Positions 1 through 64,000 of a stretch of DNA of 64,000 nucleotides are shown here, in pieces. Source of the DNA: Tissierellia bacterium (GTDB lineage: Bacteria; Bacillota; Clostridia; Tissierellales; Peptoniphilaceae); NCBI GenBank assembly GCA_030535395.1, contig JAUNLK010000005.1, positions 1 through 64,000 on the forward strand, in the 5' to 3' direction. Both the position numbers and the translations under genes were made by a program. The first letter of the stretch is position 1. Each line of letters starts with the position of its first letter. Below the pieces are notes generated by a model, which was not told the origin of the DNA, made no database searches, and saw only the letters and a list, made by a program, of their open reading frames with translations.

Positions 1-50
1 AGCATCCACTTGTCAGTAACTAAATCTCATGTCCAGTTTTTGGGGTACAC
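1..50. mobile_element. Probable end of an IS3-family (IS150-like) insertion sequence
   Basis: Positions 30-50 read TGTCCAGTTTTTGGGG followed by TACAC, which resembles from memory the terminal inverted repeat of IS150-group elements. The rest of the element, including any transposase, would lie to the left of the window. No transposase domain is readable in the 30 bases available. The other terminal repeat and the target duplication cannot be seen, so this is a resemblance call only. Confidence 0.4.
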
Positions 51-173
51 ACCAGCACTGGGAGGCATTTTTTGAAACTTTGTCTTTTGAAATCAGTGGG
101 TCATTCCCGTTCCTTTTGCAGCTCTGGTACTGTTAGGGATGTCCTTTGCGGTGTGGTATATCAGCCGCCTCTG

Positions 174-299
174 CTATGGTCTTGCCGCTATTCGGTTCCG
201 GGATGCTATAGGTTCTTCCCACTTACGGGAAGCCACTGGCCAGCAGTCTGTGCTATTTTCGTCCCTTCCTTGGAAGGATGTCTCTTCACCCTGTCCCAT
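174..299 (-). CDS. Small ORF (41 aa) with strong ribosome-binding site, possibly a truncated gene
   Basis: An ATG at 299 is preceded by AAGGAGGTGAT, almost the full anti-16S complement, at good spacing. A promoter-like pair (330-358) lies just upstream, in the short gap after pulA. The product begins MGQGEETSFQGRDEN and is hydrophilic with one Cys; I recognise no family. It ends about 120 bases before the IS-like end, so it may be the 5' remnant of a gene broken by that element. On the opposite strand the same stretch (about 100-200) encodes a hydrophobic run (ALVLLGMSFAVWYI) that looks like a membrane segment without a start, so a decayed plus-strand gene is an alternative. Confidence 0.35.
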   Translation of the reverse strand: MGQGEETSFQGRDENSTDCWPVASRKWEEPIASRNRIAARP

Positions 300-329
300 G
301 GGAATCACCTCCTTCAATATTTTGTATTC

Positions 330-358
330 ATTATATACCCAGGGGCCCAAAAGTTAAA
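330..358 (-). promoter_or_regulatory. Promoter for the small ORF downstream of pulA
   Basis: On the minus strand a TTTAAC box (353-358) and a perfect TATAAT box (330-335) are separated by 17 bases. The -35 box overlaps the pulA stop region, so the small ORF can be transcribed independently of the glycogen operon. Confidence 0.5.
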
Positions 359-3026
359 CCCCCTTTGGCGGAATCTTTTCCCCCTCAAAAGTGATGACAT
401 AGACCGCCCTGCCGCTGATGATCTGTCCCATATAGCACTTCTCATCCACCAGGCCCTCATGGGTGAAGGCCCAGCGGGTTTGGGGATAGAGCCAGGGGCC
501 AATGTCCCGGCCCTGGGGGGTATTGGAGAGGAAGATGCGGTAGCGACCCCCGGTGTTTTCCAGGACCATAAAGCCCGCCTCTGAGTGGAGGATGCGGTGC
601 TTGAGGTCCATCTTTTTTCTGAGGCGAATGAGGTCCCGGACATACTGGACCAGCTGCTCCTTTTCCACCCTCTCCTCCCAGTGGATATTGGTGGCCTCCT
701 GGGGGCCATTGTAGGGATTGTTCCTGTGTCGCCTGCGGAAAAACTCGTCCCCCTGGTGAAAGAGGACCGGCCCCGGAGTGAGCATTTGGACGGCAAGGGC
801 CAGTTTCATCCTGCGAATCTTCTCCCCCTCGCTGCCGCCGAAGTGATCCAGAAAGTCCGCCAGGACCTCGTCGTCGTGACAGGACACATAGGGGAGATTC
901 AGGGGGTGCTTGCCCCCGCCCAGGAGACTCTCCTCCAAATGGGGCTGGGCCCCATTGTCCCCCAGGATCCAACCGGGGCTGTAGTCGAAGCTGCTCCCCC
1001 GAAGGCCATTGCGAAAGTCATCGTCAAAGAGATAGAGGCCCCCATCGCCCCCCTGAAGCCGCAGCTCCCGGGCCAGGACGGACTCCGCCGCCATCCAGGG
1101 CTCCCCGTAGAGGAGGCAGTGGGGATTTTGCTCGCCAGTGCGCCTGCCAATTTCCTCCAGTGTGTGGCGATCGGTGAGGGCGGCCAGGTCGAAGCGAAAG
1201 CCGTCCACCCCCAGCTGCTGACTGTGGTGGATGGAGTCGAAGATGAGCTTTTGGGTGAGGGGCTCCTCCGAGGCCACTTCGCAGCCGGTGCCGGAGCCAT
1301 CGGAGAGGCTGCCGTCGTCCCAGCGGCGGAGGGCCTGGGGATTGAGGAGGGCCAGGTCCGAGCGCTCCCCCAAGTAGAGGTGATTGTAGACCACATCCTG
1401 AATGATGCCAATGCCGTGGCGGTGGGCGGTGGCCACCAATTGGTGGAGGCCCCGGAGGGCGGAGAGGGGGTCCTCGGGATGGGTGCCATAGGAATTTTCC
1501 AGGGCAAAGTAGTGGTCGGGATCGTAGCCCCAGTTGTAATTGTCGCCATCGAATTTACTGGCGGCCTGCTCCCACACGGTGATGTAATTGTGGATGGGCA
1601 TCAGGTGGAGATAGTCCACCCCCAACTCCTTTAAGTGATCGAAGCCCACGGCCCTGCCCCCCAGAGTGAGGCCCTCCCGGCTCAGGGCCAGGAAGGTCCC
1701 CGCCTCCTCCGGGGGCAGGTCCAAAGTGGCGGTGGCATCTTTCACGTGGAGCTCGCAGATGACGGGGTTTTCCACCGCCGGCACAAAGCCCCCCTGGTAA
1801 AACTGATCCTCATTCTCAAAGCGGTAGCCCCGCCTGCCATTGACGGAAAGGGCCTTGGCATAGGGGTCCACCACCTCATAGGCCTCCTCCCCTCGGAAGA
1901 AGCCAAAATTGTAGTAGACGGGGAGCTTTTCCGTGGGAATGGTGCAGTAGAACTCCTCCCCATTTTGGAACATCTCCACCACTTCCCGGTCCATGGTGAA
2001 GGCGTCCTCATAGAGATAGAGCTTGCCCCCCTCCAGATCCTTGGCCATGACCTTGAAGAGGACCTCCCCTCCCGAGGGAAGGGGGCGCTGTCGGCGGAGG
2101 CCCCGGGCATAGGAGAGAATATTCAGCTCCTCCACCACCTCCACCCCCATGGCTCGGTAGAACTTTTGGAGGAAGGGGTCCCGGGTGACAAAGAGATCCA
2201 CCAGGACCTCCCGGGGGATGAGTTTCAGCTTGTGGCGGGTGCGGAGGTCCAAATTGATCACAGGATCGGTGTGGCGCTCCAGGCAGAAGATGAGATCGGG
2301 GAGGTCCAGCTGGGGCCGGGCCACCAGCTCATCGAAGAGCCGGTGGATCTGATCCCAGAGGTCCGCCGCCTCCCGGGCATCGGAGCCAATGAAGAGGCCC
2401 TGGGGATTGGGGAAGTTGAGATCCTTGTGGTAGATCTCCCGGCGCCGCTGGCTGATGAGGGCCCGGTAGCTCTTTGCCACCTCCCCCACGGCCCATTGGA
2501 ACTTTTGGGGGAAGTCCCCGGGGTGGAACTCGGGCCCCTCCCCCCGCTCCTCCAGCTCCCCCTTTAGTTCCAGAAGGCGGGGGTCCCTCACGGAAATCTC
2601 CGGCCCCTCCTCCAGGATGATGATCTGACGGCCCACTCGCTCCCTGGCCTCCTGCCAGGGGCAGTGGTACTCGTCCAGTAAAATCCTCATGGCCTCCAGA
2701 TACAAATAGGAGGGGTCCAGCCCAAAGGCCAGGACCTCCCCCTCCACTCCCTCACTGTAGATTTCCTGGAGGAAGATCCGGGCCACCTCCTCCGGCCCCC
2801 GAGTTTCCATGATGTAGCGCTCTCCCCTGCGCTCATAGCCATAGGTGGTGTGGCCCTCCTCCCGCCAGGGGGTGAGGATGCCCCCCTCATAGGGGAAGTC
2901 CCCCTGGCGGTGGAGATAGACCCGCCCCTCTTCCACCAAGAGGTTCAGGGCATCCAGCTTCCGGGCGGTGGACAGGTGGAGCTCGCCGTGGAGATAGTCC
3001 TCCCGGCCAAAGATGATGTGCTTCAT
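354..3026 (-). CDS. pulA: Type I pullulanase / glycogen debranching enzyme
   Basis: GH13-family alpha-1,6-glucosidase that debranches glycogen or pullulan in the cytosol; no signal peptide is visible. The 890-residue protein has the pullulanase signature YNWGYDP (about 497-503). It also has the catalytic nucleophile in DGFRFD (Asp613), the acid/base in YGEPW (Glu642), and a substrate-stabilising CHDDE (His717-Asp718). An Ig-like starch-binding-type region probably spans about 318-400. The first 310 residues match nothing I recognise and make the N-terminus longer than in ordinary type I pullulanases. The ATG overlaps the glgA stop by 4 bases, so it is translationally coupled as the last glycogen gene of the operon. 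Confidence 0.9.
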   Translation of the reverse strand: MKHIIFGREDYLHGELHLSTARKLDALNLLVEEGRVYLHRQGDFPYEGGILTPWREEGHTTYGYERRGERYIMETRGPEEVARIFLQEIYSEGVEGEVLAFGLDPSYLYLEAMRILLDEYHCPWQEARERVGRQIIILEEGPEISVRDPRLLELKGELEERGEGPEFHPGDFPQKFQWAVGEVAKSYRALISQRRREIYHKDLNFPNPQGLFIGSDAREAADLWDQIHRLFDELVARPQLDLPDLIFCLERHTDPVINLDLRTRHKLKLIPREVLVDLFVTRDPFLQKFYRAMGVEVVEELNILSYARGLRRQRPLPSGGEVLFKVMAKDLEGGKLYLYEDAFTMDREVVEMFQNGEEFYCTIPTEKLPVYYNFGFFRGEEAYEVVDPYAKALSVNGRRGYRFENEDQFYQGGFVPAVENPVICELHVKDATATLDLPPEEAGTFLALSREGLTLGGRAVGFDHLKELGVDYLHLMPIHNYITVWEQAASKFDGDNYNWGYDPDHYFALENSYGTHPEDPLSALRGLHQLVATAHRHGIGIIQDVVYNHLYLGERSDLALLNPQALRRWDDGSLSDGSGTGCEVASEEPLTQKLIFDSIHHSQQLGVDGFRFDLAALTDRHTLEEIGRRTGEQNPHCLLYGEPWMAAESVLARELRLQGGDGGLYLFDDDFRNGLRGSSFDYSPGWILGDNGAQPHLEESLLGGGKHPLNLPYVSCHDDEVLADFLDHFGGSEGEKIRRMKLALAVQMLTPGPVLFHQGDEFFRRRHRNNPYNGPQEATNIHWEERVEKEQLVQYVRDLIRLRKKMDLKHRILHSEAGFMVLENTGGRYRIFLSNTPQGRDIGPWLYPQTRWAFTHEGLVDEKCYMGQIISGRAVYVITFEGEKIPPKGV

Positions 3027-4447
3027 GGCTTGAGGCCCCTCTTTCTGAGGAGGGAGGCATAGAGTTCCAGGTACTCCCGAGTGGGCTCTTCCCAGCTGAA
3101 GTCCTCCGTCATCCCCGTGACCATGAGCTCTCGGTGCTGGGCCGTTCCGTAGAGGCCCAGGGCCCGGTCCACGGCGGCCAAGAGCTCGTGGCTGTTGATA
3201 TTTTCGAAGAGAATTCCCCGCTCCCTTCCCTCCCTGGGGCCCACGGTGTCCCCCAGGCCCCCAGTGTTGCGCACAATGGGCACATTGCCATAGTGCATGG
3301 CGATCATCTGGGAGAGGCCCGAGGGCTCGGTTATGGAGGGCATGAGGAAGAAGTCCCCTGCCCCGTAGAGGAGGTGACTCAGGGACTCATTGAACTGAAT
3401 CAGGGGGCGGTACTTATCAGGGGCGTGGTGCCTTCTCAGGGCATCCTCAATTCTGGGATCCCCCGTGCCCAAAATCACCAGCTGGAGCTCCCGCCGAAGC
3501 ATCTCATCCAGAATGCCCAGGAGGAGGTCCACCCCCTTGATGTCCACCAGTCGGGAGACCATGACAAAGAGGGGCCCGTCCCCCACGGGGAGGGAGAGGC
3601 GCCTCTGGAGCTCGTGTTTGTTCTGCCTTTTCTTTTCCAGGGAGTGGATGTCGTAGTGGACCGGCAGCAGGGGATCGGTGGCGGGGTCGTACTCCCCCAA
3701 GTCGATGCCATTTTGTATCCCCGTGAGTTTGTGGCGGTACTTTCTCAGGAGGCCCGCCATTTCCCTGCCGTAGAAGTCGTAGGTGAGCTCCCGGGCGTAG
3801 GTCCTGGACACCGTGGAGATGCCGTCGGCATAGACAATCCCCGCCTTGAGAAAGCTCATGCCCCCGTAGTACTTGACCCCCTCCTCGTGATAGTAGCTTC
3901 CGGAGAGGCCGGTGTAGGCAAAGGTGTCGAAGTCGAAGGCCCCATTGTAGTTGACATTGTGAATGGTGAGGAGGGTGGCAATGTCCCGGTAGCGGGGATC
4001 CCCCTTGGCGAAGTCCTGAATGTAGAGGGGAATGAGGCCGGTGAACCAGTCGTTGACGTGGACCACCTGGGGCCAGAGGTCCAAAGTGCCCATGAGCTGC
4101 ACCGCCGCCTTGCAGAAATAGGCGAAACGGCGGCCATCGTCCCCCTGACCGTAGAGGCTGTCCCGGAAAAAGAGGGACTCATTGTCCACCAGGAGGATCC
4201 GCAGCCCCCGGTCCACATACTCCAACACCCCCACGTACTCCCGGTGGGGGCCCATGTCCACAAAGTCATAGGCGATGTAGCGGAACTTCTCCCGGTACTC
4301 CCCGGGGATCTGGCGGTAGTTGGGGAGGATCACCGTGACTTCCGCCCCGGCCTCCCGGAGCTTTCGAGGGAGGATGGCGGAGACATCGGCCAGGCCCCCG
4401 GTCTTCACCAGGGGATGGAGCTCCGAGGTGACAAAGAGGACCTTCAT
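3023..4447 (-). CDS. glgA: Glycogen synthase (ADP-glucose type)
   Basis: GT5-family enzyme that adds glucose from ADP-glucose to the growing alpha-1,4 glucan. The N-terminus has the ADP-glucose binding motif KTGGLADV (residues 15-22), and the C-terminal half has the GT-B features ITEPSGLSQM and RNTGGLGDTV. At 474 residues it is full length. It overlaps glgD upstream and pulA downstream by 4 bases each, the expected arrangement of a coupled glycogen synthesis operon. Confidence 0.95.
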   Translation of the reverse strand: MKVLFVTSELHPLVKTGGLADVSAILPRKLREAGAEVTVILPNYRQIPGEYREKFRYIAYDFVDMGPHREYVGVLEYVDRGLRILLVDNESLFFRDSLYGQGDDGRRFAYFCKAAVQLMGTLDLWPQVVHVNDWFTGLIPLYIQDFAKGDPRYRDIATLLTIHNVNYNGAFDFDTFAYTGLSGSYYHEEGVKYYGGMSFLKAGIVYADGISTVSRTYARELTYDFYGREMAGLLRKYRHKLTGIQNGIDLGEYDPATDPLLPVHYDIHSLEKKRQNKHELQRRLSLPVGDGPLFVMVSRLVDIKGVDLLLGILDEMLRRELQLVILGTGDPRIEDALRRHHAPDKYRPLIQFNESLSHLLYGAGDFFLMPSITEPSGLSQMIAMHYGNVPIVRNTGGLGDTVGPREGRERGILFENINSHELLAAVDRALGLYGTAQHRELMVTGMTEDFSWEEPTREYLELYASLLRKRGLKP

Positions 4448-5571
4448 AGCACTTCCTCAATGGTGGAGTTTTTGGGGAGGACATAGGGCTGGATCTGGGA
4501 GCCCATGAGATACTGGCCCTCCCCCACGGTGACGTATTTGTCCAAAATGGCATTGATGACCACGGCCCCCTTTTTGATGTGGGCCTTCTGCATGATGATG
4601 GAGTTTTTCACATGGGCCCCCTCCTCAATGTGGGCCCCCCGGAAGACCAGGGAATTTTCCACCCTCCCTGAAATTTGACAGCCATTGGCAAAGAGGGAGT
4701 TGCTGACATGGGCCGTCTTGGTGTAGAAGGTGGAGGGCTCATCCTTGGTCTTGGTGAGGATTCGGTGGCCATCGCCAAAGATCTGCCGGTAGAAGTCGGG
4801 CTCCAGGAGGCACATATTGGCCCGGTAGAAGCTGGGAATGTCCCGAATGGCCTCGAAGAAGCCGTCGTGGCGGAAGCCCACGATGTTCAGCTCATCCCGA
4901 TAATTGTAGAGGGCATCCTCCATGGTGCTCACATCCCCCCGCTCCAGGGAGCGGCGGGCCAGGTCCACAAAGATCTCCTTTTTCATGAGAAAGGAGTTGA
5001 GATAGAGATTCACCTTGGGGCTGGTGCCCAGGTGATAGCCCAAATTGTCGAAGCGGCCCTCCTCATCGAAGTAGAGCTGCTGGAGACCGGCATAGCGGCC
5101 CATGGGGTCCTCACAGGGGGCGTAGAGGAGGCAGACATCGGCCCCGGTCTCTTCAAAGTGCTGGAACATGGCATCCAAATCGGGTTTCATGAGAAATCTG
5201 GGCCGGTGATAGTAGACATACTTCTCCCGGGTCTCCCGGAAGAAGGTCTCGGTCTTGTCGAAGTCCACCATCTCCCCGTATTTGTTTCGCTCGTCGTCGG
5301 TGGCCACGGGGGGAAAGAGGAAGAGGCCCTGGAAGCGGCGGTTGAGATTCCAGGGGGCCCCCATATTCAGGTGGTCCATGTGGGAGCGAATCTTCTTGCC
5401 ACTGTAAATGGCCACGGTGCGAATGTCGTAGTGGGTCATATTGGACAGGGGAAAGTCGATGAGCCGGTAGCGGCAGCCAAAGGGGAGCATGGAGGATTCC
5501 CTTGAATTGGTGAGGGCTCCAAAGCTATTGTCTTCAAAAATGGGGGCCAAGATGCCCAGGGTTTTTTTCAT
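4444..5571 (-). CDS. glgD: Glucose-1-phosphate adenylyltransferase, GlgD subunit
   Basis: Regulatory partner of GlgC in the ADP-glucose pyrophosphorylase of Bacillota. The 375-residue protein starts with a nucleotidyltransferase fold (LGILAPIFEDNSFGALT) that lacks the canonical GGxGxRL loop seen in GlgC, as is typical of GlgD. It ends in a left-handed beta-helix region of hexapeptide type (GCQISGRVENSLVF). It lies 9 bases after glgC and overlaps glgA by 4 bases. The presence of both subunits argues for Bacillota. Confidence 0.93.
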   Translation of the reverse strand: MKKTLGILAPIFEDNSFGALTNSRESSMLPFGCRYRLIDFPLSNMTHYDIRTVAIYSGKKIRSHMDHLNMGAPWNLNRRFQGLFLFPPVATDDERNKYGEMVDFDKTETFFRETREKYVYYHRPRFLMKPDLDAMFQHFEETGADVCLLYAPCEDPMGRYAGLQQLYFDEEGRFDNLGYHLGTSPKVNLYLNSFLMKKEIFVDLARRSLERGDVSTMEDALYNYRDELNIVGFRHDGFFEAIRDIPSFYRANMCLLEPDFYRQIFGDGHRILTKTKDEPSTFYTKTAHVSNSLFANGCQISGRVENSLVFRGAHIEEGAHVKNSIIMQKAHIKKGAVVINAILDKYVTVGEGQYLMGSQIQPYVLPKNSTIEEVL

Positions 5572-5580
5572 TTGAGCCTC

Positions 5581-6714
5581 CTACTCTACCAAAATTCCAT
5601 CGGGACTGATGAGGGTCACATCGTACTCATTGCCCAGGACCGTCCCCGGGGGGATGTGGACCCCCTCCATGACAATGGCATTTTCCAGGCGGCTGCCCTG
5701 GCCAATGACGGCCCCCGTTTGAATGACGGAATTGTAGACGAAGGTGTCCTTGGCCACGTGGACATTGGAAAAGATCACGCACTTTTGGACGTGGCCCTCA
5801 ATGACGGAGCCCTCGCTGATGAGGGCCTCCTCCACCTTGGCCCCCTCCTCCACCCGGTGGGGGGGAAGATTGAGGTTGTTGGTGTAGATCCGCCAGTCCC
5901 TGTGGAAGAGCTCCAGGGGATCTGCGGGATTCAAGAGGTCCAGATTGCTCTCCCAGTAGCTGCGGACGGTGCCCACGTCCTTCCAGTAGCCCCGGTAGTG
6001 ATAGCTGTAGAGCTTTCGCCCGTCCTCCAGCATTCTGGGGACGATGTTCTTGCCGAAATCGTGCTCGCTCTCGGTCATCTCCTCGTCCTCTACCAGGTAT
6101 TTTCTCAAAACGGGCCAGGTGAAGACATAGATCCCCATACTGGCCAAATTGTTCTTGGGCTCCTGGGGCTTTTCCTGGAAGGCCTCAATGGAGCCGTCCT
6201 CCCGGGTGTTGACGATGCCAAAGCGGGGGGCATCCTCCCAGGGCACTTCAATGACGGAGATGGTGCAGTCGGCCCCACTGGCCACATGGGCATCGATCAT
6301 CTTCATGTAGTTCATCTTGTAGATGTGGTCCCCACTTAAAATGAGGACATAGTCCGGGTCCTTGGAGTCGATGAAGTCCAGATTTTCGTAGATGGAATTG
6401 GCGGTGCCGGTGAACCAGCGGCCCCCCTCCTCCCCGGCGTAGGGGGAGAGAATCTTCAGCCCCACCGGGGAGCGGTTGTAGTCCCAGGGCTCCCCAATGC
6501 CCAAATGCTCGTTGAGCTCCAGGGGCTTGTACTGGGTGAGAATGGCAATGTCGGGGATGGCGGAGTTGGCAGCATTGGACAGGGCAAAGTCAATGATGCG
6601 GAATTTCCCCCCGTAGGGAACGGCGGGCTTTGCCATATTTTTCGTGAGGGCCTTCAGTCGGCTGCCCTGGCCCCCGGCCAATAGCAGTCCCAAAATTTTT
6701 ACTTTTCGTTCCAT
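5581..6714 (-). CDS. glgC: Glucose-1-phosphate adenylyltransferase, catalytic subunit
   Basis: Makes ADP-glucose and pyrophosphate from ATP and glucose-1-phosphate, the committed step of bacterial glycogen synthesis. The N-terminal loop LLLAGGQGSRLKALT is the nucleotide-binding signature, followed by KPAVPYGGKFRIIDF. The substrate region VLILSGDHIYKMNY and a C-terminal beta-helix are present. It is 377 residues, full length. Its start lies inside the end of glgB (16-base overlap) and glgD follows after 9 bases. Confidence 0.96.
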   Translation of the reverse strand: MERKVKILGLLLAGGQGSRLKALTKNMAKPAVPYGGKFRIIDFALSNAANSAIPDIAILTQYKPLELNEHLGIGEPWDYNRSPVGLKILSPYAGEEGGRWFTGTANSIYENLDFIDSKDPDYVLILSGDHIYKMNYMKMIDAHVASGADCTISVIEVPWEDAPRFGIVNTREDGSIEAFQEKPQEPKNNLASMGIYVFTWPVLRKYLVEDEEMTESEHDFGKNIVPRMLEDGRKLYSYHYRGYWKDVGTVRSYWESNLDLLNPADPLELFHRDWRIYTNNLNLPPHRVEEGAKVEEALISEGSVIEGHVQKCVIFSNVHVAKDTFVYNSVIQTGAVIGQGSRLENAIVMEGVHIPPGTVLGNEYDVTLISPDGILVE

Positions 6715-8495
6715 TGCTGGCTCCTTTCAAGAAAATAGAGGCCCTGGAAGGGGCCGAGGTCCAGAGTGACTTCCCGTTCCCTGATGGTGACATTGGGCTC
6801 AGTCCCCGAGGTGTTGAAGATGCATTCATATTCCCCCTCCTCGGGAAGGGTGAACTGGTAGTTTTTCCGGTGGACGGGAGTGAAATTGAAGATGCAGAGG
6901 ATGTTCTCCCCGGCGGACTTTCTAAAAAAGGCCACCACCGAGTCCTCCCTCCGGTCCACCAAAAGCCACTGGAAGCCCTCAAAGGCCCAGAGGGGACCGG
7001 AGAGGGCGGAGTGGCTGAGATAGCAGTGATTGAGGCTCCTGACAAATTCCTTCAGGTCCCGGTGGGACTCGTATTCCAAAAGGTGCCAGTCCAGGGTCCT
7101 CTCCTCGGACCACTCCCGCCACTGGCCCAGCTCTCCCCCCATGAAGAGGAGTTTCTTCCCGGGATGGGCCATCATATAGGCGTAGAGGAGCTTCAGCTGC
7201 TGAAATTTCGCCGAACCGTCCCCGTGCATCTTGTCCAGGAGGGACTTCTTCAGGTGGACCACCTCATCGTGGGAGAGGGGCAGTATGTAGTGCTCGTGGA
7301 AGCTGTACCACAGGGGGAAGGTGAGGTCGTCGTGGTGGTGGCTCCGGTGAACGGGGTCCAGGGCCATGTATGCCAGAAGGTGGTGCATCCAGCCCATGTC
7401 CCACTTGTAGTCGAAGCCCAGGCCATGGGGCCAGGTGATGCCGGAAAAGTCCTCGGACTCCTCGGCGATGACCAAAAAATCCGGGATTTGGTGGAGGACC
7501 TCCGTGAGCTCCCTTAAAAAGGAGATGGCCTCCTGGCGGAAGTTTTGGGGGTCCTTGGTGTCCACCTCCCCCCGGCCGAAATTCTTGTAGATGAGGTAGC
7601 TCACCGCATCCACTCGAATGCCGTCGATGTCGTAGACCCGGGCGAAGAAGGCCGCCGATGAGAGGAGAAAACTCCGCACCTGGGGCCGGGAGAGGTCGAA
7701 GGCCATGGTGTCCCAGACGGGATTTTCCGCCCCCTCCGGGTCCGGGGACTCAAAGGTGGCCGTCCCATCGAAGTATCTCAGGCCGTGGGCGTCCTTGGCA
7801 AAGTGACCGGGGACCCAGTCCAGAATCACCCCAATGCCCTTTTCGTGAGCGGTCTTTACAAAGTTCATAAAATCCTGGGGGCTCCCGTAGCGGCTGGTGA
7901 CGGCGAAGTAGCCCGTGGCCTGATAGCCCCAGCTTCCGTCGTAGGGGTGCTCGGTAATGGGGAGAAGCTCCACATGGGTGTAGCCCATGTCCTTCACATA
8001 GTCCAAGAGGTCCTCTGCCAGTTCGTTAAATTGGGGATAGCGCCAGTACTCCCGTCTGCGCCAGCTGGAGAGGTGGACCTCGTAGATATTCAGTCTGGAA
8101 TCGTTTTTATAGGGGGCGTGGTCCCGGCCAATGTCCTCCAGGGGGAGGACCACACTGGCCGTTTGGGGAATGAGCTCCCCGGTGAAGGCAAAGGGATCGG
8201 CCTTGAGCTGGGCCCCGGCCTCCGTGTGGATCTTGTACTTGTAGCGGCCCCGAACTTCCGGGGGCAGGGTGATGGTGTAGCACTCGTACTGGGGCCCCGC
8301 CATGGGGAGGACCTCCCGCCCCCAGTCATTGGCATCCCCCACCCACTCCACGGCCAGGGCATGGGGGGCCCACACCGTGAAGGTGATGCCCCCCTCCTCC
8401 CGGTGGGGACCCAAGAATTCATAGGCCGTGCTGCTCTTCCCCTGATTGAAAAAATAGGCCGCCTGGGGATCTATGGGCCGGTAGCTGTAGTTCAA
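6699..8495 (-). CDS. glgB: 1,4-alpha-glucan branching enzyme
   Basis: GH13 enzyme that cuts alpha-1,4 chains and re-attaches them as alpha-1,6 branches. The 598-residue protein has an N-terminal CBM48-like domain (ITFTVWAPHA), the GH13 motif DWVPGHF, the nucleophile in GIRVDAVSY, the acid/base in VIAEES, and LSHDEVV. It is somewhat shorter than the E. coli enzyme because there is no extra N-terminal module. The start overlaps the herA stop by 4 bases, so glycogen genes are coupled directly to herA. Confidence 0.95.
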   Translation of the reverse strand: MNYSYRPIDPQAAYFFNQGKSSTAYEFLGPHREEGGITFTVWAPHALAVEWVGDANDWGREVLPMAGPQYECYTITLPPEVRGRYKYKIHTEAGAQLKADPFAFTGELIPQTASVVLPLEDIGRDHAPYKNDSRLNIYEVHLSSWRRREYWRYPQFNELAEDLLDYVKDMGYTHVELLPITEHPYDGSWGYQATGYFAVTSRYGSPQDFMNFVKTAHEKGIGVILDWVPGHFAKDAHGLRYFDGTATFESPDPEGAENPVWDTMAFDLSRPQVRSFLLSSAAFFARVYDIDGIRVDAVSYLIYKNFGRGEVDTKDPQNFRQEAISFLRELTEVLHQIPDFLVIAEESEDFSGITWPHGLGFDYKWDMGWMHHLLAYMALDPVHRSHHHDDLTFPLWYSFHEHYILPLSHDEVVHLKKSLLDKMHGDGSAKFQQLKLLYAYMMAHPGKKLLFMGGELGQWREWSEERTLDWHLLEYESHRDLKEFVRSLNHCYLSHSALSGPLWAFEGFQWLLVDRREDSVVAFFRKSAGENILCIFNFTPVHRKNYQFTLPEEGEYECIFNTSGTEPNVTIREREVTLDLGPFQGLYFLERSQQWNEK

Positions 8496-10348
8496 CTTTT
8501 GACCTCCTCATAGCGGTCCCCCAGGGGGGTCTGCCTGAGACTGATGAGGCCCTCGGCCACCATTCGGTCCAGTAGGGCCCTGAGGCTGTTTTGGGAGTGG
8601 TGGAGCCCCTGCTGGGCAAGTTCCTGGCTCACCCTGAGCAGATCCGTGGCGGCATTAATGGGGAGGTGGGGCCTGAGGTGGCCCATGAGCTCCCTCTCCT
8701 CGGCCTCCCTCTGGCCTTTCAGCTCGTCAAAGGGATTTTCCGTGTGGGGGGAGCTACTGTGGGCCATGCGAATCCGGGCATAGGTGCTCCGGCCCCGCTG
8801 GGCCGAGGAGACGAAGACATCCCCGGTGCGGAGATAGGGCAGCCGGGCGGTCTCCTCCCGGCTGAGGTCCGTCTCCTCCCGAATGGTGTCGATGTCCGAG
8901 GCCCGGACGGTGCGGAAGATCAGTTTGGTATTGAGCTGAGCGGTGACGGTGTCGTCCAAGAGGGTGGGCCGCTGGGTGGCCAGCATGAGGAAGACCCCGT
9001 ACTTTCGCCCCTCCTGGGCGATTTCCCGGAGGACCCCCTTGGCCGGGGCCTCGGTCCCCTTGGGGGCAAAATTGTGGGACTCATCGGTGATGATGAAGAA
9101 GGGGGGAAAGAACTCTGCCGCCCCGTCCTTGAGGAAGCGGGCGTCCTTGTAGTCCCGCCGCTTCTGATAGAGCTTTTTGATTAGATAGGTGGCATAGACG
9201 GCGATGAGCTTGGTGGAGCCCTGAATCACCGCCAATTTCCCCTGGCGGAGGCTCTCCTCGATCTTCCGGGAGTCCTCCTGGAAGATGCCCATGTGATGGA
9301 GGGACTGCACCCGCCACAGGACCCCCCGAACGGAGGCCGAATTGGTGCTCTTGCCGTAGCTGTTGAAGATCTCGTAGATCCGAGTCCACTTCTCCACCTC
9401 ATTGGGGTCGCCCCCCTCCTGAAGGGCCGCCTTGGCCTCCCCCTGTCGCTGGAGAATCTTCTCCATGCCCCCAATGTCGTGGCCCTCCAGAAGATCATTG
9501 AGGCGCTCCTGGAAGATGTAGAAGGAATTGCCCCTTTTAAAGACGGTGTCAATGACGCTGTTCATGGCCTCGGTGGTTCCCGAGACGGCGGGGAGGAGAT
9601 TTTTAAATTCCCCCGGGGAGAGATCCTCAAAGCGAATCCCCACATCCACCCCAATTTGATAGCGGTCGTGGAGGCGCTCAAAGGACCTGCCCCCCGGGGC
9701 GGCCTGGGAGAAGTCCATTTCAAAGTGGGGGTCCAGGACCATGCCGGGAATGTGCATGTCCATGAGCTCCTCCAGGAGGACCCTGAGGCCAAAGCTCTTG
9801 CCGCTGCCGCTGCCCCCGAAGATCCCCAAGTGGGGGTACTGGTGCATCCCCCGGACGTCCATGATATAGGGCAGATCCCCCTGCTGGTGGATGCCGTCCT
9901 CCTCCAAAGTTCGCATGAGGCCCTTGAGCTCATGGGGGGCCTCGTCATAGAGGTGGTCGGTATTGCGGATGATGCCCACACTCCAGCCCTCAGAGGGGGC
10001 GGTGGGGGCGAGAAACTGGGAGATCTCGTCGAATCTTGGCAGGCGCACTTCGCTCCCCGTAATCACCGGGAGCATATTTTCATAGAGGAAGCGGAGTTTG
10101 CCGATGTAGATGGTCTCGTTGTTGATGTCATAGCCCAGAGTTTCCAGGGAGGCAATGACCCCCCGGTCCACAAAGTCCCCGCCCATGTCCATGGGAATGA
10201 AGCGATTGTAGGTCTGAGCGTCAATCACTTCCCCCAAGAGCTCCCCCTGAACGGGGTCCTCCACCATGAGAAATTCGCTCATTCTAAAATTGTGCTCCCG
10301 AGAGGCGATCATCACTTCCCGGGGGGTGGTGAGTCCAACGACATTCAT
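8492..10348 (-). CDS. herA: HerA-type hexameric ATPase / DNA translocase
   Basis: Member of the HerA/FtsK superfamily that works with the NurA nuclease in DNA end resection (known from archaea and some bacteria). The N-terminal roughly 100 residues look like a HAS-barrel. A Walker A loop GIFGGSGSGKS lies around 175-185, Walker B FFIITDESHNF at 417-427, and an arginine finger region ATQRP at 457-461. At 618 residues it is full length. It sits between nurA (4-base overlap upstream) and glgB (4-base overlap downstream). HerA also occurs with other partners in phage defence, but here the partner is plainly NurA. Confidence 0.88.
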   Translation of the reverse strand: MNVVGLTTPREVMIASREHNFRMSEFLMVEDPVQGELLGEVIDAQTYNRFIPMDMGGDFVDRGVIASLETLGYDINNETIYIGKLRFLYENMLPVITGSEVRLPRFDEISQFLAPTAPSEGWSVGIIRNTDHLYDEAPHELKGLMRTLEEDGIHQQGDLPYIMDVRGMHQYPHLGIFGGSGSGKSFGLRVLLEELMDMHIPGMVLDPHFEMDFSQAAPGGRSFERLHDRYQIGVDVGIRFEDLSPGEFKNLLPAVSGTTEAMNSVIDTVFKRGNSFYIFQERLNDLLEGHDIGGMEKILQRQGEAKAALQEGGDPNEVEKWTRIYEIFNSYGKSTNSASVRGVLWRVQSLHHMGIFQEDSRKIEESLRQGKLAVIQGSTKLIAVYATYLIKKLYQKRRDYKDARFLKDGAAEFFPPFFIITDESHNFAPKGTEAPAKGVLREIAQEGRKYGVFLMLATQRPTLLDDTVTAQLNTKLIFRTVRASDIDTIREETDLSREETARLPYLRTGDVFVSSAQRGRSTYARIRMAHSSSPHTENPFDELKGQREAEERELMGHLRPHLPINAATDLLRVSQELAQQGLHHSQNSLRALLDRMVAEGLISLRQTPLGDRYEEVKS

Positions 10349-11265
10349 AGGCTTCTCCGATCTCGTTCCGATACAAAAAACCGTTCCATATAACTCCGGT
10401 CCAAGTGCTCCTCCATGAGGAGCTGGAGGGTCTGAGGGTGGACCTTACAGGCCGAATCCACAATGTCCATCCAATAGGGGACCCCCCGGGAATTGGCCGG
10501 GGTGAGGCTGAGGAGGAGGCCCATTAATAGCTCCATCTGATCCCGCTGCTGGATGAGGACGTCCATCCCCACCACATCGGGGTGCCGGGAGGGGCGGTAG
10601 AAGGCGCTGACCAGGCCCTCGGCCACCTTGGGGTTCACCTCATCCTTGGGAAAGAAGGCCTCCCCCTGCCTCAGCCGTCCCACCAGATAGTCCTTGTCAT
10701 AGTAGTGATTTTTAAGGCCCCGGGCCTCGGCAATCATGTGGGTCTTGATGTCCTTAATGGCCCCCACCAGGAGGACTCCCCTCTCAAGGGCCCGCTCACG
10801 CAAAGGTTCCCACAACTCCTCGCAGTCGATTTTATAGCGGAGGAGCCCCCCGTCCATAATGAGGATGGACAGCTCCCAGGACTCCAGGGCCTTTAATGCG
10901 GCCTTTAGCTCCACGGCGGCCAGCCTCCGCCGGCTCTCGGAGCCCTCGTCCCCGGTGCCGCCGTCCAAAATGGGGGTGAAGAGATCCTGAACTGTGAGCT
11001 CCTCCCCGGTGATGACCTTGGCCAGGCCCTGAAAGAGCTCGATATAGTGGGGATGGGCCCCACCTGCCCGGACATTGGAGCCGTCCACCCCCGCCAAAGT
11101 CCCCAGAGTCTTCAGCTCTTCCACGGCCAGGGGGGCCACCTTCACCACCCTCCCCAATTCCTCCAGGGGACTGGCGTCCTTAAATATGGGATCGTACTTT
11201 CTATGGAGGGCGTCGTTGACCTTGGCCATCATGGCGCCCATTTCTCGAATATGTCCCTCTCTCAC
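10345..11265 (-). CDS. nurA: NurA-family DNA double-strand break repair nuclease
   Basis: NurA is a manganese-dependent 5'-3' exo/endonuclease that acts with HerA. The 306-residue product has the NurA-type metal motif LAGVDGSNVR, a second acidic motif ILIMDGGLL, LVGAIKDIK, and a late WMDIVDSA segment. I chose the GTG at 11265 because it overlaps the rsmI stop in a GTGA arrangement, has an AAGGAAAG site 9 bases upstream, and the frame further upstream encodes only proline- and glycine-rich shadow sequence inside rsmI. The 3' end overlaps herA by 4 bases. Confidence 0.82.
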   Translation of the reverse strand: MREGHIREMGAMMAKVNDALHRKYDPIFKDASPLEELGRVVKVAPLAVEELKTLGTLAGVDGSNVRAGGAHPHYIELFQGLAKVITGEELTVQDLFTPILDGGTGDEGSESRRRLAAVELKAALKALESWELSILIMDGGLLRYKIDCEELWEPLRERALERGVLLVGAIKDIKTHMIAEARGLKNHYYDKDYLVGRLRQGEAFFPKDEVNPKVAEGLVSAFYRPSRHPDVVGMDVLIQQRDQMELLMGLLLSLTPANSRGVPYWMDIVDSACKVHPQTLQLLMEEHLDRSYMERFFVSERDRRSL

Positions 11266-12080
11266 AGCCGTAAACTTTCCTTGTACACTTGATTCTTGGG
11301 CAGATCGTACTCTCTGCTGACCACCTTCACCGCCTTGGAGGGGCTCAGCCCCTCGGCAAGCTTCTCCTCCAGGAGGAGCCGAATGTCCAGGACCTTCTCC
11401 TCCCGGTGGGGGTGGAGGATGAGGACAAATTCCCCCTTGATTTGAAAGTCCTCCGTGTGCTCCAAAAATTCCGTGGTGGTGGTGGATCTGCACTCCTCAT
11501 AGACCTTGGTCATCTCCCGGACCAGGACCACCACCCGCTCTCCCAGGACCTCGTGGATGTCCGCCACGGTCTTCTCCAGGCGGTGGGGCCCCTCGTAGAA
11601 GAGAATGGGCACCGGGACTTCCGCCAGATCCCTGAGGGCCCGCTTCCGCTCCCCGTGTTTGCTGGGCAAAAATCCGTAGAAGAAATAGCGGCCCATGGGG
11701 AGATTGGCCGTCACCGCGGCGGTGACATGGGCCGAGGGCCCGGGGAGGACCTCATAGGGGAGGCCGTACTTTTGGAGGGCGGTGATGAGCTCCCCCCCGG
11801 GGTCCGACACCCCGGGCATCCCCGCATCGGAGATGACGGCAAAACTCTCCCCCTCCTCCAGGCGGCGGAGGATCTCCTGGGTCTTCTCCCGCTCGTTGAA
11901 TTTGTGATAGCTCTCCATGGGGGTGGTGATTTCGTAGTGCTTCAGGAGGGGCAGGGAGTGGCGGGTGTCCTCGGCCAGGATGGTGTCCACCTCCCCGAGG
12001 ACCCGAAGGACCCTCAGGGTGATGTCCTTCAAATTGCCAATGGGGGTGGGACACAGGTAGACGCGACCAATCTCGTTCAT
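11262..12080 (-). CDS. rsmI: 16S rRNA (cytidine-1402-2'-O)-methyltransferase
   Basis: SAM-dependent ribosomal RNA methylase of the tetrapyrrole-methylase fold. The N-terminus LCPTPIGNLKDITLR and the central AVISDAGMPGVSDPG are the RsmI signatures. It is 272 residues, full length, with an AAGGAGGGAATTT site before the ATG. It is the first gene of the overlapped operon that runs on into nurA, herA and the glycogen genes. No clear promoter was found in the about 100 bases upstream. Confidence 0.94.
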   Translation of the reverse strand: MNEIGRVYLCPTPIGNLKDITLRVLRVLGEVDTILAEDTRHSLPLLKHYEITTPMESYHKFNEREKTQEILRRLEEGESFAVISDAGMPGVSDPGGELITALQKYGLPYEVLPGPSAHVTAAVTANLPMGRYFFYGFLPSKHGERKRALRDLAEVPVPILFYEGPHRLEKTVADIHEVLGERVVVLVREMTKVYEECRSTTTTEFLEHTEDFQIKGEFVLILHPHREEKVLDIRLLLEEKLAEGLSPSKAVKVVSREYDLPKNQVYKESLRL

Positions 12081-12179
12081 AAATTCCCTCCTTAAACTAC
12101 AGTGCTACTTACAGTTTACCCCATTTTTCCAGGGGACGAAAGAAGGAGGGGCCCTCCCCCTCCCTCTCTTCCAGGATTT

Positions 12180-12845
12180 TTACTCGCCCTTTTCACGGCC
12201 TTTACAGAGCCCCTCCTCCCCCGAGTCCAGATAGCGGGCCGGCAGCATTTTCAGATTCTCCCCCACATTTTTCCGGGCGTGGATGAGGATGCGAAAGGCC
12301 TCCTCCCCCGGCCTCTTGTACACCGGCTGAAGCTCCAAAATGGAGAGATGCTCCCGGGCGAAGAGGGCCATGGCCCACTGAAGGTGGCGAGGGGGGAGAA
12401 TGGCGTAGAGGTGGCCCCGGCTCTTTAAAATCCTCGATGCCACGGAAAACCAGGGGCCGTTCTCGTGCTTGGCCCGGGCATTGGCCCCCTGGAGGCTCCC
12501 CTGATAGTAGGGGGGATTGGTGATGACGGTGTCGAAGTGATCCCGGTATCGGGGCACAAAGTCCTCCTGAAAAATATCCGCCGTCACCACGGTGATATTC
12601 TCCATGCCATTTACCGCAACAGACTTCTCAATGAGGGCCTGTGCCCGGGGATTTCCCTCCACGGCCACCACCTCCACCCTCGGCACTTGGGCCGCCCGAA
12701 TGGAGAGAAGGCCCGTCCCCGCCCCCAGGTCCACCACCCGGCCCCGGGGCCTAGCGAAGGCGCTGAGGGCCAGAGTGTCGGCACTGAAGGGGAAGACCCC
12801 CTCCCCCTGAAAAATCTTCTCTCCACTGCCAGGTATATAGTCCAT
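12180..12845 (-). CDS. tRNA1(Val) (adenine-37-N6)-methyltransferase family protein
   Basis: Class I SAM methyltransferase of the YabB/TrmN6 type. The SAM loop is VVDLGAGTGLLSI and the catalytic motif is TNPPYYQ, the NPPY signature of N6-adenine methylases. The start was set at the ATG at 12845 because GGGAGGAA lies just upstream and the protein then begins MDYIPGSGEKIFQG, as in this family; this gives 221 residues. It is divergent from the amidohydrolase gene at 12964. The 99-base gap to rsmI holds only a G-rich hairpin (about 12136-12172). Confidence 0.82.
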   Translation of the reverse strand: MDYIPGSGEKIFQGEGVFPFSADTLALSAFARPRGRVVDLGAGTGLLSIRAAQVPRVEVVAVEGNPRAQALIEKSVAVNGMENITVVTADIFQEDFVPRYRDHFDTVITNPPYYQGSLQGANARAKHENGPWFSVASRILKSRGHLYAILPPRHLQWAMALFAREHLSILELQPVYKRPGEEAFRILIHARKNVGENLKMLPARYLDSGEEGLCKGREKGE

Positions 12846-12963
12846 GGCTTCCTCCCTTCTGATCTTTAGATATTGTACGACAATGGCGGCCCCAAAGGGA
12901 ACTTGACAGGGCATCCGCTCCCGACGATTATAGAGTAAGATACAAAACAAGTGGAGGTGGCCC

Positions 12964-14520
12964 ATGAGGAGAAAGTACTACAATGGCAAGGTGTATCTGG
13001 GGGAAGGGCGATTCGGGACGGAATTTGCCGTGGAGGGGGAGAAATTTGTGAGTCCCCAGGGGGCATTTGATGAGCTGGTGGACCTGGAGGGCCAATTGGT
13101 CCTCCCCGGCTTCAATGACTCCCACCTCCACCTGGTGCAAATGTCCCAGAACCGCCACCACGTACAGCTGGCACAGGCGAGAAGCATTGAAGAGGTCATC
13201 CGCAGCTCCCGGGAGCACTTGGCCGCCCACCGGCCCCAGGCCCTCTACGGCAGGGGCTGGAATCACGACTACTTCCCTTCGGGACAGCGGCGCCTTTTAA
13301 ACCGCCACGACCTGGACCAAATTTCCACGGAGATCCCCGTGATCTTGGAGCGGGTCTGCGGCCACGTCCTGGCGACCAACAGCCGGGCCCTGGAGCTTCT
13401 GGCCGTCCAGGAGGACACCGTGGTTCCCGGAGGGGAAATCCGCAGGGAGGGGGGCGTGGCCACGGGGATCTTCACGGAAAATGCCGTGGCCTTTGCCAAG
13501 AGCATCCTCCCCCAGGACTCCCGGGAGGAACTCAAGGGGAAGATTCTTGAGGGGATGGAGGAGCTCCTGAGCTGGGGCATCACCTCGGTTCAAAGCTGCG
13601 ACATCTACGAGGACAATTACAGCTTCATCCGGCCCCTTTTGGAGGAGCTCTACGGGGAGGGGCGCTCCCTCCCCCGCTACCACCCCCAGGTCAATTTTCA
13701 GACCCCGGAGGGCTTCCTCAAATACTGGGACCAGTACCTCAAGGAGCATCCGCCGAAAAATCTCCCCGCCGGGTCCCTGAAAATCTTCAAGGACGGCTCC
13801 CTGGGGGCCCGGACGGCACAGCTCAGAGAAGACTACGGCGATGATCCCGGAAACCGTGGGGTCTCCGCCCTCTCCCCCCAGCTCCTCCACCAGCTCTTTG
13901 CCCTGGCCCAGGAGCGGAGGGTCCCCGTCCTCACCCACGCCATTGGGGACGGGGCCGTGGCATCGGTCATGGAGGCCATCGTCCACTTCGACCCCGAAAA
14001 CTCCCTGGGCCACGGCATCGTCCACTGCCAAATCACCGGGGCCGACCAGCTGAGGGCCATAGCAGAGCACGCCATTCTCACCCTCACTCAGCCCGTCTTT
14101 TTGGACTACGATATCACCATAGTGGAGGAGCGAGTGGGCCGGGAGCTGGCGAAGACCAGCTACGCCTTTAAAAGCCTGAACCACGCCCCGGGCCACCTGG
14201 AGAGCTTCGGCACCGACGCCCCCGTGGAGGAGGTGAACCCCTTCGCCAATCTCTACCACGCCATCACCCGAAAGAGAAAAGACGGCAGCCCCAAGAGGGG
14301 CTTCCACCCCCAGGAGGCCCTGAGCCTTCCAGAGGCCCTGGACATCTACACCCTGGGGGGCGCCAGAGTCCAGGGCCAGGAGGGCCAAAAGGGGCGCATT
14401 GCCCCCGGCCAATGGGCGGACTTTCTCGTCCTGGGGGAGGACATTTTCCAACAGCCCCCGGAAGTCCTCCTCCGCACCCGCCCCAGGGAAGTGTATTTGG
14501 GAGGGGAAAGGGTGTTTTGA
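12964..14520 (+). CDS. Amidohydrolase, YtcJ-like (amidohydrolase family 3)
   Basis: Metal-dependent hydrolase, substrate unknown. The metal-binding motif DSHLHL (about 51-56) follows the LPGFN turn typical of the superfamily. Later ligands are seen in THAIGDGAV, HCQI and FGTDAPVEEVNP. A C-terminal beta-sandwich segment (KGRIAPGQWADFLVL) closes the protein at 518 residues. The start is supported by a GTGGAGGTGG site. It is a single-gene unit on the plus strand, ended by the hairpin at 14548-14574. Confidence 0.85.
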   Translation: MRRKYYNGKVYLGEGRFGTEFAVEGEKFVSPQGAFDELVDLEGQLVLPGFNDSHLHLVQMSQNRHHVQLAQARSIEEVIRSSREHLAAHRPQALYGRGWNHDYFPSGQRRLLNRHDLDQISTEIPVILERVCGHVLATNSRALELLAVQEDTVVPGGEIRREGGVATGIFTENAVAFAKSILPQDSREELKGKILEGMEELLSWGITSVQSCDIYEDNYSFIRPLLEELYGEGRSLPRYHPQVNFQTPEGFLKYWDQYLKEHPPKNLPAGSLKIFKDGSLGARTAQLREDYGDDPGNRGVSALSPQLLHQLFALAQERRVPVLTHAIGDGAVASVMEAIVHFDPENSLGHGIVHCQITGADQLRAIAEHAILTLTQPVFLDYDITIVEERVGRELAKTSYAFKSLNHAPGHLESFGTDAPVEEVNPFANLYHAITRKRKDGSPKRGFHPQEALSLPEALDIYTLGGARVQGQEGQKGRIAPGQWADFLVLGEDIFQQPPEVLLRTRPREVYLGGERVF

Positions 14521-14547
14521 GCCTTAAATTTACAATCTATGTGCAAC

Positions 14548-14574
14548 AAAAAAACGGCCGGTGGCCGTTTTTTT
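14548..14574. terminator. Bidirectional terminator
   Basis: Seven A, a CGGCC/GGCCG stem with a 3-base loop, then seven T. It serves the amidohydrolase on the plus strand and the UPF0016 gene on the minus strand. Confidence 0.85.
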
Positions 14575-15478
14575 ATGGTTTCTGTTTCTGGAGTCGGTCT
14601 TGGTCCAGGAGTTTTTTCAGTCGCTGGTACATGTCCTGGTCCATATTTCTCATGTTTTCCAAGTACTCGATGGTGCTCCCGAAGACGGGGAGTTCCCTGC
14701 CCAGATAGTCGGTGGTGAGGCTGTTGAGTCGCTCCAGGGCCTCTCCCCTCTTTTCCCCCTCGTTGGCGGCTGCAATTTGGAGGATTTGGCTGATCTCTTG
14801 GGAGTAGTAGCCCTCTTTTCTCTTTTTGTTCTCCTCTCGAATGAGGAGGACGGCCACCACGGAGAGGCCGGCCATGAGGATGAGGCCGGCGGTGCCGTTG
14901 AGCCCCTCAGGGAGCATGGGGTGGACCTTGGTGATGCCGAAGTAGAGGAAGAGGCCCCCGGCCAAGTAGCTCATGGTGGCCTCGGGGATTCGCTTGCCCA
15001 AGAGTTTTCCCACGGCGATGCCAATGATGGACACCAGAATCATGGAGGGGACGGTGGCGGAGAAGATGAGGAGGGGGGGATGCTCCATGGCCAGGGTCAT
15101 GGCAATGAGCTGGGTCTTGTCCCCCAGCTCTCCCACAAAAAAGGTCCCCGCCATGGTAAAGAGGGGGCCGAATTTGGATTCCCGGGCCTCTTCCTCCTCC
15201 TCTCCAAATTCCAGCCAAAAGGACTTGAATCCGAAGAAGAGGAAGAGGACGCCGGCAAAGAGTTGGATCATCGTCAGATCCCCCACCAGTCCCGAGAGGA
15301 CCATGGCCACCAGTATGGCAATGCCGTGGTTCAGGGCAATGCCCAGACTCACGCCCCCCAGTACCAGGGTGGCGGGATAGGTGGCGGCAAAGGCCAGGGC
15401 CAGGAGCTGGGACTTGTCCCCCAGCTCTCCCAAAAAGACCATGGTGAAGGCTTGAAGCCAGGTGCGCAACATATTCAA
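14573..15478 (-). CDS. UPF0016/GDT1-family cation (manganese) exporter
   Basis: Integral membrane protein of the TMEM165/GDT1 family, whose bacterial members export Mn2+ or Ca2+. The two family signatures are both present: GELGDKS (residues 17-23) and GELGDKT in the second half, each at the start of a three-helix repeat. After the second repeat there is an unusual hydrophilic C-terminal tail of about 90 residues, rich in Glu, Lys and Leu, possibly coiled coil. The TTG start overlaps the previous stop as TTGA, with GAAGG 9 bases upstream; an ATG two codons later is the alternative. Confidence 0.83.
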   Translation of the reverse strand: MNMLRTWLQAFTMVFLGELGDKSQLLALAFAATYPATLVLGGVSLGIALNHGIAILVAMVLSGLVGDLTMIQLFAGVLFLFFGFKSFWLEFGEEEEEARESKFGPLFTMAGTFFVGELGDKTQLIAMTLAMEHPPLLIFSATVPSMILVSIIGIAVGKLLGKRIPEATMSYLAGGLFLYFGITKVHPMLPEGLNGTAGLILMAGLSVVAVLLIREENKKRKEGYYSQEISQILQIAAANEGEKRGEALERLNSLTTDYLGRELPVFGSTIEYLENMRNMDQDMYQRLKKLLDQDRLQKQKP

Positions 15479-17277
15479 TCTAATTTTCCTTCTTTCGTTT
15501 GTTTTTCACTGGGTCGGGTGAGGAGGAGGAGATTCACATAGCCGTCCTTGGCCCCCTGATTGGGGTCGGGGAAGTAGGCATCCCGGAGGATGATCCGATA
15601 GGCCAGGCCCCCGCCCTCCCCGGTGATTTCCAGGTCCTGGGGCTTGATGTTCACTCCGGCGGCCTCCAGGGCCATGATTTTTTCCATGATGTCGCCCACA
15701 TCCACCGTGGCCAGGCCCAGGGTCTCGCCGTCCATCTGCCGGGAGATTTGAATTTTGTCGTCCATGCGGGTCACGGTGAAGCCCGGGGGACTGTTGTTGC
15801 CGTCATCAATGCGCACAATCTGGGTGTAGCCTGCAATGTCCAGGACTTCGTTGGCCTCCATGGCGTAGCTCACCGAGTCGGCCATGGTCCCCCCGGGGAT
15901 GCCATAGGCGGGCTGGAAGCCGAAGACCTTCTCCATGGAGTCGATGGTGAAGTCGTTGTTGAGGAAAGTGAGGCTGCTGACCTTGTGATTGGAGACCAGA
16001 TAGCTGAGGATCTCGGTGATCTGCACCTTGTCCTTGTCGCTGATTTTTTTGTTCCTGACAATGGCATTGTCCTTGAGCATTTCATTGGCCAGGAGGATCT
16101 TTTCCAGGCGATTTCTCTGGCTATTGAAGCTCATCTGCTCCACACTGAGGGGCCCTCCCAGGGCGGCAATGAAAAAGAGGAGGCTCAGCACCTGGGGCAG
16201 GATCATGTGGTGGCGCCGCTGATTGAAGATGAAATTCAGGGTGGCAAAGCTCAAAAAGATCCCCAGGAGGACGACGATGTAGCGGTTTTCCGTGATGCCG
16301 TACTGGTGGATTCTCAGGTAGATGGCATAGTACATGAGGACCTGGAGGGGCAGGGAGAGGATGGGGAAGTAGCGGTAAAAGTTTTGTATGAAGGTGGTCT
16401 TGAGCTTGGCGCTCATAAAGAGGACCAGCACCGCCACCAGCTGGGGCCACAGGACCAGGGAGACAATGGCGGTGTCGGGGAGATTGTTCAACAGAATCAG
16501 CTGCCCCAGATACACATAGAGGATGAAAGTGTAGAGGAGGAATACGGGAATGACCACATAGCCGATGATGCTCCCGATGATATTGGGAATCTCGTCCCGA
16601 TACTTCACCCAGCTCTGGGGGAAGCGGGAGAGGAAGACCCCGGCCATAAAGGGAATGAAGCAGATGGCCATAATGCTGGGAATGGCCGTGGGGGCGGTGA
16701 GGCCAAAGAGGGTGGACAGGCTGAGATAGATGAGCAGCAGCCCCGCCGTCAGCACTCCGGCATAGAAGAAGGCGGTGGTGATCCCCGCCAGGAGGTCCAG
16801 GACATAGTTCTGATAGTCCTGCTCCTGCTCCAGCCTACCGGCAAAAAAGGCCCCCAGTCCCAAAGCAAAGAGGAGGAGGAAGTAGCGGATATAGGCCCCC
16901 ACGGGATTAAAGAGGCCCTGGGTGCCCTTGAGGCGAAAGTAGATCTGCACCAGTACCGCCAGGGCCGCCAGCCAGGCGGCGGCGATAAACAGGGGCCTGC
17001 GATTCTCGCTGCGGCTGAGGTATTCCACCCAGAGATAGCAGTCCAGGGCGGCAAAAAAGCCCAAAATGGCCGTGAGAAAGAGACTGGTAAACTGCACTTC
17101 CCGGGCCCCATCGGCCGGCTCCATTTGGGTGAGGGCAATGAAAAACACCGCCGCCAGTATGGCGCTTGCCATGGCCAGGGGGAACCTTTTAAAGGAGCGG
17201 AGGAAGATGTCCCCCTCCTTTCGCAGGCGGTGGCTGAGGCTGTGCTCTGTGTGCTTAGACGTATTGGGTTGGTTCAA
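15475..17277 (-). CDS. DUF4153-like polytopic membrane protein
   Basis: A 600-residue protein with a short basic N-terminus, then about 10-11 hydrophobic segments up to residue 380, then a soluble C-terminal part of about 220 residues with no recognised motif. The membrane part (IIGSIIGYVVIPVFLLYTFI) resembles the DUF4153 family, whose function is unknown. The start is TTG, chosen because GAGGTGAT lies 5 bases upstream and no ATG fits. It is between cls (9-base gap) and the UPF0016 gene (4-base overlap), so all three are probably envelope functions in one operon. Confidence 0.65.
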   Translation of the reverse strand: MNQPNTSKHTEHSLSHRLRKEGDIFLRSFKRFPLAMASAILAAVFFIALTQMEPADGAREVQFTSLFLTAILGFFAALDCYLWVEYLSRSENRRPLFIAAAWLAALAVLVQIYFRLKGTQGLFNPVGAYIRYFLLLFALGLGAFFAGRLEQEQDYQNYVLDLLAGITTAFFYAGVLTAGLLLIYLSLSTLFGLTAPTAIPSIMAICFIPFMAGVFLSRFPQSWVKYRDEIPNIIGSIIGYVVIPVFLLYTFILYVYLGQLILLNNLPDTAIVSLVLWPQLVAVLVLFMSAKLKTTFIQNFYRYFPILSLPLQVLMYYAIYLRIHQYGITENRYIVVLLGIFLSFATLNFIFNQRRHHMILPQVLSLLFFIAALGGPLSVEQMSFNSQRNRLEKILLANEMLKDNAIVRNKKISDKDKVQITEILSYLVSNHKVSSLTFLNNDFTIDSMEKVFGFQPAYGIPGGTMADSVSYAMEANEVLDIAGYTQIVRIDDGNNSPPGFTVTRMDDKIQISRQMDGETLGLATVDVGDIMEKIMALEAAGVNIKPQDLEITGEGGGLAYRIILRDAYFPDPNQGAKDGYVNLLLLTRPSEKQTKEGKLD

Positions 17278-17286
17278 AATATCACC

Positions 17287-18843
17287 TCACATCATGGGGG
17301 CGAAGATTCTCAGAATCCGCCCCAATGCTCGTTGGGTCCGGGAAAAGGAGAGGGTGCGCTCCAGAGTGATCTCCTCACTCTGGGAGAGGATCTTTTGAAA
17401 GTCCCCCTCCACCTCCCCAGTGAGGGCCTCATCATAGATGTATGCCCCACACTCGAAGTGAAGAAACAGGCTGCGGTAGTCGCAGTTGATGGTGCCCAGG
17501 AGGGTCTTTCTCCCGTCACTGATAAAATTTTTGGCGTGGATGAAGCCGGGGCTGTACTCGAAGATCCGCACCCCGCTCCTTAAAAGGTCCTTGTAGTAGG
17601 AGCGGGTCACCAAAAAGACCACCCGCTTGTCGGGAATGTGGGGGGTGACGATGATCACCTCGGCCCCACTCTCCGCCAGGTGGATGAGGTCCCCCTTGGT
17701 CTCCTCGTCCAGGATGAGATAGGGGGTGGTGATGTGGAGGTACTCCGTGGACTGATTGATCATATCGCAGATGATCTCCTTGCCAATGCGGTGGGCGCCG
17801 TAGGGGTCGTCCCCAAAGGGGGTGATGGTGCCCCCGCTGTAGGTCTGAAAGTCCTCCTCATCAAAGGGGGTGTAGTAGATGCACTCCCGGTCCCGCTCCC
17901 TGCCATTGGCCACATGCCACATGGTGAGGAACATATTGGTGAAGGAGTTGACACTGGGACCGGTGACTTTCACCCCGGTGTCCTTCCAGTGGCCAAAGAG
18001 CTCCACCTCATTGGCGTACTCGTCGGCCAAATTGACCCCGCCGGTGAAGGCCACTCGATTGTCGATGACGGCGATCTTCCGGTGGTCCCGGTGGTTTTGA
18101 TAGAGGGAGACCACGGGAACAATGGGTTTGAAAATGGCGGCCTCTATGCCCAATTTTTTGAGCTCTCTGGCAAAGGTGAAGGGCACCTTGGTCACCAGGG
18201 CGGTGCCGTCCAAGAGCACCCGCACCTCCACCCCACTTCGAACCTTGTCCACCAGTACATCCATGATCCGGTCCCAGCACTTGCCCTGCTGAATGATGAA
18301 GTACTCCATGAAGATGAAGTTTTTGGCTTTTTTCAGCTCCTCAATGAGGTCGTCGATGTACTCCTCCCCCAGGGGATAGTAGCGCCAGCCCTGGAGGGGA
18401 TAGCTGGGATAGCCCTCAGTGTCCCACAGAAAGCGGAGGGTGTTGTGAATGAGGGGATCGTCCTCTAAAACCTCCTTAAGGACCTCAGGGTCCTGGTGGT
18501 AGAGGGGCTCGGAGACGGCCATGGAGGTGTGAATTCGGTCACTCACCGAGCGGCGAATGAGGTCCCATTTACTGAAGAGATAGAGGAAACTACCAAAAAC
18601 CGGGAAGATGATCATCACAAAGAGATAGGCGATTTTGTAGGTGGAGTCGTTGGTGTGGTCGTTGATGATGTGCATGGCCACGGCAAAGTCCAAAAATAAA
18701 AAGGCAATGCGGGCATAGCGGGTGGCCTCGGAGACAATGGTCATGAGATAGTAGATGAGCCCAAATTGTAAAATAAACAGCAGCAGATACACCACAATGG
18801 TGGTCATGGTGCCGGGGAGGGAGTTTTTTATACGATAGCGCAT
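17287..18843 (-). CDS. cls: Cardiolipin synthase
   Basis: Phospholipase D-superfamily enzyme that joins two phosphatidylglycerols into cardiolipin at the membrane. Two N-terminal transmembrane segments (about 14-35 and 65-90) precede two HKD motifs: HRKIAVID (His254, Lys256, Asp261) and HAKNFISD in the C-terminal half, each followed by GxxN (GGVN, GTIN). It is 518 residues, full length, with GGAAAGGA before the ATG and a good promoter at 18870-18898. Confidence 0.92.
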   Translation of the reverse strand: MRYRIKNSLPGTMTTIVVYLLLFILQFGLIYYLMTIVSEATRYARIAFLFLDFAVAMHIINDHTNDSTYKIAYLFVMIIFPVFGSFLYLFSKWDLIRRSVSDRIHTSMAVSEPLYHQDPEVLKEVLEDDPLIHNTLRFLWDTEGYPSYPLQGWRYYPLGEEYIDDLIEELKKAKNFIFMEYFIIQQGKCWDRIMDVLVDKVRSGVEVRVLLDGTALVTKVPFTFARELKKLGIEAAIFKPIVPVVSLYQNHRDHRKIAVIDNRVAFTGGVNLADEYANEVELFGHWKDTGVKVTGPSVNSFTNMFLTMWHVANGRERDRECIYYTPFDEEDFQTYSGGTITPFGDDPYGAHRIGKEIICDMINQSTEYLHITTPYLILDEETKGDLIHLAESGAEVIIVTPHIPDKRVVFLVTRSYYKDLLRSGVRIFEYSPGFIHAKNFISDGRKTLLGTINCDYRSLFLHFECGAYIYDEALTGEVEGDFQKILSQSEEITLERTLSFSRTQRALGRILRIFAPMM

Positions 18844-18869
18844 GGCAGATCCTTTCCTTGTCCACCCCC

Positions 18870-18898
18870 ATTATATAAAAGGGGAAAAAACCGGGCAA
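18870..18898 (-). promoter_or_regulatory. Promoter of the cls operon
   Basis: TTGCCC (18893-18898) and TATAAT (18870-18875) with a 17-base spacer, 26 bases before the cls ATG. Confidence 0.7.
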
Positions 18899-18989
18899 GG
18901 AACAAGACGGTGACAAAGACCACGGGAAGGTGAAGATGGCAACGGAGCCCCACAGTGAACTCCAAGATTTTCCAAGGAAAGAGCCACAA

Positions 18990-19020
18990 AAAAGACGCCG
19001 GCAGATGATGCGCCGGCATC
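18990..19020 (-). terminator. Hairpin with T-run, minus strand
   Basis: GATGCCGGC pairs with GCCGGCGTC (one G-U pair) and is followed by six T on the minus strand. It lies 3' of a second hairpin (19133-19167). Within the 364-base gap 18844-19207 these two hairpins and the cls promoter are the only clear features. Confidence 0.65.
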
Positions 19021-19132
19021 CCCACGCTCAGATTCCATTGATCTCTTCGGGGGTCCGGCGGTAAAATTCCAGGCGGAACCCAGGGGCCCCCGGAGAAAGG
19101 GCCGGGGATTCACCACAAACTCTGGCAGATGG

Positions 19133-19167
19133 AAAAGGACGGGGCGCCATCTTCCGGAGCCCCGTCC
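19133..19167 (-). terminator. Terminator of the stalk-domain gene
   Basis: Nine-base-pair stem GGACGGGGC/GCCCCGTCC, then TTTT on the minus strand, 40 bases after the stop of the gene at 19208. Confidence 0.75.
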
Positions 19168-19207
19168 CTTTCTGTCCCCTGCCCATTGCCATCGGGGGAT
19201 TTCAGTT

Positions 19208-19969
19208 TTACTTCAGCTTGATGCTCTTCATCATCTCCCTGTAGGCCTCTCTTGTGGCCTCGTCGAAATCACTGAGCTGTTCCTCTGCAAAGATATAGGT
19301 CCCCCCCTCCCGGTAGCTCACCAGGGGCCGGAGATCATCGGTGGGGGCGCCCCCAACTCGAAAGATCACAATGGGGGGATTTTCCCCTCCATGATTCTTC
19401 ACTCGGATGACGGCCACTTCCCCCAGCTCTTCCAGCACAAATCCCTCCGGAAGCTTCAGTTGGATGCCCAAGCTGTCCAACGAGGTGTAGCCTTCACTCT
19501 CCCCCTCCAGTGCCTCGGGTCCGCCAATGATCACCACCCGGTTTTCCCCGTCCCAGTGGATGAACTTCCCAAAGGACTCCTGAATAAAGCGAATGGGCAC
19601 ATAGACAAAGTCCTCCTGGGCCCAGTGGTAGCGGAGCTTAAAGGGAGCCACCTCCAGAGTCTGCTCCTCGCCATTCACCAGGCAAGTGGTCTGTTCCAGA
19701 GTCATGGCCACGGTGGTCTCCCCAGCCTTCACCTCAATGGCATCCCCCTCACTGCTCACTTCATAGCCCAGTTTCTCCAACTGCTCCAAGATGAGGAAAG
19801 TTCTCCCATCACGAATGGGGGCCACCACCTCGGGGCCATACTGACTCCCCCCAAGATCCATTCCATTGAGATAAATCTTCACATCCGGTGCTGCGGCTCC
19901 GTGAGCCAGGACGGGGATCAACAGGAGGGCAAAAGCTACGGTGCACAAGCTTGCAAATTTTTTCATCAT
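19208..19969 (-). CDS. Secreted protein with copper-amine-oxidase-type stalk domain
   Basis: A 253-residue exported protein. The N-terminus MMKKFASLCTVAFALLLIP ends in AHGAAAP, a clear signal peptide. Residues about 30-145 look like the repeated stalk fold named after the copper amine oxidase N-terminus, a beta-rich cell-surface module common in clostridia (ending VYVPIRFIQESFG and VIIGG). The rest is an unrecognised alpha/beta region. No enzymatic motif is seen. Two adjacent ATGs follow GGAGG; the first is used, the second (19966) is as likely. Confidence 0.72.
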   Translation of the reverse strand: MMKKFASLCTVAFALLLIPVLAHGAAAPDVKIYLNGMDLGGSQYGPEVVAPIRDGRTFLILEQLEKLGYEVSSEGDAIEVKAGETTVAMTLEQTTCLVNGEEQTLEVAPFKLRYHWAQEDFVYVPIRFIQESFGKFIHWDGENRVVIIGGPEALEGESEGYTSLDSLGIQLKLPEGFVLEELGEVAVIRVKNHGGENPPIVIFRVGGAPTDDLRPLVSYREGGTYIFAEEQLSDFDEATREAYREMMKSIKLK

Positions 19970-20085
19970 GATTTCCTCCCTCTCCAAACCCAGAGATCTT
20001 GGGGACAACTTCAAAAACAGAGTACAGAGCACCTCCATTCCACCATGGAGGGAGCCACTGTCCTTGCCCGGGAAATCGTTTCGTT

Positions 20086-20116
20086 ATTGTATTTACATCG
20101 TAGCACAAATCGTCAA
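20086..20116 (-). promoter_or_regulatory. Possible promoter of the stalk-domain gene
   Basis: TTGACG (20111-20116) and TACAAT (20086-20091) are 19 bases apart, longer than ideal. The leader to the start codon would be about 110 bases. Confidence 0.35.
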
Positions 20117-20209
20117 AACAAAAGAACTTTTGGAATATTAAGTTTGTGTAAAGCCCTTCCCGGCCACCAAGAATGTACTCGAGCCCCAGGGAGGGGGCGG
20201 AGGCTGGCC

Positions 20210-20473
20210 CTCAGCCACTTCCCCTTGAGGAAAACCCCCTGGTGGCGATTGGGGACGGGATTTAACCCTCACCAGAAACGGCAGAAGGCCTCACGGGTCA
20301 AAGGCCTGGTGGCGGTCGGGGACCATCGCCGGGAGAAAGTAAAACCCCGAGGAGTCCCGGCTTTGGTGAAGTGGACCCTCTGCGGCCAGCCCAGTACACA
20401 AAAACTCAAACCTCGAGGAGTCACAGCTTTGGTGGAGCTGGAGCCTCTGCAGCCAGCCCAGAACATAAAAAAG
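20210..20473. repeat. Degenerate tandem repeat, 66-base period
   Basis: Units at 20342-20407 and 20408-20473 are clear copies of each other (shared GAGGAGTC, GCTTTGGTG and CCAGCCCAG blocks). About one period earlier, CTGGTGGCG and GGGGAC blocks at 20240 and 20306 also recur 66 bases apart. The stretch has no convincing gene. It fills most of the 597-base gap 19970-20566 together with the atp terminator and the upstream promoter of the stalk gene. Confidence 0.65.
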
Positions 20474-20511
20474 GGATGCCACCGACAACCGCCGGTTGGC
20501 ATCCTTTTTCA
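20468..20511. terminator. Terminator of the atp operon
   Basis: Stem GGATGCCA/TGGCATCC (20474-20481 with 20497-20504) with a GC-rich inner loop. T-runs lie on both sides, so it can work in both directions. It lies about 60 bases after the atpC stop. A weaker TCCACTG/CAGTGGA hairpin lies between. Confidence 0.85.
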
Positions 20512-20566
20512 ATTTCCTCCACTGGAAATCCCCCCTTCTTGGAGATCTCAGTGGACCATCTCTAAA

Positions 20567-22413
<1,847 letters not shown>

Positions 22414-22421
22414 TCACATCC

Positions 22422-23273
22422 TTACTGTATTGCATCGGCAGATGCGACGATTTCAGTGATTTCGCCGGTGATGGCTGCCTGTCTTGCGCGGTTGAAATTC
22501 GTTTCCAGCTCTGTGATCATCTCGTTGGCATTGTCCGTGGCCGCTTCCATGGACACCCGACGGGAACCCTGCTCGGAGGCGGCGGATTCAATGAGGGCGC
22601 CAAAGATGGTGGAGGCGACATATTTGGGAATCAAGTAGTCCAGCACTTCCTCGGGGGAGGGCTCAAATTCCACCACGGAGGATGCGCCCCCCTCCTTGGC
22701 CTCAATGGCGTCATCGGGGAGGAGCCGAATGACCTTGGGCTTGTAGCTCAAGGTGGATTCAAACTCGGTGTAGATCACTTCAATGGCGTCCGCTTCCCCC
22801 TGGCGATAGAGGTCCAGGGCCAGATTTGCCAATTCCTGAGCCACCACATAGTTGGGATTTTCACTGATGCCAGTAAAGGACTTCACAATGTCGTAGCCCC
22901 GTCGTTGGAAGTGCTCCTTGGCCTTGTTCCCGATGACCATGAATTTGGAAGCTGCGGGGGACTTGCTCGCCGTTTCCGTAGCCAGTCGAATGACATTGCT
23001 ATTGTAGCCACCGGCCAGGCCCCGGTCGGAGGTGAGGACGATGTAGAGGACCGTCTTTACCTCCCGCTCCTTGAGGAGGGGGTGCACCCCTCCGGTAATG
23101 GCGAGGATTTCCCCAATATCGTCCAGGACGGTGGAGTAGTAGGGCCGGGAGCGCTCCAGCTGGCTCCTGGCCTTTCTCAGCTTTGCCGTAGAGACCAGCT
23201 CCATGGCCTTGGTGATCTGGCGAATGTTGTTGATCCCACGGATTCTGCGTTTTATCTCTCGTGTGGATGCCAT
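22422..23273 (-). CDS. atpG: F-type ATP synthase gamma subunit
   Basis: Rotor shaft of F1, 283 residues. The N-terminal helix MASTREIKRRIRGINNI and the C-terminal helix ending in RQAAITGEITEIV are the conserved coiled-coil ends. It lies 9 bases after atpA. Confidence 0.97.
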   Translation of the reverse strand: MASTREIKRRIRGINNIRQITKAMELVSTAKLRKARSQLERSRPYYSTVLDDIGEILAITGGVHPLLKEREVKTVLYIVLTSDRGLAGGYNSNVIRLATETASKSPAASKFMVIGNKAKEHFQRRGYDIVKSFTGISENPNYVVAQELANLALDLYRQGEADAIEVIYTEFESTLSYKPKVIRLLPDDAIEAKEGGASSVVEFEPSPEEVLDYLIPKYVASTIFGALIESAASEQGSRRVSMEAATDNANEMITELETNFNRARQAAITGEITEIVASADAIQ

Positions 23274-23282
23274 GGCGCCTCC

Positions 23283-24782
23283 TTACAGACTTGCCTTGAA
23301 GTCTTTGAGGCTCTTTTGAATGGTATCCTCGATTTCCGGGGTGATTTCTCCCCCATCTTCCAGCCCTTCCACCAGAGCGGGGAAGTTGTTTTCCACATAG
23401 AGGAGATAATCTCGCTCAAAGTCCTCCACCTTTTCCACGTCCACATCCAAGAGATAGCCCTTGGTGACGGCGTAGAGCATGAGGACCTGATGGGCCAGGG
23501 GCACGGGATTGTACTGTCCCTGACGGAGGACCCGCATCATCCGCTCCCCTTGGGCCAGGGCCCGCTGGGTCTCGGGATCCAGCTCGGAACCAAACTGGGC
23601 AAAACTTGCCAGGTCCCTGTACTGGGCCAGGTCCAGCTTCAGGGTGGAGGCCAGCTTTTTAATGGCCTTGGTTTGAGCGGCACCCCCCACCCGGGAAACG
23701 GAAAGACCCGTGTTAATGGCAGGACGCTGCCCGGAGAAGAACAGATCCGTCTCCAGGAAGATCTGACCATCGGTGATGGAGATGACATTGGTGGGAATAT
23801 AGGCGGAGATGTCCCCGGCCTGGGTTTCAATAATGGGCAGGGCGGTAATGGAGCCGCCGCCAAAATCTTTACTCATCTTCGCTGCCCGCTCCAGGAGTCT
23901 GGAGTGGAGATAGAAGACGTCCCCGGGATAGGCCTCACGTCCCGGTGGACGGCGCAGCAGAAGGGACATGGTCCGATAGGCCACGGCGTGCTTGGACAGG
24001 TCGTCGTAGACGATGAGCACGTCCTTGCCCTGGGCCATAAATTCTTCCGCCATGGTCACCCCGGCATAGGGGGCGATGTATTGAATGGGTGCCAGTTCCG
24101 CTGCGGTGGCGGCCACCACAATGGTCTTGTCCATGGCACCGTGACTCTCCAGGGTGTCTACAATTTGGGCCACAGTGGAGGTCTTCTGACCAATGGCCAC
24201 GTAGATGGAGATGACCCCAGTGTCCTTTTGATTGATGATGGTATCAATGGCGATGGCGGTCTTCCCCGTTTGACGGTCGCCGATAATCAGCTCCCGCTGG
24301 CCCCGGCCAATGGGGAAGAGGGCATCGATGGATTTGATCCCCGTTTGCAGGGGCTCATTTACACTCTGACGAGTGATGACCCCGGGGGCAATCTTCTCGA
24401 TGGGCATGTTCTTGTTGGAAACCACGGGGCCCTTGCCGTCAATGGGCTGTCCCAGGGGATTGACCACCCGTCCCAGGAGGCCCTCCCCCACGGGGACTTG
24501 AACCACGCTACCGGTACTCTTTACTTCGTCGCCCTCCTTGATGTCGCCGTCGACCAGCAGAACGACCCCCACATTGTCTTCCTCCAGGTTTTGCACCATG
24601 CCGAAGACATCGTTGGGAAATTCAATGAGCTCGCCGGCCTTTGCCTCCTGGAGTCCATAGACCCGGGCAATGCCGTCGCCCACTTCAATGACCGTACCCA
24701 CGGATTCCATGGTCAGGTCGATGTCATAATTTTTAATTTGCTCCTTCAATACGGAGCTAATTTCATTGCTCTTTAGTTCCAT
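23283..24782 (-). CDS. atpA: F-type ATP synthase alpha subunit
   Basis: Non-catalytic nucleotide-binding F1 subunit, 499 residues. The P-loop is [11 protein letters not shown], with the later signature [25 protein letters not shown] precedes the ATG, which lies 10 bases after atpH. A long open frame on the opposite strand (22410-24776) is an antisense shadow of this gene and atpG. Confidence 0.98.
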
Positions 24783-24792
24783 CCCTCACCTC

Positions 24793-25314
24793 TCATCCTA
24801 CGGAATGCAATTTTTGTTCCATTTTTTCCAGTTTCCCCTTGAGAGAATAGTCCAGCAGACGATTCCCCTCGCGGATGATGACCCCACCAATGAGGGAGGG
24901 ATCCACCACTTGTTCCACCCGGGTCCGGTCGGAGGTGTAGGCCTTGGTGATCTTATTCACTTGCCCCTCATCCAAGGGGTAGGCCGTCACCAGGGTCAAT
25001 CTCCGTATGCCTGCATCTTCGTAGAATAAATTTTCAAGTTCCTTTAGAATCTCTTGAATGTTCAGGATTCTGCGATTGTCCACCAAAACAAATAGGAAAT
25101 TCTGGAAGGTCTTCGGAAGCCTCTGGCCAAAGATTTGGCCCAAGAGTTCCTTCTTCTTCTCGGTATCAATCTTGGGGTGAGCCATAAACAGACGGAGATC
25201 TTGGTCTTGAAAGCTCTCCTTCAACAGGCCAACGGGCCCTTCAAAATCCACGCCCTCGCTCTTGATCACATCAAACAGGGCCTCGGCGTATTTTTGAACA
25301 AATTCACCGGCCAT
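24793..25314 (-). CDS. atpH: F-type ATP synthase delta subunit
   Basis: Peripheral-stalk connector, 173 residues. The N-terminal helical bundle begins FVQKYAEALFDV and the conserved C-terminal segment reads DPSLIGGVIIREGNRLLDYS. It overlaps the end of atpF by 11 bases. Confidence 0.93.
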   Translation of the reverse strand: MAGEFVQKYAEALFDVIKSEGVDFEGPVGLLKESFQDQDLRLFMAHPKIDTEKKKELLGQIFGQRLPKTFQNFLFVLVDNRRILNIQEILKELENLFYEDAGIRRLTLVTAYPLDEGQVNKITKAYTSDRTRVEQVVDPSLIGGVIIREGNRLLDYSLKGKLEKMEQKLHSVG

Positions 25315-25810
25315 GGTGGCCCTCCAAGTCCTTCACCAGCCCATCCACCAAATCCTTTTGCTTGGTGGCATCCATGGACTGGCCCATGAGCTTTTGGGCG
25401 ATGAGGAGGGCCAAATCTGCCGTTTCCGCCTTGGCATCGGCCAGGGCCTTGCGCTTTTCGTCCTGAATTTGGCTCTGGGCCTTTTCCAGGAGCTGATCGG
25501 CCTTCTTCTTCCCCTCATTGAGGTGCTCTTGCTCTATGGCTTGACCGCGTTTTCTGCTCTCTTCAATAATGCTTTGACCCTCTTTTCGGGCACCGGCCAT
25601 TTGGGCCTCATACTGCTCCTTCAGGGCATCGGCCTCGGCCTTGGAGGCCTTGGCATCGTTCATATCGGCCATGACTGCCGACTTTCTCTTTTCGAGAAAA
25701 TCCATCATGGGCTTGTAGATGAAGTGCCGCAGTACGAGAAATAGGACCAGAGTAGCGCCCCACTGGGCCAGGACGTTCCATAGATCTGGAACGACAAAAA
25801 TATCAATCAT
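25304..25810 (-). CDS. atpF: F-type ATP synthase b subunit
   Basis: Peripheral stalk of the ATPase, 168 residues: one N-terminal membrane helix (WNVLAQWGATLVLFLVLRHF) then a long charged helix with the typical Ala/Lys/Glu heptads that forms the dimeric stalk. A GGAAGGAG site lies before the ATG. Confidence 0.95.
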   Translation of the reverse strand: MIDIFVVPDLWNVLAQWGATLVLFLVLRHFIYKPMMDFLEKRKSAVMADMNDAKASKAEADALKEQYEAQMAGARKEGQSIIEESRKRGQAIEQEHLNEGKKKADQLLEKAQSQIQDEKRKALADAKAETADLALLIAQKLMGQSMDATKQKDLVDGLVKDLEGHHGR

Positions 25811-25839
25811 GGGTCCAACTCCTTCCTGAGTTCAGAGTC

Positions 25840-26857
<1,018 letters not shown>

Positions 26858-26870
26858 ATTCCCCCCTTTC

Positions 26871-27236
26871 TCAACTGCGGGTATAGTCCACGATGTTTTT
26901 GGCGTATATCACAATTTTCACCATGAATAATCCGACAGTAGTAGCCCAGAGATTTAGATAATCAGCCTTGGCCGCCACCACCAAGGTCGCTCCATAGAGG
27001 AGATAGCGTATGATGTACTGGGAAATGGCGTATGCCTGCGCCTTGCCCCCCCTGTCCAGAGATCTCTTAATGCTCCGGTAGAGGTGGAGGAAAGTGGCCA
27101 TACTCATGAGCCCGCCAAAGGTGAGACCCAAAGCCACGGGTTTTGGCTCCTTGAATACAAAAAAAGACAGGCCGATACTGAAGAGCATCAGAGCCAGTGT
27201 CCATTTTAGATAGACCTTAAGATAAGGCTCAAACAT
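26871..27236 (-). CDS. atpI: ATP synthase subunit I (AtpI family)
   Basis: A 121-residue protein with four hydrophobic segments in the usual position upstream of atpB. AtpI helps c-ring assembly in some species. Similarity is mainly by position, size and topology. It overlaps atpZ by 8 bases. Confidence 0.8.
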   Translation of the reverse strand: MFEPYLKVYLKWTLALMLFSIGLSFFVFKEPKPVALGLTFGGLMSMATFLHLYRSIKRSLDRGGKAQAYAISQYIIRYLLYGATLVVAAKADYLNLWATTVGLFMVKIVIYAKNIVDYTRS

Positions 27237-27432
27237 ATTTGCGCCCCAACTTCAGGATATTCAGAATACCGGCGGCACTACCCACCACAATTCCAACGAT
27301 CAAACCTACCCCTCCACTTCCCAGTTTATTATCTACCCAATTTCCAATGAGGATACCGGCAATAATGGGAATGAATACATTGAGCCCCAGCTGAGAAATC
27401 TCAACCAGTGCGTTGTAGGCGGACTTTTTCAT
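27229..27432 (-). CDS. atpZ: AtpZ/AtpI-family small membrane protein
   Basis: A 67-residue protein with two membrane helices and the family pattern GILIGNWVDNKLGSGG then GIVVGSAAGILNILK. It is the first gene of the atp operon. Members of this family support ATPase assembly or magnesium/calcium uptake; the role here is inferred from position. Confidence 0.85.
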   Translation of the reverse strand: MKKSAYNALVEISQLGLNVFIPIIAGILIGNWVDNKLGSGGVGLIVGIVVGSAAGILNILKLGRKYV

Positions 27433-27462
27433 ACATTACCTCAATCCTTGAACTGTACGTAT

Positions 27463-27491
27463 ATTCTATCAGAATGAGAAGAAAATTGAAA
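27463..27491 (-). promoter_or_regulatory. Promoter of the atp operon
   Basis: TTTCAA (27486-27491) and TAGAAT (27463-27468) with a 17-base spacer, 30 bases before atpZ, in an AT-rich stretch after the terminator of the preceding gene. Confidence 0.55.
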
Positions 27492-27531
27492 ATGTTACCA
27501 AGGAAATCCCCTGATTTTTTCTTTTTTGCAG

Positions 27532-27560
27532 AAAAAAAGGAGACCCCCCGGGGCCTCCCC
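27532..27560 (-). terminator. Terminator of the SLH-repeat gene
   Basis: GGAGGCCCC pairs imperfectly with GGGGGTCTCC and is followed by seven T on the minus strand, between the SLH gene and the atp promoter. Confidence 0.75.
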
Positions 27561-27631
27561 TCCAATTTTTTGGATTTTTCATCCAAGTTCAGGAGGCCCT
27601 CAGAACTCTGGGATCTCTTTTTTGCACAAAT

Positions 27632-29179
27632 TTATTGACCGGTGGCCTCTAAAATTTCATAGTAGGCCCAGGATTTGCTGGATACATCGGAGAAGGGATT
27701 CTTCCCGTACTCCTCCAGATAGTTTTCATTGGGCTTTCGGTTCAGGGCCTTGTTGAGGGCCGTGGCCACTTCCTGGCGGAGAATCTTCTCCCCGGGGACG
27801 AAGCTGTCCTTGCTGCGGCCGTTCATATAGCCCTTTTCAGACACCCCGGCAATGGCGGCCTCCGCCCAGTGGCCCTTGACGTCCTTGAAGGGATGGCTCT
27901 TGCCGGAGATCTTCTTGTACTTGGCCAGGATCACGGCAAATTCCCCCCGGGTAATGGACTGGTCCGGGCGGAAGGTGCCGTCGGGATAGCCGGACATGAG
28001 GCCCTCCGACTCCATATAGGCCACCGCCGGAGCGTACCAGGCCTTGTCCTTCACATCCTTAAAGGAGGCATAGCCCGCCGGGGCCTTGCCCTTAAGGGCA
28101 ATTTTCGTAAAGACGGCGGCCATCTCCCCCCGGGTCATGGACTTTTGAGGGCCAAAGCTGCCATCGGGATAGCCATTCATAAAGGGAGGGCGGAGGTCGT
28201 CATAGGCGGCCCTGGCCTGTTTCAGGCTCCGGCTCACCTCCTCGGCGCTCTTCTCCCCCTTCACCAAAATGTAGCGGCCATTGTAGATGGCGGCATCCAA
28301 CTGGAGACTCCCCTCCTGATCCAGACCCCGGGGGTCAATGGAGGCGAGATAGTCCACAAAGTCCGCCAGCTCATCCAGCCCCTCCACCTCCGGGGTGGTG
28401 GGGATGTCCTGGGTGGTGCCCACGGTGGTCTCCACCACCCAGCGCTCCTCGTCCAGGGTGAAGTCGAAGCGGAGGACGGCCCCCGCCCCCTGGGGATTGA
28501 TGAGGATGCGGAAATTGCCGCCGTCATCCACTTTCCCCAGGCCAATGAGGGTCTGCTCCCGGTAGATGGCGAGTCTCGCCCCCTTGGGCCCCCTGCCGGT
28601 GAGCTCCGTGGCATAGGCCTCCACCGGATCAATTTTCACCCCGTCCTGGACCACTGCCTGGGGCTCCTCCGGCGGCTCCTCCTCCCCCTCCACGGGGGAG
28701 AGGGGGGCCACCTCCATGGTCTTTTGCACGCTGTGCTCCTTGCCGTCCACCACATAGCTCAGGACAAAGGAGCTCTTCAGCTCATCCAAAGAGCCAATGT
28801 CCTCCCGGGCGGTGGTGGGAATGGAGAGAACCAGTTGTTTGCCTTCGAAGGAAAACTTGTGGATCACCAAATTGATAAAGGTGCGATTGTTGGAGGACTG
28901 AGTGGCCCTGATCTGATAGTCCTCCTGGTCAAAGCCCCCCTGGGTGAACTTGGCATTGCCCACGGTGAGCTTTTGGTCCATGAGCATGGAGACGGCGGCC
29001 GACTCAATGGCCCCGCCCCCCTGAGGCAGATCCAGGACAAACTGAAAAGACAGGGAGTCCCCTTTCTTCACAGCCTCCACGGGCTGCACCACCAGCTTTG
29101 CATCCACCGAGGCGGCAGCAAACACCCCCGTGGACACAAAAATAATGAGAAGACACAGTAAAACTGTAATTCGTTTCAT
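27632..29179 (-). CDS. Secreted protein with three S-layer homology repeats
   Basis: A 515-residue exported protein, probably attached to the cell wall. Residues 1-22 form a signal peptide (MKRITVLLCLLIIFVSTGVF). Residues about 25-320 are a beta-rich region of unknown type with a PEGEEEPPEEPQA-like acidic linker. Residues about 330-515 carry three SLH repeats, with the MTRGEMA and ITRGEFA motifs in the first two and the degenerate LRQEVA in the third. No enzyme motif is seen. It is a single-gene unit with its own -10 box and terminator. Confidence 0.87.
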   Translation of the reverse strand: MKRITVLLCLLIIFVSTGVFAAASVDAKLVVQPVEAVKKGDSLSFQFVLDLPQGGGAIESAAVSMLMDQKLTVGNAKFTQGGFDQEDYQIRATQSSNNRTFINLVIHKFSFEGKQLVLSIPTTAREDIGSLDELKSSFVLSYVVDGKEHSVQKTMEVAPLSPVEGEEEPPEEPQAVVQDGVKIDPVEAYATELTGRGPKGARLAIYREQTLIGLGKVDDGGNFRILINPQGAGAVLRFDFTLDEERWVVETTVGTTQDIPTTPEVEGLDELADFVDYLASIDPRGLDQEGSLQLDAAIYNGRYILVKGEKSAEEVSRSLKQARAAYDDLRPPFMNGYPDGSFGPQKSMTRGEMAAVFTKIALKGKAPAGYASFKDVKDKAWYAPAVAYMESEGLMSGYPDGTFRPDQSITRGEFAVILAKYKKISGKSHPFKDVKGHWAEAAIAGVSEKGYMNGRSKDSFVPGEKILRQEVATALNKALNRKPNENYLEEYGKNPFSDVSSKSWAYYEILEATGQ

Positions 29180-29199
29180 AAAAATCCCCCTTTTGTACC

Positions 29200-29205
29200 A
29201 TTATA
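29200..29205 (-). promoter_or_regulatory. -10 box of the SLH-repeat gene
   Basis: A perfect TATAAT on the minus strand, 20 bases before the ATG. No good -35 box is found at 16-18 bases. An AAGGGGG ribosome-binding site follows. Confidence 0.45.
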
Positions 29206-29335
29206 ACCAACAACGGAGGGCAAATGTTTTACAATTCCATAACGCCCCCCAGAGGGAGGAGCCCTTCCCTAAAAAGGGCCCCTTACACTCTGAGGGGGGT
29301 TCAGCATTTCTCAAATGGTTCTTGAACTTCAACGA

Positions 29336-29416
29336 CCGTTCACTCCCCGAGGGGGCAGGGGGCAACTTCGAGATTATGAGAGATAAGTTTGAGGAGGCCG
29401 TTCACTCCCCGAGGGG
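29336..29416. repeat. Direct repeat of 19 bases, 62-base period
   Basis: CCGTTCACTCCCCGAGGGG occurs at 29336 and again at 29398 in the 288-base gap between the SLH gene and proS. The rest of the gap has G/C-rich runs and no gene. Confidence 0.7.
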
Positions 29417-29442
29417 CGGGGGTGAACTCCTTTTTAGGCAAA

Positions 29443-29469
29443 GAAAAAAGGGCCCAGGGCCCTTTTTTT
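29443..29469. terminator. Terminator of proS
   Basis: GGGCCC on both sides of a single A, flanked by A- and T-runs. It overlaps the proS stop and can also work in the other direction. Confidence 0.8.
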
Positions 29470-31168
29470 AGTGTGCTTCCAAGACTCGGAGGACTCGTGC
29501 CACGGCCTCTTCCGCCGTGAGTTCGATATTTTCTCCCTTCCTCCGGGTGCTGTATTCGACGATATTCTCTCCGGCCTTTTTCCCCACGGAGATTCTCAGG
29601 GGGATGCCAATGAGGTCTCGGTCTTTGAATTTGACCCCGGCCCGCTCGTTCCGGTCGTCCAGGAGGACGTCCACCCCGGCGTCCAGGAGTTTTTGGTAGA
29701 TGGCCTCGCCCAGGGCCGTCTGCTCCTCCTTCTTGGTGTTGACCACAGTGACCACCACGGGGAAGGGGGCCAGGTTCAGGGGCCAGAGGATGCCGTCCTC
29801 GTCGTGGTTTTGCTCCACAATGGCGGCCACCGATCGGGTGACCCCCACGCCGTAGGAGCCCATCCAGAAGAACTGCTCCTTGCCGTTTTCATCCAGGAAA
29901 GTGGCGTGGAGGGACTTGGAGTACTTCTGTCCCAGCTGGAAGATATTGCCCACTTCAATGCCTCGGGCAAATTCCAGGAGAGCGCCGTCCGGGGCCGTGT
30001 CCCCCTCCTCCACCATGAGAAGGTCCTCTGCCACTTCCCCTTCAAAATCCCGGGGATAGCTGGTGTGGAGATAGTGGTAGTCGGCCTCATTGGCTCCGGT
30101 GACGAAGTTTTTCATCTCCGCCACTCTCCGGTCCAGGACAATGCGCACATCGCCCTTGAGATTCACCGGGCCGGTGAAGCCGGGGTGGGAGCCCATGGAA
30201 AGCACTTGGGCCTCGTCCATCATGGCAATTTCATGCTCGGCCACTTCCAGGAAGGCCGCCAGCTTGATCTCGTTGAGCTCCCGGTCCCCGGGAATCAGGG
30301 CCAGCACCGGCTCTCCCGCCACCATGAGGTCGATGGCCTTTACGGTGTCTGCCTTTTCCACTCCCAAAAAGGCCGCCACTTCCTCAATGGTCTTGGCCCC
30401 GGGGGTGTGGACTTTCTCCAGGGGCGCCTCGTCCCTGGCCTCCACGGAGTAGACCACTTCGGCCTTCTCGTCGGTGGCGGCATAGGAGCCGTCCTCGGTG
30501 TAGACGATGACCCCCTCCCCGGTCTCCGCCAGGGCGATAAATTCGTGGGAGGAATTGCCCCCCATGGCCCCGGCGTCCCCTTGAACGATGCGGTACTTCA
30601 GCTTCAGGCGATCGAAGATTTTGATATAGGCATCGTACATCACCTGATAGGCCTCCATCATGGCCTCGGGACTCACATCAAAGGAGTAGGCGTCCTTCAT
30701 GGAAAATTCCCGGGCCCGGTTCACCCCAAAGCGGGGGCGCTTCTCGTCCCGGTACTTGGTCTGGATTTGATAGAGATTGAGGGGCAGCTGCTTGTAGCTA
30801 CTCACTTCCCCCTTTACCAGGCCCGTGAAGTACTCCTCCGCCGTGGGGCCCAGGCAGAAGCCCCGGCCATTGCGGTCCTGAAGCTTGAACATTTCGGGGC
30901 CGTAGACGTCCCAGCGGCCGGACTCCTCCCAGATTTCCTGGGGCTGAATGGCGGACATGAGGATCTCCAGGGCCCCCGCCCGGTTCATCTCCTCCCGGAC
31001 AATTTGCTCCACCTTCTGGATGACCTTCAGGCCCAGGGGCAGATAGGAGTAGATCCCCGAGGCCGATCGGCGGATCATCCCCGAGCGCAGCATTAGTTGA
31101 TGAGAGGCGATCTCCGCATCGGCGGGGACTTCCCTCAGTGTTGGCAGATAGTATTTTGATAGTCTCAT
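29468..31168 (-). CDS. proS: Prolyl-tRNA synthetase
   Basis: Class II aminoacyl-tRNA synthetase that charges tRNA-Pro. The 566-residue protein is the bacterial type, with motif 1 ([13 protein letters not shown]), motif 2 ([18 protein letters not shown]), an editing insertion domain about 230-400, and motif 3 with [12 protein letters not shown]-terminal anticodon-binding domain ends the protein. AAGGAAA precedes the ATG. It follows the FMN-binding lipoprotein gene by 45 bases and is probably co-transcribed with it. Confidence 0.97.
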
Positions 31169-31213
31169 GGCGTTTCCTTGTATATCCTTAATTTCAATTC
31201 ACTTGGTGATGGC

Positions 31214-31618
31214 TCATTGCTCCGCCCGTTCCAGGGCCTTGCCCACGGCTTCCAAATAGCCATTGCAGCTCTCCGTGGCCCCCGCCACCACATCCACATT
31301 GGTGGACTGAGCGTCCAGTACGGAGCGCTCCAAATTTGCGAAGGCATCGGCGACGATGCCCGTACTCTCCTGGTGCTCCAAAACCCGAATTCGGTCCACA
31401 AAGCCGTCTCGAACCCGCACTTCCACGGTGATGGCACCCATATAGCCCTCAGCCGAGGCCTCATACTTGCCGTCCTTGAAGAGTTTGCCCCGGTGTTCTC
31501 GGGTTTCGATGACCTGGACCTGGGGTTCAGAGGCCACACTGGTGTCCTCGGAGTAAGTTTTTGCGCTGCCGCAGGAGGACAAAACCACGGCCGCCGCACA
31601 GATGAGGAGGATTTTCAT
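31214..31618 (-). CDS. FMN-binding domain lipoprotein
   Basis: A 134-residue lipoprotein. The signal sequence MKILLICAAAVVLSSC has a lipobox with Cys16. The mature part is an FMN_bind domain: DGKYEASAEGYMG, ITVEVRVRDG, and the flavin-attachment region VDVVAGATESCNG. In this family the Thr of the GAT motif can be flavinylated by ApbE, so a role in extracellular electron transfer is possible but not shown. It precedes proS with a strong promoter of its own (31654-31682). Confidence 0.82.
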   Translation of the reverse strand: MKILLICAAAVVLSSCGSAKTYSEDTSVASEPQVQVIETREHRGKLFKDGKYEASAEGYMGAITVEVRVRDGFVDRIRVLEHQESTGIVADAFANLERSVLDAQSTNVDVVAGATESCNGYLEAVGKALERAEQ

Positions 31619-31653
31619 GCCGGATCTCCTTTACCACCCTTTGGTTCCCCTTT

Positions 31654-31682
31654 ATTATATAGAAGGAAAACTTTGAATTCAA
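31654..31682 (-). promoter_or_regulatory. Promoter of the FMN-binding lipoprotein and proS
   Basis: TTGAAT (31677-31682) and TATAAT (31654-31659) with a 17-base spacer, followed by an AAAGGAG site before the ATG. Confidence 0.7.
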
Positions 31683-31717
31683 CGAGGCCGGGGCCCCGCG
31701 GAATTTTTTTCCCGGGG

Positions 31718-31757
31718 AAAAGAGAGAGACCACCGGCAATCGGTGGTCCCATTTTTT
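31718..31757. terminator. Terminator of the lipid kinase-LacI operon
   Basis: Stem GACCACCG/CGGTGGTC (31728-31735 with 31741-31748) just after the LacI-type gene. The T-rich tract is better on the plus side (ATTTTTTA), with TCTCTCTTTT on the minus side. Confidence 0.7.
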
Positions 31758-31760
31758 ATT

Positions 31761-32780
31761 CTATTTGGTGAGGTCCAGGACACTGTCCCTTTTGATGATT
31801 TCCACGGGAAGGAGGATGGTCTCATTGCCCGTGGGCTCGGTCTTCTCCTCGATGTTTTTCAGGAGTTTGCGAATGGCCACCGCCCCAATGTCGTAGTAGG
31901 GCTCCTGTACGGTGGTGAGCCTCGGGCGGAATAGATCGGTGAGATCGCTGCCTCCAAAGCCCGCCAGACCCATGTCCTCAGGGATGGACAGCCCCGCATC
32001 TCGAATGACATTCATCAGGCGAATGGCCAGAATGTCCTGGCTGCAGAAGAGGACGGTGTAGCGCTTCTCCCGAATTTCCTCCTCGTACTCCTCGAAGATG
32101 GCCCGGGCCCCCTCCTCATTGGTGCTCTCGGCGTAGATGATCTTGGGCTTGAGGCCGTTTTGGGCCATGGCCTCCCGGTATCCCTTGATCTTGTACTTCT
32201 CGTTGGTGCGGTCCATGTCCTTTCTCAGGGCCACATAGGCAATGCGCTCGTGACCCATGTCGATGAGGGTGTCGGTCATATCGTAGGCCGCTTTTTTGTT
32301 GTTGATGGTTACAGTGGACTCATCGGAGATATTGTAGTAGCGATTGACCACAATGCAGGGGATCTTGTACTCCCCAATTTTGTAGAGGAGCTTCTCATTG
32401 AGGATGTCGGAGATGACGATGATCCCCTCCACCTGCTTTTGGCTGAAGAGATTGGCAAATTTAATCTCCACCTCGGGGTCCCCGTAGGAGGAGGAGAGGA
32501 GGATGTCGTAATTGTACATCCGGCCAATTTCCTCCACGCCCCTCAGGACCTGGGCCACATACTCATTGCCAATGTCGGAGACGATGACCCCGATGAGATT
32601 GCTCTTTTTGGTGACAAGGCTTCGGGCCACTTCGTTGGGCTTGTAGTCCAGCACCTCAATGGCGTGGAGGACCCTCCGCCGGGCCTCGGGACTGACGGGC
32701 TTGGAATCGTTGATCACTCTAGAAACGGTGGATATGGAGACGTCTGCCATTTTTGCGACGTCTTTAATGGTCGAAGCCAT
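31761..32780 (-). CDS. LacI/GalR-family transcriptional regulator
   Basis: Sugar-type repressor, 339 residues. The helix-turn-helix is TIKDVAKMADVSISTVSRVI with the hinge NEVARSLVTKKS, followed by a periplasmic-binding-protein-like sensor domain (IGVIVSDIGNEYVAQVL to GFGGSDLTDLFRPRLTTV). The effector cannot be told. It starts 8 bases after the lipid kinase, with GGAGG before the ATG. A possible operator lies in the leader of that operon. Confidence 0.93.
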   Translation of the reverse strand: MASTIKDVAKMADVSISTVSRVINDSKPVSPEARRRVLHAIEVLDYKPNEVARSLVTKKSNLIGVIVSDIGNEYVAQVLRGVEEIGRMYNYDILLSSSYGDPEVEIKFANLFSQKQVEGIIVISDILNEKLLYKIGEYKIPCIVVNRYYNISDESTVTINNKKAAYDMTDTLIDMGHERIAYVALRKDMDRTNEKYKIKGYREAMAQNGLKPKIIYAESTNEEGARAIFEEYEEEIREKRYTVLFCSQDILAIRLMNVIRDAGLSIPEDMGLAGFGGSDLTDLFRPRLTTVQEPYYDIGAVAIRKLLKNIEEKTEPTGNETILLPVEIIKRDSVLDLTK

Positions 32781-32788
32781 GGTGCCTC

Positions 32789-33682
32789 CTATTGATTGTC
32801 TACAATGGTCAGTGCCCGCTCCAGGACTCGGATCTTCAGGGGGAGCCTGCCCCCCTCCTCCCCGTCAATGTCCACTGGAATCTCTCGATCACTTTCCACG
32901 GTGAATGCTGCAGTTTGAAAGTAATGTACTTTTTCATTCTCGGTATGTTTGCCCCGGCGCAAATCATCCAAAAGCCTCAGGGCATCGGGAATCTTCATTT
33001 CCTCGATGACAATGACATCCAACTTTCCATCGTCGATGGAGGCCCTCCGGGCCATGTGCTCAAAGCCCCCCACGGAGGTGGAGTTGGCAATGAGAAAGAG
33101 CATGGCATCCACTTCCAGGGAGCCCTCTTCCATTTCAATTCTCAGGGGAAAACTCTTCTCATCCTCGGGGTCCCGGGACAAAAAAGTACGAAAACCCTCT
33201 AGATAATAGGCAAATTTTCCCAGTGCCGTCTTGGTGGAGCCCTCCACGCTGTAGCCCACATCGGCAAACAGCCCCCCGGCGCAGACATTGATAAAGGCCC
33301 GATCATTGGCCAGCCCCACATCGGAGGAGATGGTGTGGCCCCTCTGGAGCATCCGGAAAAACTCCTTGGGGTCCTTGGGAATCTTGAGATACTCGGCAAA
33401 ATCGTTGACGGTGCCCCCCGGGAAGATGGCCAGGGGCACCTTGCGGCTCCCCGCCACCATGCCACCCACCACCTCGTGGACGGTGCCGTCGCCGCCAATG
33501 GACACAATGAGCTCCTCCCCGTCGTCCCGCTCAGCGGAGCGGGCGGCATCCCCGGGCCCCAGGGTAAAGTCCAGGTGAAGGGAAATCCCATGGGCGCCAA
33601 AGAGGGGCAGCAGTTCTTTCAATACAGTGATGGCCAGCTCCTTGCCACTGGAAGGATTGGCAATGATCTTTACTTTTTTCAT
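32789..33682 (-). CDS. Diacylglycerol/lipid kinase family protein
   Basis: ATP-dependent kinase of the DgkB/YegS type, which phosphorylates diacylglycerol or a related lipid. The motifs are IIANPSSGK at the start, VSIGGDGTVHEVV (the GGDGT nucleotide site), and AIFPGGTVNDFA. The start at 33682 is chosen because GGGGGTGG lies just upstream and the conserved N-terminus MKKVKIIANP follows; the product is 297 residues. The C-terminal lid contains PVDIDGEEGG. It is co-transcribed with the LacI-type gene. Confidence 0.9.
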   Translation of the reverse strand: MKKVKIIANPSSGKELAITVLKELLPLFGAHGISLHLDFTLGPGDAARSAERDDGEELIVSIGGDGTVHEVVGGMVAGSRKVPLAIFPGGTVNDFAEYLKIPKDPKEFFRMLQRGHTISSDVGLANDRAFINVCAGGLFADVGYSVEGSTKTALGKFAYYLEGFRTFLSRDPEDEKSFPLRIEMEEGSLEVDAMLFLIANSTSVGGFEHMARRASIDDGKLDVIVIEEMKIPDALRLLDDLRRGKHTENEKVHYFQTAAFTVESDREIPVDIDGEEGGRLPLKIRVLERALTIVDNQ

Positions 33683-33709
33683 GGGACCACCCCCTACTAC
33701 TCTCCTTCC

Positions 33710-33737
33710 ATAATACAACGATTTCACAAATTTTCAA
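33710..33737 (-). promoter_or_regulatory. Promoter of the lipid kinase-LacI operon
   Basis: TTGAAA (33732-33737) and TATTAT (33710-33715) with a 16-base spacer, about 28 bases before the start codon. Confidence 0.6.
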
Positions 33738-33780
33738 GGCGCTTTCCCGTCTTTTTTGATTTATTTTCCCAATTTTTCCC

Positions 33781-33796
33781 CAGTTTCGGGAAACTG
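33781..33796. promoter_or_regulatory. Candidate operator palindrome
   Basis: CAGTTTC and GAAACTG arms around a GG centre, about 45 bases upstream of the -35 box of the operon that encodes the LacI-type regulator. An autoregulatory site is inferred only from symmetry and position. Confidence 0.3.
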
Positions 33797-33826
33797 TTCT
33801 TTTCTTTTCCGATTTTGAAGGCATAC

Positions 33827-33854
33827 AAAAAAGACCCCGCAGGGGCGAGGTCTT
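33827..33854 (-). terminator. Terminator of the DUF948-like gene
   Basis: AAGACC and GGTCTT arms with a GC-rich interior, followed by TTTTTT on the minus strand, 12 bases after the stop. Confidence 0.8.
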
Positions 33855-33865
33855 CAGTGGATGCT

Positions 33866-34360
33866 TTAGCGGGTGCGAATGACGTCCCGAAGGGCCTCCA
33901 GCACTTCCCGCAAAATGTAGAAGTAATCTACGATATTGTTGGCATTGAAGGAAATGGTCTTGGCGGTGTCGGAGACGGAGTCGCTGACCACTCGAGCGGT
34001 GTTGGACAGGCGGAGGGTGGTTTCGTCCACACTTCGGGCGATGTCGTCCACCGTGCCCGTCAGTTGACCCACGGTGCCGGCAATTTTTTCCACCTCGGGC
34101 TTGACCACCTGGGCCATTTCAGCGGCATCGGTGGACAGGCGGCTGGCATTGTTGGTGAGTATGGTGGCATTGTCGGTGAGGGTGGGGATCTTTTGCATGG
34201 TATCGTCGATGACGGCGGCGTGTTCGTTCATCTTGCCATTGACCGTCTTCACAATGCCATAGACATTTTTCAGCACCAGCGCCAGATACACCAGGGCGCC
34301 AATGCCTGCGAGATACAGCAGAATTTGGAGCAGATCTCTCAGTTGAATCGTTGTGTCCAT
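33866..34360 (-). CDS. DUF948-like membrane-anchored coiled-coil protein
   Basis: A 164-residue protein with one N-terminal membrane helix (LLQILLYLAGIGALVYLALV) and then a long helical region with no Cys, rich in Thr, Asp, Val and Ala, in heptad-like spacing. The pattern fits the DUF948 family, often encoded next to YtxH proteins as here. The function is unknown; an envelope or stress role is inferred. TTAGGAG precedes the ATG. Confidence 0.65.
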   Translation of the reverse strand: MDTTIQLRDLLQILLYLAGIGALVYLALVLKNVYGIVKTVNGKMNEHAAVIDDTMQKIPTLTDNATILTNNASRLSTDAAEMAQVVKPEVEKIAGTVGQLTGTVDDIARSVDETTLRLSNTARVVSDSVSDTAKTISFNANNIVDYFYILREVLEALRDVIRTR

Positions 34361-34422
34361 GAAGGGCTCCTAACTTATTTGTTCTTCCTTTGACCCTGGC
34401 GGCAGGATCCAATCACCGGGAC

Positions 34423-35124
34423 TTATTCGTCGATTTCCTCTCCGTCTTCATTGTATTTGAACTTGACATCTTCGGGAACTTCGTGAAGATCTTCACCGGG
34501 TGCCCTTCTCTCCCGATAGGCGGTTTCGGTGTATTCGATGCCCTTGTCCCGCTGGAGCTCCAGCTCCTCGTCGCTGGGGAGGTCGTCGTCGTTTTCAGCT
34601 ACCATCTTTGCCTCTTGGGAAATGGCCCGGCCCGATGCCACAATTTGCTCCTTGGCATCCTTGGCTGCGGCGGCACTCTCCGAAAGTTGGTACTTGGCTT
34701 CCTCGGAGATGGCCCTCATGCTGTGGTCCACTTCGTCCTTTACATAGGAGGCCTCCTCCCGGACAATTTCCCCAATGGCCTGGGCCTTGGCTCTGGCCAC
34801 TTCCACATTTTCTCTCATATCTTCAGCCCGCTCTGCGGCTCTGAGTTTCAAATCGTCGTAGGTGTTGCGAACGGCTTCCTGGGCCTCATAGGCCTTTACG
34901 GACAGCTTGTCGGAGGCATCCAGAGCTTGCTCTTTGGCCTGCTCTGCCAGTTCACGGCTGCGGTTGGCGATATCGGAGCGGGTTTCTTCCCCACTCTTGG
35001 GTGCAAATAGGACACCGGCTACGGCGCCCAGGATGGCACCAATGGCGAGGCTGCGTGCGGATTCTTCTCTCAGTTCTCTCATTCGAGCTCTTCTTCTGGA
35101 TTCAAATAATGTGTCTAGAATCAT
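34423..35124 (-). CDS. YtxH-domain protein
   Basis: A 233-residue protein. Near the N-terminus is the YtxH signature GAILGAVAGVLFAPKSGEETR (about residues 29-49), a short glycine-rich hydrophobic stretch followed by a basic turn. The rest is a long highly charged helix rich in Ala, Glu and Lys, then an acidic tail. YtxH proteins are general-stress proteins of unknown mechanism in Bacillota. It is the first gene of a two-gene unit with the DUF948-like protein, 62 bases apart. Confidence 0.75.
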   Translation of the reverse strand: MILDTLFESRRRARMRELREESARSLAIGAILGAVAGVLFAPKSGEETRSDIANRSRELAEQAKEQALDASDKLSVKAYEAQEAVRNTYDDLKLRAAERAEDMRENVEVARAKAQAIGEIVREEASYVKDEVDHSMRAISEEAKYQLSESAAAAKDAKEQIVASGRAISQEAKMVAENDDDLPSDEELELQRDKGIEYTETAYRERRAPGEDLHEVPEDVKFKYNEDGEEIDE

Positions 35125-35151
35125 AATTTCCTCCCATTCATTGATATATCA

Positions 35152-35181
35152 AGTATACCCTATGAGATAGATTTTACACAA
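35152..35181 (-). promoter_or_regulatory. Promoter of the YtxH operon
   Basis: TTGTGT (35176-35181) and TATACT (35152-35157), 18 bases apart. A 12-base palindrome TTGATATATCAA (35141-35152) overlaps the downstream edge and could be an operator. Confidence 0.5.
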
Positions 35182-35238
35182 AGATGAAGGGGCTTTCGTT
35201 AAATTTATAGAATATCCCTCCACTTCCCTCCGCCCTCG

Positions 35239-35266
35239 TTGCCTTGAGCCTCAGAAGGGATATAAT
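35239..35266 (+). promoter_or_regulatory. Promoter of the PHP-domain gene
   Basis: TTGCCT (35239-35244) and TATAAT (35261-35266) with a 16-base spacer, 17 bases before the ATG. Confidence 0.6.
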
Positions 35267-35282
35267 CACATTGGAGGTGCCC

Positions 35283-36089
35283 ATGATTGATACACACAGC
35301 CACTGCCGCTACTCCATGGATTCCATGGAAGAGCCCAGAAAGAATATTGAAGCCGCCATTGAAGGGGGACTGAAGGTACTGGCCTTCACCGACCACGTGG
35401 ACCGCTATGAGGCCGGTCATCCCCTGGACTATATCTTCGATGTGGAGGCCTATTTTAAGGAACTCCGCCAGCTCAAGGAGGAGTACCGGAGGGATCTGAA
35501 GATCCTCCTGGGGGTGGAAATTGGCATGCGCCCCGCCATCTGCGAGGCCATGGATGAATTTGTGAGCCAGTACCCCTTCGACTATGTCATCGGCTCCATT
35601 CACGCCCTGGCCGATCTCGACATTGCCGTCCACGCCAGGGAGCTGGCCAAAAATCCCCATCAGTCCTATCAAATTTACCTGGAGGAGACCCTCACCTGTG
35701 TTCGTGAAATGAAAAACTTCCACATTTTGGGCCACATGGACTATCTGGACCGGTATCTGGCCCGGGTGGGGACGGTGCCCCCCTATGAGGACTTTCAGGA
35801 GCTCACCACGGAAATTTTAAAGGCCCTCATCCAATCGGGCAGGGGCCTGGAACTCAACACCGCAGGGTTGCGCAAGGGCCTCAGCTACTACAATCCCAAG
35901 GATGAAATTTTAAAGCAGTACCGGAAGCTGGGGGGCGAGATCATCACCCTCTCCAGTGATGCCCACTTTGCAAGAGACATCGGCTATCACCACCAAGTTG
36001 CCGCAGACCACCTCAGGGCCTTGGGCTTTCAGGAGCTCTCCTACTACGAGGGGGGCCAGCGAAAGACCCTCCCCCTGGCCCAAGGATAA
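35283..36089 (+). CDS. PHP-domain phosphatase, histidinol-phosphatase (HisJ) family
   Basis: Metal-dependent phosphoesterase of 268 residues. The PHP metal motifs are all present: DTHSHCRYSMD at the start, FTDHVD, LGVEIG, VIGSIHA, ILGHMDYLDR and SSDAHFARDIG. It resembles HisJ/HisK histidinol phosphatases, but no other histidine gene lies nearby, so the substrate is uncertain. The start at 35283 follows TTGGAGG at 7-base spacing; a longer frame upstream lacks a ribosome-binding site. Confidence 0.83.
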   Translation: MIDTHSHCRYSMDSMEEPRKNIEAAIEGGLKVLAFTDHVDRYEAGHPLDYIFDVEAYFKELRQLKEEYRRDLKILLGVEIGMRPAICEAMDEFVSQYPFDYVIGSIHALADLDIAVHARELAKNPHQSYQIYLEETLTCVREMKNFHILGHMDYLDRYLARVGTVPPYEDFQELTTEILKALIQSGRGLELNTAGLRKGLSYYNPKDEILKQYRKLGGEIITLSSDAHFARDIGYHHQVAADHLRALGFQELSYYEGGQRKTLPLAQG

Positions 36090-36096
36090 CCTAAGC

Positions 36097-36150
36097 TTAA
36101 CGGGATTTTAAAATACCTCGTACCTCTTGGAAACAAGTGCCCCCTATAAT
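36097..36150 (+). promoter_or_regulatory. Alkaline phosphatase promoter with PhoP-box-like half sites
   Basis: A TATAAT box lies at 36145-36150. Upstream, TTAACG (36097) and TTAAAA (36108) are spaced exactly 11 bases, like the TTAACA direct repeats bound by PhoP of Bacillota. The -35 region itself is poor, as expected for an activated promoter. PhoP control is inferred. Confidence 0.4.
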
Positions 36151-36190
36151 GACGGGGAAGATCATACTTGTATTTTTCTGGAGGTATCAA

Positions 36191-37816
36191 ATGAAAAAGA
36201 CGTTCCGCACTGTGTCCCTGGCCCTGGCCATGACCATGGGTCTCGGACAGGCTTCCGTTTTTGCCGCTGCCCCCAAGGCAGAGGAGGACAAATTCGGCAC
36301 TGCCAAAAACATCATCGTCATGATTCCCGATGGCGCCAGTGTCGAGGCCATCACCCTGGCCCGCTGGGTGGACGACGACCACAGCCTCAATATGGACGAT
36401 ATGGCCACGGGTCTGGTGCGCACCAACAATGCCAACACCCCCATTGCCGACTCCGCTCCCGCAGGCACCGCCATGGCCACTGGAGTGAAGAGTGAGTCTC
36501 CCTTTGTGGGCAGCTATCCCACCAAGGCCGGCATGCCCGGAGCTGAGCCCTTTGAAGAGGCCCGCGCCAAAATGCCCCTGGCCAATATCCTGGAAGCTGC
36601 AGAGCGCCTGGGTAAATCCACCGGCATCATTGCCACATCCAATATCCAGCACGCCACCCCCGCTGACTTCTCCGCCCACCACCCCAATCGCAACGACTTC
36701 TCCACCATTGCCGAGCACCAAGTGTACCAGGGCATGGAAGTCGTCCTGGGCGGGGGCTACGAGTCCCTCTCCCCCGAGGGCCGCACCGACAAGGAAGACC
36801 TCATTCCCGAAATCAAGGCCCTGGGCTACGATTATGTCACCAATACCGCTGAAATGAAGGCCGCCACCGGAGAGAAACTCTGGGGCATGTTCGCCGCCGA
36901 TGCCATGAAGAAGGACCTGGACCGGGATCCCGCTCAAGAGCCCTCCCTGGAGGAAATGACCGCCAAGGCCCTGGAGATCCTCTCCAAAAACGACAATGGC
37001 TTCTTCCTCATGGTGGAAGGTTCCCAGCCCGACTGGGCAGGACACGCCAATGACCCCGTGTCCATTGTCAGTGAAATCCTGGCCTACGACCGTGCCGTGG
37101 GCGTGGCCAAGGAATTTGCCAAGAACAATCCCGGCACCGTCCTCATTTCCGCCACCGACCACGGTACCGGCGGTATGACCATCGGGGATGCTGCCACCAC
37201 CAAGGGCTACGACAAGGCGCCCCTGGACTCCTTCATCTCCATTATCAAAAGTGCCAAGATGACCCCCGAGGGAGCTGCCGCCCTGGTGGCTGAGGACCGT
37301 TCCAACTTTGCCCAAGTGGCCAAGGAAGCCTTTGGTCTGGACCTCACCGAGGAAGAAGTGGAATCCGTCAAGGACATCAAGTATCTGGACACCGCCTTTG
37401 GCGACATCATCTCTAAGCGCTCCCACATTGGTTGGACCACCGGTGGTCACGTGGGTGGCGACGTGGGCCTCTACGTCCTGGCAAATGGCGATGCCAAGCC
37501 CCTCATGGGCACCGTTCACAATTCCGAGATTGGCCAGTACATGGCAGATCTCTTTGATGTAGACCTGAGAAAGCTCACCGACGAGCTCTACATCTACAGC
37601 CGGGACGCTCTGGAAGCCAAGGGTGCCACAGTTGCCTTCAACTACAACAGTGGCAATCCCATTTTGGAAGTGGAAAAGGACGGCAACAAGTACTCCTTCC
37701 CCACCAACAAGAACTACGCCCTGGTCAATGGTGAAAAAGTGGATCTCGGGGGCCTAGTGGTCTTCAATGGCGAGAAGATCTACATCCCCAAAACTGCCGT
37801 TGAGCTGGTAAAATAA
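36191..37816 (+). CDS. Secreted alkaline phosphatase with C-terminal stalk-like domain
   Basis: Exported phosphomonoesterase, 541 residues. A signal peptide (MKKTFRTVSLALAMTMGLG to VFAAA) is followed by the alkaline phosphatase metal motif MIPDGAS (Asp47), the nucleophile Ser88 in PIADSAPAGT, and the later ligands EGSQPDWAGH, TDHGTGGM and TGGHVGGDV. Residues about 450-541 form a beta-rich region (YALVNGEKVDLGG, GEKIYIPKTAVEL) that resembles the copper-amine-oxidase-type stalk, probably for surface attachment. The start at 36191 has CTGGAGG upstream. It is a single-gene unit. Confidence 0.92.
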   Translation: MKKTFRTVSLALAMTMGLGQASVFAAAPKAEEDKFGTAKNIIVMIPDGASVEAITLARWVDDDHSLNMDDMATGLVRTNNANTPIADSAPAGTAMATGVKSESPFVGSYPTKAGMPGAEPFEEARAKMPLANILEAAERLGKSTGIIATSNIQHATPADFSAHHPNRNDFSTIAEHQVYQGMEVVLGGGYESLSPEGRTDKEDLIPEIKALGYDYVTNTAEMKAATGEKLWGMFAADAMKKDLDRDPAQEPSLEEMTAKALEILSKNDNGFFLMVEGSQPDWAGHANDPVSIVSEILAYDRAVGVAKEFAKNNPGTVLISATDHGTGGMTIGDAATTKGYDKAPLDSFISIIKSAKMTPEGAAALVAEDRSNFAQVAKEAFGLDLTEEEVESVKDIKYLDTAFGDIISKRSHIGWTTGGHVGGDVGLYVLANGDAKPLMGTVHNSEIGQYMADLFDVDLRKLTDELYIYSRDALEAKGATVAFNYNSGNPILEVEKDGNKYSFPTNKNYALVNGEKVDLGGLVVFNGEKIYIPKTAVELVK

Positions 37817-37821
37817 GCCGC

Positions 37822-37849
37822 AAAAAAAGGACCCTCAGGGTCCTTTTTT
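37822..37849. terminator. Bidirectional terminator between the phosphatase gene and ribH
   Basis: AGGACCC/GGGTCCT stem with a TCA loop, seven A before it and six T after it. Confidence 0.88.
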
Positions 37850-37864
37850 GTTGCCCAAAATTTC

Positions 37865-38335
37865 TCACACTTGCTCCAAGAGATCCACCATTTCCAAAAC
37901 CCCCATGGCGGTGTCGAAGCCCTTGTTTCCCGCCTTGGTCCCGGCCCGCTCAATGGCCTGCTCGATATTGTTGGTGGTGACAATGCCAAAGCCCACGGGG
38001 ATGCCGGAGTCCAGGGAGACCTTGGCGATGCCCTTGCTGCTCTCGGCGCAGACCAAATCGTAGTGGTCGGTGGCCCCGCGGATGACGGCCCCCAGACAGA
38101 TGATGCCGTCCACATCCTCCTTTTTGGCCAGAGTCTGTGCCATGAGGGGAATCTCAAAGGCCCCGGGGACATAGTAGACGGAGATGTCCTCCCTCAGGGT
38201 GCCGTGGCGGGTGAGGCAGTCCAGGGCCCCCTCCAGGAGCCTGCCGGTGATGGTGCTGTTGAAGCGGCTGATGACAATGGCGAATTTCCTTCCCTCGCCC
38301 CGAAGTTGACCCTCAAAAATTTGTACTTGATCCAT
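37865..38335 (-). CDS. ribH: 6,7-dimethyl-8-ribityllumazine synthase
   Basis: Condenses the pyrimidine intermediate with dihydroxybutanone phosphate in riboflavin synthesis; forms icosahedral or pentameric shells. The 156-residue protein has the conserved [24 protein letters not shown] and GFGIVTTNN segments. It is the last gene of the rib operon, 14 bases after ribBA. Confidence 0.97.
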
Positions 38336-38349
38336 TTTGCTCCCTCTTT

Positions 38350-39567
38350 CTATTGAAACTCTTTGAGATAGTGGTTCATCTTTTCCGCTTTGGTGGCCAG
38401 ATACTGGCGGTCCTCATCGTGGGCGGGAATCTCAATGGGCACCCGGCGGACGATCTCAAGGCCGTACTGGCTCAGGTGATAGACCTTTTGGGGATTGTTG
38501 GTGAGTAGATTCATCTGGCTGATCCCCAGGTCCTTGAGGATTTGGGCGCCAATGTAGTACTCCCGCTCGTCCTCCTTAAAGCCCAGGGCGAGATTGGCCT
38601 CCACTGTGTCCATGCCTTGATCCTGGAGCTGATAGGCCCGGATCTTGTTGAGGAGGCCGATCCCCCGGCCCTCCTGGCGCATGTAGAGGAGGACCCCCCG
38701 GCCCTCCCTCTCGATGGTGGTCATGGCCCGGTGGAGCTGATCGCCGCAGTCACAGCGATTGCTCCCCAATGCGTCCCCCGTGAGGCACTCGGAGTGGACC
38801 CGCACCAGCACCGGTTCGTCGGTGGTGATGTCCCCCTTCACCAGGGCCAGGTGCTGCTCCCCATTGATGATGTTTTCGTAGCCATAGGCCCGGAAATTGC
38901 CGTAGCGGGTGGGCAGCTGGGCGGAGTCCACACAGCGGACCAGATGGTCGTAGTTCTTCCGGTACTCCAAGATCTGCTCCAAATTGATGAAGACGCAGCC
39001 CATTTCCCGGGCCATTTCGTAGATCTCATCCCGGAGCATCATCTCCCCATTTTCCGCCATGATCTCACAGCAGAGGCCAATTTCCTTGAGGCCCGCCAGG
39101 CGGAGGAGGTCCACCGTGGCCTCGGTGTGGCCCCTGCGGGTGAAGACCCCGCCCTTTCTGGCGATGAGAGGGAACATGTGCCCCGGCCGGCGGAAGTCCT
39201 GGGGCTTACTGTGTTCCTCCGTGGTCATTTTGGCGGTGTAGGCCCGCTCCTTGGCGGAAATCCCCGTGGTGGTCTCCATGTGGTCGATGCTCACGGTGAA
39301 GGCCGTCTGGTGATTGTCGGTGTTTTCCTTGACCATGGGGGGCAGCCCCAGGCGCTGGGCCTCCCCCTCGCTCATGGGCATGCAGATGAGGCCCTTGGCC
39401 TGGGAGGCCATGATATTGAGCATTTTTGTGTCGGCAAATTGTGCCGCTGCAATCATATCCCCCTCATTCTCCCGGTCCTCGTCGTCCACCACAAAGATGA
39501 TCTCCCCTCGAGCCAGTGCCTCCAGGGCATCCTCCACTCTGCCAAACATTGTATTTTCTTTTTCCAT
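38350..39567 (-). CDS. ribBA: Bifunctional DHBP synthase / GTP cyclohydrolase II
   Basis: Makes both riboflavin precursors: the N-terminal half (to about residue 200) is 3,4-dihydroxy-2-butanone 4-phosphate synthase ([29 protein letters not shown]). The C-terminal half is GTP cyclohydrolase II with the zinc ligands in [10 protein letters not shown] and NRCDCGDQL and the motif RQEGRGIGL. It is 405 residues. The start at 39567 overlaps the ribE stop by one base (TAATG) with GGAGG 10 bases upstream; the Met at codon 7 (39549) is an alternative. Confidence 0.96.
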
Positions 39568-40208
39568 TAGAAACCAGCCTCCTGTAATTTTTCCCAAGTG
39601 AGGGAGGATCCTCCCCCCGCCTCCAGGGCCCACTGGCGGGCCACATACTTGCCAATGATGTCAAATTCTATATTCACTGGGTCCCCCGGAGAGAGGGCGC
39701 CCAGTTTGGTGCTTCTCAGAGTCTCCGGGATCAGGGAGACGGTGCAGCCCCCATTGAGGGCCACATCCACTGTGAGGCTCACCCCCATGAGGGCGATGCT
39801 CCCCTGATCCACCACCAGTCCATCGTATTCCCGGGGATAGTTCACCGTGAGGTGATAGCCATTGGGCCGCTTCACGATACTCCCCACCCGGCCCACGGTG
39901 TCCACATGGCCCTGGACGATGTGGCCCCCCATGGGATTTCCCAGGGCAGCGGCCCGCTCCAGGTGGACCAGATCCCCGGGGCTCAGGGCCCCCAGGGCGG
40001 ATTTTTCCAAAGTGGTGACCATGACATTGGCCAAAAACCGCCCCTCCTCCAGCCCCGTGACTGTGAGGCAGACCCCATCGGTGGCAATACTGTCCCCCGC
40101 TTGGGTCCCCTCCAGGACCTTCTCCCCCCGGATGACCACCGTCACCCTGTCGTATTCCCTGCGGAAGTCCTCCACAGTGCCCAATTCTTCAACGAGCCCG
40201 GTAAACAT
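39567..40208 (-). CDS. ribE: Riboflavin synthase alpha subunit
   Basis: Dismutates two lumazines to riboflavin. The 213-residue protein has the two repeated lumazine-binding barrels, each beginning with an [10 protein letters not shown]- or [10 protein letters not shown]-type strand and carrying [11 protein letters not shown] or GVSLTVD. The start at 40208 follows TGGAGGGACGGCGAA and gives the canonical MFTG N-terminus. It overlaps ribD by 20 bases. Confidence 0.95.
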
Positions 40209-41274
40209 TTCGCCGTCCCTCCACTCTGATATTGCCGCTGCCATCTGTGAGGACTGTGGCCTCTATGTGGCCGAAGTCCCGCCGCTGTCTGAGCTCTTCC
40301 AGGCCGAAGCCCTCTAGGAGCTTCCGCCCCTCTCCCATGAAGAAGGGGGCGTAGTAGAGGCGAAACTCATCCACCAAGTCCTCCTGAAAGAAGCTCCCCA
40401 GTAGTCGGGCGCCCCCCTCCACCATGAGGTGGTGGACGCCCCGGTCCTTGAGAAGTTCCAAAATGGTGCTGAGCTGCCACTCACCCTCTGTGAGGAGCAT
40501 CCGCTCGCTAAAGTGGTGGTCCTCCCTTGTGGTGATGACCAGAGTTTTGGCCTCCCCTCCAAAGATCTTGGCCGTGGGGGGAATCCGCCCCCTCCGGTCC
40601 AAGACCACCCGGAGGGGCTGGGTCCCCTCGCCGGAGCGATTGGTGAGCTGGGGATCATCTGCAAGGACGGTCCCCGTTCCCACCAGTATGGCGTCCACCT
40701 GGCCCCTCAGCCTGTGGCCGTCCCTCCGGGCCTCCTCCGAGGTGATCCACTGACTCTGGCCCGAAGAGGTGGCCAAAAAGCCGTCCAGGCTCACGGCCCC
40801 CTTTACGGTGACATAGGGCCTGTGGTGGCGGATTCCCGTAAAGAAGATGCGGTTTTGCTCCACCGCCTCCTCCTCCAGAAGGCCGCTTACCACCTGGATC
40901 CCCTCCCCGGCGAGATAGGCCCCGCCCCCGGAGGCTTTGCCGTGCTCCTCGCAGGCGGCGAAGACCACCCGGGAGATGCCACTTTCCACAATGGCCTTGG
41001 TACAGGGGGGCGTCTTCCCCCAGTGGTGACAGGGCTCCAGACTCACATAGAGGCTGCTGCCCCTCAAGAGCTCCGGGTCTCCCACCGATGCCAGGGCGTT
41101 CACCTCGGCGTGGGCCTCGCCACAGCGCCGGTGGTAGCCCTCCCCGATGATCTTCCCATCCCGGACCACCACGGCCCCCACCAGGGGATTGGCCCCGGTG
41201 CATCCCCGGCCCAGCTCCGCCAGTTCCAGGGCCCGGGCCATAAACTTTTCATCTTTACTGTGTCGTCCTGCCAC
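40189..41274 (-). CDS. ribD: Bifunctional riboflavin deaminase-reductase
   Basis: Carries out the deaminase and reductase steps after GTP cyclohydrolase II. The 361-residue protein begins with a cytidine-deaminase-like domain with zinc motifs HAEVNAL and EPCHHWGKTPPC. The reductase domain follows (VTVKGAVSLDG, ILVGTGTVLADDP, MVEGGARLLGSF). The start is GTG at 41274, set by GGGAG at 8-base spacing; the nearby ATG is in another frame. It is the first gene behind the FMN riboswitch. Confidence 0.95.
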   Translation of the reverse strand: MAGRHSKDEKFMARALELAELGRGCTGANPLVGAVVVRDGKIIGEGYHRRCGEAHAEVNALASVGDPELLRGSSLYVSLEPCHHWGKTPPCTKAIVESGISRVVFAACEEHGKASGGGAYLAGEGIQVVSGLLEEEAVEQNRIFFTGIRHHRPYVTVKGAVSLDGFLATSSGQSQWITSEEARRDGHRLRGQVDAILVGTGTVLADDPQLTNRSGEGTQPLRVVLDRRGRIPPTAKIFGGEAKTLVITTREDHHFSERMLLTEGEWQLSTILELLKDRGVHHLMVEGGARLLGSFFQEDLVDEFRLYYAPFFMGEGRKLLEGFGLEELRQRRDFGHIEATVLTDGSGNIRVEGRRNVYRAR

Positions 41275-41309
41275 AGCATCAACTCCCTTCGGAAAACTCC
41301 ATCAGGACA

Positions 41310-41340
41310 CAAAAAAAGCGGCACCCCACAGGGCGCCGCA
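41310..41340 (-). terminator. Attenuator terminator of the rib operon
   Basis: GCGGCGCC and GGGTGCCGC arms then seven T on the minus strand, between the FMN aptamer and ribD. It is the expected OFF structure of the riboswitch. A second hairpin (GGATCCCC/GGGGATC, about 41358-41382) lies between and may be part of the switching helix. Confidence 0.85.
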
Positions 41341-41401
41341 GACATGCATGGATTGGATAAACAGATCCCCAAGGGGATCCGCCGGGCAGAAAAAAAGCCC
41401 C

Positions 41402-41507
41402 ATCTTCTTCCATCCGGACTATACCGTCGGTATCGGAATTGCACCGATTCAGCCAAAGGCTCGTGGACTTTTACCACCGGTGAGGAATTGCACCTCGCCC
41501 TGAAGAT
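41402..41507 (-). ncRNA. FMN riboswitch (RFN element)
   Basis: The conserved FMN aptamer blocks are all present on the minus strand in order: ATCTTCAGGGCGAGGTG, AATTCC, CACCGGTGGTA, AGTCCACGAG, CGGTGCAATTCCG, CCGACGGTATAGTCC, GGATG and GAAGAT. The leader carries a terminator before ribD, so FMN binding should stop transcription of the rib genes. Confidence 0.95.
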
Positions 41508-41525
41508 TGATCTATATTTAATTCA

Positions 41526-41553
41526 ATCATAGCACTGTTTTTCCATCTGTCAA
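41526..41553 (-). promoter_or_regulatory. Promoter of the rib operon
   Basis: A perfect TTGACA (41548-41553) and TATGAT (41526-41531) with a 16-base spacer, just upstream of the FMN aptamer. Confidence 0.78.
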
Positions 41554-41657
41554 GAAGAAAAAAGGATTTCCTCCGGAGAGCTCAGAGGGGCCGCCGGGAG
41601 GGCCCCTCCCCTCCGCCGTCCCAATTGCTCCCGGGGCCCGGGCGCGGCCAAGGTGGA

Positions 41658-41733
41658 AAGCTTCTTCCCGGGGCAAAAATGGCGCCGTCCGTATGGGGCG
41701 GACCATGTCATCGAGACAAGCTTCTTCCCGGGG
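41658..41733. repeat. 16-base direct repeat, 60-base period
   Basis: AAGCTTCTTCCCGGGG at 41658 and 41718 in the 266-base gap between the rib promoter and the Fur-family gene. No gene is seen in the gap; the rest is G/C-rich. Confidence 0.7.
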
Positions 41734-41761
41734 AGAAAAGGGGAGCCGGGGATTTGGGCTC

Positions 41762-41792
41762 AAAAAAAGAGCCCCCAAGATTTCTTGAAGGC
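41762..41792 (-). terminator. Terminator of the Fur-family gene
   Basis: GCCTTCAAGA and TCTTGGGGGC arms with an AA loop, then a TCTTTTTTT run on the minus strand. Confidence 0.75.
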
Positions 41793-41819
41793 CCCTCATA
41801 TTTTGTGGAAGTCCCCGCC

Positions 41820-42263
41820 CTACTGGGCCGGCGTGGGCAGTGGAAAATTGCCCTCCGGTGCAAGTTTGTCGATGGTGTTTTGCTTCACCCCGCCTCTCAG
41901 GGCCAATTCCTCTTGGCACTGGGGGCAGATGTACTGGATCTTCAAATCGTAGCCCACGATTTTTCCCTTGAGCTGTCGCTCCAGCTCCTCCATATAGTCC
42001 TCTAAAATCACATCGGTGATCTGGCCGCAGTGAACGCACTGGAGGTGGTCGTGCTTGTCCACCCGGTCATAGCGGTCGCTGCCGCCGTCCACTGGAATGC
42101 GGCGGATGAATTTTCCCTTGAGGAGCCAGTGGAGATTGTTGTAGACCGTGGCCAGAGACAGGCTGTGGCCCGAGGCTCTGAGCTGGCTGTGGATCTCTTC
42201 CGCACTGGGGTGTTCCCGAGTGTGGTTGATGAGATGGAAGATCAATTGGGCGTTCTTTTTCAC
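41820..42263 (-). CDS. Fur-family metalloregulator (Fur/PerR/Zur type)
   Basis: Metal-responsive repressor of 147 residues. The winged helix lies in the first 80 residues (HSLSLATVYNNLHWLLKGKFI), followed by the metal-site region DKHDHLQCVHCGQITDV and a second CxxC in ICPQCQ that makes the structural zinc site. It cannot be told apart between Fur, PerR and Zur. The start is GTG at 42263 with GAGG 6 bases upstream; the frame upstream holds no ATG near the conserved start. The promoter carries a palindrome that may be its own binding site. Confidence 0.87.
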   Translation of the reverse strand: MKKNAQLIFHLINHTREHPSAEEIHSQLRASGHSLSLATVYNNLHWLLKGKFIRRIPVDGGSDRYDRVDKHDHLQCVHCGQITDVILEDYMEELERQLKGKIVGYDLKIQYICPQCQEELALRGGVKQNTIDKLAPEGNFPLPTPAQ

Positions 42264-42291
42264 TGGAAACCTCACTCTCCTTCCCCTATGT

Positions 42292-42343
42292 ACTCTAAAA
42301 AAATAACTTAGAGTCATTGTATCACAAAAAAAGAATACTGGAA
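42292..42343 (-). promoter_or_regulatory. Promoter and candidate operator of the Fur-family gene
   Basis: TTCCAG (42338-42343) and TACAAT (42316-42321) are 16 bases apart. ACTCTAA-N9-TTAGAGT (42292-42314), a perfect 7-base inverted repeat, covers the expected transcription start. This placement fits autorepression. Confidence 0.5.
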
Positions 42344-42401
42344 GGGTATAAAAAACAGTTTCTCCCAGGAAGGACCGCCCGCGGCCCCGGAGGGCCTTGA
42401 G

Positions 42402-43166
42402 TCAGCTGTGATTCCTTCGGTAGCGCTCGATATTTTCGTCGGAGAGAAATTCATAGGCCCGGTTGATATTCTGGAAGGTGGCGGTGGTGTCCTCATTGGG
42501 ATTGAGGTCCGGGTGATAGCGCTTGGCGAGCTTCCTATAGGCGAGCTTCACCTGATACTTGTCGGCATCTTTGGGCAGATCCAAGACCTCCAGGGCCGCC
42601 TCGTACTCCCGGTCAAAACTGTCGGCGTAGTGGCTCTGGGCCGATCCTCCCCCGGTCCACTGCTGCTGATACTGGCGGCTGCCCTGGGCCTGCTCCCAGA
42701 AGAAGGACTCGAACTGGCGGCGGAAGGCCTCCTCGGCCAGGCGCCTTCGCTCCTCCTCCCGGCGCTTCTCCTCGGCGGCGATTTTCCGCTCCATGCGAAA
42801 GCCGTAGTTCCCCTGACTGTCGTAGGAGACCTCCCCCAAAAGGTCCCGGTCGGCCCTCTCGTAGAAGTACTCGGTGACAATGTACTGGAGGTACTTGAGA
42901 TAGCTGGTGACTATGGTCCCCGCCAGGGGGACGAGAAAGACCAAGAGGAGAAAGGTGAGGGGCCACATTTTGGTCCAGTAGAGGATGAGGGGGTTGAGGA
43001 AGAGGAAAAAGATCAGGCAGCCCCCGGCAAAGAGAAAGACCACCAAAAATCTCTGTATCTCCCGGAAAATTTCAGAGATCAGGGTGAAGAGGACGATGAA
43101 AAACTGAAAGAAATAGTCCAGGGCGGTGCCCACCATGCGGTAAAAATGCCCCCGAATTTTATTCAT
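42402..43166 (-). CDS. Membrane-anchored J-domain protein
   Basis: A 254-residue protein with two hydrophobic segments (about 16-32 and 40-92, the second long enough for two passes), a charged Glu/Arg-rich helix about 125-160, and a C-terminal J domain about 192-254 with the HPD tripeptide at 218-220. J domains recruit and stimulate DnaK, so it probably targets Hsp70 to the membrane. The start at 43166 follows GGGGAAGG and overlaps the zincin gene by 8 bases. The family of the membrane part is not recognised. Confidence 0.8.
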   Translation of the reverse strand: MNKIRGHFYRMVGTALDYFFQFFIVLFTLISEIFREIQRFLVVFLFAGGCLIFFLFLNPLILYWTKMWPLTFLLLVFLVPLAGTIVTSYLKYLQYIVTEYFYERADRDLLGEVSYDSQGNYGFRMERKIAAEEKRREEERRRLAEEAFRRQFESFFWEQAQGSRQYQQQWTGGGSAQSHYADSFDREYEAALEVLDLPKDADKYQVKLAYRKLAKRYHPDLNPNEDTTATFQNINRAYEFLSDENIERYRRNHS

Positions 43167-43566
43167 CCTTCCCCTCCCCTCTTTCCATTCGCTCCCTGTA
43201 CCACTCCTCCCGCTCTCTGGCCTCCTCCTTGGCGAGACTGTAGTCCCCGGCCAAGTGCTCCACATGGTGGGTGAGCTCGTGCCTCAAGGTGGCGGCCACT
43301 TCATACTTTAGAAGCTCCACGGGAAGGGCGGGAAAGCGGCTGAGAAAGGAGCCAAAGTAGAGGACAATGCCATTGCCCAGGGCGCTGATACGGTACTCCC
43401 CCATAATCAGCCCCTGGGGACTCATCTTCTTTTCGGGCTCCAAAATAACCCCCAGGTGCAGGTCCCTGAGGACCTCTGGGGGCATGGCATCCAGGTACTC
43501 GTCCAAGAAATCGGCGATTTCTTCGAAGAGCTCCTGTTGATTTAGTTTCTGAGTTTCCTCAGTCAT
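43159..43566 (-). CDS. Small zincin-type metallopeptidase
   Basis: A 135-residue cytosolic protein with the zinc-peptidase motif HELTHHVEHLAGD (His96, Glu97, His100, with His104 or Asp108 as possible third ligand). Size and motif fit the Zincin_1 (PF06262-like) family of unknown substrate. The C-terminal 30 residues are a charged helix. It overlaps folT by 4 bases and the J-domain gene by 8 bases. Confidence 0.75.
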   Translation of the reverse strand: MTEETQKLNQQELFEEIADFLDEYLDAMPPEVLRDLHLGVILEPEKKMSPQGLIMGEYRISALGNGIVLYFGSFLSRFPALPVELLKYEVAATLRHELTHHVEHLAGDYSLAKEEAREREEWYRERMERGEGKDE

Positions 43567-44078
43567 ATACCAATATTCCTCTCAATCTGTCCCACGACTC
43601 GGCCCAGCACCACGGCCTGGACAACAATGGAAATCACCATACTGGTGAGCTGCACCGGCAGGCGGCTGGTCATCAGGGCGGTGAAGGGATTGCCCGTGAG
43701 CATCACCAGCCAGAGGGTGTTTAAGAGCACATCACAGATCAAGGTCACCGAGGCGGTGGCCATGGCAATCCGAAGGGGGGTGATGGGCTTTTTGTAATAG
43801 AAAATGCCGTAAATCACCGATCCCAAAAAGGCCGTCAGGGTAAAGCCGGGGAAAAATGCCCCCGTGGGCTTCAGTACATAGCCGATGACATCGGCCACGG
43901 CCCCTCCGAAGCCGCTGAGAATGGGATGGAAGAGGGCGGAGCGAATGGTCACGGGAATGAACTTAAAGGAGATTCGAATGATCCCCCCAATTTCCAGGCC
44001 CAAGATTCGAGCCAGCACTACTTCCAGGGCCACCAGGGCCCCCAACATGGTGAGCTGTTGAGTCGATAGTTTTTTCAA
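43563..44078 (-). CDS. folT: Folate ECF transporter S component (FolT)
   Basis: Substrate-binding membrane subunit of an energy-coupling-factor transporter, 171 residues with about six hydrophobic segments and the family pattern IRISFKFIPVTIRSALF then GGAVADVIGYVLKP. The folate assignment rests on the tetrahydrofolate riboswitch upstream. The start is TTG at 44078, 7 bases after GGAGG; no ATG fits. The shared ATPase and T subunits are not in the window. Confidence 0.86.
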   Translation of the reverse strand: MKKLSTQQLTMLGALVALEVVLARILGLEIGGIIRISFKFIPVTIRSALFHPILSGFGGAVADVIGYVLKPTGAFFPGFTLTAFLGSVIYGIFYYKKPITPLRIAMATASVTLICDVLLNTLWLVMLTGNPFTALMTSRLPVQLTSMVISIVVQAVVLGRVVGQIERNIGI

Positions 44079-44115
44079 TTGTTTTCCTCCTATGAACTGC
44101 CATATAGAGGAATGG

Positions 44116-44207
44116 CAGCGGACGCGACAGTGGACCGCGGGCCTCTATGCCCTTCGTTTGGGAGCAACTTCCCATCTCCCAACACTTAACGCCCACTGAC
44201 TACTCTA
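44116..44207 (-). ncRNA. Tetrahydrofolate (THF) riboswitch
   Basis: On the minus strand the leader has the THF aptamer core in order: AGAGTAG, GCGTTAAGTG, GGGA-GTTG, ACGAAG, CGCGG and CGTCCGCT. It is followed by a TGCCAT/ATGGCA hairpin and the GGAGG site of folT, so translation control by sequestering the ribosome-binding site is likely. No intrinsic terminator is seen between aptamer and start codon. Confidence 0.88.
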
Positions 44208-44219
44208 ACCGTAATTAGT

Positions 44220-44248
44220 AGTATACCCCTATTTTTCCCGGCTGTGGA
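44220..44248 (-). promoter_or_regulatory. Promoter of the folT operon
   Basis: TCCACA (44243-44248) and TATACT (44220-44225) with a 17-base spacer, directly upstream of the THF aptamer. Confidence 0.5.
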
Positions 44249-44266
44249 CAGAAATGCCCCAAAACA

Positions 44267-44297
44267 CAAAAAAAGAAGCCGAGGAATTTCCTCGGCT
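44267..44297 (-). terminator. Terminator of groES-groEL
   Basis: Perfect GCCGAGGAA/TTCCTCGGC hairpin followed by a TTCTTTTTTT tract on the minus strand. Confidence 0.88.
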
Positions 44298-44316
44298 CCA
44301 ACTATTCTGGGGGTGA

Positions 44317-45969
<1,653 letters not shown>

Positions 45970-46251
45970 TTACGCGAGTACGGCCAGGAGATCCTGGTAC
46001 TTGATGACGATGACTTTGTCGCCATCCACTTCCACTTCGGTGCCTGCATATTTGCTGTATAGTACCTTATCGCCCACAGCGATATCGACTTGAATTTCTT
46101 CGGAATTTTTTAATTCTTCGCTAATGGCGACAACTTCCGCCACATTGGACTCCTCTTTTGCGGAATCCGGCAGGACGATGCCAGAGGCCGTTACATTTTC
46201 AGTTTCAAATTTTTTGATAACGACTCTTTCGCCTAAAGGTTTAATATTCAT
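45970..46251 (-). CDS. groES: Co-chaperonin GroES
   Basis: Lid of the GroEL cage, 93 residues, starting MNIKPLGERVVIKK, with a mobile-loop region (FETENVTASGIVLP) and the conserved VLYSKYAGTEV. The ATG at 46251 is preferred over 46263 because GGAGG lies 7 bases upstream of it. Confidence 0.98.
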   Translation of the reverse strand: MNIKPLGERVVIKKFETENVTASGIVLPDSAKEESNVAEVVAISEELKNSEEIQVDIAVGDKVLYSKYAGTEVEVDGDKVIVIKYQDLLAVLA

Positions 46252-46272
46252 GTGGACCTCCATTACATTTTA

Positions 46273-46299
46273 CTAGCACTCTGTATCATTGAGTGCTAA
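46273..46299. promoter_or_regulatory. CIRCE operator (HrcA binding site)
   Basis: TAGCACTC-N9-GAGTGCTA, one base from the TTAGCACTC-N9-GAGTGCTAA consensus, between the groES promoter and start codon. HrcA repression of groES-groEL is expected; hrcA itself is not in the window. Confidence 0.95.
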
Positions 46300-46311
46300 C
46301 TTCCAGTACTA

Positions 46312-46340
46312 ATTGTACCCATCAGGGGAAAGGTTGTAAA
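46312..46340 (-). promoter_or_regulatory. Promoter of groES-groEL
   Basis: TTTACA (46335-46340) and TACAAT (46312-46317) with a 17-base spacer; the CIRCE element lies just downstream. Confidence 0.75.
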
Positions 46341-46349
46341 CACCTTCCG

Positions 46350-46379
46350 AAAAAAAACTGGGGAGACCCGGGGCCTCCC
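46350..46379 (-). terminator. Terminator of rex-ogg
   Basis: GGGAG/CTCCC arms with an imperfect GC-rich interior, then eight T on the minus strand; abuts the ogg stop and is only 10 bases from the groES -35 box. Confidence 0.7.
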
Positions 46380-47171
46380 TCATCCCTTCATTTCTCGCCT
46401 TCCCGTAAAGAGGAGCTGCTGAAAATAGCCGCTGTAGGGGCCAAAGCGCTCCCTGCCAAAGGCGGCAATGGCCTTTCGGTTTTTAAAATCCTCCCGGGGA
46501 TAGACCTCCCTCATGACCCGCTCCACCCACACGTCCACGGGAAAGGCCTCCATTTTGTGATAGCCAAAGAGGAGGATGCAGTCGGCCACCTTGTCCCCCA
46601 CTCCGGGAAGCTCCTTGAGCCTTCGGTGGGCCTCATCATAGGAGAGCTGGTCCAATTCCTCCAGAGAGAGGGCCCCCGAGGCGATTATTTGGGCGCTCCC
46701 CACCAGGTACTTGTCCCGGTAGCCGGCCCCCAGCTCCCTGAGCTCACTGGGATCCAAGGCGGCCAGGACCTCGGGGCTGGGGAGGCCGTGGAGGGCGAGG
46801 CCCCCCGCCTCGGCCAGGAGGGGCCCGTAGTTCTCGGAGAGTTTCCAGATGCTCCTTTGAATCCGCTTCATGTGGTTGTTACTGGAGAGGAGAAAGGCCA
46901 CCACCGTCTCCCAGGGGTCCTGGCGGAGCATCCTCAGCCACTGGGCGGTCTCCCTCCAGGGGGCAAGCTCCGGAAACTCCTCCAGGGAGGGATAGTGGGC
47001 CCCCAGATCGAAGAACTCGGCGGCAGCACCCGCCAGATCTTCCCCCCGCAAAAAAAAGGCATCACCCCCATTGACCACCCCAAAGGAGCCCGGCTCCCCT
47101 GGAATCTCTCGCCAATGAAAGTGCTGCCCACTCTTTAAATTTTTCTCCAGTTGAAAACTGCCCGCCCTCAC
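46380..47171 (-). CDS. 8-oxoguanine DNA glycosylase, OGG1-like HhH-GPD family
   Basis: Base-excision repair glycosylase/lyase of 263 residues. The HhH-GPD motif LPGVGDKVADC carries the catalytic Lys, and the essential Asp is in FPVDVWVERV. The N-terminal part (SFGVVNGGDAFFLRG) matches the OGG_N fold of eukaryote-like OGG1. The start is inferred as the GTG at 47171, which shares one base with the rex stop (TAGTG); there is no good ribosome-binding site, so translation is probably coupled to rex. Later starts would cut into the N-terminal domain. Confidence 0.82.
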   Translation of the reverse strand: MRAGSFQLEKNLKSGQHFHWREIPGEPGSFGVVNGGDAFFLRGEDLAGAAAEFFDLGAHYPSLEEFPELAPWRETAQWLRMLRQDPWETVVAFLLSSNNHMKRIQRSIWKLSENYGPLLAEAGGLALHGLPSPEVLAALDPSELRELGAGYRDKYLVGSAQIIASGALSLEELDQLSYDEAHRRLKELPGVGDKVADCILLFGYHKMEAFPVDVWVERVMREVYPREDFKNRKAIAAFGRERFGPYSGYFQQLLFTGRREMKG

Positions 47172-47809
47172 TACCGCTCGCTGTCCGTCAAATAATAGCT
47201 CAGGGTGAGGAGGGAGTCCACCAGGCGGACATTCTCCACAATGACCCCTTCCCCCGCCGAAAGATCCAGGGGAGCGAAGTTCCAAATCCCCTTGATGCCG
47301 GCAGCGGCCAGGCGATCGGCAATCTCCTGGGCCCCGTCCTTGGGCACTGTGAGTATCCCCACGGTGATGTCGGGATGCTTCTCCAGGTATCTCTCCAATT
47401 TTTTGACATGCTTGACTTCCAGTTCCCCCACTTTGGTGCCCACTACTTCGTCATTCTTGTCAAAAATGGCCACAATATCAAAGCCGCTGTCCCTGAAGCC
47501 CTTGTAGTGGCTGATGACCGAACCCAGATTGCCGGCCCCCACCACAATGGCCTTGTAGGTGACATCGATCCCCAGAATCTTCTCAATCTCCTCCCTCAAA
47601 GTGGAGACTTTGTAGCCATAGCCCTGCTGGCCGAAGCCACCGAAATTATTCAAATCCTGGCGAATCTGTGAAGCCGTAAAGCCCGTGAGCTCACTGAGTT
47701 CCTGGGAAGAGATCCGATCCTCCCCTTCCTCCATCAGATCAGTTAGATAGCGGTGATACTTCGGTAAGCGTCGAATTACGGTTTCTGAAACTTTCTTTTT
47801 CTTTTCCAC
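47171..47809 (-). CDS. rex: Redox-sensing transcriptional repressor Rex
   Basis: Represses fermentation and respiration genes and releases DNA when NADH rises. The 212-residue protein has an N-terminal winged helix (ISSQELSELTGFTASQIRQD with the recognition segment FGQQGYGY) and a Rossmann domain with VVGAGNLGSV, and ends in a swapped C-terminal helix. The start is GTG at 47809 with GAGGTGA 4 bases upstream. It is the first gene before ogg, in a 156-base divergent region shared with the ABC-F gene. Confidence 0.95.
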   Translation of the reverse strand: MEKKKKVSETVIRRLPKYHRYLTDLMEEGEDRISSQELSELTGFTASQIRQDLNNFGGFGQQGYGYKVSTLREEIEKILGIDVTYKAIVVGAGNLGSVISHYKGFRDSGFDIVAIFDKNDEVVGTKVGELEVKHVKKLERYLEKHPDITVGILTVPKDGAQEIADRLAAAGIKGIWNFAPLDLSAGEGVIVENVRLVDSLLTLSYYLTDSER

Positions 47810-47965
47810 ATGCTCACCTCATGACATATCCAAATTTTTTCGTATAAACCACAGTCTGATATGGTCTATATTTTAACATACTATCAGGGAAAAGGGAAAT
47901 AATTTGCAATTGTTCAAAACTTTTCTCCCCGGTCTGTCAATGCTATGATACCTACGGAGGCATCT

Positions 47966-49864
47966 ATGATACTACAAACAAAATCCCTATGTAAAATTCA
48001 TACCCTAAATACTATTTTTAACAATGTTTCTTTCACCGTGGAAGAGGGGGATAAAATTGGTCTCATTGGCCGCAATGGCAGCGGCAAGACCACCCTCATG
48101 GAAATCCTCTCCGGGGAGCAGAGTCCCGACGGAGGGGAGATCATCGCCTCGAAAAATCTCTCCGTGGGCTATCTCACCCAGCACTCCGAGTTCACCCAGG
48201 CCACCCTCTATGAGGAGACGGCCACGGTCTTCAAGTACTTGGATGAGATGGAAGAACAGCTGGTGGCCCTGGAGGGGCGCATGGCCGCGGCCAGCAGTGA
48301 GGAGGAGGTCCTGGAGCTGAGCCATCAGTATCAGAATCTCCTGGAAAAATTTGAGGAGCGGGGGGGCTATCAGCGGGACAGCCGAATCTCCGGCACCCTC
48401 CTGGGCCTGGGCTTTTCCCGGGAGGAATTTTCCATGGACCCCCGGGACCTCTCCGGGGGCCAGCAGTCCCGGCTCAATTTGGCCAAGCTCCTCCTCACCC
48501 AGCCCACCCTCCTCCTCCTGGACGAGCCCACCAACCACCTGGATGTGGATGCCATTTCCTGGCTGGAAAAATTCCTCCAGGACTATCGGGGCACCCTCAT
48601 GGTCATCAGTCACGACCGCTACTTCCTGGACCATGTGGTGGGGCGCATCTTCCTCTTGGAATCCGGGGAGGTCTTGAGCTACACCGGCAATTACAGCACT
48701 TTCCTCCGCCAGCGGAAAAAGGAGCTGGAGGTCCAGCACCGGAGCTTCGTTCACCAGCAGCGGGAGATCAAGCGCCAGGAGGAAATCATCGAGCGCTACA
48801 AGTCCTGGAACCGGGAGCGGAGTGTGAAGGCCGCTCGGAGCCGGGAAAAGCAGCTGGCCAAGGTGGAGCGGCTGGAGGATGTGACCCAGCAGCAGTCCAT
48901 GAAGCTCCGCTTCGAACCCAAGAAGGAATCGGGGAAGGATGTCCTCATTTTGGAGGAGGGGGCCAAGTCCTTTGGGGAGAAGACCCTCTTTGAAAATGCC
49001 TCCATGGCCCTCTACCGGGGGGAGCATGTGGGCCTCATTGGCCCCAATGGCATTGGAAAGTCCACCCTCTTAAAGGCCATCTCCGGCAGGGAGGAGCTCA
49101 CCCGGGGAAAGATCTCCCTGGGCAGCCACGTCAGCCTGGGCTACTACGACCAGCAGCTCTCCGATCTCGACGACCACCACACCGTCCTGGAGGAGCTGTG
49201 GGACAGCTATCCCCAACTTACGGTACGGGAAGTCTATACCCATCTTGCCTCCTTTCTCTTCACTGGAGATGCCACGGAGCGAAAAGTGGGGGAACTCTCG
49301 GGCGGGGAGAAGGGGCGCCTCTCCCTCCTGAAGGTGATGCTCTCCGGGGCCAATTTCCTCCTCTTTGACGAGCCCACCAACCACCTGGACATTCCCTCCA
49401 AGGAGCTTTTGGAGGAGGCCCTGGAGCACTATCCCGGCACCCTCCTCACCGTGAGCCACGACCGCTACTTCCTCAACAAAATCTGCCACCGCACCCTGGC
49501 CCTCTCGCCCCAGGGCATCCAGAGCTATGAGGGCAATTACGACTACTATCTGGAAAAGACCCAGAGGGAGGAGGAGCCCCGGGAGGAGGAGAAGAGCCGC
49601 ACCGAGCAGAAAAAGGAGCAGAAAAAGAGCCGGGCCGCCCGCCAGGAGGCCAAGCGCCAGCGGGCCCAGCTCCAGGCCCTGGAGGAAAAAATCCACCAGC
49701 TGGAGGAGCAGATTCAAAAGATCGACCGCGACCTCTCCCTCCCCGAGACCTACGAGGACCACAAAAAAGCCCTCGCTCTTTCGGAAGAGCGAGGGGAGAT
49801 TCAAGCTACATTGGACGAGGTCTATGAGGACTGGCTCCTGGCCACAGAGGCCCTGGAGGACTAG
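47966..49864 (+). CDS. ABC-F family ATPase (ribosome-associated)
   Basis: Soluble twin-ATPase of the ABC-F class, 632 residues, with no membrane domain. The first nucleotide domain has the P-loop GRNGSGKTT, signature LSGGQQSR and Walker B LLLLDEPTNHLD. A charged linker (about 240-320) precedes the second P-loop GPNGIGKST, LSGGEKGR and LLFDEPTNHLD. It ends in a long Lys/Glu/Arg coiled coil (about 530-632), as in Uup/YdiF-type proteins that act on stalled ribosomes. The ATG follows CGGAGG. The first 25 codons are AT-rich compared with the rest. Confidence 0.9.
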   Translation: MILQTKSLCKIHTLNTIFNNVSFTVEEGDKIGLIGRNGSGKTTLMEILSGEQSPDGGEIIASKNLSVGYLTQHSEFTQATLYEETATVFKYLDEMEEQLVALEGRMAAASSEEEVLELSHQYQNLLEKFEERGGYQRDSRISGTLLGLGFSREEFSMDPRDLSGGQQSRLNLAKLLLTQPTLLLLDEPTNHLDVDAISWLEKFLQDYRGTLMVISHDRYFLDHVVGRIFLLESGEVLSYTGNYSTFLRQRKKELEVQHRSFVHQQREIKRQEEIIERYKSWNRERSVKAARSREKQLAKVERLEDVTQQQSMKLRFEPKKESGKDVLILEEGAKSFGEKTLFENASMALYRGEHVGLIGPNGIGKSTLLKAISGREELTRGKISLGSHVSLGYYDQQLSDLDDHHTVLEELWDSYPQLTVREVYTHLASFLFTGDATERKVGELSGGEKGRLSLLKVMLSGANFLLFDEPTNHLDIPSKELLEEALEHYPGTLLTVSHDRYFLNKICHRTLALSPQGIQSYEGNYDYYLEKTQREEEPREEEKSRTEQKKEQKKSRAARQEAKRQRAQLQALEEKIHQLEEQIQKIDRDLSLPETYEDHKKALALSEERGEIQATLDEVYEDWLLATEALED

Positions 49865-50907
49865 CCCACATAGCCCGAGAAGAGGAAGACGAAGATCAGG
49901 GAAAATCCGCAGACGGTCAGCCAGGTGCAGCCCCCCAAGAGAATGGGCTTCACGCCCTTGCTGAAGACTTGGGCGAGAGAGATCTTAAAGCCCACCCCAG
50001 CCAGGGCCGAGGCAAAGAGGAATTTACTCAAAGTGCCCAGGTGACTGGAGAGGCTGGCGCCAAAGACTTCAAAGTTAAACAGCCCCAAGGTGTTGAGGAG
50101 AATGGCCACCAAAAAGCCCAGGAGGAATTTGGGGAAAGTGGTGACAACGACTTTCCAGAGGCTCTCTCCCTCGGTCTTTTTCCCCTCACTGGCAACTCGT
50201 GCACTCATAAAGATGGCCACGAAGATCAAGAGGGTGGTCCGGACCAATTTCACATTGATGGCCCCATTGAAGTCCGCCAGTCCACTGAGGGCAGAGTAGG
50301 TGGCCTGGGCCCCGGCTACGGAGGAGGCATCGTTGATGGCAGCCCCCGCCCAGAAGGCGAATTGATTCTCCGTCAAATGCATGACTTCCGCCAAATAGGG
50401 ATATGTAAAGGCAGCTAGGGTGTCGCAGAGGAAGATGGCCGCCATGGCAAAGGCAAATTCCTCCTCCGTGGCCTCCACAATGGGGCTCAGAGTGGCAATG
50501 GCCGTCCCCCCACAAATGGCAGTTCCGCCTCCCACCAAACGGGAGGTGTTTTTTGTTGTGCCAATGAAACGGCCCACCCAGAGGGCCACGCCAAAGGAAA
50601 CAAAGAGATTGAGAACGAGGAGGGGCAGGGCCTTGACCCCGGTCCCCAGAAGATCTGCAAAGCTCAGGGTGGCCCCGGTGAAAATAATCCCCCAGTTGAG
50701 GAATTTTTTCCCGGCGAAGGTGGTCCCCTCTTTGGCGGGTCCCGTCAAAGGCGGGGTGAGATTACAGATGATCATGGAAATCAAAAGGGCCACCATGGGT
50801 CCCCCCATGATCACCCGGCCAAGGGTCGCCTTTTGCAGGGAAAGGGAGGCCATGGCCAGGGCTCCAATGACCAGGCAGGCCACCACCATTCCGAATTTTT
50901 TGTTCAT
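49861..50907 (-). CDS. YeiH/UPF0324-family putative anion (sulfate) exporter
   Basis: Polytopic membrane protein of 348 residues with about 10 hydrophobic helices. The family segments GIIFTGATLSF, GGGTAICGGTAIATLSP and AAINDASSVAGA are present. The family is annotated as putative sulfate or sulfonate exporter; the substrate is not proven. It is convergent with the ABC-F gene (4-base overlap of the ends). The start at 50907 has GGGAG 7 bases upstream. Confidence 0.83.
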   Translation of the reverse strand: MNKKFGMVVACLVIGALAMASLSLQKATLGRVIMGGPMVALLISMIICNLTPPLTGPAKEGTTFAGKKFLNWGIIFTGATLSFADLLGTGVKALPLLVLNLFVSFGVALWVGRFIGTTKNTSRLVGGGTAICGGTAIATLSPIVEATEEEFAFAMAAIFLCDTLAAFTYPYLAEVMHLTENQFAFWAGAAINDASSVAGAQATYSALSGLADFNGAINVKLVRTTLLIFVAIFMSARVASEGKKTEGESLWKVVVTTFPKFLLGFLVAILLNTLGLFNFEVFGASLSSHLGTLSKFLFASALAGVGFKISLAQVFSKGVKPILLGGCTWLTVCGFSLIFVFLFSGYVG

Positions 50908-50965
50908 AGATACACTCCCATCTAAGCCGCCGGAGGGCTCACATTCACTTTGATAATACCCTGAC

Positions 50966-50994
50966 ATTATATCAATGGGTCAGTTGTTTAACAA
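50966..50994 (-). promoter_or_regulatory. Promoter of the YeiH-type gene
   Basis: TTGTTA (50989-50994) and TATAAT (50966-50971) with a 17-base spacer. An 11-base near-palindrome TTGTTTAACAA covers the -35 box. Confidence 0.65.
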
Positions 50995-51138
50995 GGAATT
51001 TTTCCCCGGGATTTCCCCCCTAGGGCAATTCCAAGTAAAGTGCAAATCCCTCCCAACAGTGCAAGATCCCCCCAAAGCCCTCAACCATCCCCTTTGTGGC
51101 TGTCAAGGGGAGTTCTCCACAAAGATCCCGGGGAAAAC

Positions 51139-51221
51139 CGTGGACAAGCCTGTGGATAACGTGGATAACTCTGTGGATTCCCTGAATATCCCCCTTTTTT
51201 TGGGGATAAGATTGTGGATAG
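51139..51221 (+). other. DnaA-box cluster
   Basis: Reading TGTGGATAA (TTATCCACA on the other strand): one exact box at 51151. One-mismatch boxes lie at 51160 (CGTGGATAA), 51201 (TGGGGATAA) and 51213 (TGTGGATAG), and weaker ones at 51139 (CGTGGACAA) and 51172 (TGTGGATTC). All six are in the same orientation and the first four are 9-12 bases apart. An AT-rich stretch (about 51221-51370) follows. It lies in the 463-base gap between the YeiH-type gene and tsaD, where no gene is convincing. Origin or DnaA-titration function is inferred. Confidence 0.6.
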
Positions 51222-51279
51222 AGTGCATAAATTCCCATTCGGAAAAGTTTGTAGAATTTTAGTCATCTCAAAAATGGCG

Positions 51280-51312
51280 AAAAAAAGTGCAGAATGGGCA
51301 ACCACTCTGCAC
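51280..51312 (-). terminator. Terminator of the tsa operon
   Basis: GTGCAGA/TCTGCAC outer stem with a TGG/CCA inner stem and seven T (TTTTTTT) on the minus strand, about 60 bases after the tsaD stop. Confidence 0.8.
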
Positions 51313-51370
51313 GATCGCATTTTCACAATTTACCAAAATTTTACACCACTTTGAGAGGCTTTACCAAGGC

Positions 51371-52363
51371 TCAGCCCAGGCCCAAATTGGGGTCGGCGAA
51401 GACCTGGGGCCGCCCCCCCTTGAGGTGGGTGAAGTAGGCCGCCGAGGCGATCATGGCCCCATTGTCGGTGCTGAGTTTGGGGGTGGGGGCGTAGATTTTG
51501 TACTCTTCTCCCCCTCGCTGGACCATGGCCTCCTTGAGGGCGCTGTTGGCGGAGACGCCCCCCGCCAGGACAATGGTCCTCTCGCCCAGCTCCTCTGCCA
51601 GGCGATAGGTCTTCTCCACCAGGACGTCCACCACCGCCTGTTGGAAGCTCCGGGCGAGATCCGCCTTGCGAATCTCCTCTCCCATTTGCTTGCTCCGGTT
51701 GAGCTCATTTAAGACGGCGGTCTTGAGGCCGGAGAAGCTGAAGTCGTAGCTATTTTCCTCCAGGAGGACCCGGGGGAGCTTGTAGGTCTCCTCTCCCTCT
51801 TTGGCCAGGCGGTCAATGACCGGGCCCCCGGGATAGGGCAGGCCCATGGCCCGGGCCACCTTGTCAAAGGCCTCTCCCGCCGCATCGTCCCGGGTCTTGC
51901 CGTAGAGGCTGTAGTCCAAATAGTCGGTGACGTGGAGGAGATAGCTGTGGCCCCCGGAGACAATGAGGGCCACAAAGGGGGGCTTGAGCTGAGGATGGGT
52001 GAGATAATTGGCGCAGATATGGCCCTGGAGGTGATTGACCCCCACAAAGGGAATCCCCGTGGCCAGGGAGAGGGATCTGCCGGCCGTGAGGCCCACCAGT
52101 AGGGCCCCAATGAGCCCCGGCCCCCGAGTGGCCCCAATGAGGTCGATGTCCTCAAGGCTGAGGCCGCTCTCTTCCAGGACCGTGTCCAGCACCGGCAGGA
52201 AATTGCTCAGGTGCTCCCGGGAGGCGATCTCCGGCACCACCCCGCCAAAGAGGCGGTGGATGTCGATTTGAGAGGAGAGGACATTGGCGAGAATTTTTCT
52301 GCCGTCCTCCACAATGGCCACCCCGGTGTCGTCGCAGGATGTCTCTATGCCCAGACTAATCAT
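51371..52363 (-). CDS. tsaD: tRNA N6-adenosine threonylcarbamoyltransferase
   Basis: Transfers the threonylcarbamoyl group to A37 of ANN-decoding tRNAs, with TsaB and TsaE. The 330-residue protein starts LGIETSCDDTGVAI, has the metal-binding GVNHLQGH, and the nucleotide-site segments IVSGGHSYLL and SFSGLKTAVL. It overlaps rimI by 8 bases as the last gene of the operon. Confidence 0.97.
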   Translation of the reverse strand: MISLGIETSCDDTGVAIVEDGRKILANVLSSQIDIHRLFGGVVPEIASREHLSNFLPVLDTVLEESGLSLEDIDLIGATRGPGLIGALLVGLTAGRSLSLATGIPFVGVNHLQGHICANYLTHPQLKPPFVALIVSGGHSYLLHVTDYLDYSLYGKTRDDAAGEAFDKVARAMGLPYPGGPVIDRLAKEGEETYKLPRVLLEENSYDFSFSGLKTAVLNELNRSKQMGEEIRKADLARSFQQAVVDVLVEKTYRLAEELGERTIVLAGGVSANSALKEAMVQRGGEEYKIYAPTPKLSTDNGAMIASAAYFTHLKGGRPQVFADPNLGLG

Positions 52364-52811
52364 TGCCCCACCTCCTCCAGTAGATTAAAGCGTCTTTTTT
52401 TACATCGTTGTAGTAGTTCTTTCTCCGGCCCTCCAGAATAAAGCCCAGGGACTCATAGAGGGCGATGGCCACGGCATTGTCCTCCCGCACCTCCAGGGTG
52501 GCCTTGCGGACCCCCCGCTCATAGAGGCTGAAGAGAAAGTGCTTCATGAGATAGCTCCCGTAGCCATTGCCCCGAAAGTCCTCATCTATGGCCACATTGC
52601 CAATGTGGGCCTCGTCCTCCAAGAGATAGGCCCCGGCGTAGCCCACAATCTGATCGGAGAGGGTGAGGACCTCGTAGTAGCTCAGGGGGCTCTTCAGCTC
52701 CAGCTCAAAGGAGCGCCGGGACCAGGGGGAGGAGAAGGTGGCCTCCTCTATGGAGAGCATTCGGTCCAGGTCCTCCAAAGTTGCCGTTCTAGTTTTTTTC
52801 AATAGGTCCAT
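52356..52811 (-). CDS. rimI: Ribosomal protein alanine N-acetyltransferase-like GNAT protein
   Basis: GNAT acetyltransferase of 151 residues; the acetyl-CoA motif is DEDFRGNGYGSYLMKH and the late motif is VREDNAVAIALYESLGF. RimI acetylates ribosomal protein S18, and the gene is commonly found with tsaB/tsaD as here. The start at 52811 (MDLLKKTRTATLEDL) has GAGGAACGGA upstream and lies inside the end of tsaB (23-base overlap). Confidence 0.9.
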   Translation of the reverse strand: MDLLKKTRTATLEDLDRMLSIEEATFSSPWSRRSFELELKSPLSYYEVLTLSDQIVGYAGAYLLEDEAHIGNVAIDEDFRGNGYGSYLMKHFLFSLYERGVRKATLEVREDNAVAIALYESLGFILEGRRKNYYNDVKKDALIYWRRWGND

Positions 52812-53460
52812 TCCGTTCCTCGTATTCTCGCATGGCTTGGGTCTTCTGTACATAATTGGGCTCCAGGCTGTAGGGATTGTCCCCGCCCCTCTTCCCATAG
52901 GAGTGAAGGCCGTAGCGGCCAATGGCCTCCGCCGTCACCTGGGCGACTCGGTGGGCCACATCTCCAAAGAGCTCTGGATAGGCCCCGTAGCCCGAGCCCA
53001 GGACCACGGCCTCCGGGGGAATGTCCAATTCCCCCACGGCAGTAACCCCGTCGGGGACGAGGACTTCCAGCTCCTGCCCCGTCTTCCGGTAGAGGCCCCA
53101 GTAGACCCTCTTTCTCCTGGCATCCAGGGCGGGGAGATAGAGGCCGTCCTCCTGGACATAGGCCATGGCCGAAAGGCCCGAGACCCCAATGACGGGTATG
53201 TCCAGGCTGCGGGCCAAAATTTTTGCGGTGATGAGGCTGATTCTCAGCCCCGTATAGGAGCCCGGTCCCACCCCCACGGCAATGAGGTCCAGCTCCTCTC
53301 TGGAAAAGGGGACGTACTTCAGGGCGTCCTCAATGACTTCGGTGAGATACTCCGAGTGCCTCAGCTCCCCGTCCATGGCAAAGGAGACCAGGGTCTTCTC
53401 CCCGTCCAAAATGGCCACGGAGAGCCAAGGGGTGGAGGTGTCAAAGGCCAGTACTTTCAT
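52789..53460 (-). CDS. tsaB: tRNA threonylcarbamoyladenosine biosynthesis protein TsaB
   Basis: Dimerisation partner of TsaD in the t6A complex, 223 residues. The N-terminus reads VLAFDTSTPWLSVAI and the central motif is GVGPGSYTGLRI. It overlaps tsaE by 4 bases and rimI by 23. Confidence 0.95.
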   Translation of the reverse strand: MKVLAFDTSTPWLSVAILDGEKTLVSFAMDGELRHSEYLTEVIEDALKYVPFSREELDLIAVGVGPGSYTGLRISLITAKILARSLDIPVIGVSGLSAMAYVQEDGLYLPALDARRKRVYWGLYRKTGQELEVLVPDGVTAVGELDIPPEAVVLGSGYGAYPELFGDVAHRVAQVTAEAIGRYGLHSYGKRGGDNPYSLEPNYVQKTQAMREYEERNGPIEKN

Positions 53461-53939
53461 CGCTCCCCCTCATACTTCGCCACGTGGGCAAGGAGCTCCG
53501 CTCCCCGCTCTCCCACGGCGGAAAATTCCAGCTTCCGCCCCGCCCCCTCGTAGTGGATGGTGCACAGCAGATAGTCCTCGGGGAGAAAGTCCAGGACGCG
53601 GCCCGCCCACTCAATGGCACTGACGCCCCCCTGGGAGAGGACCTCCTCCCCGCCAATGGCGTAGAAGTCCCGGGGATCCTCCATGCGATAGGCGTCAAAG
53701 TGATAGAGATCCAGGGGCCCCCGGTAGATATTCATCAGGGAAAAAGTGGCGCTGCTCACATCCTCCATAATCCCCATGCCCTGGGCAAGGCCCTGAATCA
53801 GGGTGGTCTTCCCCGCCCCCAAGTCTCCGATGAAACACAGTATGTCATCGGGGGCAATGGCGGCGGCCAAATACCGCCCAAAGTCCCTCATGGCCTCCTC
53901 CCCCTGGAGGAAATAACTTATATCGTGGATCGGCTCCAT
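53457..53939 (-). CDS. tsaE: tRNA threonylcarbamoyladenosine biosynthesis ATPase TsaE
   Basis: P-loop ATPase of the t6A pathway, 160 residues. The Walker A loop is GDLGAGKTTL and the following conserved segments are SSATFSLMNIY and YHFDAYRM. GGAGG precedes the ATG. A TATAAT box at 53963-53968 (minus strand) is the probable -10; the -35 is unclear. Confidence 0.95.
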   Translation of the reverse strand: MEPIHDISYFLQGEEAMRDFGRYLAAAIAPDDILCFIGDLGAGKTTLIQGLAQGMGIMEDVSSATFSLMNIYRGPLDLYHFDAYRMEDPRDFYAIGGEEVLSQGGVSAIEWAGRVLDFLPEDYLLCTIHYEGAGRKLEFSAVGERGAELLAHVAKYEGER

Positions 53940-53995
53940 GGCCCACCTCCTTCTAAACTTCTATTATAGTAAAAAACAAAAAAACACAACAGCCC

Positions 53996-54225
53996 ACCCC
54001 TGCCCCCCAAGGGAGAAAAGGGGAGGGCCCAAAGAGAACTCACCCCCTGATCCCGGACCCCGGAGGACGAAAAGCGAAGGGGCCAAAAGAGAAACCGTCC
54101 CCTGATCCTGCCCCCCAAGGGCGAAAAGCCAAGGGCCGCCCCCTGATCCCGGCGCGGACCCCGGAGGGAGAAAAGCGGAGGGCCGAAAGAGAATCCATTC
54201 CCTGATCCCTGGCCCCGGAGGGGGA
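53996..54225. repeat. Degenerate tandem repeat, about five units
   Basis: Units with the core CCCTGATCC, then CCCCGGAGG or CCCCCAAGGG, then GAAAAGCG and AGGGCC and AAAGAGAA. CCCTGATCC starts at 54045, 54100, 54141 and 54200; a related first unit begins about 53996. Spacing varies from 41 to 59 bases. No gene is convincing here. With the htrA terminator it fills the 330-base gap between htrA and tsaE. Confidence 0.72.
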
Positions 54226-54257
54226 AAGAAAAAAGATGCACCTTGAAGTGCATCTTT
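54226..54257 (-). terminator. Terminator of htrA
   Basis: Nine-base-pair stem AAGATGCAC/GTGCATCTT followed by TTTTTC on the minus strand, 13 bases after the htrA stop. Confidence 0.88.
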
Positions 54258-54269
54258 ACCCCATTTTCT

Positions 54270-55451
54270 CTAATTTCCCCTGTAGGGCTGGATCTCCTGG
54301 GGCTGGGGACTTCCCTGCACTGGAATGCTGTACTCCTGAAAGGTGAGGCTGAGCTTTTCCTTCTGACCCTCCCGGAGAATTTCCAGTTCCACCTGATCCC
54401 CCACCTGATAGTTGTAGAGGGACTGGCGGAGGCTGCTCATATTGTTCACGGGATTGCCGTCCATGGACAGGAGGACGTCCCTGCTCCTGAGCCCCGCCTC
54501 GGCCGCCGGGGAGCCCGGCTCCACATTGATGATCACCACGCCCTTGCCGTCGGTGCCCAGACTATTGCCCGTCTGCTTCTCCAGCATGCTCACGGAGTAG
54601 CCCCCAATGCCCAGGGCCAGGGTTTGGGTGTTGCCGTGTTCCAGGACCTGCTTCAAAATGGGTTTCACCACATTGACGGGGATGGCAAAGCCCAGGCCCT
54701 CCCCGCCGGCGATTTTGGCGGAGTTGATGCCAATGACCTCCCCCTGGGCATTTAAGAGGGGCCCCCCGCTATTGCCCTGATTGATGGAGGCATCGGTTTG
54801 AATGAGGCCCTCCATATAGCCCCCCTGCTCTCCCCCTAGGGAGCGATTGAGGCCACTGATGACCCCGGCGGTGACCGAGCGCTGGAGGTCCAGCCCCAGG
54901 GGATTTCCTATGGCCACGGCCAGGGCCCCAATTTGAATGTTCTCGCTGTCCCCCAGATTCATGGGGGTGAGATCCGTCCGGTCGATCTTCACAATCCCCA
55001 GATCCAGGCCCCCGTCGGACCAGAGGACCTCCCCCTCCTCCTTGCTGCCGTCATTTAAAAGCACCGTCACCTTTTCCCCGGCGCTGCCCACCACATGGGC
55101 ATTGGAGACAATGTAGCCCCCCTCATCGGCAATGAAGCCACTCCCCGAGGAGGTGGAGGTGAGGGGCCCAAAGATGGACATCTGAGTCTTCTCCTGGGTG
55201 ATCCCCACAGTGGAGGGCATGGCGGCGGTGGCCACGGCGGCCACGGCCCCCATCTCGTCGGTGGTCTTGATCTCCGTGGCCACCACCGGGGCCCCCGTCT
55301 GGGTCTCGCCCCTGGAATTGTTGAATACATTGGTCACTGCCGAGCCCACAATGCCGCCAATGAGGCTGAAGATAATGGCCAACACAATGGTGCCGCCCCT
55401 CCGGGAACGGCGGGAACCGGTGCGAACTCGATATGGATATTCATCGTACAT
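54270..55451 (-). CDS. HtrA/DegP-like membrane-anchored serine protease
   Basis: Envelope quality-control protease of 393 residues. A basic N-terminus precedes a single membrane helix (about 20-40), so the protease faces outside. The catalytic triad is His119 (SNAHVVG), Asp150 (GLDLGIVKI) and Ser228 (NQGNSGGPL). A PDZ domain follows (about 290-385, LRSRDVLLSMDGNPV). AAAGGAG precedes the ATG. A short imperfect palindrome ATGAATGATTCAT (55476-55488) lies in its leader. Confidence 0.94.
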   Translation of the reverse strand: MYDEYPYRVRTGSRRSRRGGTIVLAIIFSLIGGIVGSAVTNVFNNSRGETQTGAPVVATEIKTTDEMGAVAAVATAAMPSTVGITQEKTQMSIFGPLTSTSSGSGFIADEGGYIVSNAHVVGSAGEKVTVLLNDGSKEEGEVLWSDGGLDLGIVKIDRTDLTPMNLGDSENIQIGALAVAIGNPLGLDLQRSVTAGVISGLNRSLGGEQGGYMEGLIQTDASINQGNSGGPLLNAQGEVIGINSAKIAGGEGLGFAIPVNVVKPILKQVLEHGNTQTLALGIGGYSVSMLEKQTGNSLGTDGKGVVIINVEPGSPAAEAGLRSRDVLLSMDGNPVNNMSSLRQSLYNYQVGDQVELEILREGQKEKLSLTFQEYSIPVQGSPQPQEIQPYRGN

Positions 55452-55532
55452 GTTGCGCTCCTTTACTGATACTTCATGAATGATTCATCATGATTTCCGT
55501 GTTCTTAAGATACCCCTAGAATATCCAAATCA

Positions 55533-55560
55533 TTTGAATGTATTGTGATTGAACTATAAA
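55533..55560 (+). promoter_or_regulatory. Promoter of the MBL-fold hydrolase gene
   Basis: TTTGAA (55533-55538) and TATAAA (55555-55560) with a 16-base spacer. The expected transcript start falls at about 55567, right at the first ATG. Confidence 0.45.
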
Positions 55561-55568
55561 AGATTGGA

Positions 55569-56279
55569 ATGGGTATCATTAAAAAAGAGCGAGGGGGAAT
55601 CTTTATCGACATTACATTCATCCACCATTCCTGTTACACCGTAGAGACCGAGGACTACTTTTTTGTATTCGACTATTTTCAGGGGGAACTGATAATCCCC
55701 CCACATAAGCAGCTGGTATTTGTGGTCTCCCACAGCCACAGCGACCACTTCCATCCCTCCATCTTTGATTACAAAGACAGGAGCATATACATCTTATCCT
55801 ACGACGTCCCCGTGGTGCCGGGACTGGAGCTCATCCGCCTCCGCCCCGGAGATGAGGGGGCCCTGGGGGGCCTCAGCCTCAGGGCCTTTGGCTCCACCGA
55901 TGAGGGGATCAGCCTCCTCATTGAGGCGAAGGGCCGGAGGATCTACTTCTCCGGAGACCTGAACTTTTGGCTCTGGCCCCGCTACACCGCCACCGATGTG
56001 GCCGACATGGCCCGGGACTTCACCCGGGAGGTGGACGCCGCCGCCCTGGGACAGATCGACCTGGCCTTTGGCGTCGTGGACCCCAGAATGGGGCAGTTCT
56101 ACCACCTCAGCGGGGAGTACTTTATCAGAAAGCTCAGGCCCCGCCACTTCTTCCCCCTCCACCTCTGGGGGGATTTTGAGCTCTCCGATGCCTTTAAAGA
56201 GAAGTACCAAGGGGAGTATCCAGAAACACAGATCCACAGCCTCCAGGGCGACGGTCAACAATTCACCCTGGACCTTTAG
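55569..56279 (+). CDS. MBL-fold metal-dependent hydrolase
   Basis: Metallo-beta-lactamase-fold protein of 236 residues (from the ATG at 55569). The metal motif is VSHSHSDHFHP and later ligand regions are FGSTDEG, YFSGDLN and PLHLWGDF. The ATG at 55569 has a weak ribosome-binding site and sits at the predicted transcript start. A GAGGGGG site at 55591-55597 is instead 7 bases before an in-frame ATC at 55605, where the family's usual N-terminus would begin (IDITFIHHSCY). A non-standard start is possible. Substrate unknown. The nitroreductase gene follows after 15 bases. Confidence 0.8.
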   Translation: MGIIKKERGGIFIDITFIHHSCYTVETEDYFFVFDYFQGELIIPPHKQLVFVVSHSHSDHFHPSIFDYKDRSIYILSYDVPVVPGLELIRLRPGDEGALGGLSLRAFGSTDEGISLLIEAKGRRIYFSGDLNFWLWPRYTATDVADMARDFTREVDAAALGQIDLAFGVVDPRMGQFYHLSGEYFIRKLRPRHFFPLHLWGDFELSDAFKEKYQGEYPETQIHSLQGDGQQFTLDL

Positions 56280-56294
56280 TAAAGGAGCAGAACA

Positions 56295-56825
56295 ATGGCA
56301 GAAAAAGACATCTTGAGAGAAATCATTGCCGGCCGCAGAGCCATCCGCAAATTCACCAAAGACCCCGTGGACACCGCCCTCATTGAGGAACTTCTGGTCT
56401 ACGCCTCCATGGGCCCCAGCAAGGGCAATGCCCACCCCGTGGACTTCATCCACGTCACCGGCGAGGGCAGGGAAAAACTCGCCGAAATGAGAAGATTCGG
56501 CTCCGCCTACCTCAAGGACGCCCCGGGGATCGTGGTGGTCCTGGGAGACAAAAATGTGGACCCCACCTGGATGGAAGAGGCCACCATCGCCGCCGCCTAC
56601 CTGGGACTCCTCCTGGTCTCCGAGGGCCTTAGCTCCAGCTGGATCAATGTCCGCAGCGAAATCGCATCCGACGGAAGAGACGCCGAAGAATTCGTCCGAG
56701 AAGCCCTGAACATCCCCGAAAACTGGGGCGTCCTGGCCCTCATCCCCTACGGCCACCCCGGAGAGAAAGTGAAATCCAAAGAACCCTTCGAACTGGAAGA
56801 CAAACTCCACAGAGAAAAATTCTAA
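56295..56825 (+). CDS. Nitroreductase-family FMN oxidoreductase
   Basis: A 176-residue flavoprotein of the nitroreductase fold. The N-terminal FMN contact region is GRRAIRKFTKDPVD, followed by ASMGPSKGNAHPVDF and EEATIAAAYLGLLLVSEGL, and the C-terminal LALIPYGHPGEK. The substrate is not known. AAAGGAG lies before the ATG; it is in one operon with the MBL-fold gene. Confidence 0.88.
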   Translation: MAEKDILREIIAGRRAIRKFTKDPVDTALIEELLVYASMGPSKGNAHPVDFIHVTGEGREKLAEMRRFGSAYLKDAPGIVVVLGDKNVDPTWMEEATIAAAYLGLLLVSEGLSSSWINVRSEIASDGRDAEEFVREALNIPENWGVLALIPYGHPGEKVKSKEPFELEDKLHREKF

Positions 56826-56869
56826 AACCCCAGTTCAATCCCAGAGCCACAACAATTGAAAAGCAGAGC

Positions 56870-56908
56870 AAAAAAGGTTATCGATTTTTAGTCGATAACC
56901 TTTTTTTG
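56870..56908. terminator. Bidirectional terminator after the nitroreductase gene
   Basis: GGTTATCGA/TCGATAACC stem (56876-56884 with 56892-56900), with A- and T-runs on the two sides. Confidence 0.9.
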
Positions 56909-56958
56909 ATTCCCTCTTTCTGCGCCCGCCCCTTCCGAGCTTAAATTGTCTATCTCAT

Positions 56959-57262
56959 TTACAATTGCACAATTTTATTTGCAATATCCTCCACAAATCG
57001 CCTATCGTGTTCCACAAATAGAAGTGTGGGCTTTGATTCCTCTATGATTTCCTCAATCTGCATTCTGGATATGACATCAATATAATTCAATGGCTCGTCC
57101 CAAACAAATAAATGAGCTGGTTTTGACAAGCTCACCGCAATTAGCACTTTCTTCTTTTGTCCATCACTGTAATTCTCCACATCCACTTCAAATAATTCCC
57201 TTGAAAAATCCAACTTCCTGAGAATTGTTTTACACAGAGTTTCATCCACATCTTGCTTGAAA
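56959..57262 (-). pseudogene. 3' fragment of an Lsa-type ABC-F antibiotic-resistance ATPase
   Basis: About 100 codons survive of the second nucleotide domain: the signature ENYSDGQKKKVLIA, Walker B HLFVWDEPLNYIDV, and the switch His in LLFVEHDRRF, ending KIVQL and a stop. The WDEPLNYIDVISRMQ pattern is that of the Lsa/Vga-like ribosome-protection group. The 5' three quarters of the gene is missing and the fragment stops at the inverted repeat at 57263. The fragment is AT-rich compared with its neighbours, which fits an acquired gene that then decayed. The function is lost. Confidence 0.8.
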
Positions 57263-57309
57263 TGCAAATACCCCCTCCACTGCTGTGAACTGTGGAGGGG
57301 GTATTTGCA
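57263..57309. repeat. Perfect 18-bp inverted repeat
   Basis: Arms of 18 bases (TGCAAATACCCCCTCCAC and its complement) around an 11-base loop. No T-run follows on either strand, so it is not a standard terminator. It marks the break point of the ABC-F fragment and may be a small mobile element or the end of one. Confidence 0.85.
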
Positions 57310-57344
57310 ACTCAAGGATTCTTTTTATTGGCTATGGATGGTTT

Positions 57345-59141
57345 TTAGATGAGATTGTACTCTCTGAGCATGCCCTCTATTTCTGTGCCTCCGATGAGTT
57401 GGGCCACTTGGGCCACTTTGTCCAGGGGCAGGTTTAGCTCGGGGCGCTCTCCGTCGTTTAGGGCGCTGGCTCCTGCCAGGAGGTAGCGGATGTCGTAGCG
57501 GGAGGCGAAGACTTCGGGGACTTTCTTTTCCACGCCTGTGAGGACGTAGACGGCTTCCATGGCGCAGCGGCCGGAGTACTCGGTGGTGAAGACGGTGTCT
57601 CTGCCGGGATTGTCCAGGGTTTCCACGAATTGTCCCAGGAAGGCGAAGTTCTGGGCTCCGTGGGGCACCACATAGGGGCGGTCGCCGAAGCTTCTGGGCA
57701 TGAATTGGGCGGTGATATAGGGCATGAAGACGGGGATGGTGCTGGTTTCATTGGCCAGTCGGTGGATCTCCTCTTCGGGGACGCCCAAGTGGTAGAGCCA
57801 CTCCTGGGCGATTTCCCTCCCGGTGCACTCTCTCATGGGTTTTTGGATGTAGTCTCCCGCCACATCGGTGAAGAGGCCGTAGACCCACACCACAATCTCA
57901 TCCTCCGGCTGGTCCATGTACTGGCCCTGTCGGTTGATGGTCCAGCTCATGAGCCACTGGGAGTCCAGGGCCGTGACAATGCCCCCGGTGACCACCTTTC
58001 CGGTGTAGGGGTCCCTCTGGGTGATTTTTTGGATGTAGTCGGCAATCTCCCGGCTCTTGACGGTGACGGTGGCAGACTCCCAATTGCTCTTTTCCACCTC
58101 CGAGGTGAAGATCTCCGGCCGCCCAAATTCAGGGGACTTCTTGGCCAGATTTTTCCAGAGGCCGAAGCTCTTCTCCTGGTCCACTTGGAGATTGGGGGCG
58201 TGGTCGTTGTCCCCATAGGAGGAGGCCTCCACCAGGGAGCCCGTGGTCACAAAGACCAGGTCGTTTTCCGTGAGGTCGATGGAGCGGTCCGCCCCCGTCC
58301 TGGGGTCCTGGGCGATGATTTTGGTGGCCACTTTTTTCTCGGGGGAGAGGTCAAACTCCATGTCCAGGACTTCAAAGTGGTAGTCGAATTGGACCCCCTG
58401 CTCCCTCAGCCAGTCGGTCATGGGCACCACAATGGACTCGTACTGATCGTAGCGGGTGAATTGAAGGGCCGACAGGTCGGGGAGGCCTGCCACGTGGTGG
58501 ATGAAGCGGTTGATATAGAGCTTCAGTTCCAGGACGGAGTGCCAGTTTTCGAAGGCAAACATGGTCCTGTAAAAGGTCCAGAAGTCGCTCTCCAAAACCT
58601 CATCGGAGAAGACCTCCTCCACGGAGACTCCCTGGAGCTTTTCGTCGGGGGTGAGGAGGAGGTGGATGATCTCCCGGATCCCCTCCTTGGACAGATTGAA
58701 TTTCCCATTGTCGTGGCGCTGGCCCCGGTTTTTGGTAATCCGGCAATTGCTGTAGTTGGGATCGTCTAAATTGGTGTAGTAGAGATAGTCCAATATGCTC
58801 ATGGAGGGATCCTCTCGGGAGGGAATCACGCTGAAGAGGTCCCAGAGGACTTCAAAGTGGTGGCCCGTTTCCCGGCCCCCTCGGGCCACATAGTTGCCAT
58901 CTGCAAGTAGCTTGCCGTCCAACGCCCCGCCGGCCAGGTCGTCCTTTTCCAAGAAGTGAATTTTGCCGGGGTCCATTTTGGCATCCTTGATTAAGAAGCC
59001 CGCCGTGGCAAGGCCCGCAATCCCACTTCCCACAATATAGGCCCTCTTGTCGTCGATGCCCTGGGGCTTTCTGGAATTGACCAGGCGGTCGTAGTCCCCA
59101 TTGCCCAAGCGAAGGCGTTCATCAAATGTTTTCATTTCCAC
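57345..59141 (-). CDS. ohyA: Oleate hydratase
   Basis: FAD-dependent enzyme that adds water to the double bond of oleic and related fatty acids, detoxifying them. The 598-residue protein has the dinucleotide loop IVGSGIAGLATAGF (about 36-49), the FAD/catalytic segment ARGGRETGHHFE, and the conserved MSWTINRQ and FGDRPYVVPHGAQNF. The start is GTG at 59141 because GGAGG lies 7 bases upstream; the ATG two codons later is too far. It follows a TetR-type regulator on the same strand. Confidence 0.95.
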   Translation of the reverse strand: MEMKTFDERLRLGNGDYDRLVNSRKPQGIDDKRAYIVGSGIAGLATAGFLIKDAKMDPGKIHFLEKDDLAGGALDGKLLADGNYVARGGRETGHHFEVLWDLFSVIPSREDPSMSILDYLYYTNLDDPNYSNCRITKNRGQRHDNGKFNLSKEGIREIIHLLLTPDEKLQGVSVEEVFSDEVLESDFWTFYRTMFAFENWHSVLELKLYINRFIHHVAGLPDLSALQFTRYDQYESIVVPMTDWLREQGVQFDYHFEVLDMEFDLSPEKKVATKIIAQDPRTGADRSIDLTENDLVFVTTGSLVEASSYGDNDHAPNLQVDQEKSFGLWKNLAKKSPEFGRPEIFTSEVEKSNWESATVTVKSREIADYIQKITQRDPYTGKVVTGGIVTALDSQWLMSWTINRQGQYMDQPEDEIVVWVYGLFTDVAGDYIQKPMRECTGREIAQEWLYHLGVPEEEIHRLANETSTIPVFMPYITAQFMPRSFGDRPYVVPHGAQNFAFLGQFVETLDNPGRDTVFTTEYSGRCAMEAVYVLTGVEKKVPEVFASRYDIRYLLAGASALNDGERPELNLPLDKVAQVAQLIGGTEIEGMLREYNLI

Positions 59142-59320
59142 AATTGTACCTCCTATGATTTCTCAAGTTTCTGAACTTGCTTCCATCATAGGTCCCCCAG
59201 TGCCGCACTGCCATGGATGATCCCCGGCGGATGTTGGACTTTTGGGGGCAGCTGCCGAAATGTATCATTTTCCAACAGTGGGGCCAAATGCACAGAACTC
59301 CCCCGCTCCTTGGCCTCTGC

Positions 59321-59914
59321 CTAGTTTTTGGGCAGGGGGTCGGTTTTGCCCAGTTCCTGGCTGATTCTCAGGGAGCGCTCGATATTGCCATCAAATAATT
59401 TCCCCGTCCGGAAAATTATGGCCTCATAGGAGGCCTCCATGCCCTCCTCCATCCACTGGATCAAGAGCCCCGCCAGGGCCGCCTGGTAAAAGGCCACAAT
59501 GAGGGCTCTGTCCCCCTCCTGGGCCCGGATCCCCTTGAGCTCACACTCCTGATCCACGTACTTTTTCATAACCCCGTGGCAGATTCGGTGGAGATAGTGG
59601 TCCACCTCCTCCTTGTCCATGGACTTGAACATATTCTGGGCCACCCGCTTCTTCTCTAAAATAAAGGAGAGGGCGTGGATGAGGCTCTCTTCCCAGGAGG
59701 AGTTGGCGTGGAACTCTTGGTCCAATTTGTCCAGTTCGTCCTGTAGGATTTCCCGGACCAACATGTAGATGTCCTCGTAGTGATAGTAAAAGGTGTTGCG
59801 ATTGATCTCGCAGCGCTGGGCCAATTTGCCAATGGTGATGTCTTTAAAGGGCTGAGTTTCCAGCATCTTTAAAAATTCCTCTTTAATGAGCTCCTTGGTG
59901 TACTGCTTTGCCAC
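59321..59914 (-). CDS. TetR/AcrR-family transcriptional regulator
   Basis: A 197-residue regulator. The helix-turn-helix is in residues about 25-50 (ITIGKLAQRCEINRNTFYYH), followed by an all-helical ligand domain. It lies 180 bases upstream of the oleate hydratase gene in the same direction, so control of that gene, perhaps by fatty acids, is likely but unproven. The start is GTG at 59914, set by GGAGGG 5 bases upstream. The 96-base gap to the amidohydrolase holds only G/C-rich sequence. Confidence 0.87.
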   Translation of the reverse strand: MAKQYTKELIKEEFLKMLETQPFKDITIGKLAQRCEINRNTFYYHYEDIYMLVREILQDELDKLDQEFHANSSWEESLIHALSFILEKKRVAQNMFKSMDKEEVDHYLHRICHGVMKKYVDQECELKGIRAQEGDRALIVAFYQAALAGLLIQWMEEGMEASYEAIIFRTGKLFDGNIERSLRISQELGKTDPLPKN

Positions 59915-60010
59915 AAAATCCCTCCTTTCCCTTCAGTTTCCACCGCCGGCTTCCCCCCGGGCCGGGCCAGCCCTGTGGGTGGGGCCGCCCCAGGGCCACT
60001 GCCTTTGGAT

Positions 60011-61150
60011 TCAGTTTTTTTCCCTCTGATAGACAACCTGGCCATTGACCATGGTCCAGAGGACCTCCTCGTAGGGGGCGGTGAAGAGCTCCGCCGCCAT
60101 GCAGACCACATCGGCGTCCTTCCCCGCCTCCAGGGCCCCCACTCGGTGATCGATGCCCAGGATCTTGGCCGGGGCGGAGGTGATGGCCTCGGTGGCCCCC
60201 CTTGGGCTGAGGCCCGCTTGGACATAGTGCTTGGCCTGGAGGGTCAGAGAGCCCTGGGGCAGCACCGGGCAGTCGGTGATAATGGCGAAGGGAATGCCCC
60301 GCTCCTCCAAAAGGGCCGCCGTCCGGAAGGTCTTGTTCCTGAGCTCCTCCTTGCTCTTCACCCCAAAGGTGGGGCCAATGCAGAGGGAGACCCCCTTCTC
60401 CTTTAGTAGATCCAAAAGGAGGGCCGCCTCGGTGGCGTGCTCAATGGTGTAGCGGAGGTGGAGCTCCTCGGCCAGGCGAATGGCCGTGGCAATGTCGTCG
60501 GCCCGGTGGGCGTGGATTTTCACCGGGAGGTGGCGCCCCGCCACGGGCAGGAGGGACTCCCACTGCTGGTGGTAGATCCCCGTGCCGGCATTCTTCCTGA
60601 GCTCATAGGCCCGAGTCTCCTCTATGGCCTCCCGAAAGAGGGCGGCGATGCTCATTCGAGTCATGGGGTATTTTCGCTGCTTGCCGTAGACCCGCTTGGG
60701 ATTTTCCCCCAGGGCCGCCTTCATGGCCACCGGCTCCTTGACCACCATCTCATCGATGTAGCTGCCGTGGGTCTTGATGGCCACAAAGGTCCCTCCAAAG
60801 ACATTGGCCGAGCCCGGCCCCGTGGCCACGGTGGTGACGCCCCCCGCCAGGGCCTCCTTAAACTGGCCGTCGTAGATATTCACCCCGTCAATGGCCCGGA
60901 TCTGGGGGGAGAGGGGGGAGGAGCCCTCATTGGTGTCGTCCCCCGCCTTGCCTATGATCTCCTCGTCCACCCCAATATGGCTGTGGGCATCGATGAAGCC
61001 GGGATAGAGGATGCGGCCCGCCGCATCCAGTACCTCCGCCTCCGAGGGGATCTCTCCCCCCACGGAGAGAATCTTCCCCCCATCCACCAGTAGATGGGCC
61101 TCCTTCAGGGAGCCCCCGTGCCAAATTTTGCCTCCAACAATTGCTTTCAT
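60011..61150 (-). CDS. Amidohydrolase family protein (imidazolonepropionase-like)
   Basis: Metal-dependent hydrolase of 379 residues. The metal motif is YPGFIDAHSHIG, with later ligands in VKIHAHRADD, TIEHATE and IITDCPV. The N- and C-terminal segments form the usual beta-sandwich (LEAGKDADVV). No hut gene lies nearby, so imidazolonepropionase itself is not supported; the substrate is unknown. The start at 61150 has GAGGAGG upstream. Confidence 0.85.
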   Translation of the reverse strand: MKAIVGGKIWHGGSLKEAHLLVDGGKILSVGGEIPSEAEVLDAAGRILYPGFIDAHSHIGVDEEIIGKAGDDTNEGSSPLSPQIRAIDGVNIYDGQFKEALAGGVTTVATGPGSANVFGGTFVAIKTHGSYIDEMVVKEPVAMKAALGENPKRVYGKQRKYPMTRMSIAALFREAIEETRAYELRKNAGTGIYHQQWESLLPVAGRHLPVKIHAHRADDIATAIRLAEELHLRYTIEHATEAALLLDLLKEKGVSLCIGPTFGVKSKEELRNKTFRTAALLEERGIPFAIITDCPVLPQGSLTLQAKHYVQAGLSPRGATEAITSAPAKILGIDHRVGALEAGKDADVVCMAAELFTAPYEEVLWTMVNGQVVYQREKN

Positions 61151-61214
61151 GATCCTCCTCCTCTCATAAAATGAGCATAGTGGAAAACAGCCCCTTTGTC
61201 CACAAGAGGCCCAT

Positions 61215-61241
61215 GAAAAAAGGGGAGGCATGGCCTCCCCT
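61215..61241 (-). terminator. Terminator of tex
   Basis: GGGGAGGC/GCCTCCCC stem then six T on the minus strand. Confidence 0.88.
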
Positions 61242-61246
61242 GTGTG

Positions 61247-63340
61247 CTATTTATTTTTTCCCCTGTCGGGGAGTTTGAGGCCAATGCGGCCCCGCTCTTG
61301 GTCCACCTTCTCCACTTCCACGGTGAGGCGGTCTCCCACGGCAATGGCCTGGTAGATATTTCGCCCATTGAGGTGGAGCTTGGACTGGTGGAGGAGGCCC
61401 TTGGTCTTGAGGCCCAGGTCCACAAAGGCCCCGAAGTCCACCACATTGCGGACCACCCCTTCCACGGTGAGACCCACTTCCAGCTCCTCCAGGGTGAGGG
61501 CCTTTCGCTTGAGGCTCCGGGCCCCGGCATCCTCCCGGATGTCCCGGCCGGGGCGCTCCAGCTCCTCTCTCAGGTCCTTCAAGGTCTCCCTGCCCACTCC
61601 CAATTCCTGGAGGCGAGTGGCCCGCTCCCCCTCCTCCAGAGTTTCATCCATGAGGATTCGGGCGGCGGCATAGGACTCGGGGTGGATCCCCGTCCGGTCC
61701 AAGAACTCCTCCCCCTGGGGGATTCTGAGAAAGCCCGCCGACTGCTGGAAGGCCTTGGGCCCCAGGCCCTTGACCTTTTTCAGCTCCTGGCGGTTCCGGT
61801 AGGGGCCCTCCTCCTCCCTCTGGAGGACGATGTTTTTGGCCACGGAGGGACTGAGGCCCGAGACCCGCTTCAAGAGGGGCACCGATGCCAGATTCACATC
61901 CACCCCCACCTCGTTGACGGCGGCCTCCACCACCCCGTCCAGGCGGTGGTCCAGGGCCCTCTCGTCCAAGTCGTGCTGATACTGGCCCACCCCAATGTGG
62001 CGGGGCTCGATTTTCACCAGCTCCGCCAGGGGATCCTGGAGCCTCCGGGCAATGGAGATGGCCCCCCGAATGGTGACATCCAAATCGGGGAACTCCTCCT
62101 TGGCCAGGGGAGAGGCGGAGTAGACACTGGCCCCGTCCTCGCTGACCATGGCATAGGCCACCTCCAGCCCCTCCTCTCTTATGAGCTCGCTGATGAACTG
62201 CTCCGTTTCAAAGGAGGCCGTGCCGCTGCCAATGCTCAAAACCTCCACCCCGTGTTTTTCAATGAGGCGGAGGACCTCCCTCCGGGCCTGGGGAAGGAGA
62301 TTTTTCCGCCCCACGGGGTAGATGACGGTGCTCTCCAAAAAGGCCCCGGTGCCATCCACCACGGCCACCTTGGCCCCGGTGCGAATCCCCGGGTCGATGC
62401 CCATGACCACCCTGTGCCCCAGGGGAGGCTCCAGGAGGAGGGGCTTCAAATTTCTGCCAAAGACCTCAATGGCCCCCCGCTGGGCCTCCTCCGTCCGCCG
62501 GCTCCGGAGGCTCCGGACCATTTGAGGGAGGATGAGGCGCTTTAAGCTGTCCCTGGCCATTTCCCCGAAGAGCTCCATCTTCTCCTCACTCATGTGATAG
62601 GCGGAGAGGATCATTTGAAGGAGGAGCTTTTCATCTGCCACCACCTTGAGGGAGAGGGCCCCCGTCCGCTCCCCCCGGTCCAGGGCCAGGACCTGGTGAT
62701 CCTTGGCCCTCCTCACCTCCAGGGAAAAATCGTGATAGGCCCTGTAGCGGCCCTCCTCGTCCTCCTTGGCAGTGGCCTCGTAGCGGCCGTGGCGGTCGAA
62801 GTACTTACTCAGGGGGGAGCGCACTTTGGGGTTCTCGCTGATCTCCTCGGCGATAATGTCCCCCACTCCCTGGAGGATCTCCTCCTCGGTGAGCTCCCCT
62901 TCAAAGGCGGCCACCTCCCGGTGAAAGTCCCCCAGAGATTCAGACGACATAAAATTCTCCGCCAGGGGCCCCAGGCCCTGTTCCCTGGCCTTCATGGCCC
63001 GGGTCCTCCGCTTGGGCTTGTAGGGGGCGTAGAGGTCCTCCAATTCCTGGAGGGTCTCGGCACCCTCGATCTCCCTCATGAGCTGGGGACTGTCCTTGCC
63101 CAGGGAGACAATGGTGGAGATCACCGTCTCCCTCCGGGCGGCGAGTTTCTCCAGCTCCTCCCTCCGGTCCACCAGCTTTCTCAGGGCCTCGTCCTCCATG
63201 GCCCCGGTGACTTCCTTCCGGTAGCGGGCCACAAAGGGAATGGTGTTGCCGTCGTCAAAGAGGGCCAGGATCTCCCCCATGGTCTCGGGGGACTTTCCAA
63301 ATTCTCGGGCCAAAATATCCGTTGTGCTGATCTGAGACAC
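61247..63340 (-). CDS. tex: Transcription accessory protein Tex
   Basis: RNA-binding protein of 697 residues with the Tex layout: an N-terminal helical domain (ALFDDGNTIPFVARYRKEVTG), a YqgF/RNase H-like domain (VMGIDPGIRTGAKVAVV), helix-hairpin-helix motifs (KRVSGLSPSVAKNIV), and a C-terminal S1 domain (GVVRNVVDFGAFVDLGL). The start is GTG at 63340 with AAAGGAG 5 bases upstream; the ATG at 63361 lies inside the T-run of the prfB terminator and is not used. Confidence 0.95.
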   Translation of the reverse strand: MSQISTTDILAREFGKSPETMGEILALFDDGNTIPFVARYRKEVTGAMEDEALRKLVDRREELEKLAARRETVISTIVSLGKDSPQLMREIEGAETLQELEDLYAPYKPKRRTRAMKAREQGLGPLAENFMSSESLGDFHREVAAFEGELTEEEILQGVGDIIAEEISENPKVRSPLSKYFDRHGRYEATAKEDEEGRYRAYHDFSLEVRRAKDHQVLALDRGERTGALSLKVVADEKLLLQMILSAYHMSEEKMELFGEMARDSLKRLILPQMVRSLRSRRTEEAQRGAIEVFGRNLKPLLLEPPLGHRVVMGIDPGIRTGAKVAVVDGTGAFLESTVIYPVGRKNLLPQARREVLRLIEKHGVEVLSIGSGTASFETEQFISELIREEGLEVAYAMVSEDGASVYSASPLAKEEFPDLDVTIRGAISIARRLQDPLAELVKIEPRHIGVGQYQHDLDERALDHRLDGVVEAAVNEVGVDVNLASVPLLKRVSGLSPSVAKNIVLQREEEGPYRNRQELKKVKGLGPKAFQQSAGFLRIPQGEEFLDRTGIHPESYAAARILMDETLEEGERATRLQELGVGRETLKDLREELERPGRDIREDAGARSLKRKALTLEELEVGLTVEGVVRNVVDFGAFVDLGLKTKGLLHQSKLHLNGRNIYQAIAVGDRLTVEVEKVDQERGRIGLKLPDRGKNK

Positions 63341-63361
63341 ATTCTCTCCTTTACTGAACAT

Positions 63362-63386
63362 AAAAAAGGGGGCCGCTGCCCCCTCT
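63362..63386 (-). terminator. Terminator of prfB
   Basis: GGGGGC and GCCCCC arms then six T on the minus strand, 11 bases after the prfB stop. Confidence 0.85.
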
Positions 63387-63396
63387 GATTTTGTGA

Positions 63397-64000
63397 TTAG
63401 TTGGCCTTTTCCGCCAAGTACGCGTTGATAAAGGGGTCCAAGTCCCCGTCCATGACCCGGTTGACATCCCCCACTTCGGTGTTGGTCCGGTGATCCTTGA
63501 CCATGGTGTAGGGCTGGAAGACATAGGAGCGAATTTGAGAGCCCCAGGCAATCTGAGAGTAGTTGCCCTGGAGGTCGTCGATTTTTTCCTTCTGCTCCTC
63601 TTCCTTGAGGGCCACCAGCTTGGCCTTGAGCATATTCATGGCCTGCTCCCGGTTTTGGATTTGGCTCCGCTCATTTTGGCACTGGACCACAATTCCCGTG
63701 GGAATGTGGGTGATGCGCACGGCGGAGTCGGTGGTGTTGACGTGCTGGCCCCCGGCCCCGGAGGATCGATAGGTGTCGATTTTCAAATCCTCCTGGCGGA
63801 TTTCCACTTCCGTCTCCTCGTCCAGCTGGGGATAGACGTCCACCGAGGCGAAGGAGGTGTGGCGCTTTTTGGCGCTGTCGAAGGGGGAGATCCGCACCAG
63901 GCGGTGGACCCCCTTTTCCGCCTTGAGATAGCCATAGGCGTGGGGACCGGAGAAGCGGAGGGTGGCGGATTTGATCCCCGCCTCGTCCTCCTTCAAGAGG
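63397..64000 (-). CDS. prfB: Peptide chain release factor 2 (3' part)
   Basis: C-terminal 200 codons of RF2, which releases peptides at UGA and UAA; the 5' part lies to the right of the window. The catalytic GGQ is in [19 protein letters not shown]. The C-terminus [20 protein letters not shown] and [16 protein letters not shown] distinguish RF2 from RF1. Any programmed frameshift site would be outside the window. Confidence 0.96.

Follow-up and report, generated by a model that had tools for sequence, protein, structure and literature searches.

In Bacillus subtilis, one of the in vitro DnaA-binding peaks (peak 4) lies downstream of gcp (tsaD) and ydiF, with 10 sites, an apparent Kd of 0.15 µM for ATP-DnaA, and binding that favors ATP-DnaA 16-fold at 55 nM; it belongs to a group of eight high-affinity regions and ranks among the top two of these in its preference for ATP-DnaA (PMC4447404). 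When six clusters outside oriC were deleted together in this species, replication was initiated early, and putting one cluster back partly relieved this early initiation (PMC5295017; PMC13220808). The six clusters go back to Okumura 2012, according to the mention of that work in PMC5295017, and the list of high-affinity regions in PMC4447404 suggests that gcp/ydiF is one of them. In Escherichia coli, the datA locus is another DnaA-box cluster that lies away from oriC and restrains initiation. It contains five boxes, is dependent on IHF, and stimulates DnaA to hydrolyze ATP (PMC5295017). The gene context of datA differs from that of the locus described here, and the likeness between the two is one of analogy only.

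We analyzed a comparable locus in a Tissierellia bacterium, in a stretch of 64,000 nucleotides taken as a whole (the window). The gene order is tsaE-tsaB-rimI-tsaD, the cluster, a yeiH-like gene, a convergent ABC-F gene, rex, and groES (Table 1). As in B. subtilis, the cluster sits 3′ of tsaD, with the end of the block ~140 bp from the tsaD stop codon, it holds many DnaA boxes, it has a convergent ABC-F gene beyond it, and it is away from oriC; the ABC-F gene of the window is the positional counterpart of ydiF. Conversely, the block is inverted relative to tsaD in the window, only one of its boxes is exact, and the yeiH-like gene separates it from the ABC-F gene, so that the cluster is not immediately flanked by the 3′ ends of both tsaD and ABC-F, which is a detail of the B. 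subtilis arrangement and not a defining need. B. subtilis also has several clusters, while a search of the Tissierellia genome with the model R1 (described below) gave no second block. Judged by position and box content, the two clusters would be equivalent. As it comprises several intergenic DnaA boxes and dnaA lies elsewhere, the window cluster is probably a non-oriC DnaA-box cluster of a known type, in a rearranged form. Elsewhere in the window, a 118-aa open reading frame (56959–57315) resembles the C-terminal part of an ABC ATPase (SDGQKKKV, DEPLNYID) and is possibly a remnant or a short domain.

A first-pass annotation of this DNA had reported six DnaA-box-like 9-mers within 83 bp, and all of them were found (51139–51221) in a single orientation. 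They include one exact and three one-mismatch boxes, as reported, that is, four boxes with at most one mismatch to TTATCCACA, and the close spacing described for the first four agrees with the measured steps of 12, 9, and 12 bp. The AT-rich stretch said to follow the boxes is present (77% AT over 30 bp, at 51246 and at 51319) but takes in the terminator-like hairpin on the tsaD side. The same annotation had named tsaD and yeiH as the neighboring genes, correctly, though the YeiH match falls below the curated cut-off; its view of tsaD as an odd neighbor did not hold, as tsaD is the neighbor expected from the B. subtilis position and from the conservation in Bacillota. It did not list box 5, the seventh box, which was recognized from comparative alignments. 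Three of the seven boxes carry two mismatches, and it is uncertain whether the flanking box on the opposite strand is part of the block.

Table 1. Features of the DnaA-box cluster and its surroundings. Positions are those of the window unless a locus is given.
Feature	Position	Strand	Description
ABC-F ATPase gene	47945..49864	+	NF000355, 466 bits; convergent with yeiH and tsaD
YeiH-like transporter gene	49861..50967	-	Between cluster and ABC-F; TIGR00698, 120 bits vs cut-off 232.6 (below)
Promoter-like site	50966..50994	-	Upstream of yeiH-like gene; TTGTTA, 17 nt, TATAAT, TG ahead of -10
Flanking opposite-strand box	51113..51121	+	TTCTCCACA, 1 mismatch
Box 0	51139..51147	-	TTGTCCACG, 2 mismatches to TTATCCACA
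Box 1	51151..51159	-	TTATCCACA, exact DnaA box; conserved block begins here
Box 2	51160..51168	-	TTATCCACG, 1 mismatch; abuts box 1 (9 bp)
Box 2b	51172..51180	-	GAATCCACA, 2 mismatches; 12 bp from box 2
Spacer	51181..51200	no strand	+ strand T tract at its end
Box 3	51201..51209	-	TTATCCCCA, 1 mismatch
Box 4	51213..51221	-	CTATCCACA, 1 mismatch; 12 bp from box 3, spacing conserved
Box 5	51222..51230	-	TTATGCACT; 9 bp from box 4
Terminator-like hairpin with T tail	51287..51312	-	3′ of tsaD, between tsaD and cluster; 11 pairs, 6 GC
tsaD (gcp, ydiE)	51371..52363	-	t6A transferase subunit; TIGR03723, 420.6 bits vs cut-off 296.1
rimI, tsaB, tsaE	52356..53939	-	Upstream of tsaD
Second conserved DnaA-box block	L162:5601-5671, L163:5920-5995, L164:5015-5078, L166:5619-5691		

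The density of the cluster was compared with that in 400 simulated versions of the 64-kb window (first-order Markov model), in which boxes were counted at one mismatch or fewer. The densest 80 bp contained four such boxes at the real locus versus a maximum of two in the simulations (0/400 exceeded two), and chance was rejected as an explanation. Exact copies of TTATCCACA are few in the 1.486-Mb genome: four of the six are at dnaA-rpmH, one is in the cluster, and the sole other exact copy outside oriC (C20:14577) is isolated, within a short coding open reading frame.

An arrangement like that of the window was found at the tsaD loci of Schnuerera (L006), a Tissierellia metagenome-assembled genome (MAG; L003), two Syntrophomonadaceae MAGs (L023, L039), and a Bacillota MAG (L042). 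The alignments define a common grammar for the block, in which box 1 is followed after 9 bp by box 2, after 41–44 bp by box 3, after 12 bp by box 4, and after 9 bp by box 5, summarized as a consensus spacing of 9-42-12-9; boxes 2 and 3 are 41 bp apart in the window and about 42–44 bp apart in most relatives. The place of box 1 is occupied by TGTGGATAA or a near variant across 32 aligned blocks, and the box 3 sequence is identical in Schnuerera. When the intergenic region of the window was compared with a sister genus, whose tsaD is 74–75% identical, the best DNA match (46 bp, 87% identity, E 8e-10) took in boxes 0 to 2b and a little flanking sequence. In the loci of this genus, a box-like CGTGYATAA stands in the place of box 0 (L180–L187), the box 2 variant CGTGGATAA recurs (L180 and L182), and box 2b is partly retained as TTTGTGGAAA (L182 and L183).

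We then considered the position of the block across the phylum, using R1, a sequence-only model built from six copies and searched over 299 genomes. Among its top 30 loci, window included, tsaD was present in 27, and in all 26 of these other than the window, the block lay 3′ of tsaD on the same strand. As R1 was trained on copies from the tsaD side, the sequence match is partly built in, while the position in independent genomes is not. The tabulated distances between block and tsaD are mostly 80–200 bp, in a table whose entries above about E = 1e-6 were picked by hand and from which no rate was taken. Six genomes have dnaA and the block on one contig, and the two are separated there by 0.08–0.27 of its length.

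A systematic sample, made of every tenth genome (n = 30), gave at least three boxes within 600 bp 3′ of tsaD in 18 genomes versus none for the reversed motif, and 91 boxes in total versus 3 for the reversed consensus. The remaining 12 of the 30 sampled genomes did not have three boxes there, and the Anaerococcus loci had no cluster 3′ of tsaD. The cluster is hence frequent in the phylum sample, though not universal. Among 49 control tsaD loci without a Bacillota label, nearly all from other phyla and a few unlabelled, no cluster was seen beside tsaD (5 boxes versus 8 for the reversed motif, no locus with three). In four same-family relatives (L190, L199, L203, L204), the block was observed at the ABC-F 3′ end in a locus without tsaD, as if it had been kept with one neighbor when the tsaD/ABC-F pair split.

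The direction of the block in the window is unusual. It reads against tsaD (opposite strand), where the other 26 of 26 top loci, and those of the sister genus, show the usual orientation, which is usual in Bacillota but is no known requirement; this inversion had been overlooked in the first-pass annotation. In five sister-genus loci (L180, L182, L183, L187, L195), ABC-F comes after the block with no yeiH between them. A second inverted copy 3′ of tsaD was found in another member of the family (G371, L193:1464-1609), with a tRNA-like sequence just beyond it. Where dnaA and tsaD share a contig, tsaD and the block seem to be co-oriented with the replication fork, and the block of the window would run against the direction suggested by GC skew. 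If the function is titration, orientation should not matter, and the two inversions fit this expectation.

Taken with the position match to B. subtilis, these data make it likely that the cluster corresponds to the gcp/ydiF cluster of B. subtilis and is a group of DnaA boxes outside oriC that titrates DnaA. By extension from B. subtilis, DnaA binding, cooperative loading, titration that delays initiation, and an ATP preference would also apply in the Tissierellia organism. Five to seven boxes, set close together in the same orientation, would be occupied by several adjacent DnaA molecules, in the window through the arrangement box1-9-box2-41-box3-12-box4-9-box5, and their loading would probably be cooperative, with ATP-DnaA preferred. 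The cluster would thereby hold DnaA away from oriC, initiation being delayed until enough new DnaA is made, and replication of the locus would double this DnaA sink. The patch thus probably helps to keep chromosome replication from starting prematurely. Two observations from B. subtilis speak against this reading: the effect is strong only with all six clusters removed, and DnaA was overproduced without over-initiation (PMC13220808), with which simple titration sits uneasily.

The gcp/ydiF site has been described in one species, B. subtilis (PMC4447404), and the literature searched, with two primary cluster papers (Okumura 2012, Ishikawa 2007) lying outside its scope, yielded no statement on the conservation of this site beyond it. 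The spread through the phylum is the interesting part of the finding. Should the conservation hold, Bacillota have an old non-coding DnaA locus tied to tsaD, whose aligned copies define its box order and spacing. The regions available in B. subtilis were too few to define the basis of the strong ATP-DnaA preference at some sites (PMC4447404), a question that dozens of orthologous clusters would make testable, and the natural inversions help to tell orientation-dependent from orientation-independent models. A more far-reaching proposal, which we regard as doubtful, is that the block is an old dedicated replication-control locus of Bacillota, with a 9-42-12-9 grammar that selectively loads ATP-DnaA, and an orientation-independent functional counterpart of datA; that it might work in either orientation is suggested by the two natural inversions in one family.

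The cluster might also act beyond titration, as a datA-like locus in which a DnaA complex alters the ATP/ADP state of DnaA. The fixed spacing held over the phylum sample is consistent with such a role, as is the strong preference for ATP-DnaA shown by the B. subtilis counterpart, but IHF, Hda, datA, and DARS are absent from B. subtilis (PMC13220808) and the inversion in two genomes speaks against a strictly polar machine, which makes this reading improbable.

We judged it quite improbable that the cluster is a DnaA-responsive regulatory region for a neighboring gene, here the yeiH-like one, comparable to the B. subtilis sda promoter. In the window, the cluster does lie between the tsaD terminator and the promoter-like site of the yeiH-like gene, but about 145 bp upstream of the -35 element. 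L003, L006, and several loci of the sister genus have a convergent ABC-F next to the cluster, with no promoter facing it; in G024, the next gene is different again. The constant feature is the presence of the cluster beside the 3′ ends of tsaD or ABC-F, not a promoter. The cluster may regulate the yeiH-like gene in this genome, but such a role cannot account for a conserved locus whose neighbors change and are often convergent.

The first-pass annotation had left two readings side by side, an origin of replication or a DnaA-titrating locus. Titration is supported by the position match to B. subtilis and the tsaD-side conservation, the latter answering the call of that annotation to look for the boxes in relatives; the origin did not stand. 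A primary or secondary origin, at which DnaA would bind the boxes and open the neighboring AT-rich stretch, accords with the dense boxes and the 77% AT flank, yet the locus lacks the features of an origin. In line with the annotation, which had no dnaA gene in view, the cluster is on contig C18 and dnaA is on another one (G000:C17:61300-62625), so that the oriC context rnpA-rpmH-dnaA-dnaN was not found at the cluster. The GC-skew check, which it had proposed and had named among the grounds for refutation, placed the minimum of the cumulative skew of C17 at 60 kb, the position of dnaA, where the sign turns from negative to positive and the curve rises afterward, while the cumulative skew of C18 keeps falling through the cluster and the skew stays negative there, with no turn. 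The dnaA-rpmH region, in which rpmH can be read directly from the DNA, holds nine boxes in both orientations, among them most of the exact ones counted above, and the gap on the opposite side of dnaA contains a TAGTAGTAG trio followed by TGTGGAT boxes, beside TATATATTAA; unlike there, no run of TAG/TAC/TAT trios was found at 50900–51400. The oriC of this genome therefore has the DnaA-box motif in common with the cluster but differs from it by its two box orientations, its trio, its GC-skew minimum, and dnaA itself. Moreover, B. subtilis clusters of this kind are inhibitory, and the use of an alternative origin was judged unlikely (PMC11019786). On the skew, the missing trio, and the location of dnaA elsewhere, an origin was rejected as highly improbable.

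Two compositional features were observed on these contigs. In the window, between 24001 and 28000, the GC skew of the + strand shifts from slightly positive to steadily negative, which is possibly a rearrangement boundary or a replichore feature. On the dnaA contig, 4 kb (G000:C17:76001-80000, in L173) have a GC content of 34.8% in a genome of ~57% and may represent an island of foreign DNA close to the origin.

That the block is not a protein-binding site but a bidirectional terminator or an RNA element that is transcribed might be suggested by the T tract of the spacer and the convergent genes of several relatives, but this reading was rejected as the least credible of all, since a consensus RNA structure is absent (0 pairs over 14 diverse blocks), conservation is concentrated on the directly repeated DnaA boxes, a terminator of its own is present in the window at 51287–51312, apart from the block, and the Rfam search gave no match above the gathering score, only a sub-threshold match to the L20 leader.

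Finally, a second conserved DnaA-box block was observed in several Bacillota genomes (Table 1). It consists of TGTGGATAATGTGGATAAC, CTC or CCC, and TGTTGRTAAC, then a spacer and TGTGGATAA, and it lies near comF and/or a gene for an amino-acid ABC substrate-binding protein.
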